Source: Brevibacillus humidisoli
GTDB taxonomy: Bacteria > Bacillota > Bacilli > Brevibacillales > Brevibacillaceae
Direction of reading: 5' to 3'
Length of the DNA: 64,000 bases
Assembly: GCF_020923435.1 (NCBI RefSeq)
Contig: NZ_CP087263.1
Coordinates: 1,445,970-1,509,969, forward strand
The notes below the pieces were generated by a model, which worked only from the letters and a program-made list of their open reading frames with translations, did not search any database and had not been told where the DNA came from. This document shows positions 1 through 64,000 of this stretch, one piece after another. Each line of letters begins with the position of its first letter. Position 1 is the stretch's first letter. The position numbers and the translations under genes were made by a program.

Positions 1-711
1 CATCCGTTGATCAAAATCAGGCATACTGCTGCCCGGCATCTTGAAATCCGTCATGACCCTTTCGATGTAGTAGACGTAATTGTGATCAATCGCCAGATAC
101 GCTTTTACGGCATCGCGGTAAAAGGCAAAATGCAGCGTCTCGTCTTTGGCCAATCGTCTCAACAGGCGGGAAAGATCCGGATCGTACGGGGTAGCGGCCT
201 TCGCTACATTATTGTAAAAGACCATGGTCGCCAATTCCTGGACCGTGGTGTAAACCATCGTTTCCAAGGCCGAGTCAAAGTCGGGCTCGAACCCCTGCTC
301 GACGACCAGCTTTCGCAAGCGGTGCAGGGTGTCAGGGTCGGCGTTGCGCGTGAGCAGCAGGTAGGTCTCCAATAAAGAAGAGTGCTGATCTTCCTCAGCG
401 GTCCAGGTGTGAACGAACTGCGTCAGCACCTCCAGCGACCCCTTAAAGGTAACGGCGAGATAGGTGGTGAACCATGGTAAATTAACCTCTGTTAGCAAAG
501 CCGTCTCGATTGCCGTGTACACCTCATCTGACAAGGTGCGTTGACTGATGTCCCAAGGTTCGCGCTTAAAGCATCTGCCTTTGTCCCAGGGAAGGAATTC
601 GTGGTAGCTCCAATCAATCTGTGCGGCTCGTTTTCGGTGGGTTTCGTACAGCTCTTTTAGCGTTGGTTCCAAACGATGGTCAAGCAACTTGACCGCATAA
701 TGCTCTGCCAT
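1..711 (-). CDS. acyl-ACP desaturase (ferritin-like di-iron), C-terminus cut by window edge
   Basis: The minus-strand frame stays open from an ATG at 711 to the window edge, giving 237 residues and no stop, so the C-terminus is missing. The translation carries the two iron-binding motifs of the soluble acyl-ACP desaturase (FA_desaturase_2) family: an EEDQHS helix near residue 130 and a DETLHFAFY helix near residue 200, both of the E-x-x-H type. The enzyme would use O2 and ferredoxin to place a double bond in acyl-ACP in the cytoplasm. GGAG lies 7 nt before the ATG. The family is best known from plants and actinobacteria. Firmicute desaturases are more often membrane-bound, so this copy is somewhat unusual. 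The family call is firm; the position of the double bond cannot be read. Confidence 0.85.
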   Translation of the reverse strand, partial: MAEHYAVKLLDHRLEPTLKELYETHRKRAAQIDWSYHEFLPWDKGRCFKREPWDISQRTLSDEVYTAIETALLTEVNLPWFTTYLAVTFKGSLEVLTQFVHTWTAEEDQHSSLLETYLLLTRNADPDTLHRLRKLVVEQGFEPDFDSALETMVYTTVQELATMVFYNNVAKAATPYDPDLSRLLRRLAKDETLHFAFYRDAVKAYLAIDHNYVYYIERVMTDFKMPGSSMPDFDQRM

Positions 712-837
712 TCATTCGCTCCATTCTTGATCTGTTTTCTTTTCGTAATTGTACCCATCATACCATATTCTCAACGGCAGAACGCTAAAAAAAAAGCTGG
801 CATCTCTTAAAAAAATGTGAAAAATGTTAGAGAAACC

Positions 838-866
838 TTTTCATTTGTTCCATTTTTATGTAAAAT
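838..866 (+). promoter_or_regulatory. candidate sigma-A promoter of the spo0E-like gene
   Basis: TTTTCA (838-843) and TAAAAT (861-866) are separated by 17 nt, upstream of the Spo0E-like gene, in an A/T-rich stretch. The -35 match is poor and the -10 match is fair. Assigned by eye only. Confidence 0.35.
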
Positions 867-895
867 ATCCCTTTTCAGCTTGCGGGAGGATCTGG

Positions 896-1048
896 ATGGA
901 TACGAGAAAGGCCATTGAAGAATTGCGGGCATATCTGGAAAAAGCTGTTCAACGACTTGATTACGATTTGCTGAATCCTGAGATTCTCAAGATTAGTCAG
1001 GAGTTGGATCAGCTGATTGTTGCGCAGATGGTGCATGGCAATCGATAA
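896..1048 (+). CDS. Spo0E-like aspartyl-phosphate phosphatase
   Basis: This is a 50-residue protein. GGGAGGA ends 5 nt before the ATG at 896; a longer in-frame start at 824 lacks such a site. It has the Spo0E family layout of two short helices and the signature SQELDQLI near residues 33-40, whose S-x-E-L-D core docks onto the phospho-aspartate of Spo0A. Family members dephosphorylate Spo0A~P and so delay sporulation. The size matches the short Spo0E-like proteins (YnzD, YisI type). It stands alone and is followed by a clear terminator. The family call is strong; which of the paralogues it equates to cannot be told. Confidence 0.85.
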   Translation: MDTRKAIEELRAYLEKAVQRLDYDLLNPEILKISQELDQLIVAQMVHGNR

Positions 1049-1089
1049 AAGCACCTGCGATTAGACAAACAGACATTCATGGAAACTGG

Positions 1090-1121
1090 AACGACCACAA
1101 GATTCACGGGGGTCGTTTTTT
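1090..1121 (+). terminator. rho-independent terminator after spo0E-like gene
   Basis: AACGACC and GGTCGTT form a 7-bp stem (1090-1096 with 1111-1117) followed by a run of T. It ends the small Spo0E transcript and may also stop the convergent gene that ends at 1160. Confidence 0.75.
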
Positions 1122-1159
1122 GTTTGCAGAGAACGCTGAACTGCTTGGACCTCTTCCTC

Positions 1160-1912
1160 TTAGGAAATCGGCTGGCTGATCAGACTATAGGCGATATGCA
1201 GCGTATCCCCAAACTGCGTGTATCGTGGCGGATGCGACAAAAACCAGCTTGGGTGCAGGGCAATCCGCACAACCTCTTGCGTGTCCTGGTGGTTTGTCGT
1301 CAGCGGCAAGCAAATCAATCTCTCAGACGAGTCATGCTGAATCGGAAGTGGGACGATCTCCTGCAAGTAATCACAAATCGCTTTTGTGCTACGCAGGTTT
1401 TCAAACCGGGTTCGCTCACGCACAACAGTCGGTTGCAACTCGTCCCACTTTTCTCGAAAAATGTAATGGGTGTATGCGGCAAAAAACAAGTTGAAGCGGC
1501 CTCTAATCAGTTCAGGTTCACCTTGTAGATCGTTTGGTAGGGAAGACAGATGCGGCTGACTCCGGCCCATACTGCTGCAGAGTGTTTCATTGAGCGAATG
1601 GATGAACTGATCCAGGGGCAGTTCGGCCAAGTAGGTGAATTGCTCCTCCTCTGTCGTAAGTAATTCGGTCCGATGCACAGCGAATAACGAAGGGACAGAG
1701 TAGGCAAACAGGGGGGAAAAGTAGACCCATTCGGAATAAAGCCCCTCACCTTTTAGGATCTCCACGCTTTTTTTTACCCACTGGTGGTGCTGCAGCGTAG
1801 GCAGCACCTGGGTAAGCGTGTGCAAACTGGCCGCCATCTCAAATAGTGGGGAGACGCTAAAACGGATAGGCGGGTTGGGATTGTAAAGCTTGGACAAATC
1901 TATTTTTATCAT
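1160..1912 (-). CDS. DUF5937-like regulator-type protein without a visible HTH
   Basis: The product has 250 residues. Its N-terminus (IRFSVSPLFEMAASLHTL) resembles the effector-side DUF5937 region that in Bacillales precedes a C-terminal ArsR-type winged helix. I see no winged helix here: the protein stops soon after a final beta-rich stretch, and only about 40 nt separate its stop from the convergent terminator at 1090-1121, so no displaced HTH can fit. It could be a degenerate regulator, a ligand-binding relic or a protein that works with another DNA-binding partner. No signal peptide or membrane segment is seen. The family call rests on a short resemblance and is tentative. Confidence 0.45.
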   Translation of the reverse strand: MIKIDLSKLYNPNPPIRFSVSPLFEMAASLHTLTQVLPTLQHHQWVKKSVEILKGEGLYSEWVYFSPLFAYSVPSLFAVHRTELLTTEEEQFTYLAELPLDQFIHSLNETLCSSMGRSQPHLSSLPNDLQGEPELIRGRFNLFFAAYTHYIFREKWDELQPTVVRERTRFENLRSTKAICDYLQEIVPLPIQHDSSERLICLPLTTNHQDTQEVVRIALHPSWFLSHPPRYTQFGDTLHIAYSLISQPIS

Positions 1913-2049
1913 CGTTACGGCCTCCTAACCCTTGCTTCTTTCATCATACGCAGGTTTTTAGGACAATTCAATCACCAACCAGTTCATCCGGAGAGGGGTA
2001 CCCGACGTGGATGACAGAAAAGAAGAGTCGCCAGTTTTCCCCGGTTAGA

Positions 2050-2082
2050 AAGAAAAAGGCCAGAGAGTGTTCCTCTAGCCTT
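2050..2082 (-). terminator. terminator overlapping the sspP stop
   Basis: Read on the minus strand, AAGGCTAGAG pairs with CTCTGGCCTT (10 bp, one G-T pair, 7-nt loop), then a T-rich tail follows. The 5' arm contains the TAG stop of the SspP-like gene, which is common for very short spore genes. Confidence 0.75.
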
Positions 2083-2224
2083 CACGTGTCTTGATGTTGC
2101 GGGAGTGGTTCTCCTGTTTCACCTGTTTTGATCCTGGCAGCGGCTCTCCAGCCTGCTCCCGTGGATCGTACTCGTTGTTGTACATCTGATGCGGATTGGC
2201 CGGTTGATTCTCTTCTTTCAACAT
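2075..2224 (-). CDS. sspP: SspP-like small acid-soluble spore protein
   Basis: This is a 49-residue hydrophilic protein rich in Asn, Gln, Glu and Lys. Its second half reads PLPGSKQVKQENHSR, matching the conserved SspP pattern P-L-x-GSK-x-VK-x-x-NH-x-R as I remember it from Bacillus. SspP-type proteins are made in the forespore and accumulate in the spore core. GGGAG lies 8 nt before the ATG at 2224. A CATACTA motif upstream (2247-2253, minus strand) fits a forespore sigma-G -10, and a hairpin terminator closes the gene, so it is a one-gene forespore transcript. The gene is under 60 codons and easily missed. Confidence 0.7.
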   Translation of the reverse strand: MLKEENQPANPHQMYNNEYDPREQAGEPLPGSKQVKQENHSRNIKTREG

Positions 2225-2246
2225 GTGATCAACTCCCTTCACTCTC

Positions 2247-2276
2247 TAGTATGTGAGATAATGGAGAAAACATGAA
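2247..2276 (-). promoter_or_regulatory. candidate sigma-G (forespore) promoter of sspP
   Basis: On the minus strand CATACTA (2253 down to 2247) equals the sigma-G -10 consensus as I know it. A weak -35 (TTCATG, 2276-2271) lies 17 nt further upstream. Forespore expression is what an SspP gene needs. Confidence 0.5.
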
Positions 2277-2320
2277 CTGTAAACCCTGGCATCCCGATAA
2301 GGTGTGGAAGGAGTGAAACG

Positions 2321-3184
2321 ATGCCGCTATTGCTTGCTCCCGTGTTCAATTCTGTTGCGTCAGGTCCAGTCCAAATCAATCTGAAAAACGGGTTTCGGCT
2401 CGAGTCTGGCAACGACAAGTTGTACAAGCTGAGTCATCGTTATCTGCGCAACCTGATGAACGAAAACCGGCTCTATTTTAAGGAAAAAGTGTCGGCCGAC
2501 AGTATGTTCCTGATCGCCGATTATCCACAGATGAAAGTGACCGAGGACCGCAGCTACATCGAACTGATCGAAAATCTGCTGAATATGGCCAGCGGGAATG
2601 GCGTCTGCTCAATTCCATACGTGCTTACGATTGAACAGAATCAATATGGGATCAGCTATTTAAAACGTTCTTTAGATGGCCCTGCGTACCTGTTTGACGA
2701 GGAGAAACGGCAGGTATTCGAGCAGCTTTTGCGGCAAGAGGGTCACTTTCCTCCCGTTCCCTTCCGCCGTTACCTGCTCTCTCTGGAAAGAGAGAACTGG
2801 GAAGATCGATTGCTGGATCTGTGGATTGCCTTGGAATCTCTGTTTGTACCAGACGGGAAAAAGGGAGAGATCACGTATAAGGTTCGCATGCGGACTGCTT
2901 ACTATTTTGCGGATACAAGGGAACAGCGCAAGCGTCTCTCCGATTTTATCAAGCACTCTTACAATCATCGCTCTGAGATTGTACACAGTGGTAAATCACC
3001 AGAGACAGGGGTTAGCGAAGAAGTGCAGACACTGGCCGAGTTGGTCCGCATCACCCTGATTAACATGTATGGAGAGGACATTAAGCCCCAGGAGTTGAAA
3101 ACACGGCTGGATGAGCTGATCTTGTCGGGAGAGAGTTATCGCGAGGTTTACCACCCCGCCTACTTCCGACAGCTCTCCATATGA
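2321..3184 (+). CDS. Apea-like HEPN domain protein
   Basis: The product has 287 residues. GGAG lies 7 nt before the ATG. The C-terminal half (about 165-265) has the Apea-like HEPN layout: a helix with LWIALESLF, then a YKVRMRTAYYF helix, then the motif R217-x4-H222 (RSEIVHSG). R-x4-6-H is the catalytic signature of HEPN ribonucleases. The N-terminal 150 residues resemble the mixed alpha/beta region found before such domains but cannot be named. No nucleotidyltransferase partner lies beside it, so a toxin-antitoxin pair is not supported. Two very small polar genes follow on the same strand. It may be an RNase in stress or phage response, or only an RNA-binding HEPN protein; function is inferred. 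Confidence 0.65.
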   Translation: MPLLLAPVFNSVASGPVQINLKNGFRLESGNDKLYKLSHRYLRNLMNENRLYFKEKVSADSMFLIADYPQMKVTEDRSYIELIENLLNMASGNGVCSIPYVLTIEQNQYGISYLKRSLDGPAYLFDEEKRQVFEQLLRQEGHFPPVPFRRYLLSLERENWEDRLLDLWIALESLFVPDGKKGEITYKVRMRTAYYFADTREQRKRLSDFIKHSYNHRSEIVHSGKSPETGVSEEVQTLAELVRITLINMYGEDIKPQELKTRLDELILSGESYREVYHPAYFRQLSI

Positions 3185-3275
3185 TACGGCAATGATCTGA
3201 CACAAACGCTGGTTGATGATGTAGGCGGATGGATTGGGGGGGATCGGGCAGAATAAACTGTGGGGGTGATGCACA

Positions 3276-3419
3276 GTGCGGGGACATGATGAAGAATTTC
3301 AGGATCAGGTGGAAGCGTATCGCACCAATCCGCCCGGGAGCCTCAACGAACGGACGGAGAAGGATCGACACGACAAGATGGAGGGAAAAGAGACTCGTCT
3401 GGACAGCAACAACCGGTAA
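3276..3419 (+). CDS. small polar protein, 47 aa, unknown
   Basis: A GTG-initiated frame follows a GGGGGTG ribosome site 7 nt upstream. The product is extremely hydrophilic, almost free of hydrophobic residues after the start, and rich in Asp, Glu, Arg and Asn. This composition is typical of intrinsically disordered or spore-packed proteins. It precedes another small gene by 45 nt on the same strand, so the two are probably co-transcribed. I do not recognise a family. The ribosome site and the bias for polar codons support it as real, but it is short. Confidence 0.5.
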   Translation: MRGHDEEFQDQVEAYRTNPPGSLNERTEKDRHDKMEGKETRLDSNNR

Positions 3420-3464
3420 TGAATCCACTCTGGATTCAGTCCGATCATAATAGGAGGCGTTAGG

Positions 3465-3620
3465 ATGCGTAAAGATCGCATGGAGGAGGAAAGCCTGCTG
3501 GTCAATGGACCAGTAGGCGGTGAAGTGCTGACCAAACAAGAACGGCAGACATTGCGTGAAGAGGTTGGCGAGTTGACCCAGAGAATGGAGCAGGCCAAAG
3601 AGCAGGAGATTGCAGAATGA
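3465..3620 (+). CDS. small charged helical protein, 51 aa, unknown
   Basis: TAGGAGGC lies 7 nt before the ATG. The product is Glu/Gln/Arg rich. Residues 22-50 should form one amphipathic helix or short coiled coil (LTKQERQTLREEVGELTQ and onward) with Leu and Met at heptad-like positions. It ends just before a strong hairpin shared with the convergent kinase gene. I recognise no family. Its neighbour at 3276 and the HEPN gene at 2321 are on the same strand. Confidence 0.6.
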   Translation: MRKDRMEEESLLVNGPVGGEVLTKQERQTLREEVGELTQRMEQAKEQEIAE

Positions 3621-3628
3621 GACGGCAA

Positions 3629-3661
3629 GCAGTATCGCGTAGCTCGCGGTACTGCTATTTG
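3629..3661. terminator. terminator between small gene and kinase gene
   Basis: GCAGTATCGCG (3629-3639) pairs with CGCGGTACTGC (3645-3655) with a short loop, followed by a T-rich tail on the plus strand. It separates two convergent transcripts and can serve both. Confidence 0.75.
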
Positions 3662-3667
3662 TATTAT

Positions 3668-4483
3668 TTATATGTGTAGAAAGTGATCCAGATCGTCGAT
3701 TAACTCTGCCACGGTAGAATAGCTGCCGTCTATTTGAAACAGTTTTTGCAGGATGGTTCGAAGAGGCGGTGAAAGGGAAAGTTCCTCTTGCCAACTGCGC
3801 TCCGCTTCTGATTCATCTGCCTCATACGTCGAATAAAGCAGGAACAGCAGGAAGTGGCCTAGCGCCAGCAAATCGCTGGAGGGATGAACGGCCCGCTTCA
3901 ACTGTTTTTCAGCGGGGTAATGATCGAACGGATCGTCCGTATAAGTGGGAGAGTCGCCGATGAAGCGGGCTAGACCAAAGTCGATCAGGTAGGGTTCGCC
4001 GTTTTGCATCACCACGTTGGGTATACGTACATCGCGGTGGATGATATCATGCTGATGCAGGTGATCGACGATTCTGGCCAGTTTGCAGATCAAGCGTACC
4101 GCTTCCGCCTCTCCAAACTGTTGGCCCTTGTCAAACAGCAACTCTTCGACGGTTATGCCGGGGATATAGGACATGACCAAGAAGCCCACATCGTTTTGGA
4201 CAAAATGTTCAACTACTTGTGGGATTTGCGGGTGATCCAGCGATTCCAGGATTTTCTTTTCGTATAGTTGCATCCCTAAGCCTTTCGGGTGTCCTCTGCG
4301 GCTTGGTTTTGTCTGCTTGACAACCACCTGGGTGTCTGCGTGAAGGGGGGAGGCGAGATATGCGATTCCATAACTGCCCACACCGAGTACAGAACGAATG
4401 GTGTAACCGCCAAGTGTTTGTCCAGGGCGATACGGTCTATCCAGCCAATGAGTGCGATATAGCGTAAGCAGTTTCTCCCACAA
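3668..4483 (-). CDS. Hanks-type serine/threonine protein kinase
   Basis: This is a compact soluble kinase of about 271 residues. It shows the glycine loop GVGSYG, an ATP-binding Lys near residue 56 (VVVKQTK), the catalytic loop HRDVRIPN with Asp near 151, and the DFG motif near 168. The activation segment is short and there is no membrane segment or PASTA domain, which sets it apart from PrkC. The size and layout resemble YbdM/YrzF-type kinases of Bacillus. The longest frame begins at GTG 4492, but AAGGA is only 1 nt from it, so the TTG at 4483 (10-nt spacing) is preferred. Its substrate is unknown and no phosphatase lies next to it. Confidence 0.8.
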   Translation of the reverse strand: MWEKLLTLYRTHWLDRPYRPGQTLGGYTIRSVLGVGSYGIAYLASPLHADTQVVVKQTKPSRRGHPKGLGMQLYEKKILESLDHPQIPQVVEHFVQNDVGFLVMSYIPGITVEELLFDKGQQFGEAEAVRLICKLARIVDHLHQHDIIHRDVRIPNVVMQNGEPYLIDFGLARFIGDSPTYTDDPFDHYPAEKQLKRAVHPSSDLLALGHFLLFLLYSTYEADESEAERSWQEELSLSPPLRTILQKLFQIDGSYSTVAELIDDLDHFLHI

Positions 4484-4660
4484 GATGAACACGTCCTTTT
4501 ATCTCTGCACTTCTCTTTGTCCTACCGCCTATTATGCGTGATTTCACTGTTTTTTGAAAGCTTTGAAGAGTTGGGGGCCGCCCGACTTGCCCTCGCAGGC
4601 GGCTTGTTGTGGAAAAGGTGGTCGCACGAATGGGGCTGAATACAGCTGCGGGCGATACGT

Positions 4661-5707
4661 TTAGGAGATCAGGGCAACCATCTGCAAGCCGGCTTCGACC
4701 ATATTGAGACCACTTGCATAGTCGTTCTCGTCAATGGTTGGGATCAGGTCGTCTTCCTCCAGAAAGCGGAGCCATTTCTCATCTCGGTACCAGTCGGTGC
4801 CGTCGGCTGCAGGCTGTACAGTGTCCGGCCATACCCTTGGGAGGGGCGGGCTGTACAGCTTTGGCCGCCCTGGAAGCAGTTCTGCCCCCTTTAACCGCTC
4901 CTGATACGGCACCTCAAGCCTTGAGGTGGGAATGGGCGAGAAGATCTCAGGCCAGTAGTCGGCACGTGAACCAGTATGCGTCACCCTAGTGGCCCAATCG
5001 ATGATCGCCTGATGCCGTCTGGGATCGTCAAACAACAGCTTGTACAATGTTTTGCCGACATTGATCCGTCTCTCCACGGAAGGGAAGTTTTTTACACTGA
5101 CCCCTGTCAATCGCGGACGTTTAGCAGCCGACTGATCTCGATATGGAAACAAGATCTGATTTAATGACAGGATGGATTGGGCCAGGAAAGGGAAGCTTTC
5201 CAGTACCTGATCCCGATAAAACGGGTGTTTAACGACCCGCTGCTCAATGTATTGTTGTTCATTGATTATCAGTGCACGTGACAGACGTGCTCCGTTGCCA
5301 CTCTGTAAAAAGTCCCGCCAGATCGGCACCATGAAGCGGGAGACGCCCAAATCAGGCAAAAGCGATGTCAGATCCTCGCTTTCCCGTTTCATGGTCGCAT
5401 AGAGCAGCAGTTGGGGGTATGCATCGTGAAAGATCAACCAGTTGCAACGTTCCAGAAAGGCGAAAAACGACTGAATGTCCTCTTCGGACATCAGCCGGGG
5501 CAGCCATTCACCGCGTAGGTCGGTCATGTTCCAGCCGCCATTGCGTGAGACCAGATGGGCGAGCAAGGCCCAGTTCACCTCGGGATATTGCAGATAGAAG
5601 CGGAGATATGCTTCTGTTCGTGTCAGGTTGTTCCGGTTGTGTACAGCCGTCTGATGGCGGATCTCTGCTACCAGATCGACGCCGTGGATCACTGTTCCCC
5701 GTCTCAT
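4661..5707 (-). CDS. DUF2515 family protein (YppC-like)
   Basis: The protein is soluble and about 348 residues long. The N-terminal stretch HNRNNLTRTEAYLRFYLQYP and the WALLAHLVSRNGGWNMTDL block are hallmarks of the YppC/DUF2515 family, which is restricted to spore formers. No catalytic function is known for the family. A GAGGAG site precedes the ATG at 5707 by 9 nt; an in-frame ATG at 5737 has a weaker site, so the start may be 10 codons further upstream. The protein is Trp- and Arg-rich with no signal peptide. It is a single gene with about 150 nt on each side. Confidence 0.8.
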   Translation of the reverse strand: MRRGTVIHGVDLVAEIRHQTAVHNRNNLTRTEAYLRFYLQYPEVNWALLAHLVSRNGGWNMTDLRGEWLPRLMSEEDIQSFFAFLERCNWLIFHDAYPQLLLYATMKRESEDLTSLLPDLGVSRFMVPIWRDFLQSGNGARLSRALIINEQQYIEQRVVKHPFYRDQVLESFPFLAQSILSLNQILFPYRDQSAAKRPRLTGVSVKNFPSVERRINVGKTLYKLLFDDPRRHQAIIDWATRVTHTGSRADYWPEIFSPIPTSRLEVPYQERLKGAELLPGRPKLYSPPLPRVWPDTVQPAADGTDWYRDEKWLRFLEEDDLIPTIDENDYASGLNMVEAGLQMVALIS

Positions 5708-5888
5708 AACGGCACTCTCCTCACCATTCGGTTGCATTGATTCCTAGCCTCTCCGCTTTCGTGCTGCCATATGCAAGGGAATGGATCTGCCAAACAGGAT
5801 GGTTCGGGAACAGGCTCCCATGTGAATGAGTGGAATAGAAGCGTGCCCAGTGAGAAAGGGAACGAGCATGACGGTTCTGTTGGTTTAC

Positions 5889-6341
5889 CTATGTCTTTGG
5901 CAAAAACTGCAGGATGAAGGCCATTAGCCCGGCTGCGATCAACGGGCCAACCGGAACGCCGCGAAACAAGGATACACCGATGATTGTGCCTACTAACAAG
6001 CCGGTGACCACTAGCGGGCTCTCTGACATCAGCGTTACACCGCGACCGCCCAGGTAAGCGACGACAGCACCGATCAGAATGGCCAGGATGGATTGCCAGT
6101 TGTTCAAGGTTTTATACATCGTCTCCGGACTGATTTTGCCACTGGCGATCGGGGATAAAACACTGATCGTGAGTACGATAATCCCCAACTGCAGCCCGTA
6201 CTGCTCCAGATAGGGGAAGACCCGCTCTGCGTTTACCAAACGAAGCAGCAGCAGGACGCAGACGGCGATGGAAATGGTTGGATTTCCGCCGACAATCCCA
6301 AGTGCGAGTAGTGCCAGAAGAATAACGTTGATGATGTCCAT
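5889..6341 (-). CDS. UPF0756 (DUF441) membrane protein
   Basis: This 150-residue protein is almost wholly hydrophobic, with four to five predicted membrane segments and Gly-rich loops (LGIVGGNPTISIAV near 14-27, AYLGGRGVTLM near 95-105). Length and motif order match UPF0756 proteins such as YtwI. The role of the family is unknown. AGGA lies a few nt before the ATG. It is monocistronic and followed at some distance by yfhH on the same strand. Confidence 0.8.
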   Translation of the reverse strand: MDIINVILLALLALGIVGGNPTISIAVCVLLLLRLVNAERVFPYLEQYGLQLGIIVLTISVLSPIASGKISPETMYKTLNNWQSILAILIGAVVAYLGGRGVTLMSESPLVVTGLLVGTIIGVSLFRGVPVGPLIAAGLMAFILQFLPKT

Positions 6342-6441
6342 AGCTAATCCTGCTTTCTCTGTTTTTTCCTATTATAACAAAAAAGCGATGCCCGATTTCT
6401 GACATTGCCATTGCTGCTGTCGAGAAGAAGAGGGCGTGTCT

Positions 6442-6756
6442 CTATGCGACCGGCCCTTCTTCCAGCATCCCTACGGGAAATCCAACCTGCTCATCTGAGC
6501 CGCTAAAACGCCCCCAGGCAAAAACCCCGTTGAAGTAATCGACCGTGAATGGTTGGTCATGTCCGTAAACACGATAGCTTCTACCGACTGTAAACGGTGT
6601 GGTTCCGAGATAGTACGATTTGGCCAGATAGAACTTCTGCTCCAAGATCCCATGGCTGACCTGATCACCTCGCGCTTTCTGTGCTTCTGCTTCTCTGCGT
6701 AGGTGCTCCATCTCCATTTGCAGTTCAGCCAATGTCATCTCGCTGTATCGTTTCAT
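6442..6756 (-). CDS. YfhH family protein (DUF1811)
   Basis: The protein is 104 residues long. An N-terminal helix (MKRYSEMTLAELQMEM) is followed by an SH3-like beta domain containing the YRVYGHDQPFTVDYFNGVFAWG block, as in Bacillus YfhH. GGGAGG lies 9 nt before the ATG at 6756; a TTG three codons upstream is less likely. The function is unknown. The gene ends close to the UPF0756 start and could share its transcript. Confidence 0.75.
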   Translation of the reverse strand: MKRYSEMTLAELQMEMEHLRREAEAQKARGDQVSHGILEQKFYLAKSYYLGTTPFTVGRSYRVYGHDQPFTVDYFNGVFAWGRFSGSDEQVGFPVGMLEEGPVA

Positions 6757-6838
6757 CGAAAACAACCTCCCTTAGGATCGATCACTAGGATTACGCTCTT
6801 ATTGTAGCAGGGAAAGAATCCGGGTACACTTTGCTTGC

Positions 6839-6872
6839 AAAAAAAAACAGCATTCCACCACATGGGGAATGC
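6839..6872 (-). terminator. strong terminator, far downstream of sleB
   Basis: On the minus strand GCATTCC and GGAATGC pair (7 bp, about 9-nt loop), followed by a run of nine T. It lies 270 nt beyond the sleB stop with no credible gene between. It therefore ends either a long sleB 3' tail or a separate small RNA. Confidence 0.8.
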
Positions 6873-7060
6873 AAAGGATTGGGGTTTTTCGAAAACAGTC
6901 GTTTGCCATGGACAGGCAGCCGCTCTCACCCGACTGTCTGACGCAGCAGGTTCTCACGCAATAAACATGACCAAGTCGTGTACCAAGTGACCTGAGCATG
7001 GTATCGGTAGAAATCGTAACCGTCACGGTTGTTTTTATACGTTGAGTGGTTCGCTTACAG
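6873..7060 (-). ncRNA. candidate structured RNA between sleB and its terminator
   Basis: There is no credible protein here: the only minus-strand frame is Cys-rich and reads straight through the terminator. The stretch can fold. On the minus strand ACAGTCG pairs with CGACTGT (7 bp, enclosing about 29 nt), and AACCG-TGA-CGGTT makes a tight hairpin near 7025. A possible promoter is TTCCTG, 18 nt, then TATAAA, just upstream. It could be a small RNA of about 190 nt or only a 3' untranslated region of sleB. I could not match it to 6S, SRP or tmRNA. Confidence 0.3.
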
Positions 7061-7146
7061 GAATCAGGATAACAAATAAAAGTAAAGCGCTGATAAAGCA
7101 AAAATAAAAAATGGTAAATGACTGTATCGATTTAATGGAAAAAATG

Positions 7147-7812
7147 TTAATGGGCAAAAATGTGATTTCCAATATGCACAGCCTGTGGACGGCTCCAGAT
7201 CCAAGTGGAGGTAGCCGTTTCAGGGTTAAAGAAGTAAAACGATCCCTGTGAAGGGTCTGAGCCACGCAGAGCATCCAAAACGGCACGACGGGCGGTCTGA
7301 TTTGTTTGCTTTGGCAATCGGCCGTCTCTCACAGAGGAAAAAGCACCAGGAGCAAACACGACCCCACGCATTGTGTCGGGAAATCGTTCTGCGTGGATGC
7401 GGTTCAGAACGACGGCAGCTATCGCCACTTGGCCCTGATATGGCTCTCCTCGTCCTTCCGCGTACACCAGCCGGGCCAGCAGATTCAGTTCTTTTCCAGA
7501 AAGGCTGACTTGCTGCAGACGCTTCTCTGTCGTACGGTCGACGACCCCTGTCGTCGGCAGACTCTGCTGGCGTTGAAACGCCCGGACGGCAGCAACCGTT
7601 TTTTCGCTGACGATTCCGTTGATCCTGCCGTTGTACAGTCCCAGCAGGTAGAGTCGATACTGCAGATCCCATACATCTTCCCCACGACTTCCAGGATACA
7701 TCTCACTGGGAGCGGCTGCTTCTGTCGAATGGACGAACAGACAGAGCAGGACGACCAGCAGCGTTTGTATACAAAAGAAAAAGCGCGAATGCGCCAATGG
7801 TTTCATGAACAC
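7147..7812 (-). CDS. sleB: SleB/CwlJ-type spore cortex-lytic hydrolase
   Basis: The product has 221 residues: a signal peptide (about 1-33, hydrophobic core LLVVLLCLFV), a peptidoglycan-binding_1 domain (about 43-100, GSRGEDVWDLQYRLYLLGLY), and a Hydrolase_2 catalytic domain (about 107-221). The catalytic Glu is near 119 (VYAEGRGEPYQGQVAIAAVV). SleB is a lytic transglycosylase that cuts muramic-lactam-containing cortex during germination. The protein is shorter than B. subtilis SleB, mainly in the linker. The usual partner ypeB is not next to it. A GTG at 7812 follows AGGAG by 12 nt. It could instead be a paralogue. Confidence 0.85.
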   Translation of the reverse strand: MFMKPLAHSRFFFCIQTLLVVLLCLFVHSTEAAAPSEMYPGSRGEDVWDLQYRLYLLGLYNGRINGIVSEKTVAAVRAFQRQQSLPTTGVVDRTTEKRLQQVSLSGKELNLLARLVYAEGRGEPYQGQVAIAAVVLNRIHAERFPDTMRGVVFAPGAFSSVRDGRLPKQTNQTARRAVLDALRGSDPSQGSFYFFNPETATSTWIWSRPQAVHIGNHIFAH

Positions 7813-7936
7813 CGGAAAAAAGCACTCCTTTTCGCTTTGATCGCAAAAACCGAAGCAACAGCGAACCGATCAGGTGCCAGTCTATCTTAGCAATTGTTTG
7901 GGTTCAATAGTCTTTTGTTGTCGGATATGCCATTTT

Positions 7937-8497
7937 TTAGTATCTGCCAAATGTTCTTGCCGACTCTCTGTATAGGAACAGCAGTGAGATCCCCGCTGCA
8001 AGGCTGGCCGCAAACAGCGCTACATAGATGATCCGCCACTGGAACGGAATGTGTGGATACAGCGGCGAACCGATCAGGATCAACAGTTGGCAGATCAGAT
8101 AAAACTTCCACCGCGAATCAACTGTTCGCGCCAATCGTCTATGGCCTTGGTTTCTGGCTGCAAGGGCAATGCCGCTGCAGATGAAGTAGACCATAAACAA
8201 ATCAAGCATGACAAACGCCTGTCCTCCCCACATCCACAGCAGATCAGATGTCGATTGCGGAAACTCTTCCAGCCCCGCCTGCAGTTCGACAACGGCAAAG
8301 AGGAAGAACGGCAGATTGACGACGGCGAACGGTACTGCGTTGCGAAAGCGGCTGCTTTGACTGGACAGTTTTCTTAAGGAAGCAATCACGATCAGATAAC
8401 CGACAAAGTCGGGCAGGATGTCAAAATGCTGCAGACGGACATCGAGCAGCACGATCAGGCTGCCCCAGAACAGTTGTCTGTATGCGTACTGGTACAT
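7937..8497 (-). CDS. multi-pass membrane protein, unknown
   Basis: The 186-residue protein has about five membrane segments. The N-terminal LLDVRLQHFDILPDFVGYLI motif recurs in uncharacterised Bacillales membrane proteins. GGAG precedes the ATG at 8497. It follows the 8502-9299 gene by only 4 nt on the same strand, so the two form an operon, probably with linked function at the membrane. No enzymatic motif is visible. Confidence 0.7.
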   Translation of the reverse strand: MYQYAYRQLFWGSLIVLLDVRLQHFDILPDFVGYLIVIASLRKLSSQSSRFRNAVPFAVVNLPFFLFAVVELQAGLEEFPQSTSDLLWMWGGQAFVMLDLFMVYFICSGIALAARNQGHRRLARTVDSRWKFYLICQLLILIGSPLYPHIPFQWRIIYVALFAASLAAGISLLFLYRESARTFGRY

Positions 8498-8501
8498 CTT
8501 C

Positions 8502-9299
8502 CTATCTCCTTTCTTCTACGAACTGACCGATCCGCTCATCGGTCAGGTTGGGACGATAGTCGATGTGTAAAGGAATGATTTCGCTTTTGCCAGCTCCATC
8601 CTCTACCAGTATGTCCGCGTCAAGATCGTAGAAATGAAGGGCGCTGACAACATCTGCCGAGGTGTCAAAGGCGTATTGAACAGTTAATGTCTCGTTTTTG
8701 CCAAGCGTCAGCGGGAATTGGGTGTCACTCAACGATTGACCGTTTATTTGCATGTGGAAAAAATCAGCAGGCCAAGGAGAATCAAATCGTATCCCTGTCA
8801 CTTGGAGATGTTCCCTGGCACGGTACGTATCCGATCCGGTATGGTTGGAGCTGCTCGAACCGCTAATCCAGTCCAGCCATTCATGATGGGGATATTGCTT
8901 GTGCAGCGTGATCTCGCCGATGTCTACTTCATCCCACGTACCATCCGAGTACCGGACCTCGATCACATCCCATGAATCTTGCCGGACCGGTTCACGATCC
9001 ATCCGGATATCCAGCTGTCGGATCTGGTGGTAGTTGGTTCTGTGAGTGATCTGCCGATCATCTACGAAGACCGGATAAGTTCGATCAGGGAGGTCGATAT
9101 CTGTCACCTGCCGTTGGTCAGTCACATTGGTAAGGTAATAGAGAGAAAAAGTATATAGGTTATCGTCAGGGTAAACGTCGTAATAGTGGGAAAAAAAGAT
9201 CGGTTTCGCCACTTGCTTTGCATCGTACAGCAGAAGGCTGCCGACCCAGAGCAACACCCAACCGAATATTGCTGCGGCAAGCCATTTGTTGACTCTCAT
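8502..9299 (-). CDS. membrane-anchored extracytoplasmic protein, unknown
   Basis: The product has 265 residues. One N-terminal membrane helix (about 8-25, AAIFGWVLLWVGSLLLY) acts as an uncleaved anchor. It is followed by an acidic, beta-rich extracytoplasmic domain with many Asp and Tyr residues (for example VTDIDLPDRTYPVFVDDRQI). GGAGG lies before the ATG. It is transcribed with the multi-pass protein downstream. I recognise no family; a surface or sensor role is possible. Confidence 0.65.
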   Translation of the reverse strand: MRVNKWLAAAIFGWVLLWVGSLLLYDAKQVAKPIFFSHYYDVYPDDNLYTFSLYYLTNVTDQRQVTDIDLPDRTYPVFVDDRQITHRTNYHQIRQLDIRMDREPVRQDSWDVIEVRYSDGTWDEVDIGEITLHKQYPHHEWLDWISGSSSSNHTGSDTYRAREHLQVTGIRFDSPWPADFFHMQINGQSLSDTQFPLTLGKNETLTVQYAFDTSADVVSALHFYDLDADILVEDGAGKSEIIPLHIDYRPNLTDERIGQFVEERR

Positions 9300-9390
9300 C
9301 CCGATTCCTCCTTCTTTCCCAGTATAGGGGACCTCCCGGAAAGATGCCAGCTAGAGAGAAGGGGAGCGCAGGGATCGGTGAAAACAGCAA

Positions 9391-9417
9391 GGCACTCGTC
9401 CGGGTCGGACGAGTGCC
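9391..9417 (-). terminator. terminator after cyclophilin gene
   Basis: GGCACTCGTCCG and CGGACGAGTGCC form a perfect 12-bp stem with a 3-nt loop. On the minus strand a TTGCTGTTTT tail follows. A similar arm recurs in the hairpin at 11585-11634. Confidence 0.65.
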
Positions 9418-9427
9418 TGATGGCTTC

Positions 9428-10153
9428 TCAACTTTCCTCTATCGTAATCGACTTGATAGTCACCGGGTCGACCGGAAGACTGTTTTCACCGCCAGCTTTC
9501 GGATTGGGTTTTGTCTGGCCTTTGGCGATTTTTTGCACCACATCCATCCCTTTTGTCACCTTGCCAAAAATCGTATAGTTGGGGATGTTGTTCAGACCGG
9601 TCACCTCTGGGCCAGTCCCGATAAAGAACTGGCTTCCATTGGTATCAGGACCGTTGTTGGCCATGGCGACCACACCAATTTCGTATTTGTGGCCATTCTC
9701 CAGTTCGTCTTCAAACGTATAGCCAGGACCTCCGGTTCCATTGCCGAGCGGGTCTCCGGTCTGGATCATGAAGTCTTTGATCAGCCGATGAAACGTCAGG
9801 TTATCATAAAATTTTTCCTTGGATAGAAACACAAAGTTGTTAACTGTTTTCGGCGCGTCTTTGGCAAACAGCGTGATGGTAAAATCACCGGCAGTGGTGG
9901 AGACGACCGCCTGATATTGCTTGTTTGTATCGATCATCATGCCCGGTGCCTTGTCGTACTTTCTCTCGGCCACTTTTTTCGGCGGCTCAGCTGGCTGCTT
10001 GTTCTGTTCACCGCCCTGATTTGCCTTGTCCTGTTCGGCAGGTGTATCGGGAGAAGTGGCTGTTTCGTTTCCGTTGTTGCCGGTACATCCAGCAAACAAC
10101 AAACTTGCGGTTATGATGCAGCACATCAACCACCAAAAGTGCTTTTTCTTCAT
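9428..10153 (-). CDS. lipoprotein peptidyl-prolyl cis-trans isomerase (cyclophilin)
   Basis: The product has 241 residues. The signal peptide ends in the lipobox LFAGC (Cys 22), so the mature protein is lipid-anchored outside the membrane. A disordered, Gln/Glu/Lys-rich linker (about 23-70) leads to a cyclophilin domain with FHRLIKDFMIQTGDPLGNGT, a TFEDE loop, MANNGPDTNGSQFFI and TIFGKV. These include the conserved Arg, Phe and Gln of the proline pocket. It should help fold exported proteins. GGAGGG lies before the ATG. It is monocistronic with its own terminator. The enzyme class is certain; its clients are unknown. Confidence 0.92.
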   Translation of the reverse strand: MKKKHFWWLMCCIITASLLFAGCTGNNGNETATSPDTPAEQDKANQGGEQNKQPAEPPKKVAERKYDKAPGMMIDTNKQYQAVVSTTAGDFTITLFAKDAPKTVNNFVFLSKEKFYDNLTFHRLIKDFMIQTGDPLGNGTGGPGYTFEDELENGHKYEIGVVAMANNGPDTNGSQFFIGTGPEVTGLNNIPNYTIFGKVTKGMDVVQKIAKGQTKPNPKAGGENSLPVDPVTIKSITIEES

Positions 10154-10267
10154 TTTATACCCTCCTGTTACGGCATTTAATAATAGGTTTAGAAGCAGAC
10201 CATTTTCGTGGACACGACCGGGGCTGCCCGGATCGCGAGTTGCATCCTCACTGGATACGTAAAAAAG

Positions 10268-10315
10268 ATACTACAAAAGTATTTCCAAACTATAAGCAAA
10301 GTATTTCTAAAGTAT
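10268..10315. promoter_or_regulatory. repeat cluster upstream of the cystathionine enzyme gene
   Basis: ATACT-5 nt-AGTAT (10268-10282) is an inverted repeat. AAAGTATTTC occurs at 10276-10285 and again at 10298-10307, with a partial third copy from 10309. The spacings are 22 and 11 nt, close to whole DNA helical turns. This looks like an operator array for a repressor of sulfur metabolism. It does not look like a SAM riboswitch. The regulator is unknown. Confidence 0.4.
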
Positions 10316-10408
10316 GTTTTGAGCGCTTTTTTCTCTGGTAGTTTGCGCCAGACCGCCAATAGCGAACTTGTGTTATGATAGAAAGAAAATCGGATAGGAG
10401 CAATCGAC

Positions 10409-11560
10409 ATGAGTGAACGTTTTGAGACCAAAACCGTACATATTAGCCACTCCCCGCTCGGCCCAGGGGTAAGCAAGACGACACCGATTTACCAGACCTC
10501 CGTCTTTGCCTTTTCCGGATTGGAGGAAGTGGAGCAATACTACGAGGGGAACCAGGGGTACCTCTATACGCGCAACGGCAACCCCAACCAGGTCGAACTA
10601 GCAGCGGCGATTGCCGCTCTCGAAGAAGCAGAAGACGGAGTCAGCGCAGCATCGGGTATGGCTGCGATCATGGCAGGACTGCTTGCAGTGCTGTCTCCAG
10701 GCGATCATATCCTGGTCTCGGACGAGTTGTACGGCGGTACTTATGCACTGCTGGCCAAAGAGCTGTCGCGGTTCCAGATCGAAATGGATTTGATCGATTT
10801 GAAGCGGGCAGGCTCCTTGAGCGGGCATATCCGTCCCCAGACAAAAATGCTGTTGTTTGAGACGATCACCAATCCGCTGCTCACGGTAGTAGACATGCCT
10901 CATTGGATAACAGAGGCGAAGCAGCACGGTCTGGTGACGATGATTGACAATACCTTCGCTACACCTTATTTGGTGCGGCCGATTCGTTTTGGAGCTGATC
11001 TGGTTGTCCACAGCGCCACTAAGTATATCGGCGGGCATAGTGATGTCACAGCAGGCGTTCTGGTTGGCAGAGCTGGGCTGGTCCAGCGGGCACGTGAGGT
11101 GATCGTCAACTATGGCGCTTCCCTCAGTCCTTTTGAAGCATGGTTGGCGGCACGCGGTGTCAAGACGCTGGCACTGCGTATGGAGCGACAGTGTGACAAC
11201 GCAAAACAAGTAGCCGATTTTCTGAGACGTCATCCGGATGTCGAGCAGACCTATTATCCTGGAGAAGAGGATGTCTCCTTTTTTCACTGCCGTAAGCAGG
11301 GAGCGATGATATCGTTTAGGCTGCGAGATGAGAGTCGCGTGTATGCGTTTTATCGATCGCTCAAGTGGATCAAGCTGGCTCCTTCGCTCGCTGGTGTCGA
11401 GACCTCTGTTTCCCATCCGGTCACGACTTCCCATCGCGCTCTCAGCGAAGAGCAGCGGCAGACGACCGGCATCACAAGCGGTTTGGTCCGTTTATCAGTT
11501 GGGATTGAAGCTTATCAAGACATTATTGCTGAATTAACGTCTGCGCTGTTGAGCGAGTGA
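10409..11560 (+). CDS. cystathionine gamma-synthase/lyase family PLP enzyme
   Basis: The protein has 383 residues, typical for the Cys/Met-metabolism PLP family. PLP is bound by Lys205 in HSATKYIGGHSDV. Other family blocks are YTRNGNPNQVELA, SGMAAIMAGLLAVLSPGD, YGGTYALL and the C-terminal SLAGVETSVSHPVTTSH. The reaction could be gamma-replacement on O-acylhomoserine (MetI type), gamma-elimination of cystathionine (MccB type) or methionine gamma-lyase. These cannot be told apart by eye, and no partner met or cys gene is adjacent. AGGAG lies 8 nt before the ATG. The gene stands alone, with its own upstream repeat cluster and a downstream terminator. Confidence 0.85.
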   Translation: MSERFETKTVHISHSPLGPGVSKTTPIYQTSVFAFSGLEEVEQYYEGNQGYLYTRNGNPNQVELAAAIAALEEAEDGVSAASGMAAIMAGLLAVLSPGDHILVSDELYGGTYALLAKELSRFQIEMDLIDLKRAGSLSGHIRPQTKMLLFETITNPLLTVVDMPHWITEAKQHGLVTMIDNTFATPYLVRPIRFGADLVVHSATKYIGGHSDVTAGVLVGRAGLVQRAREVIVNYGASLSPFEAWLAARGVKTLALRMERQCDNAKQVADFLRRHPDVEQTYYPGEEDVSFFHCRKQGAMISFRLRDESRVYAFYRSLKWIKLAPSLAGVETSVSHPVTTSHRALSEEQRQTTGITSGLVRLSVGIEAYQDIIAELTSALLSE

Positions 11561-11584
11561 GAGCAGCACAGCACAGATCTTTTG

Positions 11585-11637
11585 GCACTCGTTCCCCATT
11601 AAGCCTACTGTCGGCTCAGAAGAGGGACGAGTGCTTT
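11585..11637 (+). terminator. terminator after cystathionine enzyme gene
   Basis: GCACTCGTTCC (11586-11596) pairs with the GGACGAGTGC arm ending at 11634, across a loop of about 27 nt, followed by TTTCGCTT. The arm repeats the GGCACTCGTCC arm of the hairpin at 9391-9417. Confidence 0.5.
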
Positions 11638-11729
11638 CGCTTGGAAACAAAAAATATCTGGCCTCGCGTGACCTTTTTCGTCTGCCTCCCGTCAGACGGG
11701 GTAGAGAACAAGAGGTTGGAGGAAGTGTG

Positions 11730-12308
11730 ATGGCGATGCCGCTGGAAAAGGTGGGAGAGATAGCTTCTACACCGCCGGAACAATCAAAAGAATTGGAAAC
11801 GAGAGATTTCACGGAGTTATATGATGAATATTTTGATCGGGTCAACCGATATCTGCGCTGTCGGGTCTACAACCCTTGGGATGCAGACGATCTAACCACG
11901 ACGGTCTTTTTAAAGGCGTTGGAGAAGTTTGAACAGTACAGTCGGACCAGTCCGTTCGCCTCCTGGATTTTCCGTATTGCGCACAATACGTTTGTCGATT
12001 ACCTGCGGAAAAACAAGGAGCTCCCTGTGGACAACAGTCAGCTGCTGGTTGAAGAAGTGGACGAGACGTGGCAGCCTGAGCGGCAGGCTCTCAGCAACGA
12101 AGAGATCCATCTGCTGCAGGAAAGATTGGAGCTGCTGTCTCCGGATCAGCGTGACGTGCTGACACTTCGCTACTTTGCCGATTTGAAAATCAGTCAGGTG
12201 GCGGAAGTGCTCGGCAAGACAGAGTCCAGCGTGAAAATGCTCTCGCACCGCGGCTTGCAGCAGCTGCAAAAACTGTATAGGGAGGGAGACCGTCGTGAAA
12301 AAAGATGA
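11730..12308 (+). CDS. sigma-70 family (ECF-like) RNA polymerase sigma factor
   Basis: The protein has about 192 residues. Region 2 (about 25-90) carries YDEYFDRVNRYLRCRVYNPW, the DADDLTTTVFLKAL core-binding helix and SWIFRIAHNTFVDYLRK. Region 4 (about 125-185) carries LSPDQRDVLTLRYFADLKIS and the helix-turn-helix VAEVLGKTESSVKMLSHRGL. There is no region 1.1 or 3, as in ECF factors. GGAGGA lies 6 nt before the ATG at 11730; a longer frame from 11631 overlaps the terminator and is rejected. Its stop overlaps the next gene, a membrane protein, by 14 nt, the classic sigma/anti-sigma arrangement. Its regulon is unknown; it may drive its own operon. Confidence 0.88.
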   Translation: MAMPLEKVGEIASTPPEQSKELETRDFTELYDEYFDRVNRYLRCRVYNPWDADDLTTTVFLKALEKFEQYSRTSPFASWIFRIAHNTFVDYLRKNKELPVDNSQLLVEEVDETWQPERQALSNEEIHLLQERLELLSPDQRDVLTLRYFADLKISQVAEVLGKTESSVKMLSHRGLQQLQKLYREGDRREKR

Positions 12309-13356
12309 GCGCTTTGCAGCACAAGAGGAGGAATCGACGATAGAGCTGCTCTTGGCCCATTTAAAGGAGATGCGTCAGGCGGTCCCGATCAACTACCAGT
12401 TGAAGGCAGAGCTGAAGCAGAAACTGCAGGAACAGATCAAAAAGTTGGCGCAAAGCGAGTCTGAGCCATCCGGAATGCAGCTGCAGCAGGCGCGAAGAGG
12501 CTGGTGGTGGGGAGGTGCCTTCCTGATCGTGGTGGCGGCCATGGTCCTGTTGATTTGGCCGGATGACGAGATTCGTCTCGGCAGCGAGCAAACGCTGGCT
12601 GTCCCGGTACAACAGGAGGCAGAACGGACAGCACTCGCCCCATTTGATGAGCAGGTTGCCTATCTCGCCGATGACGAGAAGCTATACATTCATCAGTTTG
12701 TCAACGAGGTACCCCATGAGCGATCTTACCAGCTTCCAAAGACTGACGGCCGCTATGGATCGCTGTCTTGGGCAAGGTCATCCCGGCTTGCCGTTACCGA
12801 AGAGGGAGGAGAGCGTTCCCGACTATGGGTGATCGATGCGAGCGACAGCGGGGCGCAGGCCAAAAGTCAATTGGTCTGGGAGGAGCCCAATGGCGTTTTG
12901 AGCAGCCCCGACTGGTCGCCGGATGACCGTCGAATCGCGTTTACACGCACCCGCGGCACACAGAGCGAAATCTGGATAACAGATCTCCATACCTTAAAGA
13001 CAACGAAATGGACCGAAGGGCACAATCCGGTCTGGTCGCCTGACGGCACTCTGCTGGCTTATGTCAATCAGCAGAAGGTATGGGTGATGAGCCTTGTAGA
13101 TGAACGCACCTATCAACTCGGCGAGGGAGCCTATCCCTCTTGGGCCGATACAGACTGGTTGACATATACGACTCCTGACGGCCAGTTGGCTTCTGTCCAA
13201 ACTACGGAACAGCCCTTTACCGTCGAAATGATCCCATTTTCTCCCGAGAGAGAAGGTCAGTTGAAGCGGGCCAGTTGGTCAAGAGATGGCGATCACCTGC
13301 TGACAGCTGTAGAAACCAGTCAGGGCATGGTCTTTTCCATTGCCAAGCGAGACTAG
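12295..13356 (+). CDS. membrane-anchored beta-propeller protein, likely anti-sigma factor
   Basis: The product has 353 residues. A charged helical N-terminus in the cytoplasm (1-69) is followed by one membrane helix (about 70-88, WWWGGAFLIVVAAMVLLIW) and an outside domain made of TolB/PD40-type propeller repeats. The repeats show SPDWSPDDRRIAFTRTRG, NPVWSPDGTLLAYVNQQ and RASWSRDGDHLL. The GTG start overlaps the sigma gene by 14 nt and has GGGAG just upstream. By position and topology it is the natural anti-sigma factor: the N-terminal segment would hold the sigma factor and the propeller would sense an envelope signal. I see no canonical zinc anti-sigma motif, so this is inference. Confidence 0.65.
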   Translation: MKKDERFAAQEEESTIELLLAHLKEMRQAVPINYQLKAELKQKLQEQIKKLAQSESEPSGMQLQQARRGWWWGGAFLIVVAAMVLLIWPDDEIRLGSEQTLAVPVQQEAERTALAPFDEQVAYLADDEKLYIHQFVNEVPHERSYQLPKTDGRYGSLSWARSSRLAVTEEGGERSRLWVIDASDSGAQAKSQLVWEEPNGVLSSPDWSPDDRRIAFTRTRGTQSEIWITDLHTLKTTKWTEGHNPVWSPDGTLLAYVNQQKVWVMSLVDERTYQLGEGAYPSWADTDWLTYTTPDGQLASVQTTEQPFTVEMIPFSPEREGQLKRASWSRDGDHLLTAVETSQGMVFSIAKRD

Positions 13357-13374
13357 ATAAAGGAGAGAAATACG

Positions 13375-15627
13375 ATGTGGAAGTGGATTCTGGCGTTGGT
13401 TCTTGCTCTGTCAGGGATTGCAGCTCCACCTGCCGCTGCGGCAGACAGCATAGACATTTCGGTTCACGTACCGCTGAATGGACTCGTCAAATACGATCAA
13501 TGGACACGTCTCAACGTTACCTTAACGAATAATGGAGCGCCGTTTTCGGGGAGTGTGTCGATCTATCAGGATCGCTCACGATACAGGGAAGAAGACCGTG
13601 ATCTGGGAATCCGTCAGGAGGTTTCACTAACTCCAGGGGAAACCAAACAATATGATTTCGACCTCTCCGGAGAGATGTTTAATCAATCGCTGGTTGTGAA
13701 AGTGTTGGATGGGGAGATGGAGGTTGCCAGCTATCCGGTAGCTTCCGCTTCCCCCAAGGATGAGCGGGTTGTTGCTGTCGTCTCCGATGACCCCAATGCC
13801 TTTCACTTTTTGTTGATGAATAAAGACAAGTCAATGGCAACCAATCAGACATCCTTTTTGGTGCAGAATGTAGATCCAACAGCGATTCCGGATCAGTCCT
13901 GGGTTCTGAAGAATGTCGATATGCTGGCAATCGGTGGTTCCACCAGTACGATTGCTGAGGAGCAGATTGCGGCGATCAAGGAGTGGGTCCATCGCGGGGG
14001 AGTCTTGCTTCTCTCTGCAGGACCGGGACAGGATGAAACCGTACAGCCATTCTCCGACCTGCTCTCGGTCCCGGCTGGTTCGCCGGGAGAACTGCAGGAT
14101 CTGGGGGAGTTGCAGGAAGTGGCCGGGGACGATCCGCTGCCTATTACATCATTACCCGTCTACCACCAGGGTTCTCCGCTCATTGTGCCCAAGCAGTTGG
14201 GTGCGGGCTTGCTGTTGTTTGCCAATTACGATGTGACGGCAGAACCGTTGGCATCGTGGCAGCATAATCGCGAGTGGTGGCAGCATGTTCTGACCAAACA
14301 TGGCGCTATCGAGAGGATAAACCAACATAAAGGATTGTTTGATCATACCGGGAGCCAGTTGAGCCGAATCATCCCTGGTGTTCGCACACCGGATGCCGGC
14401 TGGCTGTTCTTCATTTGGTTTCTTTATATACTGGTCGTTGCACCGCTCGTGTATATCTGGTTGAAGCGGATCGACAGACGGGAGTGGGCATGGGGAATCA
14501 TACCCGGTTTGGCGATCCTGCTGTCGATCGGCATCTTTACCATTGGCCGTACCCTGGTCGTGGACGAAAACACCAGTTACACTGTCTCACGGATCGAGAT
14601 TATCGATGAAACGGCGGCTGAGGTTAGCTCCACTGGTACATTCCTGCAAATATCCGGTGGTACTTACACGGTCGAGGCGAAACCAAACTTTGTCGTCAAC
14701 CCCTACGGTAGATACGTAGATGAGAGAACGGATGTGAAAGCATCGATCTACCGCCAACAAGGGCAGAATACCCGGATTACGTTGGAGCAGGTCCCTTATC
14801 TGACGATTAGGCAGATTGCTGCAGCTGGTCTAAAGGAGGATGTTGGTGCATTCTCCACGGCCTTGACAGTAGAAGGGAAACGCCTCCTTGGTACGGTGAA
14901 AAACAACACTTCATTTGACATAGAGCAATTGTACGTCGATCTGGGCATGCAGCGGATTCCGCTTGGCCCTTTGGAAAAAGGGGAAGAGATGCGGGTAGAT
15001 AAACAGATAGAAGAGTACGTGATCGGTGAGATCGATGATAAGGCCTACTATCCCGAACCGCCGAGCAGAGAAGAGAGGATGGAGATGATCCGCCAAGATT
15101 TTCTCGATACGAATAGACGCGACAAGATTCGCCTGGTCGGAAGCTCATCCCAACCGCTGCAGCTCTTTACGATGCAGGGAGAACATGAGGCACATCATTA
15201 TAGTATGGTCAGCCAGGAAGTCCAACTCACTCCCAATCAGGACGGTCGGATTGTCTACCCCTACGGCACACTGCCTGTTCGTTTAGAGAATGAAGAAGGT
15301 AAGTTCTTCTCCCGGTCCTCATACGCCTACGAATTGGCGGATGGCAGCGCAACCTTTGCGCTGGCGGCAGGGGAAGCGGACATCGACGTAAAGCGGTTGG
15401 AAGTGCCGCTTGACCTCAATCCGTACCGCCCCTTTGTCAAAGAGATCTATCATGCGAAGAGCAATACCTGGAAGCCGCTTGGACGGGAAGAACGAGTTGT
15501 TCTGGAGGAACAGCTGCCGGAATACCTCAATCGAGACGGGAATCTGCTGATCCGCTTCCGCAATCCGACATCGCAGCCCCTAACGCTGCCGGAGCCCTTG
15601 TTCCAGGTGGAAGGGGAGGAGAGATAA
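13375..15627 (+). CDS. large exported two-pass membrane protein of the sigma/ABC operon
   Basis: The product has 750 residues. It has a signal peptide (about 1-23, ending PPAAAA), then a beta-sandwich region (about 25-120), then an alpha/beta region resembling a class-I glutamine-amidotransferase-like fold (about 125-300, with VDMLAIGGSTSTIAEEQIAAI and GGVLLLSAGPG). Two membrane helices follow (about 343-364 and 374-392), then a long beta-rich C-terminal region. The order resembles GldG-type and related accessory subunits of ABC-2 transporters. It begins 18 nt after the propeller gene and ends 3 nt before the ABC ATPase, so the products probably act as one complex. Catalytic residues for an amidotransferase are not evident. 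No named family is claimed. Confidence 0.65.
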   Translation: MWKWILALVLALSGIAAPPAAAADSIDISVHVPLNGLVKYDQWTRLNVTLTNNGAPFSGSVSIYQDRSRYREEDRDLGIRQEVSLTPGETKQYDFDLSGEMFNQSLVVKVLDGEMEVASYPVASASPKDERVVAVVSDDPNAFHFLLMNKDKSMATNQTSFLVQNVDPTAIPDQSWVLKNVDMLAIGGSTSTIAEEQIAAIKEWVHRGGVLLLSAGPGQDETVQPFSDLLSVPAGSPGELQDLGELQEVAGDDPLPITSLPVYHQGSPLIVPKQLGAGLLLFANYDVTAEPLASWQHNREWWQHVLTKHGAIERINQHKGLFDHTGSQLSRIIPGVRTPDAGWLFFIWFLYILVVAPLVYIWLKRIDRREWAWGIIPGLAILLSIGIFTIGRTLVVDENTSYTVSRIEIIDETAAEVSSTGTFLQISGGTYTVEAKPNFVVNPYGRYVDERTDVKASIYRQQGQNTRITLEQVPYLTIRQIAAAGLKEDVGAFSTALTVEGKRLLGTVKNNTSFDIEQLYVDLGMQRIPLGPLEKGEEMRVDKQIEEYVIGEIDDKAYYPEPPSREERMEMIRQDFLDTNRRDKIRLVGSSSQPLQLFTMQGEHEAHHYSMVSQEVQLTPNQDGRIVYPYGTLPVRLENEEGKFFSRSSYAYELADGSATFALAAGEADIDVKRLEVPLDLNPYRPFVKEIYHAKSNTWKPLGREERVVLEEQLPEYLNRDGNLLIRFRNPTSQPLTLPEPLFQVEGEER

Positions 15628-15630
15628 ACG

Positions 15631-16557
15631 ATGATTCAAACGGAACACTTAGGCAAACGTTACGGAAAACTAGAGGCATTGATTGACCTCAATCTGCAAA
15701 TCGAAAAAGGTCACGTGTTTGGTTTTATTGGTCCAAACGGAGCCGGAAAATCGACGACGATGATGATCCTCTCCACGCTGCTTGCGCCGACTTCGGGGAA
15801 AGCCTACGTGGCTGGCTACGATGTGGCAAAGGAGCCAAAGGCGGTGCGCCAATCGCTGGGGTACATGCCGGACTTCTTTGGCGTCTATGACAACCTGAAG
15901 GCGACCGAATACCTTGATTTTTATGCGGGAGCCTACGGCATTCCGACCGCCAAACGTACGTCGTTGATCGCAGATTTGCTGGAACTGGTCAATCTGTCCA
16001 ACAAGGCAGACGCCTACGTTGATTCACTGTCGCGCGGCATGAAGCAGCGGCTTGGCTTGGCCCGGTGTCTCGTTCACAGTCCGGAGGTACTGATCCTCGA
16101 TGAACCTGCTTCGGGACTTGATCCGCGGGCAAGGATTGAAATGCGGGAGATTTTGAAGCAGCTCCGTTCGATGGGCAAAACGATCCTGATCAGCTCACAC
16201 ATTCTGCCGGAGTTGGCCGAATTGTGCGATCAGATCGGTGTCATCGAGAAAGGGCGGCTGATTGCCTGCGGTGATGTAGATGAAGTAAGCGTAGGAACAC
16301 GCGGTATCTCCGTGATGCAGCTAAAAGTGCTTGACAGGCATAAACAGGCGGAGACGATATTGACAGAGTCGCCCTTTGTCAGGCGGTTGGACAACAAGAG
16401 CAGTCATTTCCGCTTTCACTTCACCGGTACAGAGGCGGATAAGGCTGAGCTGCTTCAGCGGCTGACTGCAGCGGGGATTCCTGTCGTTCACTTTGGCGAT
16501 TCAAAAGAAAACCTGGAAGATGTTTTCCTCGCGATTACGGAAGGGGTGGGCAACTGA
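15631..16557 (+). CDS. ABC transporter ATP-binding protein
   Basis: The product has 308 residues. Walker A is GPNGAGKST near residues 35-43, the signature is LSRGMKQRLGLARCL near 130, and Walker B is VLILDEPASGLDPRAR. The last 90 residues form the extra C-terminal domain seen in CcmA/NatA-type exporters of the ABC-2 class. It overlaps the next gene by 1 nt (TGATG), so ATPase and permease are translationally coupled. It powers the membrane part encoded next; the cargo is unknown. Confidence 0.9.
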   Translation: MIQTEHLGKRYGKLEALIDLNLQIEKGHVFGFIGPNGAGKSTTMMILSTLLAPTSGKAYVAGYDVAKEPKAVRQSLGYMPDFFGVYDNLKATEYLDFYAGAYGIPTAKRTSLIADLLELVNLSNKADAYVDSLSRGMKQRLGLARCLVHSPEVLILDEPASGLDPRARIEMREILKQLRSMGKTILISSHILPELAELCDQIGVIEKGRLIACGDVDEVSVGTRGISVMQLKVLDRHKQAETILTESPFVRRLDNKSSHFRFHFTGTEADKAELLQRLTAAGIPVVHFGDSKENLEDVFLAITEGVGN

Positions 16558-17408
16558 TGGGCGGCTTTTTTACCAATCCATTGATCGTCAAAGAGCTGCG
16601 GGAGCGATTTCGAGTCAAAAAAAGCATCTGGATTCTCGCTCTCTACCTGCTCATACTGGGTGCGATCCTGCTCGGTTTTGTCTACCTGGAACAGATGAAC
16701 TCGCTCTCAGCGCCAGGTGAAAATCGAGAGGCGTTTATCGTCATGGCCGTTATCCAGTATGGCATGATCTGCTTTATCGCTCCGGCTCTGTCGGCCGGCA
16801 CGGTAAGCGGAGAACGGGAGAGGCAGACGCTGAACATACTGTTGACGACTCAACTCTCTCCGCTGAAGATCGTGCTGAGCAAGCTCTTAACCTCGCTTGC
16901 CTTTATCTTTTTACTGGTGGTGGCCTCCATCCCCCTCTATAGCTTGATGTTTCTATACGGTGGGATTTCGCCTAGCCAGCTGCTTACACTGGTCGTCTTT
17001 TTTGCGGTCAATATCATTCTTTTTGGCTCTCTTGGCCTGTTTTGTTCTACCTGGGTGAAGCGTACCGGTGTGAGTACGATACTCGCTTATGGATTGGCTT
17101 TCTTTTTCGTTGTGGGCACGGGGCTGCTCGTCATGTTTCTCGGTCCACTGATCGCAGAAATGTCTGATTCGGTACAACCCGTAGATCCGATGGATTACGT
17201 CGGTATGCAGGTTCTTAGCTCTCTGAATCCTGTGATTATCATGTCCAATATTCTGGGAGAAGATTTTGGACCAAAACTGCGCTTGTTTATGGAACCATGG
17301 CAGTTTTTCGTCATTGTTTGCTGTCTGCTTAGCGCCCTGCTGGTAGCGTGGAGCGGATACCTGCTTCGCCCGATTCGTCGTTCCTGGTTTGGTTGGAGAA
17401 AATCGTAA
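16557..17408 (+). CDS. ABC-2 type permease
   Basis: The product has 283 residues with six membrane helices. The N-terminal cytoplasmic piece (NPLIVKELRERFRVKKS) and the amphipathic SAGTVSGERERQTLNILLTT stretch after helix 2 are typical of ABC-2 permeases of the GldF/NatB kind. It is coupled to the ATPase gene upstream. With the large exported protein it likely forms an exporter or an envelope-remodelling machine controlled by the sigma factor at the head of the operon. Confidence 0.85.
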   Translation: MGGFFTNPLIVKELRERFRVKKSIWILALYLLILGAILLGFVYLEQMNSLSAPGENREAFIVMAVIQYGMICFIAPALSAGTVSGERERQTLNILLTTQLSPLKIVLSKLLTSLAFIFLLVVASIPLYSLMFLYGGISPSQLLTLVVFFAVNIILFGSLGLFCSTWVKRTGVSTILAYGLAFFFVVGTGLLVMFLGPLIAEMSDSVQPVDPMDYVGMQVLSSLNPVIIMSNILGEDFGPKLRLFMEPWQFFVIVCCLLSALLVAWSGYLLRPIRRSWFGWRKS

Positions 17409-17455
17409 CAATTGTGTACAATAAGAGAATCGATCAAACAGAGGGGGTAGACATT

Positions 17456-17635
17456 GTGGAGAAACAGGACCGGCAAGAGGTGCAGGTCGTTGACTTTGAA
17501 GAGCTGCTCACGTATATCGAGCGGCGTCTGGCAAACGCGGGTATGAAGGTAGGACGCGACGAGATTATTACAATTTTACAGGCGGAAGAGGCTTTCCTGA
17601 TGGAAAAAGGGTTAATCGAAGTCGTCTCCGAGTGA
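17456..17635 (+). CDS. small acidic helical protein, 59 aa, unknown
   Basis: A GTG at 17456 is preceded by GAGGGGG, 7 nt upstream. An in-frame start at 17348 would lie inside the permease gene and has no site. The product is acidic with two likely helices (VDFEELLTYIERRLANAGM and GRDEIITILQAEEAFLMEKG), a layout seen in several small YozD-like Bacillales proteins. It is the last gene before a strong terminator, 47 nt after the permease, and may belong to the sigma/ABC operon. The function is unknown. Confidence 0.65.
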   Translation: MEKQDRQEVQVVDFEELLTYIERRLANAGMKVGRDEIITILQAEEAFLMEKGLIEVVSE

Positions 17636-17648
17636 TGATCCGAAACGG

Positions 17649-17683
17649 GAAACGGCATGCTGTCAACGGCATGCCGTTTCGTT
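17649..17683. terminator. terminator between convergent transcripts
   Basis: GAAACGGCATGC (17649-17660) and GCATGCCGTTTC (17669-17680) form a perfect 12-bp stem with an 8-nt loop. It sits between the end of the sigma/ABC operon and the convergent PNPOx-like gene. The T tail is short. Confidence 0.65.
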
Positions 17684-17695
17684 ATGGCTGCACGA

Positions 17696-18247
17696 TCAGC
17701 CCTGCAAATCTTGCTGTTTCGTCCGCCCTGGATAAAACCTCCTATTCTCATCCAATGGGTTTTCTTTTGCGGTTAGGGATATGGCCTTTAGTTCGTAAAC
17801 CGCTGTCCGGCTTCCCAACGAAGAACGATATTTTTCCACGTGGTTTTGGGACAGCCGCTTGTCGAAATACCCTGGCACGTATTTATCCAGCAGGGCTTGC
17901 ATGACGGACGTGGCTTTCGCAAGATCGGAGACAGGCTCCACTTTACCGAATATGATCACGCTGAAGTACCCCGTGTCGGTTTTGGCTGGTACAGGATTGG
18001 CAATCGTGCCGTCTTCTTCACTGACGGTGAAGCAGGCGTTGGGATTGGCAGCCATGATTTCGGTCTTTCTTCCTGACGCGGCTCCGTGAAAGTAAATGCT
18101 GTTCTGAAGCCAGACGAAGTTTAAGGGGATCACGTAGGGGAGGGAGCCGTCAGCCAACCCCAGATAGCCGGTTTTTGCCCTGTTCAGAAATTGCACGATC
18201 CTGTCCTGATCATCACAGGCTCGCTTCTTGTACCTGATCTCGTACAC
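17696..18247 (-). CDS. pyridoxamine 5'-phosphate oxidase-fold flavoprotein (NimA-like)
   Basis: The product has about 183 residues. The split-barrel flavin-binding fold is indicated by GYLGLADGSLPYVIPLNFVW, IYFHGAASGRKTEIMAANP and ACFTVSEED. Family members bind FMN or F420 and reduce nitro compounds or act on B6 vitamers. AGGAG lies 9 nt before the GTG at 18247; a TTG three codons upstream touches the ribosome site and is rejected. It is divergent from a MocR regulator, a pairing that suggests a vitamin-B6-linked role. The exact substrate is not readable. Confidence 0.8.
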   Translation of the reverse strand: MYEIRYKKRACDDQDRIVQFLNRAKTGYLGLADGSLPYVIPLNFVWLQNSIYFHGAASGRKTEIMAANPNACFTVSEEDGTIANPVPAKTDTGYFSVIIFGKVEPVSDLAKATSVMQALLDKYVPGYFDKRLSQNHVEKYRSSLGSRTAVYELKAISLTAKENPLDENRRFYPGRTKQQDLQG

Positions 18248-18296
18248 AATGACCAACTCCTTTCGCGATTTGCTATACTGAATTATAGGTACCGAT

Positions 18297-18340
18297 TGTC
18301 CCCTTTAAAAGGGACAGGAATAGAGAGTTTGATAGGGACA
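18297..18340. promoter_or_regulatory. candidate MocR operator: palindrome plus direct repeat
   Basis: TGTCCC and GGGACA form an inverted repeat (18297-18316) around an A/T core. GGGACA recurs at 18335-18340, 24 nt downstream of the first copy and in the same direction. A minus-strand TATAAT (18287-18282) overlaps the region, placing it at the promoter of the divergent flavoprotein gene. MocR/PdxR regulators typically bind direct repeats in such spacers. Confidence 0.55.
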
Positions 18341-18354
18341 GTTGGGGGGATTGA

Positions 18355-19776
18355 ATGGAACTGCATCCTTACTTGCAGCGAACAGGTGAACAGCCACTCT
18401 ATGTTCAGCTCTACCGGTACATAAAAGAGCAGATGGAAACGGGCATGATTACAGCGGGGGACGGTCTCCCTTCCATTCGTCTGCTGGCTCAGCAACTGGC
18501 AATAAGCCGTAATACGGTGGAGGCGGCCTATCAGCAGTTGATCGCGGAGGGCTATGTGACCAGCAAGCCGAAAAGCGGCCTTCTGGTGGCACCTCTGGAA
18601 ACAGAATGGGGTCAGCTGTCCCGGCCACAGCAAAAACCATTGCTGAGCTTGAACATTTCGGTCAAGAAGCAAATAGATACATGGCGGTATGACTTTCACT
18701 ATGGACATATTGAACTGGATCGATTTCCCTTAAAGGCTTGGCGAAAACGGATCAACGAAGTGCTCGATTATCAATCGCAGGACATCTTTCTGTACGGTGA
18801 TCCCCAGGGGGAGCGTGATTTGCGTGAACAGATTGCTTCGTACCTATTCCAGGCACGTGATGTAACTTGTTGTCCGGAACAAATTATCATGTGTGCCGGT
18901 GCCCAGCAGGCAATCAGTTTGATCTGTCAGCTTCTCGGGGCCGATCGACTAGGGGTTGCAGTAGAGAATCCGGGATATGATGGAGTGCGGGCTGTCTTCG
19001 CCAGGAGTGGATGCGATATCCTCCCCATACCTTTGGAGGAGGATGGGATCGATCTGGATAAACTGGAGCGAAGCGGGGCAAAGCTGGCCTACATCACCCC
19101 GTCTCATCAGCTGCCGCTTGGCATGGTGCTGCCCATCCAGAAGCGATTACGCCTGCTTGCCTGGGCGGAACGACACGAAAGTCTGGTCATTGAAGATGAT
19201 TACGACAGCGAATATCGTTACCAGGGACATCCTATCCCGTCACTGAAAGGATTGGACACTCGTGAGCGGGTGATTTACATGGGTACCTTCTCCAAGTCGT
19301 TTCTGCCAGCTGTACGGATTAGCTACCTGGTGCTGCCTTCATGGTTAATCGAGCGTTTTTACCAAAGCTTTCCCGTATACAGCCAGCCGTGCTCACCCAT
19401 CATCCAGTCAGCACTTGCCAGGTTTATGAAATATGGAGATTTTGAACGGCACGTTCGCAAGATGCGAACAATCTACCAGCGAAAACATCAAACGCTGTTG
19501 TCAGCCATTGATACGCATATGGGAGAGAAAGTGGAAGTAATTGGTTCGCGGGCCGGGCTGCATATTCTGCTCAAGGTACAGGGAATGACTAGACAGGAAC
19601 TGATCAGGAAGGCGAGAGCGTGGGGGGTTAACGTTGATTCCCCGGAGCGCTACTGGATCGACCCGGCACAATGTCCCGATGGGTTGCTTATCCTGGGTTT
19701 TGGCGGTTTATCAGAGAAAGAGATTGGAGAAGGGATCGCCACGTTGGCGAAAGCCTGGTTTGGCAGGATGCACTAG
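18355..19776 (+). CDS. MocR/PdxR family transcriptional regulator (GntR-HTH plus aminotransferase domain)
   Basis: The product has 473 residues. The N-terminal GntR winged helix (about 10-75) contains LPSIRLLAQQLAISRNTVEAAYQQL. The rest is a class-I aminotransferase-like domain (about 105-470) with PLP-binding Lys near 314 (GTFSKSFLPAVRISY) and VIEDDYDSEYRY. Such proteins sense PLP or amino-acid adducts and control neighbouring genes. It is divergent from the PNPOx-fold gene, with palindromic and direct repeats in the gap. A G-rich ribosome site precedes the ATG. The regulator class is certain. PdxR proper controls pdxST, which is not seen here. Confidence 0.9.
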   Translation: MELHPYLQRTGEQPLYVQLYRYIKEQMETGMITAGDGLPSIRLLAQQLAISRNTVEAAYQQLIAEGYVTSKPKSGLLVAPLETEWGQLSRPQQKPLLSLNISVKKQIDTWRYDFHYGHIELDRFPLKAWRKRINEVLDYQSQDIFLYGDPQGERDLREQIASYLFQARDVTCCPEQIIMCAGAQQAISLICQLLGADRLGVAVENPGYDGVRAVFARSGCDILPIPLEEDGIDLDKLERSGAKLAYITPSHQLPLGMVLPIQKRLRLLAWAERHESLVIEDDYDSEYRYQGHPIPSLKGLDTRERVIYMGTFSKSFLPAVRISYLVLPSWLIERFYQSFPVYSQPCSPIIQSALARFMKYGDFERHVRKMRTIYQRKHQTLLSAIDTHMGEKVEVIGSRAGLHILLKVQGMTRQELIRKARAWGVNVDSPERYWIDPAQCPDGLLILGFGGLSEKEIGEGIATLAKAWFGRMH

Positions 19777-19908
19777 ACGTGACCACTTCTCCGCTTGGCG
19801 CATTGATGCTAAGAGTAGAGGTGCCAAATGTGAATCCCAAAATTTTTTGCAACGGGCTTTAAAAAACAGTAAGATTGGGAAGAAAGCTGATAAACCCTGG
19901 AAAAGGAC

Positions 19909-20214
19909 GTGAAGCTGTTGAGCAGTGAAGTCGAAAACAAAGCGCTGGAAGTCGGAGATGTCATCAGCCTGGATGACGAAAACGGCGAGGTGGTAGGGGA
20001 TTTCGAAGTAATCGCGCTGTTTGAGTTGAACGGTCGGCAGTACGTTGCGCTAACTCCTGCTCTCGAGGAAGAACCAGCAAATGATGAAGAGGAGCTGGAT
20101 GTCTTTATCCTCGGTTTGGAGAATAATGAACTGACCGCACTGGACGAAGAAGAAGAAGAAGAAGCATTTGCCAAACTGGACGAGCTGCTCGAAGATGCGC
20201 ACGTTAGCGAGTAG
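19909..20214 (+). CDS. DUF1292 family acidic protein
   Basis: The protein has about 100 residues and is very acidic. The DUF1292 core runs from ISLDDENGEVVGDFEVIALF through YVALTPALEE to DVFILGL, followed by a tail with a run of six Glu encoded by tandem GAA codons at 20150-20167. The family is common near yrrK/yrrL-type genes in Firmicutes; its role is unknown. The GTG at 19909 has AAGGA almost touching it, so the TTG at 19918, with about 10-nt spacing, may be the true start. Confidence 0.75.
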   Translation: MKLLSSEVENKALEVGDVISLDDENGEVVGDFEVIALFELNGRQYVALTPALEEEPANDEEELDVFILGLENNELTALDEEEEEEAFAKLDELLEDAHVSE

Positions 20215-20235
20215 CCGTCACGAATAGTTCTGCCA

Positions 20236-20263
20236 AAGACAAGCGTAGCGCTTGTCTTTTTTG
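20236..20263 (+). terminator. terminator after DUF1292 gene
   Basis: GACAAGCG-TAG-CGCTTGTC forms an 8-bp stem with a 3-nt loop, followed directly by six T. Confidence 0.85.
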
Positions 20264-20278
20264 TGCATACCGTGGGGC

Positions 20279-20319
20279 TAAAAAATCGCCGCCAGCGTCA
20301 AACCGGCGGCGATCTTTTT
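20279..20319. terminator. bidirectional terminator
   Basis: ATCGCCGCC (20285-20293) pairs with GGCGGCGAT (20305-20313), flanked by A on one side and T on the other. It serves the minus-strand stress gene and can act on both strands. Confidence 0.7.
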
Positions 20320-20327
20320 CCGATCGT

Positions 20328-20705
20328 CTACTTCATCTCAATGATATGGTCCCTTAATTCACGTACATAAAGGATGCAGGTGTTGTCCGTTTCTTCCAGT
20401 TCCCGCAGCAGAGCGGCTGCCTCATCTTTGTTCAATCCGAGGTGCTCCAGTTTGCTGCGCAGTTCTTTTCCCCCGTTGTCAAAAAACTGGGCTTTGCTGT
20501 CGATATCGCCTATGGCATCTTCAAAGTGCTTGCTGTATTTGTAGTAGTTGTCGCGCTGATTGGAATGGTTTTTATCCGGGTTCCATTTCAGCACGTAAAT
20601 ATCTTCGCGTTTGTACCCGGAAGAATTGAGCGCCTGGATATCGGCGACAAGATTCTGATCGTACTTGTGCAATTTTACAAATGGTTTTATGGTACCGATC
20701 GACAT
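20328..20705 (-). CDS. general stress protein, YflT/GSP17M-like domain
   Basis: The product has 125 residues and is soluble. It begins with the KPFVKLHKYDQNLVADIQAL strand-helix unit and a glycine-rich turn (SSGYKREDIYVL), typical of the heat-induced YflT domain. A charged middle part and an acidic C-terminal helix (GLNKDEAAALLRELEE) follow. B. subtilis members are sigma-B controlled; I did not find a sigma-B promoter here. GGGAGGAGG lies before the ATG. The molecular role is unknown. Confidence 0.7.
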   Translation of the reverse strand: MSIGTIKPFVKLHKYDQNLVADIQALNSSGYKREDIYVLKWNPDKNHSNQRDNYYKYSKHFEDAIGDIDSKAQFFDNGGKELRSKLEHLGLNKDEAAALLRELEETDNTCILYVRELRDHIIEMK

Positions 20706-20901
20706 CTCACAGCCTCCTCCCTAGGGAATGTCAATACGCTTAGACTGCCCGATTGGTCCATCGTTTAACCGAAGGTGGAATAAGAGTTGATGCACAAGGG
20801 AGCCGTCATGCACGGCAGCAGCGATTTTCTTTTTGACCAGGGTTTTTGCCTGATGCTACACTAGAGGATGGGATTACAGGAAAACGAGGAGAGTTTGGGA
20901 T

Positions 20902-21648
20902 ATGCCAAAGTTTAAACTATTTGCAAACAAAAAAGGAATTGCCGATCAGAAGAAAAACAACCAGTTCGTCAAGTTTGCCCGGCAAATCTACGTGGAGGCC
21001 AAAAAAGGCGGTCCCGATCCCAATGCCAACTTAAAACTAAAGGCGATCATCGCCAATGCGCGGGCGATCAACATGCCGATGGACAACATTGAGCGAGCGA
21101 TCAAAAAGGCCACTGATGCCGGTAATGCGGATAACTATGAAGAGATACGCTACGAGGGTTACGGCCCTGGCGGTGTTGCGATCATCGTCGAGTGTCTGTC
21201 TGACAACCGCAATCGCACAGCAGCTGATGTGCGCGCCATTTTCAACAAACGCGGCGGAAATCTCGGCGAGACGGGATCGGTCAGCTTCATGTTTGATCAT
21301 AAAGGGGTCATCGTCATCGACCGCGAAGAGTTTGACGTAGACGAAGACACGATCATGATGCAGGCATTGGAGGCAGGTGCAGAGGACATCGTAGTGGAGG
21401 AAGATTCTTACCAGGTGCTCACCCATCCTTACGAACTGGACTCCGTCAAAAGCGGCCTGGAGGCCGAGGGGTATCATTTCGCCAATGCTTCCCTGCAGTG
21501 GATCCCCCAGAATACCGTCAAGATTACGGGCGAGGATGCGGCTAACGTGTTAAAAATGATGGATGCGTTTGAAGAAAACGACGACGTCCAAAACGTCTAT
21601 GCCAACTTTGAGATTGACGACGAGGAAATGGAAATGCTGAACAAATGA
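20902..21648 (+). CDS. YebC/PmpR family protein (YeeN type)
   Basis: The product has 248 residues. It shows the three-domain YebC layout: NQFVKFARQIYVEAKKGGPD, then AIIANARAINMPMDNIERAI, then YEGYGPGGVAIIVECLSDN, with an acidic C-terminus. The N-terminus lacks the usual MAGHSKW and instead reads MPKFKLFANKKG, closer to the YeeN subgroup. Recent work links YebC proteins to rescue of ribosomes stalled on proline runs; older work calls them transcription regulators. GAGGAG lies upstream of the ATG. It is a single gene with its own terminator. Confidence 0.85.
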   Translation: MPKFKLFANKKGIADQKKNNQFVKFARQIYVEAKKGGPDPNANLKLKAIIANARAINMPMDNIERAIKKATDAGNADNYEEIRYEGYGPGGVAIIVECLSDNRNRTAADVRAIFNKRGGNLGETGSVSFMFDHKGVIVIDREEFDVDEDTIMMQALEAGAEDIVVEEDSYQVLTHPYELDSVKSGLEAEGYHFANASLQWIPQNTVKITGEDAANVLKMMDAFEENDDVQNVYANFEIDDEEMEMLNK

Positions 21649-21666
21649 GGGATTTTTGATGCCGGA

Positions 21667-21704
21667 AGCCATCCTATTGCAGACATAGGATGGCTGTATT
21701 TTTC
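21667..21704 (+). terminator. terminator after yebC-like gene
   Basis: AGCCATCCTAT and ATAGGATGGCT form an 11-bp stem with a short loop, followed by GTATTTTT. Confidence 0.8.
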
Positions 21705-21731
21705 GATCAAGCTGTTTTTTCTTCGGCGGAA

Positions 21732-21743
21732 ATGGTATAAAAT
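21732..21743 (+). promoter_or_regulatory. candidate -10 of the parEC promoter
   Basis: TGG-TATAAAAT (21733-21743) is an extended-type -10 with a TG just upstream, 70 nt before parE. No clear -35 is seen. Confidence 0.4.
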
Positions 21744-21812
21744 AGCGATTAAGTGTTCGCCTATTTCTCATGAAGCAGCAGAAAGAAGGTTTTTCACAGA
21801 GGAGAGAAGTGA

Positions 21813-23765
21813 ATGATTGACGCCCAAAAGCAAAGCTATACCGAGGAAGATATTCAAGTACTGGAGGGCTTGATAGCGGTCAGGCGCAGGCCCGGGATGT
21901 ATATCGGCTCGACCGGCAGTCGCGGACTGCATCACCTGTTGTGGGAGATTGTCGACAATGCAAAGGATGAAACCCTTGCTGGGGTTAACGATACGATCAT
22001 CGTCACCCTGCACCGCGATGGGAGTGTCAGCATAGAGGATCACGGAAGAGGGATTCCGACGGGGATGCATAAGTCAGGACGCCCCGTACCGGAAGTGATT
22101 TTTACGACGTTGCACGCCGGCGGCAAGTTCGGAGGCGGCGGATACAAAAAGAGCGGAGGTCTGCACGGCGTTGGTTCCAGCGTCGTGGTGGCGCTGTCGA
22201 AGTGGCTGGAAGTGGAGATCTACCGTGACGGCAAAATACATAAACAACGGTTCGAATACGTTGTTGAGAACGGCGTGGAACATGTAGGCAAACCGGTAAC
22301 CGATCTGATGGTGGTAGGGAACACCAAGCGGACGGGCACGACGGTTACCTTCATGCCGGATGATACCGTCTTTTCGACTACGCGCTTCGACTATGAGCTG
22401 ATTCGCGATCGTTTCCGCGAGACCGCCTTTTTGTTAAAAGGGCTGCGCATGGTGTTGATTGACAAGCGCGGACCGGAAGAGAAGCGGGAGGAATTCTACT
22501 ATGAAAACGGATTGCAGGCTTATGTAGAGTACCTGAACGACGGGAAACAGACCCTTCATCCAATCATCTACTTCGAAGGCGAGAAAGAAGATATCTACGT
22601 CGAGTTGGCTTTTCAGTATAACGACGGATACGCGGAAACACTGGTCTCCTACGTCAACTCCGTCCCGACCCATGATGGCGGAACGCACGTTACAGGATTT
22701 CGCAACGGGACAACCCGTGTGTTTAACGAGTTCGCCCGACGCAAAGGTTTTTTGAAAGAAAAAGATGCCAACCTGAGCGGCAGCGATTTGCGCGAGGGAT
22801 TCCTGGGCGTACTCTCTCTGCAGATGTCTGACGTTCAGTTTGAATCGCAAACAAAGGACAAGCTGGGCAACGAAGAAGCCCGCACCATCGTCGAGCAGAT
22901 CATCTCGGAAAAGTTGGGCTTTTTCCTGGAGGAGAATCCTGAGATTGCCAAGCTCCTGATCGAAAAGGCGATCCGTTCGGCAGAGATTCGGGAAGAGCTT
23001 CGCAAGCAGCGGGAAGCTCTGCGCGGCGACAAAAAAGGCAAAGGGGCCAAGAAGCGGAAGTCGATCTCCGAGAAGTTCGCCCCCCCTCAGTATCGCGATC
23101 CAAAGCGCAATGAGTTGTTTCTGGTAGAGGGAGACTCTGCTGGCGGCTCGGCGAAACAGGCTCGCAACTCCGAGTTTCAAGCCATTTTCGGATTGAAGGG
23201 GAAGCCGCTTAACACAGAGAAGGCAAAGCTATCCGATGTACTGTCCAATGAGGAGTTCCGCACGATTCTGGAAGTGCTGGAAACAGATATTGGTCAGGAA
23301 TTTTCCATCGAAAACTGTGCGTTTGACAAGATCATCATCATGTCTGACGCCGATGTGGACGGCTCCCATATCCAGGCGCTTTTGCTTACGTTCTTCTTCC
23401 GCTACATGCAGCCGCTGATCGCCGCAGGCAAGCTGTACATTGCCCAGCCGCCGCTGTACAAGGTGACGAAGGAGGGGAAAAAACCAGAGTCAGTCTACTG
23501 CTGGGACGATGCTGATTTGGAGCAGGCCTTGAAACGGCTCGGTCGCAACGCCGAGATCCAGCGATACAAAGGTCTTGGGGAAATGAATGCCGATCAGCTC
23601 TGGGAGACGACGATGGACCCGGCCAACCGCAAGCTGATTCAGGTATCGCTGGAAGATCTGGCTCACTGTGAGAAGTTGGTTACGGTCTTGATGGGCGACA
23701 AGGTACCCCCTCGCCGCGAATGGATCGAGAATCACGTCACCTTTGAAGTGGGGGAGGATGAATAG
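21813..23765 (+). CDS. parE: DNA topoisomerase IV subunit B
   Basis: The product has 650 residues, the full ParE/GrlB length. The GHKL ATPase domain shows [25 protein letters not shown] and [18 protein letters not shown]. The transducer and Toprim domains follow, with [26 protein letters not shown] and [11 protein letters not shown]. It pairs with ParC as E2C2 to decatenate daughter chromosomes using ATP. NAKDE is a ParE-type variant where GyrB has NSIDE, and its neighbour lacks GyrA boxes, so topoisomerase IV is preferred over gyrase. The parC gene begins 2 nt after its stop. GAGGAG lies before the ATG. Confidence 0.95.
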
Positions 23766-23767
23766 CC

Positions 23768-26332
23768 ATGCTGTCCAACAAAGTGATCGAGCAAAGCTTT
23801 GCCGAGATTATGGGCAAGCGTTTTTCCGACTACGCCAACCTGGTGATTTTGTCACGGGCCATTCCGGATGCCCGGGATGGACTAAAGCCGGTACAGCGGA
23901 GAATCCTCTACGCGATGTACCAGGAAGGCAACACGCACGACAAATCGTACCGCAAATCGGCTAAGACGGTGGGGTACGTGATGGGGACATTCCATCCGCA
24001 TGGTGACAGCGCGATTTACGAGACGATGGTGCGGATGGCCCAATGGTGGAAGATGCGACACGTGCTGATCCAGGGTCATGGCAACTTTGGGAGTCTCGAT
24101 GCAGACCCGCCGGCCGCCATGCGTTATACGGAGTCGCGTCTGTCCGCGTTGGCCAATGAGATGCTGCGCGATATCGATAAAGAGACCGTTCCTTTTATCC
24201 CGAACTACGATAACTCGACCAAGCAGCCAGCCGTCCTGCCGTCCCGCTTTCCCAACTTGCTGGTCAACGGCGCATCAGGGATTGCCGTCGGCTTTGCCAC
24301 CGATATCCCCACACACAACCTGGGGGAAGTGATCGATGCGACGATAGCCCAGATGAAGCAGCCAGACATCAGTCTGGACGAGTTGATGCAGTATGTGAAA
24401 GGGCCCGATTTTCCGACTGGCGGTATCGTGCAGGGTGTCTCCGGCATCCGCAAAGCATTTGAGACAGGTCGCGGCCAGTTTGTGATTCGCGCCCGGACCC
24501 ATATCGAGGAACCGAAGGGCAGCAAAGGGAAAAAGATCGTGATCAGCGAGCTGCCGTATGAAGTGGTCAAGTCCAAACTGGTCACGCAGATTGACGAGTT
24601 GGTGCTGGAACGCAAGATCGAAGGGGCGTTAGCCGTCCGCGATGAGACTGGCCGCAAGGAAGCGGAACAGAAGAAAGTGCGGGTCGTGATCGACATACGC
24701 AAGGAAGCGGATGCTGAGGCGATTCTCAACTATTTGTATAAAAATACCGATTTGCAAACCTACTACAACTACAACATGAACGCGATTCACGAGGGAACCA
24801 TCCGCCAGATGGGGCTCAAAGAGCTGTTGGATGCCTACATCTCTCATCAAAAGGAAGTAGTGACCAATCGTTCCCGCTACGACCTGAATCGCAAACAGCA
24901 TCGGGAGCACGTCGTACAAGGCTTGATCCGGGCGAAATCAATCTTGCGCGAGATCGTCGACACGATCATGGCCTCCGAGAATCGGGCAGATGCCAAGCAG
25001 AACATTATCGACAAGTACGGTTTTACAGACGTGCAGGCCGATGCGATTCTCAGCATCCAGCTGGCTTCCTTGACCAGAATTGACATTGTCAAGCTGGAAA
25101 AAGAACTAAGTACGCTGGCCAAGGAGATCAAGGAACTGGAGGCGATATTGGGCAGCGAGAAAAAACTGATCCAGGTGATCCAGGGGGAGCTGCTTGAGAT
25201 CCGCAAAAAATACGCAGAACCGCGGCTGAGCGAGATCCAGGGCGAGATTGAGGAGATCAAACTGGATATCGCGATGCAGATCAATGCCGAGGACTGTATC
25301 GTTACCTTGAGCAATGACGGGTATATCAAGCGGACCAGTCCGCGCTCGTTCAAGTCGATGGGCGGGACGATCGAAACCTGCGGGGTAAAGGAGGGAGATC
25401 GTGTCCGTACCTTTGTGGAGACCAACACCTCCCATACCGCCCTGTTCTTTACGCAGGATGGCAAGTATTTCTCCCTGCTGGTGAACAGCATTCCCGACGC
25501 CAAGTGGAAAGACGTCGGAACAGCGCTAGTCAACGTGATTCCGCTGGAAAAGCAGCAGCGAGTGATCGCTTGTCATATCGTAGAAAACTTCGACCAGCCG
25601 CTGTACGTTTGTCACGTTACCCGCTCCGGCCTGATCAAGAAGACAGCGCTGTCCGAGTACGCTACCAACCGCTCAGGAGCATTGGTGGCAGCCAAACTGA
25701 AGAGCGAGACGGATGAGTACATCGATGTCCAACTAACCGATGAGAGTGGTACGCATCTGATCGTTACCCGGGACGGAATGGTGATCCGCTTTCCGGAAAC
25801 AGAAGTATCGGCGACCGGCAGAGCGTCTAGCGGGGTGAAGGCAATCAACCTGGCCAAAACGGACGAAGTGATCACCGCACTTACTGTGCCCACGGAAGAC
25901 AACCGTATCCTGCGGGCGCTGACTCAGGAAGGGCTGGTCAAGCGGACGCGACTAGCCGACTTACCGGTGCAGGGACGGGCCGGCAAGGGACTGGTGCTGA
26001 TTCGCAAACGAAAAACATCCCCCCATGTCTTGCTCACCTGCCAGGTGGAAGATCCTGCTGCAGACAAACTGTATGCACAGAGCGACTCAGGACAATGGCA
26101 ACTGGTTGAGTCAGACCACCTGCCGACCAACGAGCAGGGCGGGATTGGCAGGATTGTCGTGGATGGCCCGCTGATTGACTGGATGTATGAAGCAGCCATT
26201 GAAACGTCGGAAGGAAAAGAGGAAAACTCACCCGGCTCGACCGATCCATCTGCGGCTGTTTCACCAAACGACGAACCTGGTGTGGAGCAGTTCAGTCTGT
26301 TTCAATCCGACTCATCAGGTGAAAAGGAGTGA
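23768..26332 (+). CDS. parC: DNA topoisomerase IV subunit A
   Basis: The product has 854 residues. The breakage-reunion domain has the active-site Tyr near 120 ([16 protein letters not shown]). The quinolone-determining region is [17 protein letters not shown], with the wild-type Ser and Glu. A coiled-coil tower (about 400-500) and a C-terminal beta-pinwheel with repeats such as [14 protein letters not shown] follow. I find no canonical GyrA box, which supports ParC. The last 45 residues are an acidic, Ser/Pro-rich tail. It is in operon with parE; a short gene follows 6 nt later. Confidence 0.95.
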
Positions 26333-26338
26333 GCAGCG

Positions 26339-26668
26339 ATGACGAAGCCGTTTGAACCCTTTCACTCCGATTTGAACTGGCAGCAGGTTTCGTTGCTGCT
26401 CGATACGGTCCTCTATTTTGAAGAGGCACCAAAGCTGCTCTTGATTCCTGACCTGGAGCAGGAAAGGATCGCTGTTCCCTTGTTGGCAGACAGCTTGCGC
26501 ATGCTGCTTGGCGAGCTTGACGAGTCACAACCGTTTGCCGCCAGACGTTTTGGGTTTTCGTTCAACTGGACGAACGAAACGGAACAGACAGGTGAATTGG
26601 TTATCACACTGCCATCGGCTAAAACGGTCCGTCAGCCTACCAAGCTGACCGACTTTTCCCCTGTATAA
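26339..26668 (+). CDS. conserved short protein downstream of parC, unknown
   Basis: The product has 109 residues, is soluble and weakly acidic. AAGGAG precedes the ATG by about 9 nt, and the gene begins 6 nt after the parC stop, so it is in the parEC transcript. Helix LNWQQVSLLLDTVLYF and the strand block RFGFSFNWTNETEQTGELVI are visible. I recognise no family. Its place suggests a helper of chromosome segregation or simply read-through expression. Confidence 0.65.
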   Translation: MTKPFEPFHSDLNWQQVSLLLDTVLYFEEAPKLLLIPDLEQERIAVPLLADSLRMLLGELDESQPFAARRFGFSFNWTNETEQTGELVITLPSAKTVRQPTKLTDFSPV

Positions 26669-26767
26669 CCCACTTGTGAACCAAGGGAAAGCAAGTCGGC
26701 ATAATCCCTCCGCATAAAAAAGAAAGAACAGTGATAAACTAGTTGCTAGCGATGGAGGAGGGAGAAG

Positions 26768-26971
26768 ATGGAAAGAACGATAGCCATAAATGGTCGTCCA
26801 TTACTGGTTGCCACTACGTACGACGGAGATTCTCAATACCATGTGCAGATAAAAGATGGCGACAAGCTGATAACGGAGTACAAAGTAGCAGCAACACAAG
26901 AAAGCGACGTATTTACGGAAGCGCAAGCGCTTGTTGAGGCCGATATTGAATTGGGGAATCTGAAGATGTGA
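26768..26971 (+). CDS. short hypothetical protein, 67 aa
   Basis: GGAGGAGGGAGAAG runs directly up to the ATG, a strong ribosome site. The product is likely a small beta-sheet plus helix fold (ERTIAINGRPLLVATTYDGD, then a C-terminal ALVEADIELGNLKM helix). I recognise no family. It is followed by a terminator. Confidence 0.6.
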   Translation: MERTIAINGRPLLVATTYDGDSQYHVQIKDGDKLITEYKVAATQESDVFTEAQALVEADIELGNLKM

Positions 26972-27005
26972 CCAGCAAAAGCTGCCCCTTTGAGAGTGAT
27001 AAAAA

Positions 27006-27050
27006 GACGGACTTCGCCGACCGGACAGGACGGGGAAGTCCGTTATTTCT
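27006..27050 (+). terminator. terminator after the 67-aa gene
   Basis: CGGACTTC (27008-27015) pairs with GAAGTCCG (27035-27042), with further CC/GG pairs, followed by TTATTTCTTT. Confidence 0.65.
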
Positions 27051-27175
27051 TTATCGGTAGGTTGTATCACTGTTGTCGGAATATTCATCACCCCTGAGAT
27101 CGAATTTTGAATGAAACGGACTCACCGGTTGAAACGTAGAGAAAGGTAATACCGAATAGAAGGGAGAAACAGCCG

Positions 27176-27706
27176 GTGCGAAACAATCGCGGGAAACGTG
27201 TTGTGTACCAAGAAGTGCAGCGTTTTTCTTCTATTATCACATGGATATCGATTCTAGCAGTCGCCGGGATCATGTGGTATGGATTTGTGCAACAAATCGT
27301 GCGGGGCATACCGTTTGGGGACAAACCGGCATCCGATACAGGTCTGATCATCCTTGTTCTCATTTTTGGCATCGCATTTCCCTTGTTCTTTTTTTCGATC
27401 CGCCTTCGTACCGAGGTGAGGGAGACCGAGATCTTTGTGTCGCTTTCGCCGTTTTCCTCTCGGTCTATTCCGTTGAATAAGATCGAACAGATGGACGTAT
27501 GCACCACCCGTCCCTTGCTGAAACATGGGGGATACGGACTTCGCTGGTCGCCGCGAAACGGTTGGGCCTATACGATGCGTGGAAAAAAAGGAGTACAGCT
27601 GACCTTGTCAGATGGCAAGAAATTGCTGATAGGCTCCCAGCATCCACAAACATTGGCTGAATCGATTAAAAAAGCAATAGATCGGGCAGATAATCGGAAC
27701 GTTTGA
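27176..27706 (+). CDS. two-pass membrane protein with PH-like domain
   Basis: The product has 176 residues. The GTG start has GGGAG 8 nt upstream. Two membrane helices (about 19-42 and 55-75) are followed by a cytoplasmic domain with the bacterial PH-like order: VRETEIFVSLSPFSSRSIPL, KIEQMDVCTTRPLL, GKKGVQLTLSDGKKLLIGS, then an ESIKKAI helix. Similar uncharacterised proteins occur across Bacilli. It probably binds lipids or proteins at the membrane. It stands 75 nt before the AAA gene on the same strand. Confidence 0.65.
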   Translation: MRNNRGKRVVYQEVQRFSSIITWISILAVAGIMWYGFVQQIVRGIPFGDKPASDTGLIILVLIFGIAFPLFFFSIRLRTEVRETEIFVSLSPFSSRSIPLNKIEQMDVCTTRPLLKHGGYGLRWSPRNGWAYTMRGKKGVQLTLSDGKKLLIGSQHPQTLAESIKKAIDRADNRNV

Positions 27707-27780
27707 TGCCGATGCCTGCCTTTTCTTTTTGTCGAAAACGTGGTACAACTGGTGAGAAATCAGATAGAGGGGTTTAAGAG

Positions 27781-30222
27781 ATGCTGAACCAACAGAAAGA
27801 CTGGTTGATGAAGATAGAGGCCTGGAGAGAAAACAGCAACGACCGTACCCATTTTTCTGAAGGGGAGGCGTATCAACTACTGCGTCGCCTGGAAGAGGCC
27901 AGGGCAGAGGCAGGAGGGGGGGGAAACGGGACACCTCTGGAAGAATTGGACAGGGCGGAAGCGGTCGTTTTGACACGTTTGGCAGAAGCGAGAATGTCGC
28001 GACCGGACGGACTGGCATTGGCAGAAGAGTGGCTGGACAGAGCCCGTCAGCTCGATCCGGCGTACGCTCCGGCAGCGGTGCTGCAGTGTTGCCTGTTCCT
28101 GCAGATGCTTCGCGAGCAGAGTCCGTTTCAAGATCTGCCTGTCATTCGCGAGACGGACAATCCGGCGGCACGGAAACGGCAGACGGAAGCGCTGCGGGTG
28201 GCAGTGGACGAACAGATCCGGCAGGCAAGATTGTGGCGGACACATCTGGAGCGGGGAAAAGCAGCAGCGTTGACGGCGGGAGAGGAGGCAGCAAGCGACC
28301 TGTATACCCAATTGGCCGTGCTGCTGACTGAACTGGAGTCCGGACTGCTCTCAGTCGCTGAGCAAGCCCGAACCTACGCCAAATCGCTGGAGGGCATGTT
28401 TTATTCATCCGAATCGCTGCAGCAATTGCAAAAGGCTGTCCGGGAACTAGGCGAAAAGCGGGCCACATGGGACCAGCTGTTGGCTGAGCGAGAAGAATCG
28501 GACGTGGGGAGTATCGAACACGCACCATCCGCATTGGAACAGATTGATCAATTGATCGGTATGGAAGTGATCAAACACCGGGTCAGACAGTTGGCCCAGT
28601 TTCTACAGTATCGGCAGCTGCGGAGCAAAAAGGGGTGGACTCTGCGTGATTCGCCCGATCTGCACCTGGTCTTGATGGGAAATCCTGGAACCGGCAAAAC
28701 CACATTGGCCCGCCTGCTGGCCCGGCTGTATCACGAACTGGGGCTGCTGGAGCGGGATGAGGTAATCGAAGTGGATCGCTCCCATCTCATCGGCGCTTAT
28801 GTCGGGCAGACGGAGCAGCGGACGATGGAGGCGATCAAGCGGGCTGTTGGCGGTGTACTTTTCATCGATGAAGCGTACAGTTTAAAACGTGCCGACAGTC
28901 ATGGCAGCGACTACGGGCAGGTGGCGATCGATACGCTGGTCGCTGCCATGACCAGTGGGGAACTGGCTGGCAAGTTTGTGGTCATTCTGGCAGGCTATCC
29001 GGAGGAAATGCGCCAATTCTTGTCGGCCAATCCGGGATTGCGCAGTCGTTTTCCGGAGACAGGCCATTTTCTGTTACCGGATTACAGCGATGAAGAACTG
29101 CTGGCGATTGCCGAAGATATGGCACAGCGAAACGACTATAGCCTGACGGAGGAGGCCAAGCGGGTGTTTCTCCGGCGAATTGAACGAGAACGGGTGGACG
29201 CATCGTTCGGCAACGCACGCACCGCGCGAAACCTGGTGCTCGACGCGATTTTTGCCAAAGGAAGACAGTTGGCGGAAACGGAAGGACACTTAGGCATTGA
29301 CGATTTCACCGTGTTGTATCCCGAAGATGTCGCCGCTGATCCCTGTGACCTCTCGACTGATCGAGAAGACTCAATTGCCCGCACCATCGATGAACAACTG
29401 GAAGGCATGGTAGGATTGGTCGAATGGAAGGCGGAGATGTGCAAGCTGGCCGCTTTTTTAACGGTCCAGCAGGAGCGGCAGCAGCGTGGGCTTCCCGTGC
29501 TGCCGGTAGAGCTGCACGCTGTATTTAGTGGAAACCCGGGAACCGGCAAAACCACGGCTGCTCGTCTGTACGCCCGCATCTTGCGTCAGGTGGGCTACCT
29601 GAAACGAGGCCATTTGGTAGCCGCGAGCCGTGCTGACCTGGTGGCGGGCTATGTGGGACAGACGGCGATCAGGACGAAACAGAAGGTTCGCGATGCACTG
29701 GGAGGAGTGCTGTTTATCGATGAGGCGTACAGCCTGTTCGCGTCGAGTGAGAACGACTTTGGCAGCGAGGCGGTCGATACGCTCGTCGACGAGATGACCA
29801 AGCATGAAGAGAATCTGGTTGTTGTGCTGGCAGGCTATCCGGCGCAGATGGAACGGCTGCTGGCGAGCAATCCCGGTCTCTCTTCCCGGTTTAAGAAGTA
29901 CTATCTGTTTGCCGACTATACGGCTGGTGAACTGCATCAAATCCTGCTTCGGGCAGCAGCCGCAAAAGGGTATCTGTTGACGGAGGATACAGGCAGCGCC
30001 ATCTTGGCCCACCTGCAAAAACTGGAGCAGGAACAGCAGCTTCACGGCAATGCCCGCTTTGTTCACAATCTGCTGCAGGAAGCGATACAGCATCAGGCGG
30101 TGAGATTGGTCAACCGCCCCTTGAGTGAACAGTCTGCCGAGATCTTGCAGGAACTGCGCTGGGAGGATTTTGCTCCGCTCTTTCCAGCAGTGGATGGAGT
30201 AGATGAAGAAAGCTCTGGCTAA
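27781..30222 (+). CDS. tandem AAA+ ATPase, SpoVK/CbbX-like
   Basis: The product has 813 residues with two complete CbxX-type AAA+ modules. Module 1 has Walker A GNPGTGKTTLARLLARLY near 300 and Walker B GGVLFIDEAYSLKRA. Module 2 has Walker A GNPGTGKTTAARLYARIL near 583 and Walker B GGVLFIDEAYSLFAS. Each has the family pore motif VGQTEQRT or VGQTAIRT and a GNAR/NAR arginine block. About 260 helical N-terminal residues, rich in Glu, Arg and Leu, may bind a partner. SpoVK itself has only one module of about 320 residues. Role: ATP-driven remodelling, perhaps in sporulation; the substrate is unknown. It is monocistronic. Confidence 0.8.
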   Translation: MLNQQKDWLMKIEAWRENSNDRTHFSEGEAYQLLRRLEEARAEAGGGGNGTPLEELDRAEAVVLTRLAEARMSRPDGLALAEEWLDRARQLDPAYAPAAVLQCCLFLQMLREQSPFQDLPVIRETDNPAARKRQTEALRVAVDEQIRQARLWRTHLERGKAAALTAGEEAASDLYTQLAVLLTELESGLLSVAEQARTYAKSLEGMFYSSESLQQLQKAVRELGEKRATWDQLLAEREESDVGSIEHAPSALEQIDQLIGMEVIKHRVRQLAQFLQYRQLRSKKGWTLRDSPDLHLVLMGNPGTGKTTLARLLARLYHELGLLERDEVIEVDRSHLIGAYVGQTEQRTMEAIKRAVGGVLFIDEAYSLKRADSHGSDYGQVAIDTLVAAMTSGELAGKFVVILAGYPEEMRQFLSANPGLRSRFPETGHFLLPDYSDEELLAIAEDMAQRNDYSLTEEAKRVFLRRIERERVDASFGNARTARNLVLDAIFAKGRQLAETEGHLGIDDFTVLYPEDVAADPCDLSTDREDSIARTIDEQLEGMVGLVEWKAEMCKLAAFLTVQQERQQRGLPVLPVELHAVFSGNPGTGKTTAARLYARILRQVGYLKRGHLVAASRADLVAGYVGQTAIRTKQKVRDALGGVLFIDEAYSLFASSENDFGSEAVDTLVDEMTKHEENLVVVLAGYPAQMERLLASNPGLSSRFKKYYLFADYTAGELHQILLRAAAAKGYLLTEDTGSAILAHLQKLEQEQQLHGNARFVHNLLQEAIQHQAVRLVNRPLSEQSAEILQELRWEDFAPLFPAVDGVDEESSG

Positions 30223-30243
30223 CGCTGCTGCCGGAGCTTTTTG
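30209..30243. terminator. terminator between AAA gene and pucR
   Basis: AAAGCTCTGGC (30209-30219) pairs with GCCGGAGCTTT (30230-30240), followed by TTTTTG. The 5' arm overlaps the end of the AAA gene; the convergent pucR stop is at 30244. Confidence 0.75.
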
Positions 30244-31875
30244 TTACCCATCTCCCCCCAGTTGTTCGTGAATGCGGAGCGCCATTTCCAGACAAAGCCG
30301 GTGCTCCGGTAGCAGATAGGAATCGCCGAGCAGCTCCTTAATCTTCTCCAATCGATGATAGAGCGTCTGGCGGCGGATAAACAGCTTTTCCGCCGCTTCC
30401 TGTTTATTTGCATGGTGGTCGAGGAATAGGCGAAGTGTGGTCACCAATTGACTGTTATGCTGCTTGTCGTAGCGAATTAATGGCCCGAGGTAATCGTCGA
30501 CAAACGACCGCTGCGTGTAGCGGTCCTGTGGAGACAGCAGCAGCCGGAACACCCCCAGATCACTGTAAAATGGACTGCTTGCCCAATTATGGCTGAAGAT
30601 AGCTTGTTCCGCCTCATGAAAATGACGAGACGCTGTTTCATAGCGGTTGGAGACGCGACTAATTCCCCAAAAGATCGTTTGATCCCCTCCCAGTCCCTTC
30701 CGTATGATCTCGTTTACTTCACCGATCGCCTTCTCCATCTTCTCCCTCAGGTTGTCGGCCCTCTCCACCAGCAGCAGCAAATAGAGCCGCTGCCCCCGAC
30801 TGCGCAGCAGGGGGCGAAAGCCACATCTTTTGAGCAGCACTCGAAAGAGACTGAGCAGATCCGTAAACAATGGGCTGCCGTCCGCCAATACGGCTGGTCG
30901 TTCCTGCCCAATCTCCATTATCGCTGCCAGATAGAGGGGCGGGTTTTCCCATGAGTCGATGCCGAGCAGCAGGCGCAGCTGCTCTTCTGACAGCGAACCT
31001 CCTTGCAGCAGTTGATCGAGCAGCGCGTCTTGCTTGTCGCGCGTTCGTTCCTCCGCGACCATCTTCCGCAGCAGGATCTGGGCAATGGCAGATGCTGTGT
31101 AATCGAGTGTTAGCAACAGGAACTCGTCGGCAGTCCGTTCATACAGGATGATCCCCACGTACGCCAAGACATGCCCCATCGCCGTAATCGGTTGGTAGAT
31201 AATCGTTTTTTTATCAGATATGGCAAGGAGACCGTCGTTTCTTTGCGACAGACGGCCTGCTGATGCTGACTGCTGCAGCAGTTCCACCAACTCCGTTTGC
31301 ACGGACTGCGGCATGGCGGGGACAAACAGGGGGGCGCCCTCAAGCGGATAGTACACGGTTTGCATCTGAACGGTTGCCTGCAGGCGCTGCAGGATACGGG
31401 TTAGTCCATTTGGCTGCAGGCTTAGCTGCTGCAGATCCCGTGTATAGGCTTCCAGCCTACGCAGCACCTCGGTATGGCGATTGACGATCCGTTCATGCAG
31501 GTCAAGCGTGATGTCGACAAACCGCACCGGCTGCTGAAACGCTATCAACGGGAACTGGTGATAATCGGCAAACTCGCACATGTCAGTAGGGATCTGCCGG
31601 ATGTACTGTCCCAGCTCGATGCACACGCCGACTGCGCCACGCTCCATCACGCCCTGCAGATAGGCAAGCCGCTTCTCCGAATCGCTGCCGAAGCCGACTC
31701 CGGTTGAGAGGATCAGTTCGCCGCCGTTTAGAAACACGTGATTCTCGGGCGTTTCCAGGATGTGCACCCAACGAACCGAACGGTGCAGTCCGCCCCTGCC
31801 GGCGATCACTACAGCGTGGCGGAATAGCGGACGCTTCAAAGCCTCGGCCACGGTAAGTCTCCAATCTGAATTCAT
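30244..31875 (-). CDS. PucR family transcriptional regulator
   Basis: The product has about 543 residues. The N-terminal PucR ligand domain (about 8-130) carries HAVVIAGRGGLHRSVRWVHI and GGELILSTGVGF. The C-terminal PucR helix-turn-helix (about 480-540) carries LRLFLDHHANKQEAAEKLFI and RRQTLYHRLEKIKELLG. PucR-type proteins activate purine or pyrimidine catabolic genes. GGAAGA lies 8 nt before the ATG at 31875; an ATG two codons upstream is closer than usual. It is divergent from mmsA with several palindromes in between, so it is the likely pathway activator of the pyrimidine island. Confidence 0.85.
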   Translation of the reverse strand: MNSDWRLTVAEALKRPLFRHAVVIAGRGGLHRSVRWVHILETPENHVFLNGGELILSTGVGFGSDSEKRLAYLQGVMERGAVGVCIELGQYIRQIPTDMCEFADYHQFPLIAFQQPVRFVDITLDLHERIVNRHTEVLRRLEAYTRDLQQLSLQPNGLTRILQRLQATVQMQTVYYPLEGAPLFVPAMPQSVQTELVELLQQSASAGRLSQRNDGLLAISDKKTIIYQPITAMGHVLAYVGIILYERTADEFLLLTLDYTASAIAQILLRKMVAEERTRDKQDALLDQLLQGGSLSEEQLRLLLGIDSWENPPLYLAAIMEIGQERPAVLADGSPLFTDLLSLFRVLLKRCGFRPLLRSRGQRLYLLLLVERADNLREKMEKAIGEVNEIIRKGLGGDQTIFWGISRVSNRYETASRHFHEAEQAIFSHNWASSPFYSDLGVFRLLLSPQDRYTQRSFVDDYLGPLIRYDKQHNSQLVTTLRLFLDHHANKQEAAEKLFIRRQTLYHRLEKIKELLGDSYLLPEHRLCLEMALRIHEQLGGDG

Positions 31876-31893
31876 GAGCATTCTTCCTTTTCG

Positions 31894-31942
31894 TTTGACA
31901 GTTTGTCAAAACATTCCCGGCGGGAAGCTGACAGGTCGTCAG
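31894..31942. promoter_or_regulatory. three palindromes in the pucR-mmsA intergenic region
   Basis: TTTGACA-3-TGTCAAA (31894-31910), TTCCCG-1-CGGGAA (31914-31926) and CTGAC-5-GTCAG (31928-31942) follow one another. They lie 19-67 nt upstream of the pucR start and 60-110 nt upstream of mmsA. They are likely operators for divergent control, probably by PucR and possibly a second regulator. Confidence 0.6.
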
Positions 31943-32003
31943 ATGTTCGAGTGGGAATATTCTGATAAAATACAGTCGTACACCTCTTCATAAAGGAGTG
32001 ACG

Positions 32004-33512
32004 ATGATGAAGATGACTACCGGACAGGTCTTACAGAACTATATCAACGGAAAGTGGATCGATTCGCACACGGAGCACTATGAAGAGATCCCCAATCCGG
32101 CCACTGGTGAACTGCTGTCACGTGTGCCGCTCTCGACGAAGCAGGAGGTAGACGACGCGGTACAAGCGGCACGTGCCGCCTTTCCGATCTGGAGTGAAAC
32201 ACCGGTTGTGGAGCGAGCACGGGTGATGTTCCGCTTTCAGCACCTGCTCGTACAGCATCAGGACGAACTGGCGCGAATGATTACGTTGGAAAACGGTAAA
32301 AATCTGCCGGAAGCCCAGGCGGAGTTGCTGCGCGCCATTGAGATGGTGGAGTTTGCCTGTGGCATGCCCACGCTGATGATGGGAGAGACGCTCCCGTCGA
32401 TCGCAAAAGGGATTGACTCCGAGACCATCCGCATGCCGCTTGGCGTAGTGGCTGGGATTACGCCATTCAACTTCCCGGTAATGGTACCGATGTGGATGTA
32501 CCCGCTGGCGATTACCGCCGGCAACACATTTGTCCTGAAGCCCTCGGAGCGCACCCCGCTCTCTTGTATCCGCATCAGCGAACTGTTGGAGGAAGCGGGT
32601 CTGCCTGCTGGAGTCTTCAATGTCGTCAATGGCGGCCGAGACGTGGTCAACGGACTTTTGGAGCATCCAGAAGTAAAAGCGATCTCGTTCGTCGGTTCTC
32701 AGCCGGTTGCCGAGTACGTCTACAAGACGGCGGCAGCCTACGGCAAGCGGGTGCAGGCCCTGGGCGGTGCCAAAAACCATCATCTGGTCATGCCCGACAC
32801 CGACCTCAGTAGGGCGGCGAAGACGATTGTCAGCTCTGCGTTTGGCTGCGCCGGTGAGCGATGCATGGCGGCAAGTGTGGCCGTCGTTGTAGACTCTGTC
32901 GCCGATCAACTGGTTCAATACCTGATCGAAGAGTCGGATGGGCTTAAGATGGGCAATGGGCTGGATGAAGGCGTCGACCTGGGTCCGTTGATTCGGCAGT
33001 CCCATCTGGAGCGGGTCCACCGTTACATTGAGCGCGGTATAGAGGAAGGAGCGTCTCTCGTCCGTGATGGCCGACAGGATGCGCTCGCGTATGAGAATGG
33101 GTACTATCTCGGACCCACGGTTGTCGATCAGGCAAACCCGGAAATGGTGATCGTTCGCGACGAGATATTTGCCCCTGTGCTCAGTGTCGTACGTGTTAAA
33201 GACTTTGAAGAGGGGCTGAAAGTGATCAGCAAATCCCGCTATGGCAACGGTGCCTGCATCTACACCAACAGCGGCAGGCTGGGGCGAGAGTTTGTACAGC
33301 GGGTCGAAGCGGGTATGGTTGGCGTTAATGTAGGTGTGCCGGCACCGATGGGATTCTTTCCGTTTTCCGGCTGGAAACAATCGTTCTACGGTGATCTGCA
33401 TGCCAATGGCAAGGACGGGATCGCTTTTTATACCAAGAAAAAAACAGTCACGACCCGCTGGTTCGATGACGGTGAGGTCTCCATCGGTTCGCAGCAGACG
33501 TTTGTCAAATAA
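32004..33512 (+). CDS. mmsA: (methyl)malonate-semialdehyde dehydrogenase (CoA-acylating)
   Basis: The product has about 502 residues. Catalytic Cys near 287 lies in FGCAGERCMAA, where the usual Gly-Gln is replaced by the MmsA-typical G-E-R-C-M. The NAD site block is GITPFNFPVMVPMWMYPLAI and the Rossmann loop is FVGSQPVAEYVY. The enzyme oxidises malonate or methylmalonate semialdehyde and adds CoA with loss of CO2, giving acetyl- or propionyl-CoA. Here it finishes beta-alanine or beta-aminoisobutyrate breakdown. GGAG lies 5 nt before the ATG at 32004; the GTG at 31998 overlaps that site. It is first in an operon with the aminotransferase. Confidence 0.9.
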   Translation: MMKMTTGQVLQNYINGKWIDSHTEHYEEIPNPATGELLSRVPLSTKQEVDDAVQAARAAFPIWSETPVVERARVMFRFQHLLVQHQDELARMITLENGKNLPEAQAELLRAIEMVEFACGMPTLMMGETLPSIAKGIDSETIRMPLGVVAGITPFNFPVMVPMWMYPLAITAGNTFVLKPSERTPLSCIRISELLEEAGLPAGVFNVVNGGRDVVNGLLEHPEVKAISFVGSQPVAEYVYKTAAAYGKRVQALGGAKNHHLVMPDTDLSRAAKTIVSSAFGCAGERCMAASVAVVVDSVADQLVQYLIEESDGLKMGNGLDEGVDLGPLIRQSHLERVHRYIERGIEEGASLVRDGRQDALAYENGYYLGPTVVDQANPEMVIVRDEIFAPVLSVVRVKDFEEGLKVISKSRYGNGACIYTNSGRLGREFVQRVEAGMVGVNVGVPAPMGFFPFSGWKQSFYGDLHANGKDGIAFYTKKKTVTTRWFDDGEVSIGSQQTFVK

Positions 33513-33554
33513 ACTGTACCATGTTTGGGATACGTGGTGGAAGGGGGAACGGGA

Positions 33555-34922
33555 ATGAGCAAGGATCAAGTCGTGTCCGAATCGCTCAGCAAGGATGCGC
33601 TATTGGCGAAAGATCGTGTCCACATGTGGCACCATATGTCACCCTACAATCCCAATCCGATGATCGTGACGGAAGCAAGCGGGGCTTGGGTGACTGATAT
33701 CGATGGCAACCGTTTTCTTGACGGGATGAGCGGATTATGGTGCGTCAATATCGGATATGGCCGTCAGGAGTTGGCCGAGGCGGCCTACGAGCAGTTGAAG
33801 CAGTTGGCGTATTTTCCGCTGACACAGAGCCATGTGCCGGCGATCCGACTGGCGGAGAAGGTGAGTGAGTGGCTCGGGGGCGAGTACCGCGTTTTCTTCT
33901 CCAACAGTGGTTCAGAGGCGAACGAGGTGGCTTTCAAGATGGCCCGCCAGTATCATCACCAAAACGGTGAATCGGGCCGCTTCAAGTTTATCTCCCGTCA
34001 CCGTGCTTACCATGGCAATACGATGGGCGCGCTGGCCGCCACCGGTCAGGCCGTGCGCAAGTACAAGTATGAACCACTGGCGCCAGGCTTCCTCCATGTC
34101 TCTCCTCCTTATTGCTACCGCTGTCCGTTCGGCAAGACCTACGGCAGTTGCAGCCTGGAATGCGCCGAGGTGTTTGACGAGGTGATCAACTGGGAGGGGG
34201 CGCAGACCGTTGCCGCCGTCATCATGGAACCGACAATTACCGGCGGTGGGGTGATCGTACCGCCGCAGGAGTATCTGAGCAAAGTGAGACAGATCTGTGA
34301 CAAGTACGGCGTGTTGCTGATCATCGATGAGGTGATCTGTGGGTTTGGCCGCTCTGGCCAAAAGTTCGGCCATCAGAACTTCGGGATCAAACCGGACATT
34401 GTGACGATGGCTAAAGGGATCACCAGTGCTTATCTGCCGCTCTCCGCAACAGCAGTACGCAAGGAGGTTGCCGACAAGTTTCTCGATCAAGGCCTGGACC
34501 AACACTTCCGCCATGTCAATACCTTTGGAGGCAATCCCGCTGCTTGTGCGCTGGCGCTTCGCAATCTGGAACTGCTGGAAGAGGAGCAGTTGATCCAACG
34601 GGCTGAGCAGCTTGGCACGGAACTTCGTCAGAAGCTGGCGGTGCTGGAAGATCACCCCCATGTAGGAGACATCCGCAGCTTTGGGTTCCTCTGCGGGATC
34701 GAGATGGTGGAGAACCGCACAACCAAGGAACCGGCTGTTCCAGACAAGGTAACCCGGATCATCGCCGAATGTAAAAAAAGAGGCCTGATCGTTGGCCGCA
34801 ACGGAGATACCGTACCGGGTTTCAACAATATTCTCACCCTCTCACCGCCATTTGCGACGGCCGACGAAGATTTGGACTTTATCGTTCGGGTCCTGCAGGA
34901 GGCGTTCGAGACAATCAAGTAA
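33555..34922 (+). CDS. class-III omega-aminotransferase (beta-alanine type)
   Basis: The product has 455 residues. Class-III blocks are visible: FLDGMSGLWCVNIGYG, FFSNSGSEANEVAFKMAR, LLIIDEVICGFGRSG, and the PLP Lys in MAKGITSAYLPLSA. A CYRCPFGKTYGSCSLEC segment is typical of the beta-alanine/pyruvate-type subgroup in Firmicutes. In this island it would take the amino group from beta-alanine or beta-aminoisobutyrate and give the semialdehyde to MmsA. The ATG at 33555 has GGGGGAAC upstream; an earlier in-frame start at 33525 is poorer. It lies 42 nt after mmsA. Confidence 0.85.
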   Translation: MSKDQVVSESLSKDALLAKDRVHMWHHMSPYNPNPMIVTEASGAWVTDIDGNRFLDGMSGLWCVNIGYGRQELAEAAYEQLKQLAYFPLTQSHVPAIRLAEKVSEWLGGEYRVFFSNSGSEANEVAFKMARQYHHQNGESGRFKFISRHRAYHGNTMGALAATGQAVRKYKYEPLAPGFLHVSPPYCYRCPFGKTYGSCSLECAEVFDEVINWEGAQTVAAVIMEPTITGGGVIVPPQEYLSKVRQICDKYGVLLIIDEVICGFGRSGQKFGHQNFGIKPDIVTMAKGITSAYLPLSATAVRKEVADKFLDQGLDQHFRHVNTFGGNPAACALALRNLELLEEEQLIQRAEQLGTELRQKLAVLEDHPHVGDIRSFGFLCGIEMVENRTTKEPAVPDKVTRIIAECKKRGLIVGRNGDTVPGFNNILTLSPPFATADEDLDFIVRVLQEAFETIK

Positions 34923-34925
34923 CAA

Positions 34926-34967
34926 AGCGGGGTGATTCCCGTTACGGATGGGATCACCCCTGCTTTT
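34926..34967. terminator. terminator after the aminotransferase gene
   Basis: AGCGGGGTGATTCCC and GGGATCACCCCTGC form a long stem with a 9-nt loop, followed by TTTTC on the plus strand. It overlaps the end of the convergent RHH gene. Confidence 0.75.
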
Positions 34968-35388
34968 CATCGGCTTTGTCAGCAGCCTGCTGCGTCAGCT
35001 TTTCCTCTTGAAAAGATCGGAGGCCGCGTACAAACAAATCGAGAATCACCTCGTGCTGAGTCTTGCTGGATACGTGGTTTCGGATCTGCTCCAGTTCGGC
35101 AGCCAATTCGGAGTCAAGGTGCAGATTGATCGTCTTTCCCTTGCTGCGAGGAAGGATTTCATAGTGAGCTGTTCTCTTTTTTACGATACCGTCGATTACC
35201 GCTTCCCGCTTCAACACCCTTTTGTCCGGCAGGTAGATACAGTCGGCTTGCAACCGAATCTGGCTCATCGCTTCGTCAAAGCTAATGCTGAGGGGGCGCT
35301 CGTGTCGTTTGTGGTAGTCACGGATTTCCCGGCAGAGATGCTGATGCTCCAGTGTGTTGGGGAGCGTCAGTGTAACGATAGGGGTCAT
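34954..35388 (-). CDS. putative ribbon-helix-helix DNA-binding protein
   Basis: The product has 144 residues. The segment about 84-128 reads KGKTINLHLDSELAAELEQI then a QHEVILDLFVRGLRSF helix, matching the strand-helix-helix order of CopG/Arc regulators. The first 80 residues form an alpha/beta region of unknown fold. Its ATG overlaps the stop of the upstream gene by 4 nt (ATGA), so the two products are made together. It lies inside the pyrimidine island in opposite orientation and probably controls preT or mmsA. The family is inferred from pattern only. Confidence 0.55.
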   Translation of the reverse strand: MTPIVTLTLPNTLEHQHLCREIRDYHKRHERPLSISFDEAMSQIRLQADCIYLPDKRVLKREAVIDGIVKKRTAHYEILPRSKGKTINLHLDSELAAELEQIRNHVSSKTQHEVILDLFVRGLRSFQEEKLTQQAADKADEKQG

Positions 35389-35954
35389 CGCTTTTCCCTG
35401 GCGGCTGACAGATGATGCTCGGGAATCTCCCGCACGATCTTGCTGCTCATCTCCACCTGTACGGTGTAGACAAAAAAGAGCTCAGCGGACAGATCAGCGG
35501 CGATGACGACAGCCGTTTGTCCTTCTGCGTCCGGAACATAGGCAGAAGAGTCAATCCGTACCCGATCCAGCACTTCATAGCGAGGCTGAAGCAGTCCTTT
35601 TTGATAAAGAAAACGATAGACTGCTGGTTTGTGATAGAGAAATCGTTTGTTGCCTCTTTTGCCGCCCAAGCCGGGAAACAACTTTCGTTCCTCCAAAACT
35701 TCTCCCAGAAATCCTTCGTCCGCCCACCGTTTAATCGTTGTCATGCTGCATGATTGACCGCAATGCTCTCGTATGAGGGCAAGTATCTCTTTTGACGAGA
35801 GGTATTGGGCTCGTGCAGCCAACTGCTGCTCGTATTCCTTCTGTGACTGCTTCAGTCTGGCTAAGTGAACGGTGTCACGCCGGATCCGTTTTTGCAGCTC
35901 GACGATCCTCGTCTGCAAATCCTCCATCTCCCACAACCCTCTTTCCATCTCCAT
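35385..35954 (-). CDS. putative helix-turn-helix regulator with N-terminal coiled coil
   Basis: The product has about 189 residues. An N-terminal coiled coil (about 5-50, LQTRIVELQKRIRRDTVHLA and onward) is followed by a MerR-like winged-helix stretch (SMTTIKRWADEGFLGEVLEE, then RGNKRFLYHKPAVYRFLYQK) and a beta-rich C-terminal domain. GGAGTGAG lies just before the ATG at 35954; the longer frame to 36038 would run through the inverted repeat at 35977-36016. It overlaps the RHH gene and is divergent from preT. I do not recognise the pair as a known regulator set; joint control of the pyrimidine genes is inferred. Confidence 0.55.
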   Translation of the reverse strand: MEMERGLWEMEDLQTRIVELQKRIRRDTVHLARLKQSQKEYEQQLAARAQYLSSKEILALIREHCGQSCSMTTIKRWADEGFLGEVLEERKLFPGLGGKRGNKRFLYHKPAVYRFLYQKGLLQPRYEVLDRVRIDSSAYVPDAEGQTAVVIAADLSAELFFVYTVQVEMSSKIVREIPEHHLSAAREKR

Positions 35955-35976
35955 CTCACTCCAACCATATGAGCTG

Positions 35977-36016
35977 GCGGAATCAAACATGAGTGTAAGC
36001 GGCGAATTGATTCCGC
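35977..36016. promoter_or_regulatory. 10-bp inverted repeat upstream of the HTH/RHH pair
   Basis: GCGGAATCAA (35977-35986) and TTGATTCCGC (36007-36016) are perfect inverted copies with a 20-nt spacer. A degenerate copy (CCGCAATCAA) starts at 36033. The sites lie just upstream of the preferred start at 35954 and about 100 nt before preT, a good place for autoregulation. Confidence 0.6.
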
Positions 36017-36117
36017 AAAAAATACCCCTCTGCCGCAATCAAAAATCATAAAACAAGCGAGAAAGACATTTTTATATAGTATAAGCTGAATTTTCTGAAG
36101 ATAAGGGAGGGGCTGCG

Positions 36118-37485
36118 ATGACATCTCATCAAGCGGGGCACATTCTGGAAGCGGAGCTTCAGCAGAATTTTACGGAAGTGGTGCCCGCATTGCAACCGAT
36201 GGAGGCGATCGAGGAAGCCAACCGATGTTTGTACTGCTACGACGCCCCCTGTATCAAGGCGTGTCCCACAGGCATCGACATTCCCGCGTTTATCAAAAAG
36301 ATTGCAAGCGGCAACCTGCTGGGTTCGGCACGCACAATCATGGAAGCCAACCCGGTGGGAGCCAGTTGTGCCCGTGTCTGCCCTACCTCCGAACTATGTG
36401 AGGGAGCCTGTGTGCTGAACGGTTCCTCCAAGCCGATCCTGATCGGCTTGCTGCAGCGACATGCCACGGATTGGGCAATCAAACAGAAAAAGCCCCTATT
36501 CTCAGCAGCCAGGAAGAACGGACATAAGGTGGCGATCGTCGGAGCGGGACCGGCCGGGCTGTCGGCTGCACGTGAGTTGGCCCGCTGGGGCTATGAGGTG
36601 ACCGTTTACGAAGCACGTGAGAAAGGAGGCGGGCTCAACACCTATGGCATTGTTTCCTTCCGGCTGCCGCAGGAGATTCCGCTCTGGGAAGTAGAGCAGA
36701 TTGAGTCACTCGGTGTTCAGATTGTTTACGGTGTGCGGGTTGGTGTTGATGTGGAGACGGAGGAATTGGTCAAGAGCTACGATGCTGTGCTGCTGGCAAT
36801 CGGACTGGGCTGCGTACCGATGCTGCAGATCGAGGGAGAAGACCTGGTGGGGGTACTGGACGCAATTGAACTGGTGGAAGAGACGAAAACCAAACCGTTG
36901 CCCACCCGCTTTAAAGGAAAACGAGTGGTCGTTATCGGCGCTGGCAATACGGCGATTGATGCCGCTACCTGTTCCAAGCGTTTGGGAGCCGAGACCGTGC
37001 AGATTCTCTACCGGCGGACAGAGAAGGAGATGACCGCCTATGCATTTGAGTATGAGTTCGCCAAGCAGGACGGCGTGGAGTTCCGCTGGTTGGTCGCTCC
37101 CAGACGGATTCTTGGTGAGGCAGGCAAGGTGTCAGGACTGGAGCTGATTCGCATGCAATTGGGCGACCCGGACGAAAAGGGGCGCTGTCGTCCGCTGCCT
37201 GTGGAGGGCAGCCAGTTTACGATCGATGTGGACTATGTGATTCGCGCGATCGGTCAGGAAAAGCAACTGTCCGTGATCGAGTCCTTTGGACTGAAGCATC
37301 ACCATGGCGTAGTTTCGGTTGATGCGGAGGCGTACCAAACCTCCAACCCGAAGGTTTTTGCGGCAGGCGACTGCATCTTCGGAGGCGGTCACACGGATGC
37401 CATGGTCGTCGATGCTGCTCAGCAGGGGAAGCGGGCGGCACAATCCATTCATGCCGTGCTGGAAGAGGCGCGACAAGCGGTTTAG
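36118..37485 (+). CDS. preT: dihydropyrimidine dehydrogenase (NAD+) subunit PreT
   Basis: The product has 455 residues. The N-terminal iron-sulfur part has CLYCYDAPCIKACPTGID and CARVCPTSELCEGAC. The FAD site is VAIVGAGPAGLSAARELARW and the NAD(P) site is VVVIGAGNTAIDAATCSKRL. The C-terminal FAD block is VFAAGDCIFGG. This matches the GltD-like PreT half of the bacterial enzyme, which passes electrons from NAD(P)H to PreA to reduce uracil or thymine. GGGAGGGG lies before the ATG. It is followed by preA after 68 nt and is divergent from the HTH/RHH pair. Confidence 0.92.
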   Translation: MTSHQAGHILEAELQQNFTEVVPALQPMEAIEEANRCLYCYDAPCIKACPTGIDIPAFIKKIASGNLLGSARTIMEANPVGASCARVCPTSELCEGACVLNGSSKPILIGLLQRHATDWAIKQKKPLFSAARKNGHKVAIVGAGPAGLSAARELARWGYEVTVYEAREKGGGLNTYGIVSFRLPQEIPLWEVEQIESLGVQIVYGVRVGVDVETEELVKSYDAVLLAIGLGCVPMLQIEGEDLVGVLDAIELVEETKTKPLPTRFKGKRVVVIGAGNTAIDAATCSKRLGAETVQILYRRTEKEMTAYAFEYEFAKQDGVEFRWLVAPRRILGEAGKVSGLELIRMQLGDPDEKGRCRPLPVEGSQFTIDVDYVIRAIGQEKQLSVIESFGLKHHHGVVSVDAEAYQTSNPKVFAAGDCIFGGGHTDAMVVDAAQQGKRAAQSIHAVLEEARQAV

Positions 37486-37553
37486 CTGACTCGCCGACCG
37501 GCGGCAGACAGGTAAGGCGGACAGATCAGGAACGAACAATAGGAGGCGAAACG

Positions 37554-38834
37554 ATGGCTGATTTGCGGATCAATCTGGGTGGAATTGAATCGCCCAACCC
37601 GTTTTGGCTGGCATCTGCTCCACCCACCAACTCCGGTTATCAGGTGCAGCGGGCGTTTGAAGCGGGTTGGGGCGGAGCGGTGTGGAAGACGTTGGGGGAT
37701 CCGATCATCAACACCACTTCCCGCTTTGCGGCCCTCCACCTAGGCAGCCGACGTGTGGTCGGGTTTAACAACATCGAACTCATCACGGATCGACCGCTGG
37801 AGGAAAATCTGAAAGAAATCTCGGAAACGAAGAAGCGCTTTCCCAAACATGCGATCATTGCTTCTCTGATGGTGGAGCCGAGACGAGAAAAGTGGCACGA
37901 GATCGTCAAAGCGGTGGAAGCGGTTGGCGTCGATGGATTGGAGTTAAACTTCGGCTGTCCGCACGGGATGGCTGAGCGGGGCATGGGCTCGGCAGTGGGT
38001 CAGCAGCCGGATCTGGTCAGACAGCAGACGGAGTGGGTAAAGGAAGTAGCCGAGACACCCGTGATCGTCAAACTGACACCGAACATCACCGATATCCGCT
38101 ACACCGCTCGCGCTGCAAGCCAAGGTGGAGCAGACGCCGTCAGCATGATCAACACGATCAACAGTTTGATGGGTGTTGACCTGGATCGCTGGCTGCCGAT
38201 CCCCCATGTAGATGGCAAAGGAGCGCACGGCGGGTACTGTGGCCCGGCAGTGAAACCGATCGCGCTTAACATGGTAGCGGAGTGTGCCCGTGATCCACAG
38301 GTGGGCATTCCGATCTCCGGCATCGGCGGGATCGGCACCTGGCGGGATGCGGTCGAATTCCTGCTGATGGGAGCGTCTGGGGTGCAGATCTGTACCGCTG
38401 CGATGCATCATGGTTTTCGAATCGTTGAAGACATGATCGACGGGTTAAACAACTATCTGGATCAGCGCGGCATTGCTTCGGTGATGGAGATCGTCGGCAA
38501 GGCCGTTCACACCTATTCCGATTGGAACAACTTGAATCTCAATTACAAAGTGGTGGCCCGGATTCACGAGGAGACCTGCATCCATTGCAACAAATGTCAC
38601 ATTGCCTGTGAGGACGCTTCTCACCAGTGTATTGATATCGTCCATAACGAACAGACCGGTCGGGAAACGCTGGTTGTTCGTGAAGAAGATTGTGTGGGCT
38701 GCAATCTCTGCGCCATCGTTTGTCCGGTTGAGGGAACGATAGAGATGGTGGAAGTCCCGACCAGTTTGCCTCCGCTCAGTTGGAATCAGCGGCAGGCCGC
38801 ACTTGCCGCCAATGAGGACAGAGAAACGGGCTAA
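37554..38834 (+). CDS. preA: dihydropyrimidine dehydrogenase (NAD+) catalytic subunit PreA
   Basis: The product has 426 residues. An FMN-binding TIM barrel like dihydroorotate dehydrogenase shows NPFWLASAPPTNSGYQV, the LELNFGCPHGM loop and the catalytic Cys loop region GAHGGYCGPAVKPIAL. Two 4Fe-4S clusters follow near the C-terminus: CIHCNKCHIAC and CVGCNLCAIVCP. It reduces uracil and thymine at the 5,6 bond using electrons from PreT. AGGAGG lies before the ATG. The subunit order preT-preA is the standard one. Confidence 0.93.
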   Translation: MADLRINLGGIESPNPFWLASAPPTNSGYQVQRAFEAGWGGAVWKTLGDPIINTTSRFAALHLGSRRVVGFNNIELITDRPLEENLKEISETKKRFPKHAIIASLMVEPRREKWHEIVKAVEAVGVDGLELNFGCPHGMAERGMGSAVGQQPDLVRQQTEWVKEVAETPVIVKLTPNITDIRYTARAASQGGADAVSMINTINSLMGVDLDRWLPIPHVDGKGAHGGYCGPAVKPIALNMVAECARDPQVGIPISGIGGIGTWRDAVEFLLMGASGVQICTAAMHHGFRIVEDMIDGLNNYLDQRGIASVMEIVGKAVHTYSDWNNLNLNYKVVARIHEETCIHCNKCHIACEDASHQCIDIVHNEQTGRETLVVREEDCVGCNLCAIVCPVEGTIEMVEVPTSLPPLSWNQRQAALAANEDRETG

Positions 38835-38940
38835 AGGGTACTGCGTTTTTCTTCATACACCGAGATAGTGAGGCATAGCCTTGTACAAACGGAGTGTCTG
38901 TACAGATACTGCTGATACAAATCGAGCGGGAGATGAGAAA

Positions 38941-40326
38941 ATGGCAAAGATCATCAGAGGAGGAACAATGGTCACCGCTGCCGATACGTACCAAGCCGAT
39001 GTGCTGCTGGAAGGGGAGAAAATCGCCGCAATCGGTGAGGGGCTCGACGTCTCTGGAGCAGAGGTGATTGATGCTGCTGGTTGTTACGTTTTTCCGGGAG
39101 GTGTGGACCCCCATACGCATCTCGATATGCCGTTTGGCGGCACGGTGACTGCGGACGATTTTGAGACAGGTACACGGGCTGCGGCGTTTGGCGGCACAAC
39201 GACGATCATCGATTTTTGTCTCAGTACGAAAGGAGAGCCACTGCGTCAGGCGATCGCTGCCTGGCATCAAAAAGCGGCCAACAAGGCGGTCATCGACTAC
39301 GGATTTCACCTGATGGTCGCCGAAGCGAATGACCAGGTATTGGAGGAGCTTCAAGACGTGGTGCAGACGGAAGGGATCACTTCGCTGAAGGTATTTATGG
39401 CCTACAAAAATGTGTTTCAAGCGGATGATGAGACATTGTTTAAGACATTGGTTCGAGCCAGGGAATTGGGTGCTCTCGTACAGGTGCATGCCGAAAATGG
39501 AGACGTGATCGACTATCTCACCAGACAAGCGTTGGCTGCAGGCAACACCGATCCGATCTACCATGCGCGGACCCGTCCGCCAGAGGCCGAGGGGGAGGCG
39601 ACAGGACGGGCGGCCGCACTGGCAGCTCTGGCTGACTCCCAGCTCTACGTCGTTCATGTCACGTGTGCGGAAGCGGTCCAGCAGATCGCCCAGGCACGGG
39701 AGAGAGGCTGGAAGGTATACGGAGAAACCTGTCCGCAGTATCTTACTTTGGACATCTCATGTTTGGAGAAGCCCGACTTCGAAGGAGCCAAGTACGTCTG
39801 GTCGCCTCCGTTGCGGGATAAGTTCCATCAGGAGGTGCTCTGGAACGCTTTGAAGAGCGGTATCCTGCAAACGGTCGGTTCTGACCAATGCTCTTTTAAC
39901 TTCCGGGGTCAAAAAGATTTGGGCCGGGGCGATTTCACCAAGATACCGAACGGCGGCCCTGTGATTGAGGACCGCTTTGGCCTTCTCTACTCCGAAGGTG
40001 TCCATGCCGGGCGCATCAGTCTGAATCAATTCGTCGACGTCGTCTCAACCAAAGCAGCCAAGCTATTCGGACTGTTCCCGCGGAAAGGCACGATTGCCGT
40101 CGGTTCCGATGCCGACATTGTCATCTTTGATCCCGGCATACGACGGACGATTTCCGCTGAGACACATCACATGAATGTGGACTACAATCCGTTTGAGGGA
40201 ATGGAAGTACAAGGAGAAGTAGTCAGCGTCCTGTCGCGGGGGGAATATGTGGTCCGTGACAAGCAGTTCGTCGGCCATCCTGGTGCCGGGAAGTATCTGA
40301 AGCGCGAACCGTTTCAACGTCCATAG
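38941..40326 (+). CDS. dihydropyrimidinase / D-hydantoinase
   Basis: The product has 461 residues. Binuclear zinc amidohydrolase: HTHLDMPFGGT at about 58-68 binds metal, Lys150 in TSLKVFMAYKN is the carboxylated bridge, QVHAENGD and VVHVTCAEA supply further His ligands, and GSDQCSFNF has the catalytic Asp. It opens dihydrouracil or dihydrothymine to the N-carbamoyl-beta-amino acid. GGGAG precedes the ATG at 38941 by 8 nt; a start at 38881 has none. It is in line with preA (106 nt) and the amidohydrolase (23 nt). Confidence 0.92.
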   Translation: MAKIIRGGTMVTAADTYQADVLLEGEKIAAIGEGLDVSGAEVIDAAGCYVFPGGVDPHTHLDMPFGGTVTADDFETGTRAAAFGGTTTIIDFCLSTKGEPLRQAIAAWHQKAANKAVIDYGFHLMVAEANDQVLEELQDVVQTEGITSLKVFMAYKNVFQADDETLFKTLVRARELGALVQVHAENGDVIDYLTRQALAAGNTDPIYHARTRPPEAEGEATGRAAALAALADSQLYVVHVTCAEAVQQIAQARERGWKVYGETCPQYLTLDISCLEKPDFEGAKYVWSPPLRDKFHQEVLWNALKSGILQTVGSDQCSFNFRGQKDLGRGDFTKIPNGGPVIEDRFGLLYSEGVHAGRISLNQFVDVVSTKAAKLFGLFPRKGTIAVGSDADIVIFDPGIRRTISAETHHMNVDYNPFEGMEVQGEVVSVLSRGEYVVRDKQFVGHPGAGKYLKREPFQRP

Positions 40327-40349
40327 GGAGACAGGGGGAGGAATGTCTG

Positions 40350-41240
40350 ATGGCAGACAAGGTAAAGATCGGCCTGATCCAGGCAACGCACGATGTGCAC
40401 GGGAATGAGCCGGTTCACGTCCACAAGGAGAAAGCGATTGAGAAGCATGTGCGGATGGTGAGGGAAGCAGCGGAAAAGGGGGCGCAAATCATCTGTCTGC
40501 AGGAAATCTTCTATGGCCCCTATTTCTGCACCGAGCAGACTACCAAATGGTACGAATCGGCAGAAGAAGTGCCCAATGGTGCTACCACGCGGATGTTTCA
40601 GGATCTGGCCAAAGAACTGGGGACAGTGATTGTGCTGCCAGTGTATGAACAGGCCGGGGTCGGCATCTACTACAATACGGCTGCCGTTATCGATGCCGAC
40701 GGCACGTATCTGGGGAAATACCGAAAACATCACATTCCCCATGTGGCGGCAGGCGGACCAGGATGCGGCTTCTGGGAAAAGTACTATTTTAAACCAGGCA
40801 ATCTCGGCTACCCCGTGTTTGATACGGCGTTTGCCAAGGTGGGGGTCTACATCTGCTACGACCGGCATTTTCCAGAAGGAGCCCGCCTGTTGGCACTGAA
40901 CGGAGCAGAGATCGTCTTCAACCCCTCGGCGACGGTCGCTGGATTGTCGGAATACCTGTGGAAACTGGAGCAGCCCGCCCATGCGGTGGCAAACGGCTAC
41001 TACGTAGCCGCAATCAACCGGGTTGGGATGGAGGCCCCATGGAACATGGGCGAGTTTTACGGACAGTCCTATCTGGTCGATCCACGGGGGCAGATCGTCG
41101 CCATCGCCAGCCGTGATCAAGATGAGGTGTTGGTGGCCGAGATGGATAAAAAACGGATCAGAGAAGTTCGCGACCAATGGCAGTTTTTCCGCGACAGGCG
41201 TCCGGAGACGTATGAAAACATGGTTCGTCTGCTGCCGTAG
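40350..41240 (+). CDS. N-carbamoyl-beta-alanine amidohydrolase, nitrilase superfamily
   Basis: The product has 296 residues. Nitrilase-type catalytic triad: Glu52 (CLQEIFYGPYF), Lys126 (LGKYRKHHIPH) and Cys169 (VGVYICYDRHFPEGAR). The sequence resembles plant and animal beta-ureidopropionase as well as N-carbamoylputrescine amidases. Downstream of dihydropyrimidinase it should release CO2 and NH3 from N-carbamoyl-beta-alanine to give beta-alanine. Many bacteria use an unrelated M20-type enzyme for this step. GGGGGAGG lies before the ATG. A terminator follows, closing the preT-A operon. Confidence 0.88.
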   Translation: MADKVKIGLIQATHDVHGNEPVHVHKEKAIEKHVRMVREAAEKGAQIICLQEIFYGPYFCTEQTTKWYESAEEVPNGATTRMFQDLAKELGTVIVLPVYEQAGVGIYYNTAAVIDADGTYLGKYRKHHIPHVAAGGPGCGFWEKYYFKPGNLGYPVFDTAFAKVGVYICYDRHFPEGARLLALNGAEIVFNPSATVAGLSEYLWKLEQPAHAVANGYYVAAINRVGMEAPWNMGEFYGQSYLVDPRGQIVAIASRDQDEVLVAEMDKKRIREVRDQWQFFRDRRPETYENMVRLLP

Positions 41241-41275
41241 AGGGGCAGGAAGCGTGTAGTCCATAGTAGAGAAAA

Positions 41276-41305
41276 AGGCAGCGCTTGGCAGCTGCCTATT
41301 TTTTC
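41276..41305 (+). terminator. terminator of the preT-A operon
   Basis: AGGCAGC (41276-41282) and GCTGCCT (41291-41297) pair, followed by ATTTTTTC. Confidence 0.8.
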
Positions 41306-41334
41306 ATTTTTTTCAGAAAGGAGCATTATGCAGC

Positions 41335-41859
41335 ATGCAAGTTGTAGCCTATCGTGGAGTCGAGTATCAGGAAGCACTTGCTGTGATCGACCGACAGCGA
41401 TACACGCGAGAGGAGCGGCGATCTTTCCCGTCAGGTGTACAGGCAAAGGCGGTGTTTGGCTCCGGCGTGTATCTGGTCAGCGATCCTCAGGTTGCGGCAG
41501 AGTATGCGTTTTGTCATGCAGAGGCTGCTTGGGACAAGGCGGCTGTCTTGAAACAGTGGATACACCTCAACCATCCCATGTACCTGCATGAGCAGTATGA
41601 TGAAAACGAACTGCGTAAGGAAGCGTTGTACTGGAAATACACCTGCCAAGAGATGGAGACGGTGCGTGCCATTATGGAACCCGATGATTGGTTGAAGTGG
41701 ACGGGGGAACAAATACGTGAATATTTGCTGGAGCGAGGTTTTGACGGGATCGCCTACCGTGTCCATGACTCGTTCACCTACTACGTCTGCTATCACCAAG
41801 ATCAACAGATTTACGATATTTCCCTGCTGGCCCTGTTCGATGTACCGTGTTCACGATGA
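41335..41859 (+). CDS. ADP-ribosyltransferase-fold-like protein, unknown
   Basis: The product has 174 residues and is soluble. Its order of motifs recalls the ADP-ribosyltransferase fold: an initial strand ending in YRG (residues 6-8), then FGSGVYLVSDPQVAAEYA, and late blocks LLERGFDGIAYRV and FTYYVCYHQDQQIYDI, which parallel the GYDGI and NEYIVYxxxQ patterns. At the place of the catalytic Glu I see Thr, so activity is doubtful. The ATG at 41335 has GGAG about 15 nt upstream, which is long. It is placed between the preT-A operon terminator and an HD-GYP gene. The fold is inferred from pattern; the function is unknown. Confidence 0.5.
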   Translation: MQVVAYRGVEYQEALAVIDRQRYTREERRSFPSGVQAKAVFGSGVYLVSDPQVAAEYAFCHAEAAWDKAAVLKQWIHLNHPMYLHEQYDENELRKEALYWKYTCQEMETVRAIMEPDDWLKWTGEQIREYLLERGFDGIAYRVHDSFTYYVCYHQDQQIYDISLLALFDVPCSR

Positions 41860-41988
41860 CGGATTTTGTGCTGAAGAAATCAAAAAGTCAGTCTTTTTTC
41901 CTGGTTTCAGGTTTCAACTCTGCTGCAAGTGGGTAGATATGTAGGAAACGCAAGTTCAAAATAGGAAAAAGGTTGGAGGAAATCCCGG

Positions 41989-43095
41989 GTGGAGAGAAAA
42001 CACATCTTTGTTTTCCAACTGAGTTCTCATTTGGGATTGGTGATTTGGATCATTCTCAATCAGTTTCAAACATTTCCTTCTTTCTGGCCACTGTTCTGGA
42101 CTATGTTGGGAGGATACCTGCCTAGTCTGTTTGCTTTTCAGTTTCTTTCGCGGAAGTACGTACCGTATGTGGTAATCGGCAATGCCATGCTGGTCGTCAC
42201 CATTACCTACCATTATCTGCTTCCGTATGACTTGTACAGCTTGTTCATTTTTCCGGCAGTGATTTCTTTGATGACCAGTGAAAGAAAGCATTTTTTCTTT
42301 GGATTGGCTGCTTCATTTGCCGGTCATCTGCTATCCCATGATGGGGACGGGGCAGAATATGTGATGCAAGTCACTTTGCTCTTTATTGAAGCGTTGATGC
42401 TGAGCGTACTAGCAGAACACATCTTTGACACCTCCTCGAAAAAAACCAAAACGTGGGAAGGGATCAAAGCGTTCTCGCTTGCCGTGGAAGCCAAGGATCC
42501 CTACACCAACGGACATTCGATTCGTGTCGCCAAGTATGCGGCGATTTTGGCCAGATACCTGCGGGATCAGGAGGTAACGGAGGAAGAGGCGAAGCTCTGC
42601 GGATACGTGCACGATATCGGCAAGATCAGAACCCCTGATCACATCTTGACCAAGGAAGGGAAACTGACAGCAGAGGAGTTCGAAATAATCAAAAAGCATT
42701 GTGATGACGGATATCATTTTTTGGAAACCTTTGGACTCTCTCCGCTGCTGCTGTCTGGAGTACGCTATCACCACGAACGTTGGGATGGGAAGGGGTATCC
42801 ACACCGGCTAATAGGAGAAGAAATTCCGCTGATTGCCCGGATCATCGCAGTTGCCGACACATTTGATGCGATTACGACTGCCCGGACTTATAAAAAGCCC
42901 AAACCTCCTCAATGGGCGTATGAGGAGATTGTCAATTGCTCTGGAAAACAGTTTGACCCACTGATTGTCAACGTGTTTACCCAATGTTATCCCGAATTTC
43001 TAGCCTATTGTCGGGAACAGATGGCCGCAGCCCAAGCAGAAACGCCTGCACCTCACCCTGGAGCCGTTGGGTCTGAGCAAAACGATTCGCCCTAG
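41989..43095 (+). CDS. membrane HD-GYP domain protein
   Basis: The product has 368 residues. The GTG start is preceded by GGAGGA, 8 nt upstream. About five membrane helices fill residues 5-145. An HD-GYP domain follows (about 165-340) with NGHSIRVAKYAAILARYL, the HDIGKI metal site, and HHERWDGKGYPHRLIGEEIP. HD-GYP enzymes of this kind hydrolyse cyclic di-GMP; the HHE-x-WDG-x-GYP motif is intact. The short tail is Ala/Pro-rich. It has no diguanylate cyclase neighbour. Its position in the pyrimidine island may be accidental. Confidence 0.85.
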   Translation: MERKHIFVFQLSSHLGLVIWIILNQFQTFPSFWPLFWTMLGGYLPSLFAFQFLSRKYVPYVVIGNAMLVVTITYHYLLPYDLYSLFIFPAVISLMTSERKHFFFGLAASFAGHLLSHDGDGAEYVMQVTLLFIEALMLSVLAEHIFDTSSKKTKTWEGIKAFSLAVEAKDPYTNGHSIRVAKYAAILARYLRDQEVTEEEAKLCGYVHDIGKIRTPDHILTKEGKLTAEEFEIIKKHCDDGYHFLETFGLSPLLLSGVRYHHERWDGKGYPHRLIGEEIPLIARIIAVADTFDAITTARTYKKPKPPQWAYEEIVNCSGKQFDPLIVNVFTQCYPEFLAYCREQMAAAQAETPAPHPGAVGSEQNDSP

Positions 43096-43114
43096 ACCAT
43101 ATGGACTGAATGAA

Positions 43115-43173
43115 AACCCCCTCCGTATTTGCCTGTATGATCGAAACCGATCACAGGTAATGCGGAGGGGGTT
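43115..43173. terminator. long hairpin between HD-GYP and permease genes
   Basis: AACCCCCTCCG at the left and CGGAGGGGGTT at the right bracket a second pairing block (CCTGT with ACAGG, GATCG with CGATC). The whole forms a nearly complete inverted repeat of about 59 nt. There is no T run. It lies between convergent genes, so a bidirectional terminator is the simplest reading. Confidence 0.6.
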
Positions 43174-43186
43174 GACGTATGTGACC

Positions 43187-44677
43187 TTACGAAGCTTTCT
43201 TCTTCTGCCCGGAATTAGTTACGGCCCTATACTCTGACTCGCTGAGCGTACTGGAATCAACCCGCATCAACCAGGTGTAGAGGGCTAGTGAAAGAAACAG
43301 GCCAAACGTCCAGGCGTTGTCCCAGACAAACGAGAGTCCCGGGATAAACTTGCATGCAGTGGGTACAACGATCCCGATCAGCAAGGCTGCAATTGCTTTT
43401 TGATTAAATCCGCCGGAGTAGCTGTACCGGCCATCCGGTTTATACAGTTCTGTCAAATGAATTCGCCGTTTGCGCACCAGCCAGTAGTCGGCGATGGCGA
43501 TCCCTTCAATCGGCCCCAGCAACGCTCCGTACGTACCCAACCAGCCGAAGATGTAGTTTCCGAAGTTTTCCAACAGGTACCATGGCTGCATCACCAGGGC
43601 GACCAGACCGGTGATAATCGCACCCATGCCGTAGGTGATTCGGCGAGGCATGATATTTTCTACCGTACGTGCAGGAGCTACGACGTTGGCTGCGACGTTG
43701 GTGGTGAGGGTAGCGAGAATGATGCCGAGCGTACCGAGGAAGATCACAAAAGGGGAAAACTTGGCTAACAGTACAGCGGGATCCCAAATCGCTTCGCCAT
43801 AGATGACCAGAGTAGCAGAGGCGGTAGCGACCCCAACGAAAGAAAAGAAGCCCATCGCTGCCGGCAGCGCAATCGATTGTCCGACGATCTGCGCTTTGTG
43901 ACTGCGTGCATAGCGGCAAAAATCGGGGATGTTTAGTGCCAGGGTGGACCAGAAAGCGATCGCCCCGGTCAGAGCAGGAAAGAACACCTGCAAAAACTCA
44001 CTAGTCGAGGTAAACTTCGATGGTGCCGACAACATCGGCCCCCAGCCGCCCGCAGCTGAGAGGGACCAGGCGAGCAGCGCCAGCCCCATTACAACTAGTG
44101 TCGGGGCCGCCCAGAACTCCAACCGACGAATCGCCTCCGGTCCGCGGTACGCGACCCAGACGTTCAACGCCCAGAACAGCAAAAAGGCGATGGCTAGGTG
44201 TCCGGGAATATGTTCCCAACCGCTCATCGCTACCAACAACGTGTCGATGGCAGCACCGCCAAACCAACAGTTGATCCCGAACCAGCCTGCACCGATGATC
44301 CCCCTGGCAATCGAGGGGATATGGGCTCCTTTGGAACCGAACCAGAGTCGGGCGAATACAGGATAAGGGATGCCGAACTTGGTACCGGCGTGAGAATTGA
44401 GGAGAATGGGGATGAGAACGATACAATTCCCTAAAACAATCGTAAAGATCGCCTGCCACCAATTCATGCCCAGTGTGATCAATCCTGCGGCAAGTGAGAA
44501 TGTCGGCAGACAAATCGACATCCCTACCCACAGGCTGGCGAAGTTGTACGCGGTCCAATTGTGCTCCTCCCTGGTAGTTGGACGCAGTCCCTCATTGTAT
44601 AAAGGACTGTTTTGAATCTGCTGTTCGCCTGCGCGGGTCAAGGTGACAATACCGCCCTCTTCTGTCTGTGACTTCAT
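43187..44677 (-). CDS. NCS1 family nucleobase:cation symporter (uracil/hydantoin/allantoin type)
   Basis: The product has about 496 residues with twelve membrane helices. NCS1 hallmarks include NWTAYNFASLWVGMSICLPT in helix 1, GTKFGIPYPVFARLWFGSKG and GINCWFGGAAIDTLL. It takes up uracil, hydantoin or allantoin with Na+ or H+. Beside a pyrimidine-reduction island uracil, thymine or a dihydropyrimidine is the best guess. GAGGAGGGG precedes the ATG at 44677 by 5 nt; longer frames are not supported. It is on the strand opposite to the preT-A operon and is probably controlled separately. Confidence 0.88.
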   Translation of the reverse strand: MKSQTEEGGIVTLTRAGEQQIQNSPLYNEGLRPTTREEHNWTAYNFASLWVGMSICLPTFSLAAGLITLGMNWWQAIFTIVLGNCIVLIPILLNSHAGTKFGIPYPVFARLWFGSKGAHIPSIARGIIGAGWFGINCWFGGAAIDTLLVAMSGWEHIPGHLAIAFLLFWALNVWVAYRGPEAIRRLEFWAAPTLVVMGLALLAWSLSAAGGWGPMLSAPSKFTSTSEFLQVFFPALTGAIAFWSTLALNIPDFCRYARSHKAQIVGQSIALPAAMGFFSFVGVATASATLVIYGEAIWDPAVLLAKFSPFVIFLGTLGIILATLTTNVAANVVAPARTVENIMPRRITYGMGAIITGLVALVMQPWYLLENFGNYIFGWLGTYGALLGPIEGIAIADYWLVRKRRIHLTELYKPDGRYSYSGGFNQKAIAALLIGIVVPTACKFIPGLSFVWDNAWTFGLFLSLALYTWLMRVDSSTLSESEYRAVTNSGQKKKAS

Positions 44678-44776
44678 ATCTACCCCTCCTCTTTCCGAGA
44701 CACGGGCGTTTGTCTCGGAACCAAATTGGTACATTATATTGAATTTTCGGACATTCATACCTTCATTTTTGGACGC

Positions 44777-44810
44777 AAAAAAACCCCGGGCTGAACAGAG
44801 CCTCGGGGTC
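44777..44810 (-). terminator. terminator of the 133-aa protein gene
   Basis: On the minus strand ACCCCGAGGC pairs with GCCCGGGGT, followed by seven T. It ends the gene at 44839-45240. Confidence 0.8.
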
Positions 44811-44838
44811 AGTCGGCGCGAGCAGTGGTTTCAAGCAC

Positions 44839-45240
44839 TTAATGAGCGGGGATCGACAGGAAGTGCTGATGGGAGAAATGCATCGTCGGCTCATGGACGC
44901 CAGATGATGTCCGGCCAACAATGCTCACTTCCACTTCGCCTGCTTCTTTGGCAATGTCGCCCTCGATCGTCACACGGAGGGTATCCCCTGCTTCATATCC
45001 GCTGAAGTTGAGCAGATTGCACGTACCCGGCGGAATGGTGATCGCGAGCGGGGAGTTGGGCAGAGGAGCTTCGCATGCGGGTACGCCTCTTGAACTGGGG
45101 CAGGTATTTGCGTAGACAGTGACCGATTTCCACTGGCTGGTTGGGTTGGACAGAACCACCAGCAGCGTGATTGGAGGCTCGTTTGTTCCTGGCGTGACGG
45201 CAGGGACGACAAAAGGACCAGTGGTGAGCGTTTCCGGCAT
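44839..45240 (-). CDS. hypothetical beta-rich, probably structural protein
   Basis: The product has 133 residues. AAAGGAGGT lies 6 nt before the ATG at 45240. It is Pro/Thr/Val rich with no signal peptide and reads as a beta-sandwich: PPITLLVVLSNPTSQWKSVT, then LAITIPPGTCNLLNFSGYEA, then TLRVTIEGDIAKEAGEVEVS. Three Cys and a His-rich end (THEP-like, MHFSHQHFLS) are present. The look is that of spore-coat or exosporium-type proteins of Bacillales, made without a leader. This is inference; no family is recognised. Confidence 0.6.
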   Translation of the reverse strand: MPETLTTGPFVVPAVTPGTNEPPITLLVVLSNPTSQWKSVTVYANTCPSSRGVPACEAPLPNSPLAITIPPGTCNLLNFSGYEAGDTLRVTIEGDIAKEAGEVEVSIVGRTSSGVHEPTMHFSHQHFLSIPAH

Positions 45241-45386
45241 GTGTCTACCTCCTTTCGCATTTGCGGTCAATCACAACGTATGTTCTGAGTGGCAAAGGGA
45301 AACGGCGGTTATCCAAAGATAACATGCAAATAAGCTCTCATGCATATGCACGAGAGCTTTCGTATCCGCGTCTTTTGGAAGAATGT

Positions 45387-47147
45387 CTAGCCCGGAAAGT
45401 ATTCTTTCCATCTGTTGCTCACCAAAGCGGCAATATCGTCACGCGTTTCCACTTCAGCCGGATAAAACGGTTTCATCCGGGCATCGATGATCAACGGGCC
45501 TTCGTAGCGAATCTTGTTGCGGACGACACTTCCCTTTGCGTACAAATCATGTGCCGGATCGAAGCGGGTAAAGACGGTCCACAGAAAGCTGCTTGGAGAA
45601 GCTGCGATGGATGCGTCGTCCACGAGACAGATCAACGGCCATTCCTGCAGGTACTCATTGGCATACGCTAGCAGGCGATCGGCCAACTCCGGCTCCTCTT
45701 CAAACGTGGGTCCTGAAACAACCAAGCAGCCGGCACAGAACGGCTCGATTTGTCGTATCTGAGGGATCTCCCCGCCATGGTAGAGAGAGGGAAGCTCCCG
45801 GACCGGTTCACCGATGCCAAGCATGATACCCTTGCTGCCGTGGTTGAACTTTCTCCCGGTGTAATCCAGCGTATCATTGGACGTGTCGTTGACAATCAAC
45901 AGGTCGCGTTCCGGCTGAAAGCGGGCCAGTACGATCTCCAGAAATGATCGAAAATCAGCAAGATCGCATGAAACATCTGTCACGATCAAAAATTTTGTCA
46001 ATGTCAATTGCCCTTCGCCCATGATCCGGAAGGCGTGAGCCATCGCTTCTTTGTAATAACTCTCCCGCACGATCGCCCCGGCAAGCGCATGAAAACCAGT
46101 TTCGCCGTACGTCCAGAGCGCCTTGACCCCTGGCATTACCACGGGAAAAAGCGGGGAGAGCAGACGCTGCAGATACTCACCGATAAAGTAGTCCTCCTGG
46201 CGCGGTTTGCCGACGACTGTCGCCGGGTAGATGGCATCTTTGCGGTGCCACATCTGCTTTACTTCAAACACCGGAAAGTCATGCTCCAGGGAGTAGTAAC
46301 CGAAGTGGTCGCCGAATGGCCCTTCTGGGCGCCGTACATGAGGCGGCACGATCCCGCCAAAGATGAACTCTGCCTCTGCGACTAGCGAGTGGGGATGGTT
46401 GGGTACATCGACCATCGGCAGCTTTTCCCCCATCAACAGGGAAGCAAAAATCAGTTCCGGCACCATTTCCGGCAGCGGGGCAATCGCCGAGACAATCAAT
46501 GCGGGCGGTCCACCAATCGTCAGGGTAACCGGCAGCGGCTGATTCCGCTGCTCCGCCTCGTAGTGATGAAATCCGCCGCCTTTGTGAATCTGCCAGTGCA
46601 TACCCGTTGTGCGCTTGTCATAGATCTGGATCCGGTACATGCCCAGGTTGTGTTCTTTTGTTTCCGGATGCTCCGTGTAGACGAGCGGGAGAGTGACAAA
46701 TGGCCCCCCGTCCAGATGCCAACTGGTCAGGGCAGGGAGCTGCTCGAGATCTACATCCGTAGTAGCGATTTGCAGGACTGGTGCTCGGTTGGCGCTTACT
46801 TTTCGTGTTCCTGTTTTCAGCACACCGAGCAGCGGGTCCCGAAGCTGCCATAGGGCACCGATGCGTGGCGGCAGCAGCTTGTCCAAACTGTGAACCAGCT
46901 GCTCAATAATCAGTTCCGGCTTTGGCCCAAAGGCCATGTCTACCCGGCGAGGGGTGCCGAACATATTGGTCACAACGGGATACGATTTGCCTTTCACATT
47001 GGTAAAAAGCAGGGCGGGTCCCTGTTCGTCAATCACACGGCGGTGGATCTCGGCTAACTCTAGATAGGGATCAACCGGGGCGGATACTTCCACCAGTTCT
47101 CCTTCGCGTCTCAGTTGGTCCAGGAAAGAGCGTAAGTTCATATGCAT
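45387..47147 (-). CDS. UbiD family decarboxylase
   Basis: The product has about 586 residues. UbiD blocks are visible: GMYRIQIYDKRTTGMHWQIH for prenyl-FMN binding, IGGPPALIVSAIAPLP, AEAEFIFGGIVPPHVRRPEG with the conserved Glu residues, and GPFGDHFGYYS. These enzymes decarboxylate aromatic or alpha,beta-unsaturated acids with prenylated FMN made by UbiX, which is not in this window. A role in menaquinone synthesis or in phenolic-acid breakdown is possible; the sequence does not decide. GAGGTG lies 8 nt before the ATG at 47147. It is monocistronic. Confidence 0.87.
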   Translation of the reverse strand: MHMNLRSFLDQLRREGELVEVSAPVDPYLELAEIHRRVIDEQGPALLFTNVKGKSYPVVTNMFGTPRRVDMAFGPKPELIIEQLVHSLDKLLPPRIGALWQLRDPLLGVLKTGTRKVSANRAPVLQIATTDVDLEQLPALTSWHLDGGPFVTLPLVYTEHPETKEHNLGMYRIQIYDKRTTGMHWQIHKGGGFHHYEAEQRNQPLPVTLTIGGPPALIVSAIAPLPEMVPELIFASLLMGEKLPMVDVPNHPHSLVAEAEFIFGGIVPPHVRRPEGPFGDHFGYYSLEHDFPVFEVKQMWHRKDAIYPATVVGKPRQEDYFIGEYLQRLLSPLFPVVMPGVKALWTYGETGFHALAGAIVRESYYKEAMAHAFRIMGEGQLTLTKFLIVTDVSCDLADFRSFLEIVLARFQPERDLLIVNDTSNDTLDYTGRKFNHGSKGIMLGIGEPVRELPSLYHGGEIPQIRQIEPFCAGCLVVSGPTFEEEPELADRLLAYANEYLQEWPLICLVDDASIAASPSSFLWTVFTRFDPAHDLYAKGSVVRNKIRYEGPLIIDARMKPFYPAEVETRDDIAALVSNRWKEYFPG

Positions 47148-47308
47148 CAACGTGTCACCTCATCACGATCTGTTCTTCCTTACTCTACACTAAGCCAGTC
47201 TCTCGTACCAGTCTTTGCAGGACAGAATAAGAGAAAGGTAACCTGATCCGTTGTAACTTCGTCCTTTTACATAGGAGCTGTTATAAAAATTGTTGAAAGG
47301 ATGATTGA

Positions 47309-47866
47309 GTGGTTACGATACCCTTTGCTCTCATTTGTTCCGTTGTCCTTGTTTTGTTCGTGTTGGACAGAAGGCGAAGACAGCGAAAAACCGGCAGATC
47401 GTTTCGCTTAATAAGAGAAATCGGGATGAGTCTATTCCTTTTTTATTTGCTGGCTGTCATTTATCTGGTGTTCGAGCCATTTCATTTTGTGCTGCCTGGA
47501 TCTCATGCCAGTTCGGTCAGTTTGCTGCCGTTTGACGAGATAACGGCACAGATCAGACGCAACTTTCATCTGGCACTGTTTTATCTTGGGGGCAATGTGC
47601 TGCTGTTTGTGCCATTCGGTTTTTTGATACCGCTGCTTTTGCCGGACAGACGGACTTTCCTGCGTGTAACGGCAGATGGCTTTCTCTGTTCACTAGGGAT
47701 CGAACTGTCTCAGTACCTGTTTACGTTTAGCAGGAGTGCAGATGTAGATGATGTGATCTTCAACACCATAGGAACCGCCATGGGATACGTCTTTTATCGG
47801 TTGTTGGCAACGTGGGGAAGGAAGCGCAGGTCTGTTCGGAAGCTGCTGGCGCGGGTGGCTGGGTAA
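47309..47866 (+). CDS. VanZ family membrane protein
   Basis: The product has 185 residues with four membrane helices. The VanZ signature is present: LLPFDEI near 75, then GGNVLLFVPFGFLIPLL, and LGIELSQYLFTFSRSADVDD with VIFNTIGTAMGY. VanZ gives low-level teicoplanin resistance in enterococci, but most chromosomal homologues have no known function. GTG start with AAAGGA about 8 nt upstream. A hairpin terminator follows. No van cluster is nearby, so resistance is not implied. Confidence 0.85.
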   Translation: MVTIPFALICSVVLVLFVLDRRRRQRKTGRSFRLIREIGMSLFLFYLLAVIYLVFEPFHFVLPGSHASSVSLLPFDEITAQIRRNFHLALFYLGGNVLLFVPFGFLIPLLLPDRRTFLRVTADGFLCSLGIELSQYLFTFSRSADVDDVIFNTIGTAMGYVFYRLLATWGRKRRSVRKLLARVAG

Positions 47867-47878
47867 GCGGAGTAAGAA

Positions 47879-47907
47879 AAAAAACCGGCGTTGCCAAACC
47901 GGTTTTG
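47879..47907. terminator. terminator between vanZ-like and GNAT genes
   Basis: AAAACCGG (47881-47888) and CCGGTTTT (47899-47906) form an 8-bp stem flanked by A and T runs; it can act in both directions. Confidence 0.75.
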
Positions 47908-47972
47908 GAACGGTGGTTATGATAGCATGCAAGATCCGTTGCTTGCGCTAAGGCAGCAGTATGCGGCTCTGC

Positions 47973-48560
47973 TTATCTGGCCAACATGTCACGCAGTTTG
48001 CGGTCAACCTCAGGCCACTCCGTGTCAATGACACTAAAGTATACCGTATCTCTCACGTATCCGTCGGGCAGAATGATGTGCTTGCGCAGAACACCTTCCC
48101 GGACACCACCGATCCGAGCGATGGCCCGCTGCGAGTTCAGATTGCGGGCATCAGTCTTCAGCGACACCCGGACACAGCCTAATTCTTCAAAACAATGCCG
48201 CAGCAGCAGCCACTTGCATTCGGTATTGATCGAGGTTTTCCAATAAGCGGGAGTAAGCCAGGTCCAGCCGATCTCAAGGCCTCTATCCTTGTGAGCGATA
48301 TTGCCAAAGCGTGTGCTGCCGATGGCTTTACCCGATTGCAAATCGATTATCGCAAACGGCAATTCCGTTCCTTTTTCCACTGCCGCAAGTGCGGCGGATA
48401 GGTATCGGTCCAGATCGCTCCGTGACTCTATGCGGGTTGACATGTAAGTCCAGATCCGCTCATCCAAAGCGGCCTCCAACAAATCATCAGCATGATGCAG
48501 ACCAAGTGGTTCCAATCGGACATGACTCCCTATCAGCGTGACGGGTTGGATGGTTAACAT
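47973..48560 (-). CDS. GNAT family N-acetyltransferase (RimJ/YdaF-like)
   Basis: The product has 195 residues. The GNAT core runs from GSHVRLEPLGLHHADDLLEA through AIGSTRFGNI to GLEIGWTWLTPAYWKTSINT and LKTDARNLNSQRAIARIGG, the last being the acetyl-CoA/substrate helix of the RimJ/RimL subgroup. It probably acetylates a protein N-terminus, a small amine or an amino acid. AGGAG lies 7 nt before the ATG. It stands alone. Confidence 0.85.
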   Translation of the reverse strand: MLTIQPVTLIGSHVRLEPLGLHHADDLLEAALDERIWTYMSTRIESRSDLDRYLSAALAAVEKGTELPFAIIDLQSGKAIGSTRFGNIAHKDRGLEIGWTWLTPAYWKTSINTECKWLLLRHCFEELGCVRVSLKTDARNLNSQRAIARIGGVREGVLRKHIILPDGYVRDTVYFSVIDTEWPEVDRKLRDMLAR

Positions 48561-48802
48561 GATGATCTCCTCATTTCTTTACCAAGGTTATTATCAGGGT
48601 CGGATCAACGAAGTTGACTCTATCTAATAATGAACGGAGTATCAAGTCAAGGGTAAATGTAGAGGATTCGTGAACAAGCATCCCTCGGGGAGGATTTGGG
48701 GCGGAGCACTCAGAAGTAGATAACGAAACGTCAACACACCAAATGAGAAAGCATCCGCCTGTAAATGCGGCTGCGAATACGCTCTAATGTGGAGGGACAT
48801 GG

Positions 48803-49180
48803 ATGGGAAAAACAATCGTTGTCATTCTGGGCGATTTGCTAGCCTTTCTGCTATTTGCCTACATCGGCAAAGCTTCACACGCTCATCAGATCACCCTGCT
48901 CGGCATCGTGGAGACAGCCGCACCCTTCTTTCTATCCTGGCTGTTTGTCGGCTGGCTGTTGAAGGTGTTTCAGCCGGCAGCCTACCAATCGGTAGCGATC
49001 GCAGCTAAAAAAACGCTGATGGTCTGGCTGTTTGCCGGTATTGCCGGATTGGCTCTGCGTTCGATTCTGCTGCTGCATATCCCCGATTGGCCGTTTATGG
49101 TGATCACCATGGTTACCATTGCCATCTTCCTGTTGGTTTGGCGCACAGTCTTTGCCTGGGCGGTGCATCGTTCACGGTAA
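48803..49180 (+). CDS. DUF3054 family membrane protein
   Basis: The product has 125 residues with four membrane helices. It carries DUF3054 features: GDLLAFLLFAYIGKASHAH in the first helix and a Trp-containing second helix (FLSWLFVGWLL). Family function is unknown. GGAGGG lies 6 nt before the ATG at 48803. Its upstream 240 nt hold no clear gene. Confidence 0.8.
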   Translation: MGKTIVVILGDLLAFLLFAYIGKASHAHQITLLGIVETAAPFFLSWLFVGWLLKVFQPAAYQSVAIAAKKTLMVWLFAGIAGLALRSILLLHIPDWPFMVITMVTIAIFLLVWRTVFAWAVHRSR

Positions 49181-49291
49181 TCGATCCCTTGCGGCGGGTT
49201 ACCTTTTTCCTTGTCACATGCTGTGACCTCGATCTGCTGCATACTCCTTGCAAGCCCCGGCAACGCTACAAAAAAACAGGAGGTGAACGGA

Positions 49292-49429
49292 GTGTCCAGC
49301 AAAAAAACAACAGCAAGGATTTGGGGAAACATCGCGGGAAAACCCTCGACAAGAACGATCAAAACCGGAACATCCGCAATGGCAACGGGGAGCATTTTGG
49401 CAAATAAGAAACAAATAGAACCGCGTTGA
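49292..49429 (+). CDS. small basic protein, 45 aa, unknown
   Basis: AGGAGG lies 8 nt before a GTG at 49292. The product is rich in Lys, Thr, Ser and Ala with no acidic stretch (SSKKTTARIWGNIAGKPSTR then a TSAMATGSILANKKQ helix). Such composition suits a nucleic-acid or spore-core protein. It is unrecognised and short; the perfect ribosome site is the main support. Confidence 0.4.
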   Translation: MSSKKTTARIWGNIAGKPSTRTIKTGTSAMATGSILANKKQIEPR

Positions 49430-49516
49430 CAACCGTTCCGACGACATGAGGCATTCCGCTTTTTGCGCAATCGTGCTATACTGGCGGGGACACATCCGGA
49501 AATGGAGGAGCTGCCG

Positions 49517-49864
49517 TTGTCACAACACCCACAGCAGCCAAAGCAGATTGTGATGTCAACACAAGCCTTTCTGATCCTTTGTCGACTGTTCGATTCGTGC
49601 TACGACCAGTGGAAGGAAAACGAGGATTTGGAGTGGCTGGTTGAATCGATTGCCGGATCGCTTCTGCCCGTTGTCAGCGGCCTGCAGGAACTAAAGGCAC
49701 CTCCGGCACGAGTCTCCATCCAGTTGACGATGCCGCAGATGTACTTCCTGCAGAAACACGTGGACGCCATCTACCGACAGATGCAGCAGAATACAGATCA
49801 ACCCGCGGGTTCCAGAGAGTTGCTGGAAGAATGTCTACGCGTCTTGACTCCCGTGGAGGTATAG
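49517..49864 (+). CDS. hypothetical helical protein, 115 aa
   Basis: GGAGGAG lies 6 nt before the TTG at 49517; starts at 49463 or 49502 have no such site. The product is all-helical and acidic (STQAFLILCRLFDSCYDQWK, EWLVESIAGSLLPVVSGL, MPQMYFLQKHVDAIYRQM). I recognise no family. It ends 9 nt before the promoter region of the TPP riboswitch. Confidence 0.6.
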   Translation: MSQHPQQPKQIVMSTQAFLILCRLFDSCYDQWKENEDLEWLVESIAGSLLPVVSGLQELKAPPARVSIQLTMPQMYFLQKHVDAIYRQMQQNTDQPAGSRELLEECLRVLTPVEV

Positions 49865-49872
49865 CGCAAGTA

Positions 49873-49901
49873 TTTACATCCCGGCGGCTGCATGGTAATG
49901 T
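49873..49901 (+). promoter_or_regulatory. candidate promoter of the thiamin operon
   Basis: TTTACA (49873-49878) and TAATGT (49896-49901) are 17 nt apart and lie 35 nt before the TPP aptamer, as expected for a riboswitch leader. Confidence 0.5.
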
Positions 49902-49935
49902 AGTAAGCGAAAAGAAAATTTCATAGATCTACCAA

Positions 49936-50024
49936 ACGGGAGCCGAGCAAGGTCGGCTGAGAGTGTAACACCGGCGTTACTAACCGTGGAACCTGACCTG
50001 GGTCATGCCAGCGGAGGAAGAGGT
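49936..50024 (+). promoter_or_regulatory. TPP riboswitch aptamer (THI box)
   Basis: The THI-box core is complete: CTGAGA near 49976 in the pyrimidine-sensing arm, then ACCGTGGAACCTGACCTGGG, then TCATGCCAGCGGAGGAAG. These are the conserved blocks of the TPP aptamer, which binds thiamin pyrophosphate. Two hairpin terminators follow before tenI, so high TPP should stop transcription of the whole thiamin operon. Confidence 0.95.
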
Positions 50025-50107
50025 ACGATTGCGACTGCTTAGGAGTTGAAGCGGCAGATCAGACTGTTTGCCTATTCTGATCTCGTGTCAACTTGCGCTG
50101 TCAACGT

Positions 50108-50136
50108 GCAACCATCCGATTGGCGGATGGTTTTTT
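50108..50136 (+). terminator. first terminator downstream of the TPP aptamer
   Basis: AACCATCCG (50110-50118) and CGGATGGTT (50124-50132) form a 9-bp stem, followed by six T. It is the likely expression platform of the TPP riboswitch. Confidence 0.85.
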
Positions 50137-50207
50137 GCTGTTGCAAGCACCATCCGCAATGGATGGCAATGCCGGATGGGCGGAGTGCTAGTTGCTGTTT
50201 TAGGGAG

Positions 50208-50262
50208 AAAGCCTCTTTTGACGAATCGGCCTGTGTGCCAGGTTCGCAAACGAGGCTTTTTT
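50208..50262 (+). terminator. second terminator upstream of tenI
   Basis: AAAGCCTC (50208-50215) and GAGGCTTT (50252-50259) pair around a long loop that can itself fold, followed by more T. It gives a second stop point between the aptamer and tenI. Confidence 0.75.
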
Positions 50263-50285
50263 GATTTCTCGGTGAGGGGGGAGCG

Positions 50286-50900
50286 ATGGAACGATCACTT
50301 CATTTGATAACCAGCGGGCAGCAAACACTGGAGGAAACACTGCGGGTGGCAGAGGCAGCCGCCAGAGGAGGAGTTGACTACTTGCACATACGGGAAAAAC
50401 ACCGTACGGCGCGTGAACTTCTGGAATGGGTAGAGCAGCTCAGTCGGGTATTTCGACGGGAGCAGTTGATCGTCAACGACCGGATAGACGTTGCCATGGC
50501 GTCATCCTGCGGGGGGGCGCATCTCGCCTATCATAGTCTGCCGCCTCAGTTGGCCCGACCGCTTCTTCCCGCCGATTGTCTGCTCGGCCAATCGGTTCAT
50601 TCGCTGTCTGAGGCAGAACAGGCGGAGCGGGGGGGTGTATCGTACGTCCTGTATGGACACGTGTATGAAAGTGGATCAAAGCCTGGCCTGGCACCTCGTG
50701 GTACGGAGGAGCTTCGGCAGATCGCCGCGAGACTGCAGATTCCGCTGATTGCGATTGGCGGGATTACACCAAAACATGTACCTGAGTTGCTGGCGGCTGG
50801 GTGTGGCGGGATAGCCGTACTATCCGGAATCACCACGGCTGACGATCCGGAAGCGGCGGCCCGTACATACCGCCAGGCGTTGGACAGTCCGCTCACATGA
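50286..50900 (+). CDS. tenI: thiazole tautomerase TenI
   Basis: The product has 204 residues, a ThiE-like TIM barrel. His125 in LYGHVYESGSKPGLAPRG matches the active-site His of B. subtilis TenI. The phosphate loop is AIGGITPKHVPELLAAG. TenI aromatises the thiazole tautomer made by ThiG. GAGGGGGGAG lies before the ATG. It is the first gene after the riboswitch, and thiS begins 46 nt after its stop. A true ThiE lies further down, which supports the tautomerase role here. Confidence 0.9.
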   Translation: MERSLHLITSGQQTLEETLRVAEAAARGGVDYLHIREKHRTARELLEWVEQLSRVFRREQLIVNDRIDVAMASSCGGAHLAYHSLPPQLARPLLPADCLLGQSVHSLSEAEQAERGGVSYVLYGHVYESGSKPGLAPRGTEELRQIAARLQIPLIAIGGITPKHVPELLAAGCGGIAVLSGITTADDPEAAARTYRQALDSPLT

Positions 50901-50946
50901 GCACGAGCGGAGGAAGCCGGAGACGCTAGAGGGAGGAGGAGAGTCG

Positions 50947-51147
50947 ATGCACATCAGGCTAAATGGTGAAATCGTCCAACTGGAGAAGATCACCACCGTC
51001 AGTGGTCTGCTTGCTCATTACAGCCTAGAGCAGAAGATCCTGGTTGTGGAACGGAACGGTCAAATCGTGGATCGCTCCGCCTATGAACAGACGCCGATTA
51101 AGGACGGCGATAATATCGAAATCGTACATTTCGTCGGAGGGGGATGA
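50947..51147 (+). CDS. thiS: sulfur carrier protein ThiS
   Basis: The product has 66 residues with a ubiquitin-like beta-grasp, ending in the required Gly-Gly (IVHFVGGG). After adenylation and sulfur transfer it carries thiocarboxylate to ThiG. GGAGGAGGAG lies before the ATG. It ends 4 nt before thiG. The adenylating partner ThiF is not in the cluster. Confidence 0.93.
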
Positions 51148-51151
51148 CAGT

Positions 51152-51916
51152 ATGTTAAAAATCGGACCGTATTCATTTCGTTCCCGGCTGCTGTTGGGGA
51201 CGGGGAAGTTTTCCGATTTGGAGACTCAGAGCAAGGCAGTTGATGCGTCAGAAGCGGAGATTCTTACCTTCGCCGTACGTCGGCTGAATCTGAACAACGC
51301 AGATCAGCCTAACTTTTTGGAACAATTGGACTTGAAGAAATATGCGCTGCTGCCCAATACAGCCGGGGCCTACACGGTGGAAGAAGCGGTGCGGATTGCC
51401 CGTCTGTCCAAAGCATCCGGTCTTTGCGACATGATCAAGGTAGAGGTCTTGGGCGATTCCCGTACTCTGCTGCCGGACCCGTTCGGCACACTGGAAGCGT
51501 CGCGTATTTTGGTGGAAGAAGGTTTTGTCGTTTTAACCTACACAAATGATGATCCCATTCTGGCCAAACGTCTGCAGGAAGTAGGAGTGCACGCTGTAAT
51601 GCCTGGCGCCTCCCCGATTGGCTCTGGGCAAGGCATCATCAATGAAAACAACCTACGCTTCATCATTGAGGAAGCGAAAGTTCCCGTGATCATCGACGCT
51701 GGTATTGGTTCGCCTGCCGATGCAGCTAAAGCGATGGAGTTAGGTGCCGATGGCGTGCTGCTAAATACGGCAGTAGCGTTGGCAGACGATCCGGTGCTGA
51801 TGGCGGAAGCGATGAAACTGGCTGTGGAAGCAGGGCGTAAAGGATTTCTTGCTGGCCGAATTCCCAAAAAGCGTTATGCTTCTGCATCCAGTCCGGCAGA
51901 AGGGATGATTGAGTGA
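51152..51916 (+). CDS. thiG: thiazole synthase ThiG
   Basis: The product has 254 residues. The Schiff-base Lys is Lys96 ([18 protein letters not shown]). Other blocks are [31 protein letters not shown] and [20 protein letters not shown]. It joins deoxyxylulose 5-phosphate, dehydroglycine and ThiS-thiocarboxylate to the thiazole phosphate. The ATG at 51152 has GGAGGGG 6 nt upstream; an earlier frame start at 51044 lies inside thiS. Confidence 0.95.
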
Positions 51917-52598
51917 GATGGCAGCAGCCAGTCGCACAGCAAGCGAAAAGCTGAAGGATTGTCTGCGGGTCTACCTGGTGATCGGCAGTCAGGATTGCGG
52001 ATACTCGGCAGAGCGGGTGGTCCAGATCGTCGGGGATGCGCTTGCTGGGGGCGTGCGTGCGGTCCAGTTTCGGGACAAGAACAGCCGTCTGACACGTGCC
52101 GAACAGTTGGCTCTGGCTGGCCGGCTCCAGATGCTTTGCCGCGAGCATGGTGCCCTGTTTTTCATCAATGACGATGTTTCCCTGGCCATTCAGCTTCGAT
52201 CGGACGGTGTCCATGTCGGACAGGATGACATGACGCTTGCCGAAGTGCGCCAACTGGTCCCAGTCGGGATGATCGTAGGCGTTTCAGCCGGTACCCCTGA
52301 GGAGGCACTGGCAGCCAAACAAGGAGGGGCGGACTACATCGGGGTGGGAGCGATGTATCATACCGGTTCTAAAGTGGATGCCGGAGAACCGATCGGGCCC
52401 GAGGGACTTGCTGAGATTCGCGCGGCTGTCGGCGATGACTGCATGATTGTCGGGATCGGTGGCATTCAGCTGGCCAATGCAGCGGCTGTGCTCGAAGCAG
52501 GAGCGGACGGATTGGCCCTGATCTCTGCGATCACAGGTGCAGACTCCCCCCGCGATGCAGCGACCAGCCTAAGGAGGTTGTACCATCATGACCCATGA
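51909..52598 (+). CDS. thiE: thiamin-phosphate synthase ThiE
   Basis: The product has 229 residues. Blocks for HMP-pyrophosphate and thiazole-phosphate binding are visible: [59 protein letters not shown] and [19 protein letters not shown]. It joins the two halves of thiamin. A TTG at 51909 overlaps the thiG stop; the ATG three codons later (51918) is an alternative. Its 3' end overlaps ylmB by 11 nt, so translation is coupled. Confidence 0.93.
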
Positions 52599-53886
52599 TA
52601 ACAAAGTGGAGCGGGTGGTCCAATCGATCGCAGAACGGAGCGAAGAACTGTTTGCTCTGCTGGCAGAAGCAATCTCTTTTCCCACTGTCAGCCCTCCGGC
52701 ACGCAATACGGATCCTGCCCAATCCTGGCTTGCCAGCCGTCTGCAGGAATGTGGCTTTTCCATTGATCGCTGGTCCGTTTACCCCGGTGATGACAACGTA
52801 GTCGGCTTGCTTCGAGGGGCTGATCCCGACAAGTACAACAGTGTAATCGTGAATGGTCATATGGACGTTGCTGAGGTAGGCGATGATTCCGGTTGGCGGT
52901 ACTCCCCGTTCTCGCTGACCGAGGCTGGGGACGGTCGCTGGTATGGGCGAGGGACCGCCGATATGAAGGGCGGCCTGGTTGCCAGCTTGTTTGCGATTCG
53001 CCTGCTGCGGGAAGTCGGGCTGGAACTAAAAGGAGATCTGATCTTCCAATCCGTGATTGGAGAAGAAGCGGGTGAAGCGGGTACCCTCTCAGCACTGGAG
53101 CGAGGCTATACCGCTGATTTTGCCGTCGTCGCCGACACCAGTCAGCTGCGTCTGCAGGGACAGGGAGGCGTGATCACTGGCTGGATCACGGTGGAAAGCC
53201 CTACCACCCTGCACGATGGGATGCGCTCACGGATCATTCACGCCGGAGGCCGCGTACACGGTGCCAGCGCCATTGAGAAGATGGCAAAAATCATCACGTC
53301 GCTGCAGGAACTGGAACGCCATTGGGCAGTGATGAAGCAGTACCCCGGGTTTCCACCCGGCATCAACACGATCAATCCCGCTGTCATCGAAGGCGGGCGT
53401 CATGCCGCTTTTATCGCTGACAAGTGCGCTCTCTGGATCACCGTCCATTTTTATCCCGATGAGAACTATGAACAGGTGACAAGGGAGATTGAGCAGCATG
53501 TTCTGGCGGTCGCCAAGGCTGATCCGTGGCTGAAGGATCATCCGCCGTCCTTTCGCTGGGGCGGACGTTCGATGATTGAGGAGAGAGGTGAGATTTTTCC
53601 CGCTCTCGCGATTGATCCCGATCATCCGGCAATGCAGCGGTTAACCAGTGCCTATGAGCGGCAGTGCGGCATGCAGCCAGTAGTGGAGATGTCGCCTTCG
53701 GTGACAGATGCCGGTTGGTTTGGGCATATGGGCATTCCCGCCGTTATCTTCGGGCCGGGAGAATTGGCCCATGCCCATGCTGTCGACGAATCGGTCGATC
53801 CGCAGGAACTGATCGCTTTCGCCCAGATTATGGCCCGCTTTCTCGCTGACTGGTGCAACACCCCAAAGAAGGAGCGAACAGAATGA
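52588..53886 (+). CDS. ylmB: formylaminopyrimidine deformylase, M20 family (YlmB)
   Basis: The product has 432 residues. The M20 metal sites are VNGHMDVAEVGDDSGW, GRGTADMKGGLVA and VIGEEAGEAGT. In the thiamin salvage pathway YlmB removes the formyl group from N-formyl-aminomethylpyrimidine, giving the substrate of TenA. The neighbours tenA and thiZXY make this assignment much better than a generic ArgE/DapE call. AAGGAGG lies before the ATG. Its stop overlaps the tenA start (ATGA). Confidence 0.85.
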   Translation: MTHDNKVERVVQSIAERSEELFALLAEAISFPTVSPPARNTDPAQSWLASRLQECGFSIDRWSVYPGDDNVVGLLRGADPDKYNSVIVNGHMDVAEVGDDSGWRYSPFSLTEAGDGRWYGRGTADMKGGLVASLFAIRLLREVGLELKGDLIFQSVIGEEAGEAGTLSALERGYTADFAVVADTSQLRLQGQGGVITGWITVESPTTLHDGMRSRIIHAGGRVHGASAIEKMAKIITSLQELERHWAVMKQYPGFPPGINTINPAVIEGGRHAAFIADKCALWITVHFYPDENYEQVTREIEQHVLAVAKADPWLKDHPPSFRWGGRSMIEERGEIFPALAIDPDHPAMQRLTSAYERQCGMQPVVEMSPSVTDAGWFGHMGIPAVIFGPGELAHAHAVDESVDPQELIAFAQIMARFLADWCNTPKKERTE

Positions 53887-54554
53887 ACAGATTTTCCGAA
53901 CGATTGTACCAAAAGGTGCAGCCGATCTGGGAGCGGACGCATCAGCACCCGTTCGTCACAGGTCTTGGCGATGGCACTCTGCCAAAAGATTCGTTCATCT
54001 TTTACATGAAACAGGATTACGTCTTTCTGATTGACTACGCCAAGCTGTTTGGGATCGCCAGCGCCAAGGCGTATGATCTGACCACCGGTGCCCGCTTTGC
54101 CGCGCTGCAGGAGGCGACGCTAAACGAAGAGATGGCGTTGCACCGGGGGTATGCCGAAAGGCTGGGGATCAGCCGGGAGGCATTGGAATCGACAGAACCC
54201 TCGTTCGTCATGCTGGCCTACACCAGTTACATGTTGAAAGTGGCCTATCAAGGATCGCTTGCTGAACTGATCAGCGCGCTGCTGCCATGCATGTGGAGCT
54301 ACGCGGAGATCGGCAAGCGGTTGGCAGCCAAGCCTGGTGCCGCCGACCATCCGCTATACGGAGAGTGGATCAAGATGTACAGCTCTCCGGAGTTTGGCGA
54401 ATTGTCCGAATGGTTGATCGAGCTGTTGGATGAACTGACTGAAGGAAGCAGCGAACAGGTGCTGTCCCGTCTGGAACAGCATTTTCTGACCACTTCGCGG
54501 ATGGAGTATCAGTTCTGGGAGATGGCCTACCGAAAGGAACTATGGCCTTGCTGA
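53883..54554 (+). CDS. tenA: aminopyrimidine aminohydrolase / thiaminase II TenA
   Basis: The product has 223 residues. Active-site residues of TenA are present: Asp45 (FYMKQDYVFL), Cys136 (ALLPCMWSYAEIGKRL) and the late Glu in QFWEMAYRKELW. It hydrolyses aminomethylpyrimidine from degraded thiamin to HMP. GGAG lies 8 nt before the ATG at 53883, which overlaps the ylmB stop. Its 3' end overlaps thiZ by 13 nt. Confidence 0.92.
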   Translation: MNRFSERLYQKVQPIWERTHQHPFVTGLGDGTLPKDSFIFYMKQDYVFLIDYAKLFGIASAKAYDLTTGARFAALQEATLNEEMALHRGYAERLGISREALESTEPSFVMLAYTSYMLKVAYQGSLAELISALLPCMWSYAEIGKRLAAKPGAADHPLYGEWIKMYSSPEFGELSEWLIELLDELTEGSSEQVLSRLEQHFLTTSRMEYQFWEMAYRKELWPC

Positions 54555-55330
54555 ACAAGTTGTCATTTCACGAGGTCAGCTTCACCTACGGGGCTGAGCC
54601 GATCGTGGAACGGCTCAGTTTTTCGGTGGAGCAGGGAGAGTTTGTCAGCCTGATTGGTCCGAGCGGCGTAGGCAAAAGTACACTGTTTCGGCTGGCTAGC
54701 GGGTTGGTTGAGCCGACAGCTGGGACGATTCTGCTGGATGGCGAGCAGCGACTCACACGGCTCGGCCAGGTGGGGTATATGCCGCAAAAAGACTTGTTGA
54801 TGCCCTGGCGGACGATCACCGAGAACGCGATGCTGCCACTGGAACTCCGCTCCGTGCCAAAGGGAGTGGCTCGGGCGAAGGTGGAGGAACAGCTGCCGTT
54901 GTTCGGTTTGTCCGGCTACGCCGATGCTTATCCCGATCAACTCTCCGGCGGCATGAGACAGCGCGTCTCCTTGTTGCGTGCCACGCTTACGGGAGCAGAC
55001 CTGTTGTTGCTGGACGAACCATTTAGCGCATTGGACGGAATCACGCGGATGGAAATGCAGGAGTGGCTTTTGACGATGTGGCAGGAGCTGTCGCTGACGA
55101 TCGTGATGATTACGCACGATATTGAAGAGGCCTTGGTGCTGTCGGATAGGGTTATCCTGCTGCGGGAAAAACCAATCCGGGAGATCGTGGAAGTGAATCC
55201 GCCACTGCCGCGAGAGCGAGAGCGGCTGGCGCGGCGACATGATCCGCAGATTGGCGCTGTCAGGCAGGAGATATGGGAATTGCTGCAAAGCCAAAAACAG
55301 CTGGCGAGGGTACAAGGGAGGTTCGCCTGA
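54542..55330 (+). CDS. thiZ: HMP-precursor ABC transporter, ATP-binding protein ThiZ
   Basis: The product has 262 residues. Walker A is GPSGVGKST, the signature is LSGGMRQRVSLLRATL, and Walker B is LLLLDEPFSALDG. The sequence belongs to the nitrate/taurine-type ATPases, which in thiamin clusters are ThiZ. It overlaps tenA and touches thiX (stop at 55330, where thiX starts). Confidence 0.9.
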   Translation: MALLNKLSFHEVSFTYGAEPIVERLSFSVEQGEFVSLIGPSGVGKSTLFRLASGLVEPTAGTILLDGEQRLTRLGQVGYMPQKDLLMPWRTITENAMLPLELRSVPKGVARAKVEEQLPLFGLSGYADAYPDQLSGGMRQRVSLLRATLTGADLLLLDEPFSALDGITRMEMQEWLLTMWQELSLTIVMITHDIEEALVLSDRVILLREKPIREIVEVNPPLPRERERLARRHDPQIGAVRQEIWELLQSQKQLARVQGRFA

Positions 55331-56109
55331 TGGGAGAATCGGGACGGATGACGGCAGTCTGGTTTGCCATTTCGGTAAGCATCCTGGTTCTCGGCTGGGA
55401 AGCGATTTGTCGGCTGTTGGCGATTCCGCCGTTTATTCTGCCGCCGCCGAGTGCTGTGGCTTTGACCTTGTGGGAACTGAGAGATTTGCTGTTCGGTCAT
55501 CATTTGTGGACGACACTGCGTGAAGTGATGCTCGGCTTGACCGCCTCGATCCTATTCGGTATGACACTCGCTCTGGCGATGAATTTCTGGCGCCCGGTGG
55601 AGCGGATCGTCTACCCGTACATTGTCATCTCCCAGACGATACCGATCATTGCGCTCTCGCCCATCTTCATCTTGTGGTTTGGCTACAGCTTGTCTGGAAA
55701 AATCGCGATCACTGTACTTTTTACCTTTTTTCCGATCGTGGTGGGTGCATACGACGGGTTGCGTACGGCTGACCGGGAGATGATCGACCTGTTGAGGACG
55801 ATGGGGGCCAACCGCTGGCAGATCTTTTACAAACTGCAGATTCCCTCAGCCCTTCCCTCTTTCTTTAGCGGGTTGAAAGTGGCAGCGACATACAGTGTGG
55901 CGGGAGCGACGATTGGGGAGTGGCTGGGGGCAAGCGAAGGATTGGGTTACTTTGGCAGACGGGCTTCCGGCAACTTTCAGGCACCAGCACTGTTTGCCTC
56001 CGTTTTGCTGCTTTCCGCCATCGGGATTTTGCTCTTCCGATTGACCGCTTCCGTCGAACGGCGTGTCTTGCAAAAGAGCAGAAAGATTAAACAAACTAAA
56101 CAGGGATAG
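55330..56109 (+). CDS. thiX: HMP-precursor ABC transporter, permease ThiX
   Basis: The product has 259 residues with six membrane helices and the EAA-type loop DLLRTMGANRWQIFYKLQIP. The ATG at 55330 has AGGGAGG upstream, and earlier frame starts lie within thiZ. It forms the channel for N-formylamino-HMP or related pyrimidines bound by ThiY. Thirteen nt separate it from thiY. Confidence 0.9.
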   Translation: MGESGRMTAVWFAISVSILVLGWEAICRLLAIPPFILPPPSAVALTLWELRDLLFGHHLWTTLREVMLGLTASILFGMTLALAMNFWRPVERIVYPYIVISQTIPIIALSPIFILWFGYSLSGKIAITVLFTFFPIVVGAYDGLRTADREMIDLLRTMGANRWQIFYKLQIPSALPSFFSGLKVAATYSVAGATIGEWLGASEGLGYFGRRASGNFQAPALFASVLLLSAIGILLFRLTASVERRVLQKSRKIKQTKQG

Positions 56110-56122
56110 GAGTTATCAACAT

Positions 56123-57166
56123 ATGATTCGAACAAAGTCATTTTTTAGACGTTGGAGCATGGTCTCACTGACGCTATTGTCGCTAGTCGTTGTGGCGGCC
56201 TGCTCCACACCACCACAATCAGACGGCGGCACGATTCAGCAGGAGTCTTCCGGTACGGCCCAGCCTGCTGAACTGACCATCGCTCTCGACTGGTACCCCA
56301 ATGCTGTTCACAGCTTCTTGTATGCAGCGGAGGAGCAGGGGTATTTCGCAGAAGAGAACCTGCGGGTGAATCTACAGATGCCTTCGGACGCCAACGATCC
56401 GCTGAAACTGGTTGCAGCAGGTCAGGTCGATGCGGCGATCAGCTATCAGCCGCAAATCGTACAGGCCCGCTCCGAAGAGCTTCCTGTCGTCTCGATCGCT
56501 GCACTGGTTCGCCATCCGCTTAATGTGATCATGGTGCGAGAAGACAGCGACATCATCCAGCCGCGTGATCTCGCCGGGAAAAACATCGGCTATCCATCGA
56601 TTCCGCTGGATGAGTCGATCGTCCGTACGGTAGTAAAGGCGGACGGCGGAGATGACAGCGGGCTCAGCTTCACCGATATCGGCTTTGACATCGTCCCGGC
56701 ACTGACCGGTAAAAAAGTGGATGCCGTCGTCGGAGGATACATCAATCACGAAAAGCTGATTCTGGAGAAAAACGGTATCCCGGTACGCACGTTTGTGACT
56801 AGCGAATACGGTGTACCCGATTACTACGAATTGGTGCTGGCCACCAGTGATGATACCTTGTCCGAGAAAAAAGAGACGCTGGCCGCATTCCTGCGCGCTG
56901 CTGCCAAAGGGCAGGCGTACGTGTCTGCCCACAAAGAGGAGGCGCTTGAGCTGCTGCTCTCCAAACAGGCCAGCGAATTCCCCTTGGAAGAGGATATTGA
57001 GACGAAAAGCCTGGAGATCCTGCTGCCGTTGATGGATGCTGGCAGCGAGCCGTTCGGCAGTCAACAAGCCGAGAGCTGGCAGCAGCTGATCGAATGGATG
57101 CATACGCAGCAGTTGATCAAAAAAGAGGTTCAGGTCAATGATGTGATGGTGAACCTCTCAGAGTAG
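56123..57166 (+). CDS. thiY: HMP-precursor ABC transporter, substrate-binding lipoprotein ThiY
   Basis: The product has 347 residues. The signal peptide ends with the lipobox VVAAC; the mature protein is membrane-anchored. The NMT1/THI5-type domain begins with LTIALDWYPNAVHSFLYAAE, and further blocks are NDPLKLVAAGQVDAAISYQP and LAGKNIGYPSIPLDES. Such proteins bind formylaminopyrimidine. TAGGAG lies before the ATG. It is the last gene of the thiamin operon; a terminator lies about 125 nt on. Confidence 0.92.
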   Translation: MIRTKSFFRRWSMVSLTLLSLVVVAACSTPPQSDGGTIQQESSGTAQPAELTIALDWYPNAVHSFLYAAEEQGYFAEENLRVNLQMPSDANDPLKLVAAGQVDAAISYQPQIVQARSEELPVVSIAALVRHPLNVIMVREDSDIIQPRDLAGKNIGYPSIPLDESIVRTVVKADGGDDSGLSFTDIGFDIVPALTGKKVDAVVGGYINHEKLILEKNGIPVRTFVTSEYGVPDYYELVLATSDDTLSEKKETLAAFLRAAAKGQAYVSAHKEEALELLLSKQASEFPLEEDIETKSLEILLPLMDAGSEPFGSQQAESWQQLIEWMHTQQLIKKEVQVNDVMVNLSE

Positions 57167-57290
57167 AGGGGATCTGCAAAGAGCAAGGGGAGTCACAACA
57201 AGCGAAGCATGATGGGAAATGATGCTCCCGAAACAACTGCAATCCTCCATTGAAATCTGCAGCCATCTGCCGCATAATCGTATAAGATGA

Positions 57291-57322
57291 GAACGACGCC
57301 CAACCGCGGGCGTCGTTTCCTT
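57291..57322 (+). terminator. terminator of the thiamin operon
   Basis: AACGACGCCC and GGGCGTCGTT form a 10-bp stem with a 6-nt loop, followed by TTTCCTT. Confidence 0.75.
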
Positions 57323-57380
57323 GCCGGGGCAACGAGAGAATGATACACCCTATAGATCCTGTTGGAAAGGAGGGAGACGG

Positions 57381-58286
57381 ATGAAACACCATCTGTACAA
57401 AATCGGCTATGATCGTGTGAGCAAACGGGAACTCCTGCAGCGTCTGCAATTGACCGATTGTCTGTTGGTGGAGCACAAGTGGCTGGAACCACAGGGCTCC
57501 GAATCGGTTGACATACCGCCAGAAGAGGAACGTCATGCGATCCTCGTTCGCTTTCAACGCCGTCCCAGCGAGTGGATTACCTTTTCCGGCCTGTATGAGG
57601 TCCTCTCCCGGGAAGTGATTCCCTGGATCGATTCGCCGCTTGAATACCATCAGTTCGGGACGGAGCTGATCCCGGGCAACATCCGCCGTGAAAAGGCGCC
57701 GCAGGCGCGCATCCCAGCACGGACCAAGCTGGAGATCACGGCGATCCGTCAGGAAACGGTGTTTGTCAAAGTACCTGGTCACCCGTCCCGCCGCTATGAG
57801 ATGTCGCTGGCTCACGCTCGCTTTGCCAAAGATTTTCCGACTGATCTGGAACTGAGGCTGCAAGTGTACGCCTTCCCGCCTCGCTCCGATATTCTGGTGG
57901 ACTGGCTGCTGCACGAGGGGCGGAAAAAAGGCTTTATCACCAAACCAAACGGGGAGCGTGTCGAACGTTCCGCCTTTCAGGTGTGGGATGAACTGCGCCA
58001 GGAGTTTGACATCAGCGTCAGTGCCGCGCTGTTGGCTATCAAGCAGGCGTTGATTGTGCTGGATCGTGCCGGATTGGAGAGCGACTTTCCCTATCCAGTG
58101 CAGGAGGTCTCAGATCTTTCTTCCTCTACAGCGGAGGAGCGGGACGCGTTTTACTCCTATCATACCGTCCGTGCCGCGATTGCCGCCGTCTCTGCCTTGT
58201 TGACAACAGATCCCCGCGAAAAACTGCAGGACTTGCTGCTGCTGGACATAACACTGGAACAACAGCAAAAGCGACGGAGAGAGTGA
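57381..58286 (+). CDS. hypothetical protein, unknown family
   Basis: The product has 301 residues, is soluble and basic at the end. AAAGGAGGGAG precedes the ATG at 57381. An N-terminal alpha/beta part (HHLYKIGYDRVSKRELLQRL) and a middle beta domain (PARTKLEITAIRQETVFVKV) are followed by helices with HTH-like spacing (ERSAFQVWDELRQEFDISVS and onward). The closing segment is QQQKRRRE. I do not recognise it. It is monocistronic between the thiamin terminator and a convergent GNAT gene. Confidence 0.6.
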   Translation: MKHHLYKIGYDRVSKRELLQRLQLTDCLLVEHKWLEPQGSESVDIPPEEERHAILVRFQRRPSEWITFSGLYEVLSREVIPWIDSPLEYHQFGTELIPGNIRREKAPQARIPARTKLEITAIRQETVFVKVPGHPSRRYEMSLAHARFAKDFPTDLELRLQVYAFPPRSDILVDWLLHEGRKKGFITKPNGERVERSAFQVWDELRQEFDISVSAALLAIKQALIVLDRAGLESDFPYPVQEVSDLSSSTAEERDAFYSYHTVRAAIAAVSALLTTDPREKLQDLLLLDITLEQQQKRRRE

Positions 58287-58343
58287 GCGGCGTGAGGAGG
58301 CAGTCCACAGAGGTCACGTCTGCCCGAACAGTTCTTCTTTCTT

Positions 58344-58844
58344 TCATGATTGCTGTGTTACCATCAGCTGATAAAAGTGGACGTCCTGCCACTCGCCGAA
58401 CTTGAAGCCAACCTCTTTGAAACACCCGATATACGCAAAACCAAACTTCTCATGCAGTTTCACACTTGCTTGATTGCCACCCGTAACACCTGCGATAACC
58501 GTGTGATAGCCGTGAGTGGCCGCCAGTTGCAGAATCTCTCGCATCAGGGCGCTCCCAACGCCCCGACCTCGGCATCTGGATGAGATATACACTGACAACT
58601 CTGTTGTGTGGGCGTAAGCAGGTTTGTCCCTAAACTTGCTTAAACAGCTGTACCCTACCACTTCACCATTGAGTTCAGCGACGATGAGTGGGTATTTTCC
58701 ACCGTACTTTTCAAACCAATGCTTACGTTCCTCCAGAGTCTGCTCTTCCAAATCAAACGTAGCCGTTAGGCTGCGAACAGCTTCATTGTAGATTTCCAGC
58801 ATGGCAGGTAGATCGCTCGGCATCGCATGTCGGATCTGAAGCAT
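58344..58844 (-). CDS. GNAT acetyltransferase, phosphinothricin/methionine-sulfone type
   Basis: The product has 166 residues. The PAT/YwnH subgroup pattern is clear: IRHAMPSDLPAMLEIYNEAV, FDLEEQTLEERKHWFEKY, ELSVYISSRCRGRGVGSALM (acetyl-CoA loop R-G-x-G-V-G) and NQASVKLHEKFGFAYIGCF. Such enzymes acetylate phosphinothricin, methionine sulfone or similar amino acids. AGGAGG lies before the ATG at 58844; a longer frame to 58898 would run into the divergent hydrolase gene. Confidence 0.88.
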   Translation of the reverse strand: MLQIRHAMPSDLPAMLEIYNEAVRSLTATFDLEEQTLEERKHWFEKYGGKYPLIVAELNGEVVGYSCLSKFRDKPAYAHTTELSVYISSRCRGRGVGSALMREILQLAATHGYHTVIAGVTGGNQASVKLHEKFGFAYIGCFKEVGFKFGEWQDVHFYQLMVTQQS

Positions 58845-58896
58845 CGAGAATCCTCCTTTTCTGAGTGGGATCGCCTGTTCACATCGAGGTGGTTGC

Positions 58897-59793
58897 ATGA
58901 GCGTACAGACAATTTATACAAGTGAGGAAGGAAAGAGAAGAATCCTCAACTATTATGAAGCATACCTGCCATTGATTAAAGTAGAATTTGAAAGAGTGTA
59001 TGTCGATACGCGGTTTGGTATAACTCATACATTGGTGGCGGGTCCTGTTGAGGGGAAGCCTCTCTTTATCTTTCAGGGGGGCAATTGCATCAATCCCATG
59101 ACACTCTCCTGGTTTTCTTCCTTGTTTGAGGAGTATCGCATTTATGCTCCAGACACGATTGGAAATCCCGGTTACAGTGCAGAAACCAGGGTCTCGGCAA
59201 AAGATGATAGCTATGCATTATGGGTTGCTGACCTTATGAACCATTTTGGTATTGAAAAAAGTGCTTGCATTGGCCCGTCTTATGGAGCAGGCATCATTCT
59301 GCGAACGGCAGCATACATGCCGGAGAAAATCGCCTGCTCCGTATTGATGGCGCCATCTGGATTGCAGATGGGCTCCAAGTTGAAAATGGTCCAGAAAATC
59401 TTGCTCCCGCTGATACGGTTTCAACTGTTTTCAGATAAAAGGGGACTGCAAAAGATTGCTGATGCGATGTCGCTGAACAGCATGAAAGAGATAGATCGAC
59501 AGATTATTGAAGATATCTTTACACATGTTGACTTGTCTCATGAAATGCCGAAACGGACCGAAAAGAAGGAACTGGCGCAATACACCTCGCCCACCATGGT
59601 CTTGGCAGGGACAGAGGATATTTTCTTTCCGGGCGATCAGGTGGTGGCGAGGGCAGAAGCCATCATCCCCAACTTGGTGGCGGCAACCACTTATCCAATG
59701 GGTCATTTCCCTTCTGATGCCTACTTGCAGAAAATGAACGACGATATCAAACAATTCCTTTCCGAACACTATTCGTTTAGTTGCGGGGATTGA
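58897..59793 (+). CDS. alpha/beta-hydrolase fold enzyme
   Basis: The product has 298 residues. The nucleophile elbow is IGPSYGAG, the acid is in GTEDIFFPGD and the His is in YPMGHFPSDA, so the triad is complete. The oxyanion strand is LFIFQGGNCINPMTLS. It resembles uncharacterised Bacillales hydrolases; the substrate is unknown. GAGGTGG lies before the ATG. Its codon usage looks more A/T-rich than its neighbours, which hints at later arrival, but I did not count it. Confidence 0.85.
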   Translation: MSVQTIYTSEEGKRRILNYYEAYLPLIKVEFERVYVDTRFGITHTLVAGPVEGKPLFIFQGGNCINPMTLSWFSSLFEEYRIYAPDTIGNPGYSAETRVSAKDDSYALWVADLMNHFGIEKSACIGPSYGAGIILRTAAYMPEKIACSVLMAPSGLQMGSKLKMVQKILLPLIRFQLFSDKRGLQKIADAMSLNSMKEIDRQIIEDIFTHVDLSHEMPKRTEKKELAQYTSPTMVLAGTEDIFFPGDQVVARAEAIIPNLVAATTYPMGHFPSDAYLQKMNDDIKQFLSEHYSFSCGD

Positions 59794-59966
59794 GGGGACA
59801 TGTTCTAGTTCCCTTATCACAGGAAGCGAGAACCAAATTCTGTAAGTCTGCTAGTCCGCTTTCCGTTTATATGATACGATAGGAGAGTCGTGAATCCTTG
59901 GCTGCTCCTCGTACAACAGTAGATTTGCGCCAGGATTTCCGCTTCATGGGAAAGGAGGTTATTGGC

Positions 59967-60662
59967 TTGAACCAAACAAAGGTATTGGTCGCTGATGACG
60001 ATCCAAACGTATGCGAGATTATCCGCCTCTACTTCAGCAAACAGCAGATGGAATTGGTGGTTGCAGGTGACGGCAGCACGGCACTGGAGCTGATCGAAAA
60101 AGAGGAGCCGGATGTGATTATTCTCGATGTGATGATGCCACAGATGGATGGGCTGGAAGCATGTCGGGAGATTCGGAAAAAATGGGATACACCGATTATT
60201 ATGTTGACGGCAAAAGATGAAGAGATAGACCGTGTCCTGGGACTTGAACTGGGAGCGGACGACTACGTTACCAAACCGTTCAGCCCACGTGAGCTGGTCG
60301 CACGCATCAAAGCCATTCAACGACGGCTCCAGCCGCGTGAGCAGAAAGAGGAGGGCGCAGCGCAAACCCTGCAGTTTGATCAACTCACGATAGACATCGC
60401 CAAGCGGGAAGTGGTTGTCTGCGGTGAAAAGCTGCCGTTCCGACCCAAGGAATTCGACCTGCTGGTGCACATGGCCAGGTCGCCTGGGAGCGTCTTTACG
60501 CGTGAACAACTGCTTGAGCAGATTTGGGGTTACGATTACTTTGGAGACATCCGTACCGTAGATGTCCATATTAAAAAAATCAGGCAGCGGTTGAGTCATT
60601 TGCCCTACGAGTGCATCCACACAGTTTGGGGCGTCGGCTACAAGTTTGGAGTAGATGCATGA
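59967..60662 (+). CDS. OmpR-family response regulator
   Basis: The product has 231 residues. The receiver domain shows DDD at 10-12, phospho-acceptor Asp54 (IILDVMMPQMDG) and TKPFSPRELVAR. The winged helix shows RPKEFDLLVHMARSPGSVFT and RTVDVHIKKIRQRL with VWGVGYKF. GGAGG lies 8 nt before the TTG at 59967; a start at 59898 lacks a site. Its stop overlaps the kinase start (ATGA). It probably controls the lipoprotein gene downstream, among others. Confidence 0.92.
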   Translation: MNQTKVLVADDDPNVCEIIRLYFSKQQMELVVAGDGSTALELIEKEEPDVIILDVMMPQMDGLEACREIRKKWDTPIIMLTAKDEEIDRVLGLELGADDYVTKPFSPRELVARIKAIQRRLQPREQKEEGAAQTLQFDQLTIDIAKREVVVCGEKLPFRPKEFDLLVHMARSPGSVFTREQLLEQIWGYDYFGDIRTVDVHIKKIRQRLSHLPYECIHTVWGVGYKFGVDA

Positions 60663-62143
60663 TGCTGGGAATGTCAAAAAGCATTTTCCGCCGTCTGCTG
60701 TTTAGCTACCTGATAACGGTACTGGTGGGCATCGGCGTAGCCGGTGTCCTTATGTCTTTTTTTGCCAAGGAATACTTTTACGAGGCGAAGCAGGACGAAC
60801 TGCTGCGCAAGGCCAAAAAGGTAAACGTCGCGATTCAGGATGATGCTGACATGGATAACGGGCTCGTCGAGGGTATTGACGAGGATACGCTGGATGACCT
60901 GGTTTTTTTTGATGAGACGTTTGATACCCGTATCTGGGTCTTTAAACGGAGTGGCGAGATTATCGCCACTTCGATGCAAGAAGAGGTGTTCATTGGGAAA
61001 TCGGTTGCCAACTCCATCGTGAAGAAGGTGATCCAGGGGCAGGATGTGATTACCGAACTGCAGTTTGAAGGATTGGACGATCCAATGCTTTCTGTAGCCG
61101 TACCATGGGGAAAAAAAGATGAAGTGTATGGAGGGATTGTCCTGCATGCCCCGATCGAGGGAATCGAACGGACGATAGACCAGATGAGGGAGACGATTCT
61201 CTGGGCAACGTTGTTTGGACTGGTTCTGTCGACGGCGATGGTTTCCTACCTCTCCTGGTCGATATCCCGTCCGCTGAAAAGGATTGAGCGGACGGCGTCT
61301 GAGATCGGCAGAGGAAATTACAACGAGCGGGTCCACGTCAGCACCACCGACGAGATTGCTGATTTGGCCAACACGATCAATACCCTCGCTGAAAAGCTGG
61401 AGAGAGTGGAGCAGGAGCGGCGCAACCTTGAACAGGTGCGAAACGACTTTTTGGCCAACGTATCGCATGAACTGCGCACGCCGCTTACCGGCATGCAGGG
61501 ATTTCTCGAAGCCCTGCAGGACGGATTGGTTGAGGAGGAAGCAGCTCGCCAAAAATACTATAAGGTACTCTATAACGAAACGATGCACCTCAACCGATTG
61601 GTAGATGATCTGTTGGACTTGATGAAGCTGGAGAACAATGAGATTACACTTTCCAGATTCCCGGTCGATCCGGCGGAACTGATGAACAAAATCGCCTTTA
61701 CGTTCCAACCGGAAGCAGCAGACAAAGGAACATCGATCGAAGTTGAAGCGGCAGAGAACTTGCCCAAAATCTATGCTGATAAAGATAGGCTGGAGCAGAT
61801 TCTCAACAACCTGGTGAAAAACGCGGTGAAGTTTACCGAACAGGGAACAATCCGGCTTGCAGCTGAGCCAGATGGAGAATGGGTCGTGATCACTGTTGCA
61901 GACACCGGGATTGGCATCTCGCAGGACGATCTGAACCGTATCTGGGAGCGTTTTTTTAAAGTGGATCGGGGACGTTCCAAGAAAAACGCGGGTACCGGCC
62001 TTGGGCTGGCCATCGTCAGAGAATTGGTTGAACTGCACGAAGGTACCATCACGGTAGAGAGTGAACCGGAGAAAGGTACTGACTTTACCCTGAGATTGCC
62101 CACCGTGGAGCGATACAAACAGCGAGGAAGCAACGGGTCGTAG
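60659..62143 (+). CDS. sensor histidine kinase
   Basis: The product has 494 residues. It has two membrane helices (about 13-35 and 178-200) flanking an acidic outside domain rich in Asp and Glu, then HAMP (SRPLKRIERTASEIGRGNYN), HisKA with His270 (NVSHELRTPLTGMQGF), and HATPase with NLVKNAVKFTEQG, ADTGIGIS and GTGLGLAIV. The layout matches the PhoR/ResE type. The ATG at 60659 has GGAG 7 nt upstream and overlaps the regulator gene. The acidic sensor loop suggests cations or basic peptides as a signal, which is a guess. Confidence 0.92.
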   Translation: MMLGMSKSIFRRLLFSYLITVLVGIGVAGVLMSFFAKEYFYEAKQDELLRKAKKVNVAIQDDADMDNGLVEGIDEDTLDDLVFFDETFDTRIWVFKRSGEIIATSMQEEVFIGKSVANSIVKKVIQGQDVITELQFEGLDDPMLSVAVPWGKKDEVYGGIVLHAPIEGIERTIDQMRETILWATLFGLVLSTAMVSYLSWSISRPLKRIERTASEIGRGNYNERVHVSTTDEIADLANTINTLAEKLERVEQERRNLEQVRNDFLANVSHELRTPLTGMQGFLEALQDGLVEEEAARQKYYKVLYNETMHLNRLVDDLLDLMKLENNEITLSRFPVDPAELMNKIAFTFQPEAADKGTSIEVEAAENLPKIYADKDRLEQILNNLVKNAVKFTEQGTIRLAAEPDGEWVVITVADTGIGISQDDLNRIWERFFKVDRGRSKKNAGTGLGLAIVRELVELHEGTITVESEPEKGTDFTLRLPTVERYKQRGSNGS

Positions 62144-62320
62144 GGTTCCGGGCGGTGACGATGAAAACACCACAGCTTGAGAGGGTCATAGTTTTTTCAT
62201 ATTTTTTTCAAGGATTTCTCCCTTTCTCCTCATAGAATGGTTATTTCTGCGGGTTACAGTATAAGTGTGCAGCAAAGACGCTCACAAGCAATGCTGAGAA
62301 CGCGGAAAGGAGAGATAACC

Positions 62321-62707
62321 TTGAATAAAAAATGGTTTCTTCTCAGCGCTGTCGCTTTAATGCTGGCAGGCAGTCTGGTTGCCTGCTCCAATAGCGGCGA
62401 TACACCGGAACCTGCAACCGAGAGCGGAGGTAACGTAACAGAACCGGCAACGAGCTCGGGTCTGGAAAGCGACTCCGATACGTCCACTGATTCCTCGGTG
62501 ACGGATGAAGCAGGCACAGATAGTGAGTCAACTACGGATACATCCGATACCGACAGCTCATCTACGGATGACTCGTCAGATGCGGAAACTGATTCTTCGC
62601 TGAGCGGAGAGACGGGTACAGACAGTAGCGACAGTGCTGATGGCAGTACGGATGCAGCAAGTGACAGCAGCAGTGGTACAACAGCTGACGACAGCAGCGA
62701 GAAGTAA
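62321..62707 (+). CDS. Ser/Asp-rich low-complexity lipoprotein
   Basis: The product has 128 residues. The TTG start at 62321 follows AAAGGAG by about 8 nt. The signal peptide ends in the lipobox SLVAC. Mature residues are almost only Ser, Asp, Thr, Glu, Ala and Gly, in irregular SDT/DSS units, and are strongly acidic and surely disordered. It lies 178 nt downstream of the histidine kinase whose sensor loop is also acidic. No known domain is present. It could be a surface spacer, a cation-binding layer or a target of the two-component system. Confidence 0.75.
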   Translation: MNKKWFLLSAVALMLAGSLVACSNSGDTPEPATESGGNVTEPATSSGLESDSDTSTDSSVTDEAGTDSESTTDTSDTDSSSTDDSSDAETDSSLSGETGTDSSDSADGSTDAASDSSSGTTADDSSEK

Positions 62708-62769
62708 TCTCTTCGCAGCTGGCTTGTAAAAGTCCCTGAACAGTATGATACTTCCCCTCTGGTAATCAC

Positions 62770-62798
62770 AAGGGCGCGCAGCAGCGCCCTTTTTTCTT
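62770..62798 (+). terminator. terminator after lipoprotein gene
   Basis: AAGGGCGC pairs with GCGCCCTT around a short loop, followed by six T. Confidence 0.85.
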
Positions 62799-62930
62799 TT
62801 TGGAGCAAATGTCTTCTGTGGGGAGACACGGATTATCAAAAAAGTTGGTATAGTGCTGAAAAGCGTTGCATCGGCCTCGCGTTAAACAGTTGAATGATAA
62901 ACATTTTTTGCACTTTTCACCATTCAATTG

Positions 62931-62959
62931 TGGTAAAATGACAGCAGAAAGCGCTTGCA
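62931..62959 (+). promoter_or_regulatory. extended -10 and cre-like site before the phenylalanine hydroxylase gene
   Basis: TGG-TAAAAT (62931-62939) is an extended -10. AGAAAGCGCTTGCA (62946-62959) matches the CcpA cre consensus TGWAANCGNTNWCA at 12 of 14 positions and would lie at the start of transcription, a repressing position. TTGAATG (62890-62896) and CATTCAA (62921-62927) are an inverted repeat just upstream. Confidence 0.5.
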
Positions 62960-62993
62960 TTAGGGATCAAACCAAACAAGGAGGCTGGGAAGG

Positions 62994-64000
62994 ATGAAAC
63001 ACGCTGAACCTGAGCGTACGCTCGTTCGCGTACCTGTCCATTTAAAGCAGTTCGTTGTGGAGCAGAACTATGACCGTTATACGCCGATTGATCATGCGGT
63101 CTGGCGCTACGTGATGCGGCAGAATCGCAACTATCTCGGCCAACGGGCTCACAGCGCCTACCTGGAAGGCTTGCGCACATCCGGTATTGGCATTGAGCGC
63201 ATTCCTAACATTGCAGAGATGAACGAGTCATTGGCGCAGATTGGTTGGGGAGCGGTCACCATTAACGGATTTATTCCGGCTGTCGCTTTTTTTGATTTCC
63301 AGGCACACGGCATCCTGCCGATCGCTTGTGATATCCGAACGTACGACCATATTGCCTATACACCGGCTCCAGACATCATTCACGAAGCGGCGGGTCATGC
63401 ACCCATTATCAAAGACGAAAAATATCGAACATTCCTGAAAATTTTTGGCGAGATCGGCTCCAAAGCGTTGTCCTCACGGGAGGATTATGAGGTATATGAG
63501 GCAATCCGACGCTTATCAGTGGTCAAAGAAGATCCCAGCGCTACGCCGGAGGAAGTGGCCCAAGCAGAAGCGGATCTGGAACAGAAGGTGGCTGCGGTGA
63601 CAGGCGTCTCGGAAGCGGCACAGGTTTCTCGCCTTTACTGGTGGACGGTGGAGTACGGCCTGATCGGCGATCTGGATCACCCTCAGATCTATGGAGCTGG
63701 ACTGCTTTCCTCTGTAGGGGAGAGTATCAGCTGCATGAAGGACGACGTCAAGAAACTGCCGTTTTCTCTCAAAGCTTGCATTGAGACAGACTTTGACATT
63801 ACCAAGCCGCAGCCGCAGTTGTTTGTCTGTAAAGATTTTGACGAGTTGATCGAAGCGATCCGGGAATTCTCCAAGACGATGGCCGTCTCTGTAGGAGGTA
63901 CGGAAAGCTTGATCAAGGCACAGCAGATGGGACAGACTTCTACGAGCGTGTACAGTTCAGGCCTGCAGGTAAGCGGTGTGCTGAGCGAATTGGAGTTCGA
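62994..64000 (+). CDS. phenylalanine 4-monooxygenase (aromatic amino acid hydroxylase), C-terminus cut by window edge
   Basis: 335 codons are visible with no stop before the window ends. The iron site is complete: His130 and His135 in PDIIHEAAGHAP and Glu220 in WWTVEYGLIG. NYLGQRAHSAYLEG and GINGFIP-like blocks fit the family. The enzyme hydroxylates Phe to Tyr with tetrahydropterin and O2. Frames of this type in Bacillales are about 580 residues, far longer than the 260-300 of Pseudomonas PhhA, and this one has already passed 335. AAGGAGG lies 9 nt before the ATG. A cre-like site overlaps its promoter. Confidence 0.92.
   Translation, partial: MKHAEPERTLVRVPVHLKQFVVEQNYDRYTPIDHAVWRYVMRQNRNYLGQRAHSAYLEGLRTSGIGIERIPNIAEMNESLAQIGWGAVTINGFIPAVAFFDFQAHGILPIACDIRTYDHIAYTPAPDIIHEAAGHAPIIKDEKYRTFLKIFGEIGSKALSSREDYEVYEAIRRLSVVKEDPSATPEEVAQAEADLEQKVAAVTGVSEAAQVSRLYWWTVEYGLIGDLDHPQIYGAGLLSSVGESISCMKDDVKKLPFSLKACIETDFDITKPQPQLFVCKDFDELIEAIREFSKTMAVSVGGTESLIKAQQMGQTSTSVYSSGLQVSGVLSELEF

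Follow-up and report, generated by a model that had tools for sequence, protein, structure and literature searches.

A five-gene unit of Brevibacillus humidisoli, located at positions 11730-17408 of the 64,000-nucleotide stretch of DNA that we analyzed (the window), probably encodes an autoregulated circuit in which an ECF sigma factor and a membrane anti-sigma factor control one exporter. We put the probability of this reading at roughly two in three. The genes run head to tail and encode the sigma factor (SIG), a propeller protein (PROP), an exported membrane protein (P3), an ABC ATPase and an ABC-2 permease (Table 1). We favor the circuit because the gene order is conserved, PROP always lies beside P3 in the genomes searched, the cytoplasmic segment of PROP is its most conserved part, an ECF-type promoter precedes SIG, and SIG and PROP overlap by 14 nt (ORF coordinates). 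No description of this gene set was found among open-licence papers.

Table 1. Genes and sequence elements of the locus, in window coordinates
Feature	Position	Strand	Details
ECF-type promoter	11668..11693	+	GTGACCTTTTT-N11-CGTC (-35/-10); starts 62 nt 5' of SIG ATG
SIG, ECF sigma factor	11730..12308	+	192 aa; sigma2 and sigma4 only
PROP, putative anti-sigma factor	12295..13356	+	353 aa; GTG start
PROP conserved cytoplasmic segment, codons 15-46	12337..12432	+	LLxHLxxxRxAVPVNYxLKxxLxxxL; likely sigma-binding
P3, exported membrane protein	13375..15627	+	750 aa; 18-nt gap after PROP
ABC ATPase, DrrA/GldA-like	15631..16557	+	308 aa; 3-nt gap after P3
ABC-2 permease	16557..17408	+	283 aa; 1-nt overlap with ATPase (TGATG)
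Possible sigma-A-like promoter of small gene	17394..17422	+	TGGAGA-N17-TACAAT; overlaps permease 3' end
Small YozD-like gene	17456..17635	+	59 aa; 47 nt after permease
Possible terminator	17650..17679	+	10-bp perfect inverted repeat after small gene; no T run

Gene content and conservation of the unit

All five ORFs were found where a reading made from the sequence alone had placed a run of genes with short gaps or overlaps, and their Pfam matches comprise sigma-70 r2 and r4_2, PD40, ABC_tran and ABC2_membrane. The SIG start codon is preceded at 7 nt by GGAGG (sequence read). The description of SIG as an ECF-like sigma factor was borne out by matches over cut-off to Pfam r2 (7.3e-14), r4_2 (2.1e-13) and TIGR02937 (107.5 bits, cut-off 42.9), and its PDB matches are ECF sigmas, including SigW (1.4e-14). 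SIG also has the features of ECF (group IV) sigma factors, namely sigma2 and sigma4 regions within about 190 aa and, judging by sequence, a promoter of its own with an AC-ending -35 and a CGT-type -10 element.

Our results support a single operon from SIG to the permease. The idea of one translational unit holds for these five genes and less so for the sixth, small gene, given its 47-nt gap and sigma-A-like boxes. That this gene may belong to the unit agrees with its position 3' of the permease in 22 of the 25 family loci, and in two further loci it adjoins SIG without the four genes between. On the other side are the promoter-like boxes, which match 9/12 consensus positions in the window (the scan gave 6 in all, close to the 4.8 of the shuffle mean) and occur as TGTACAAT at this position in 11/22 family loci; the small gene may thus have its own promoter and form a separate transcript. 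PF14162 (YozD) was matched by four of 12 members of the small-gene family (best 1.6e-4), and the window copy gave no match. The inverted repeat that follows was read from the sequence and was not listed by the scan.

The order SIG-PROP-P3-ATPase-permease occurs in 25 of the 26 loci of the same family, mostly Brevibacillus, and the remaining locus stops at a contig edge; P3 is split in one locus (L041). The same order is found in Ammoniphilus, a third family of the class, and Desulfotomaculum-type genomes. It was recovered in 27/37 named loci, with another two carrying broken ORFs, and was complete in 11/14 loci at the phylum level. Several locus numbers denote one and the same locus (L070 and L171; L255 and L204, with broken ORFs; L246/L199, L132/L191 and L041/L175), and L070/L171, L251 and L257 end at contig edges. 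The sigma factor of L205 is a distant one (45 bits).

Separation of the genes in most relatives had been named beforehand as the outcome that would speak against a functional unit. PROP adjoins P3 in all 37 class genomes with PROP and, among 398 phylum genomes, in all 15 whose match includes the N-terminal part. The PROP model matched 84 phylum genomes, of which we counted the 15 with a match starting at model position 17 or before; the other 69 gave partial propeller matches (about 41-70 bits) that we took as generic PD40 proteins, and neighborhoods were read for the 15. P3-ATPase-permease is also found, often, in class genomes without SIG and PROP. This last observation is what could be said for neighbors that share no functional link. 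Against such a reading, the arrangement is shared by several families, both within the class and beyond it, and its promoter is conserved as well. This conservation already disfavors the reading, which we consider highly improbable. Chance clustering was ruled out because the order is met again in other families and in genomes that do not belong to the class.

The promoter upstream of SIG

Of 38 loci, 19 have a first, stricter promoter pattern before SIG, against a shuffle mean of 0.05. A wider pattern, G[TA]NAC-N15-17-CGT[AC], which was relaxed after inspection of the same sequences, precedes SIG in 22/24 family operons, in the single Ammoniphilus locus (1/1), in 6/7 Desulfotomaculum-type loci and in 3/3 loci with SIG where no PROP was seen, one of which, L195, ends 77 nt after SIG (shuffle means 0.47 or less). 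It is also present in 10 of the 13 loci fetched later, or 9/11 without two repeats (shuffle mean 0.17). As a control, the wider pattern was found before 10 of 434 other ORFs; these were obtained by mechanical tiling with a minimum length of 100 aa and are not annotated genes. In L249, the motif falls 30 nt within a mechanically called ORF, the start of which is probably over-extended.

As a strict pattern, the promoter is nearly unique. It occurs once each in the genomes G000, G001, G002 and G030, every time as the SIG promoter, and in the window's genome its only occurrence is before SIG, although a pattern this strict would miss weaker targets. G034 had no site, and G037 had an additional one. 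With the pattern reversed as a control, each genome yielded 0-5 sites; for the other strict form, this control yielded 1 in G000. The motif is absent from L173 and L175, and none of three loci carries it at the second sigma copy. We count these gaps against the circuit, together with the post hoc relaxation of the pattern and the extra and missing strict sites. The conserved ECF-type promoter 5' of SIG supports the suggestion of the sequence-only reading that the exporter may be under SIG control.

ECF-type promoters are also more frequent before exporter operons that lack SIG than before other ORFs (tiled-ORF control), and some of these operons bear GAAACTTT-N-CGTC promoters, the type used by envelope ECF sigmas. 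These promoters bear on whether the circuit responds to envelope stress or is a developmental one, with a sporulation or BldN-like sigma factor. The best NCBIfam model for SIG is the BldN family, its best PDB match is 6dxo, which we take to be BldN with RsbN, and both Brevibacillus and Desulforamulus are spore formers. Nevertheless, SIG scores 134.7 bits on the BldN model, below the cut-off of 206, the operon is without a developmental gene, and the SIG-less exporters just described point to envelope sigmas, so that we regard a developmental role as quite improbable.

The propeller protein as a putative anti-sigma factor

In the AlphaFold model of PROP (mean pLDDT 83.9), helices at residues 12-29, 31-53 and 66-87 are followed by a propeller at 95-353. 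The hydrophobic helix 66-87 is read as membrane-spanning, by inspection of the sequence. Residues 15-46 are the most conserved part of the protein, with a mean pairwise identity of 0.65 vs 0.36 for the propeller within the family, and 0.54 vs 0.24 across the phylum; the N-terminus diverges in one pair of loci (f14; L139, L140). In common with membrane anti-sigma factors, PROP is encoded directly 3' of the sigma gene and is predicted to have a cytoplasmic N-terminus, one membrane helix and an outside sensor domain. A recognized Pfam anti-sigma domain is missing: the N-termini of 10 members matched 12 families at E up to 10, none of them an anti-sigma family (best E of a single member 0.0011), a profile of this region matched no PDB chain (best E 1.6), and the NCBIfam anti-sigma match, seen in 14/23 members, is weak and under cut-off. 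As an anti-sigma domain, the cytoplasmic segment would be a new one. PROP had been proposed as the anti-sigma factor of SIG, and its conserved cytoplasmic N-terminus makes this likely.

In the circuit that we propose, the PROP helix pair around residues 15-46 would hold SIG at the membrane until a signal meets the outside propeller and SIG is freed. Free SIG would bind RNA polymerase and read the GTGAC-N-CGTC promoter 5' of its own gene. The whole operon would then rise, with P3, the ATPase and the permease presumably exporting or extracting some substrate at the envelope, and PROP, rising with the operon, would reset the switch.

The absence of a known anti-sigma domain counts against this circuit, as do L193 and L194, the loci of B. 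invocatus and B. panacihumi at which SIG has no PROP beside it; PROP was not found in the B. panacihumi W25 genome. These loci suggest that SIG is able to live unbraked or is held otherwise. Both observations would fit PROP as an outside part of the exporter, such as a substrate receptor or docking protein, with SIG regulated through its own transcription or by some other protein. We consider this unlikely, as in most of the class genomes that carry this exporter family it stands without PROP (P3 in 146, PROP in 37), and PROP accompanies SIG, shares a 14-nt overlap with it and has its conserved part on the cytoplasmic side.

A variant of the circuit, which we hold tentatively and as less probable, concerns what the propeller reads. 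PROP could dock on the Ig/GIFT ectodomain of P3 and free SIG when the exporter is loaded, stalled or in short supply, so that the loop would measure the need for transport. Consistent with this, PROP lies beside P3 in every genome searched in which it was counted, the strict pattern marks no further SIG target in the window's genome, and the ectodomains of PROP and P3 are both outside and diverge more than the sigma factor and the ATPase. Co-occurrence in the operon would, however, look identical without contact between PROP and P3.

The exporter and related systems

In the AlphaFold model of P3 (pLDDT 85.1), an Ig-like domain (24-125) is followed by an alpha/beta domain (about 130-335), long helices (341-365 and 369-395) and beta domains (400-750). 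The alpha/beta domain is GIFT/amidotransferase (GATase)-like, in agreement with the amidotransferase-like fold that had been suggested. Residues 130-316 align with IFT52 (5fms; Z 11.2, rmsd 3.7, 169 aligned) and P3 with the OST chain 6s7t_G (Z 9.7), at values that other Rossmann-like folds also reach (Z about 10). The shared fold is read from domain-level comparison (IFT52/OST/ThuA-type); Foldseek with the whole of P3 gave large beta proteins and clathrin-adaptor domains at low TM, and these matches were left out. P3 gave no Pfam match over cut-off (ABC_transp_aux 17.8 bits, cut-off 34.7), and a scan of genome contigs with P3 alone found no match. Its description as GldG-like accordingly stands for the fold and not for the sequence.

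GldG is a member of the GIFT-type domain group. The GldA-GldF-GldG system of Bacteroidota gliding motility likewise has, beside its ABC ATPase and ABC-2 permease, an extracytoplasmic membrane protein of GIFT type, as P3 appears to be by a comparison in which other Rossmann-like folds score as well. Membership was rejected, since the window proteins score 236.2 bits on GldA (cut-off 402.6) and 34.9 on GldF (cut-off 288.5). We know of no sigma factor or propeller that is part of Gld.

Exporter genes of this kind also form the MoxR/DUF58-linked operons, which include a second Brevibacillus copy and occur in other Bacillota. Their P3 is a homolog with about 25% identity, their ATPase is 61-65% identical, and with the permease the three keep the same order; these operons differ in that a coiled-coil gene, MoxR and DUF58 follow, and SIG and PROP are absent. 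P3 relatives were found in 146/398 class genomes (second copies included) and PROP in 37, from which we conclude that the SIG-PROP control pair is an add-on to an older P3-ATPase-permease exporter. In a quick ATPase tree (74/77 loci and the window; SH-aLRT only), there are two label changes, of which the starred branches force at least one, and the ATPase of the f14 pair sits among the MoxR-linked ones. The tree hence leaves a single origin of the coupling unsupported.

The SigY operon of Bacillus subtilis, with genes YxlC-G, is autoregulated, and YxlC and YxlE are negative regulators. There, and in relatives (L221-L225), an ECF sigma gene comes first and small membrane proteins next, followed in L224 by an ABC ATPase and an ABC-2 permease, which the window operon also unites. 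The L224 ATPase matches that of the window at 160 bits and the permease at 16.5 bits. Membership was rejected because SIG, at 78.6 bits, stays below the SigY model's cut-off of 194 and the window operon lacks YxlC/D/E-like genes, having only PROP and P3 between sigma factor and transporter. The SigY model found nothing in G000 at E up to 1e-40, neither PROP nor P3 had a significant match in L221-L225, and YxlC-like ORFs matched the PROP model at E 0.014-0.97, which is not significant. The best reading is a circuit that works like SigY-YxlC-G yet falls outside that family.

TolB of Tol-Pal is the nearest solved fold to the propeller (Foldseek 4.6e-10) and its best NCBIfam name. At 44.2 bits against a cut-off of 343.15, PROP was rejected as a TolB; it differs in being membrane-anchored with a cytoplasmic helix pair, and none of the five genes is a Tol-Pal gene. 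Propeller repeats are also tied to an ECF sigma factor in ECF57, for which WD40-like C-terminal extensions within the sigma factor itself are described (PMC8999054), whereas the repeats of the window are in a separate membrane protein predicted to lie outside the cell.

Studies of ECF sigma factors usually ask which regulon a sigma factor drives. Since the window's genome has a single copy of the strict SIG promoter, one 5.7-kb unit may here allow signal, brake, switch and output to be studied together, and this promoter is a possible ready reporter for inducer screening. If our reading is true, a propeller-bearing anti-sigma factor with a conserved, unrecognized cytoplasmic domain would constitute a novel sensor as well as a novel type of brake. 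More speculatively, and with well under even odds, closed exporter circuits may exist throughout Bacillota, in which a new anti-sigma domain (the VPVNY helix pair) on an outside propeller would monitor a GIFT-type ABC-2 exporter and its state, a sigma factor that has one promoter in the genome would tune that exporter alone, and relatives without the pair would be controlled in trans by other ECF sigmas. The unit offers a handle on this widespread exporter family.

The five-gene unit and its distribution

The sequence-only reading described five genes in one tight run, and the window bears this out. The genes for the ECF sigma factor (SIG), the one-pass membrane protein with a TolB-like propeller (PROP), the 750-residue exported protein (P3), the ABC ATPase and the ABC-2 permease are five same-direction ORFs, each junction being an overlap or a gap of at most 18 nt. 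A sixth, small ORF begins 47 nt past the run and encodes a conserved 59-residue YozD-like protein, found downstream of the operon in 22/25 family loci. The source genome is one contig of 4.9 Mb, and the named members of its family are almost all Brevibacillus. Four of the five proteins have Pfam matches (sigma-70 regions 2 and 4, PD40, ABC_tran and ABC2_membrane); P3 matched no Pfam family above the cut-off. In the P3 model, an Ig-like domain is accompanied by an alpha/beta domain (131-335), two long helices next to each other and beta domains towards the C-terminus; VIA-align superposes residues 130-316 on Salmonella protein STM3548 (Z 13.5), IFT52 (Z 11.2), a ThuA-like protein (10.7) and a chain of the OST complex (9.7). 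GldG also belongs to this fold group. No paper found in searches of open-licence texts presents this gene set in its title or the opening of its abstract.

Coordinates of the unit and of related loci
Feature	Sequence	Position
SIG promoter motif	window	11668-11693
SIG	window	11730-12308
PROP	window	12295-13356
P3	window	13375-15627
ABC ATPase	window	15631-16557
ABC-2 permease	window	16557-17408
YozD-like small gene	window	17456-17635
P3 as two ORFs	L041	4181-6432
SIG and small gene, B. invocatus	L193	7986-8831
SIG and small gene, B. panacihumi	L194	7986-8800
Second sigma copy, B. dissolubilis	L188	7989-8579
Second sigma copy, B. laterosporus	L192	7995-8582
Second sigma copy, B. daliensis	L196	7872-8504

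Conserved co-occurrence of PROP and P3, named as a check on that reading, was found at both ranks surveyed. The class survey of 398 genomes found P3 relatives in 146 and PROP in 37 (33 of the window's family, two of family f27, one of these being G167, Ammoniphilus resinae, and two of a third family, f14), and coordinates place PROP directly upstream of P3 in all 37. Across the phylum (398 genomes, P3 in 59), the wider PROP model has matches in 84; in 15 the match covers the N-terminal part, and every one of these 15 PROPs adjoins P3. Of these loci, 14 were fetched, all except the window's own: 11 are complete, with SIG ahead of PROP and P3 and the two ABC genes after them; contig ends truncate two more, and the ORFs of the last are broken. 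In the order search, every genome (39/39) has a P3 relative, which in G017, G018 and G019 is a distant copy only (~25% identity). The five-gene order is kept in 25 of 26 own-family loci read out, the exception (L070) stopping at a contig edge. Scanning named genomes with the sigma alignment yielded 37 loci. Complete operons make up 27 (one with a split P3), including those of Desulforamulus putei and D. aeronauticus; a further two have the same order with broken ORFs, one lies at a contig end and seven lack PROP, one of these seven stopping right behind SIG. At L041, P3 is two overlapping ORFs in one genome, perhaps through a frameshift or sequencing error; that genome is listed as Anoxybacillus sediminis PCH 117, yet is placed here in the Brevibacillus family.

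A putative sigma brake and a shared promoter motif

The PROP model has N-terminal helices (12-29 and 31-53), in a part of low pLDDT (block means 34-76), then a hydrophobic helix (66-87); the propeller begins at residue 95, and TolB propellers are its closest solved folds. Mean pairwise identity within the family is 65% for residues 15-46, 36% for the propeller and 27% for the membrane helix; phylum-wide it is 54%, 24% and 21%. SIG relatives are 62-84% identical to the window copy, and the conservation of the short cytoplasmic stretch above the rest of PROP fits binding of a partner as conserved as SIG. Searches with residues 15-46 gave no Pfam anti-sigma family and no matching PDB chain (best E 1.6). 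We infer from its position, topology and conservation that this stretch binds the sigma factor.

A first, stricter promoter pattern lies upstream of SIG in 19/38 loci (shuffle mean 0.05). The wider pattern, G[TA]NAC-N15-17-CGT[AC], was loosened while viewing the sequences in which it was then counted: 22/24 Brevibacillus-family operons, also Ammoniphilus, 6/7 Desulfotomaculum-type loci, 3/3 loci with SIG and no PROP seen, and none of the three loci with the second sigma copy (means of 0.03-0.47 over 1000 shuffles in each group). Its frequency before other ORFs is 10/434. Later-fetched loci carry it in 10/13 (shuffle mean 0.17), or 9/11 without L246 and L255, which repeat earlier loci; it is absent from L252, where the called ORF start probably lies too far upstream, and from L255 and L257, which are cut or broken. 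Genome-wide, the strict form has one site each in G000 (the window's genome), G001, G002 and G030, always the SIG promoter, with one additional site in G037 and none in G034. The reversed-pattern control gives 0-5 sites per genome, so the number of strict sites is close to chance and it is their place that matters.

PROP would tether SIG to the membrane; a signal sensed by the propeller, or relayed by P3, would free SIG, and freed SIG would drive transcription of the operon, yielding more exporter and more PROP and so closing the loop. This is the most likely working of the unit, with a release step that may be conformational or proteolytic. The SigY operon resembles it in mode of working. SigY, GldFGA and TolB identities were rejected for the window unit, as the scores do not support them.

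SIG and the exporter apart

At the B. invocatus locus (L193) and that of B. panacihumi (L194), the YozD-like gene comes directly after SIG, and PROP, P3, ATPase and permease are absent. The upstream neighbours are those of the window, peptidyl-prolyl isomerase-like and cystathionine-lyase-like genes (named by inspection), and the SIG promoter motif is retained. This is a natural loss leaving SIG without its likely brake; the persistence of SIG and the small gene indicates that SIG is tolerated without PROP and that the small gene has no fixed link to the exporter. A second close sigma copy (L188, L192, L196), flanked by GNAT-like and DegV/gatC-like genes (named by inspection), has neither an adjoining PROP nor the promoter motif.

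The P3-ATPase-permease trio has a further setting, ahead of genes for a coiled-coil protein, MoxR and DUF58. It is found there as a second copy in genomes of the Brevibacillus family (L042-L051) and also in other families; at yet other loci the trio has neither neighbour set. An ATPase tree of 75 rows, built by a quick method, puts the window in a SIG-linked set of 15 rows with full support; two changes of the SIG label are required, since the two f14 rows fall among MoxR-linked ones. The two contexts and the tree together indicate that the control pair, SIG and PROP, seems to have been joined at least once to an older exporter; being unrooted, the tree does not separate gain from loss. The f14 loci, L139 and L140, have the same five-gene order; the N-terminus of their propeller protein diverges and their ATPase clusters with MoxR-linked copies, and their sigma-exporter coupling is perhaps separate from the others.

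A motif of the kind seen before SIG lies upstream of 10/52 SIG-less P3 operons versus 8/279 for the remaining ORFs at those loci (p 6.6e-5), and a strict form, G[AT]AACTTT-N-CGTC, upstream of 7/52 versus 0/279 (p 1.7e-6); both values were obtained after the pattern had been seen in part of the set (7/26), and same-family loci are not independent. Promoters of the form GAAACTTT-N-CGTC lie upstream of P3 in L134, L138, L141, L146, L150 and L161, whose operons lack a sigma gene of their own. The motif excess suggests that P3-type exporters are often controlled in trans by other ECF sigma factors, and that the window unit brings its own sigma instead.
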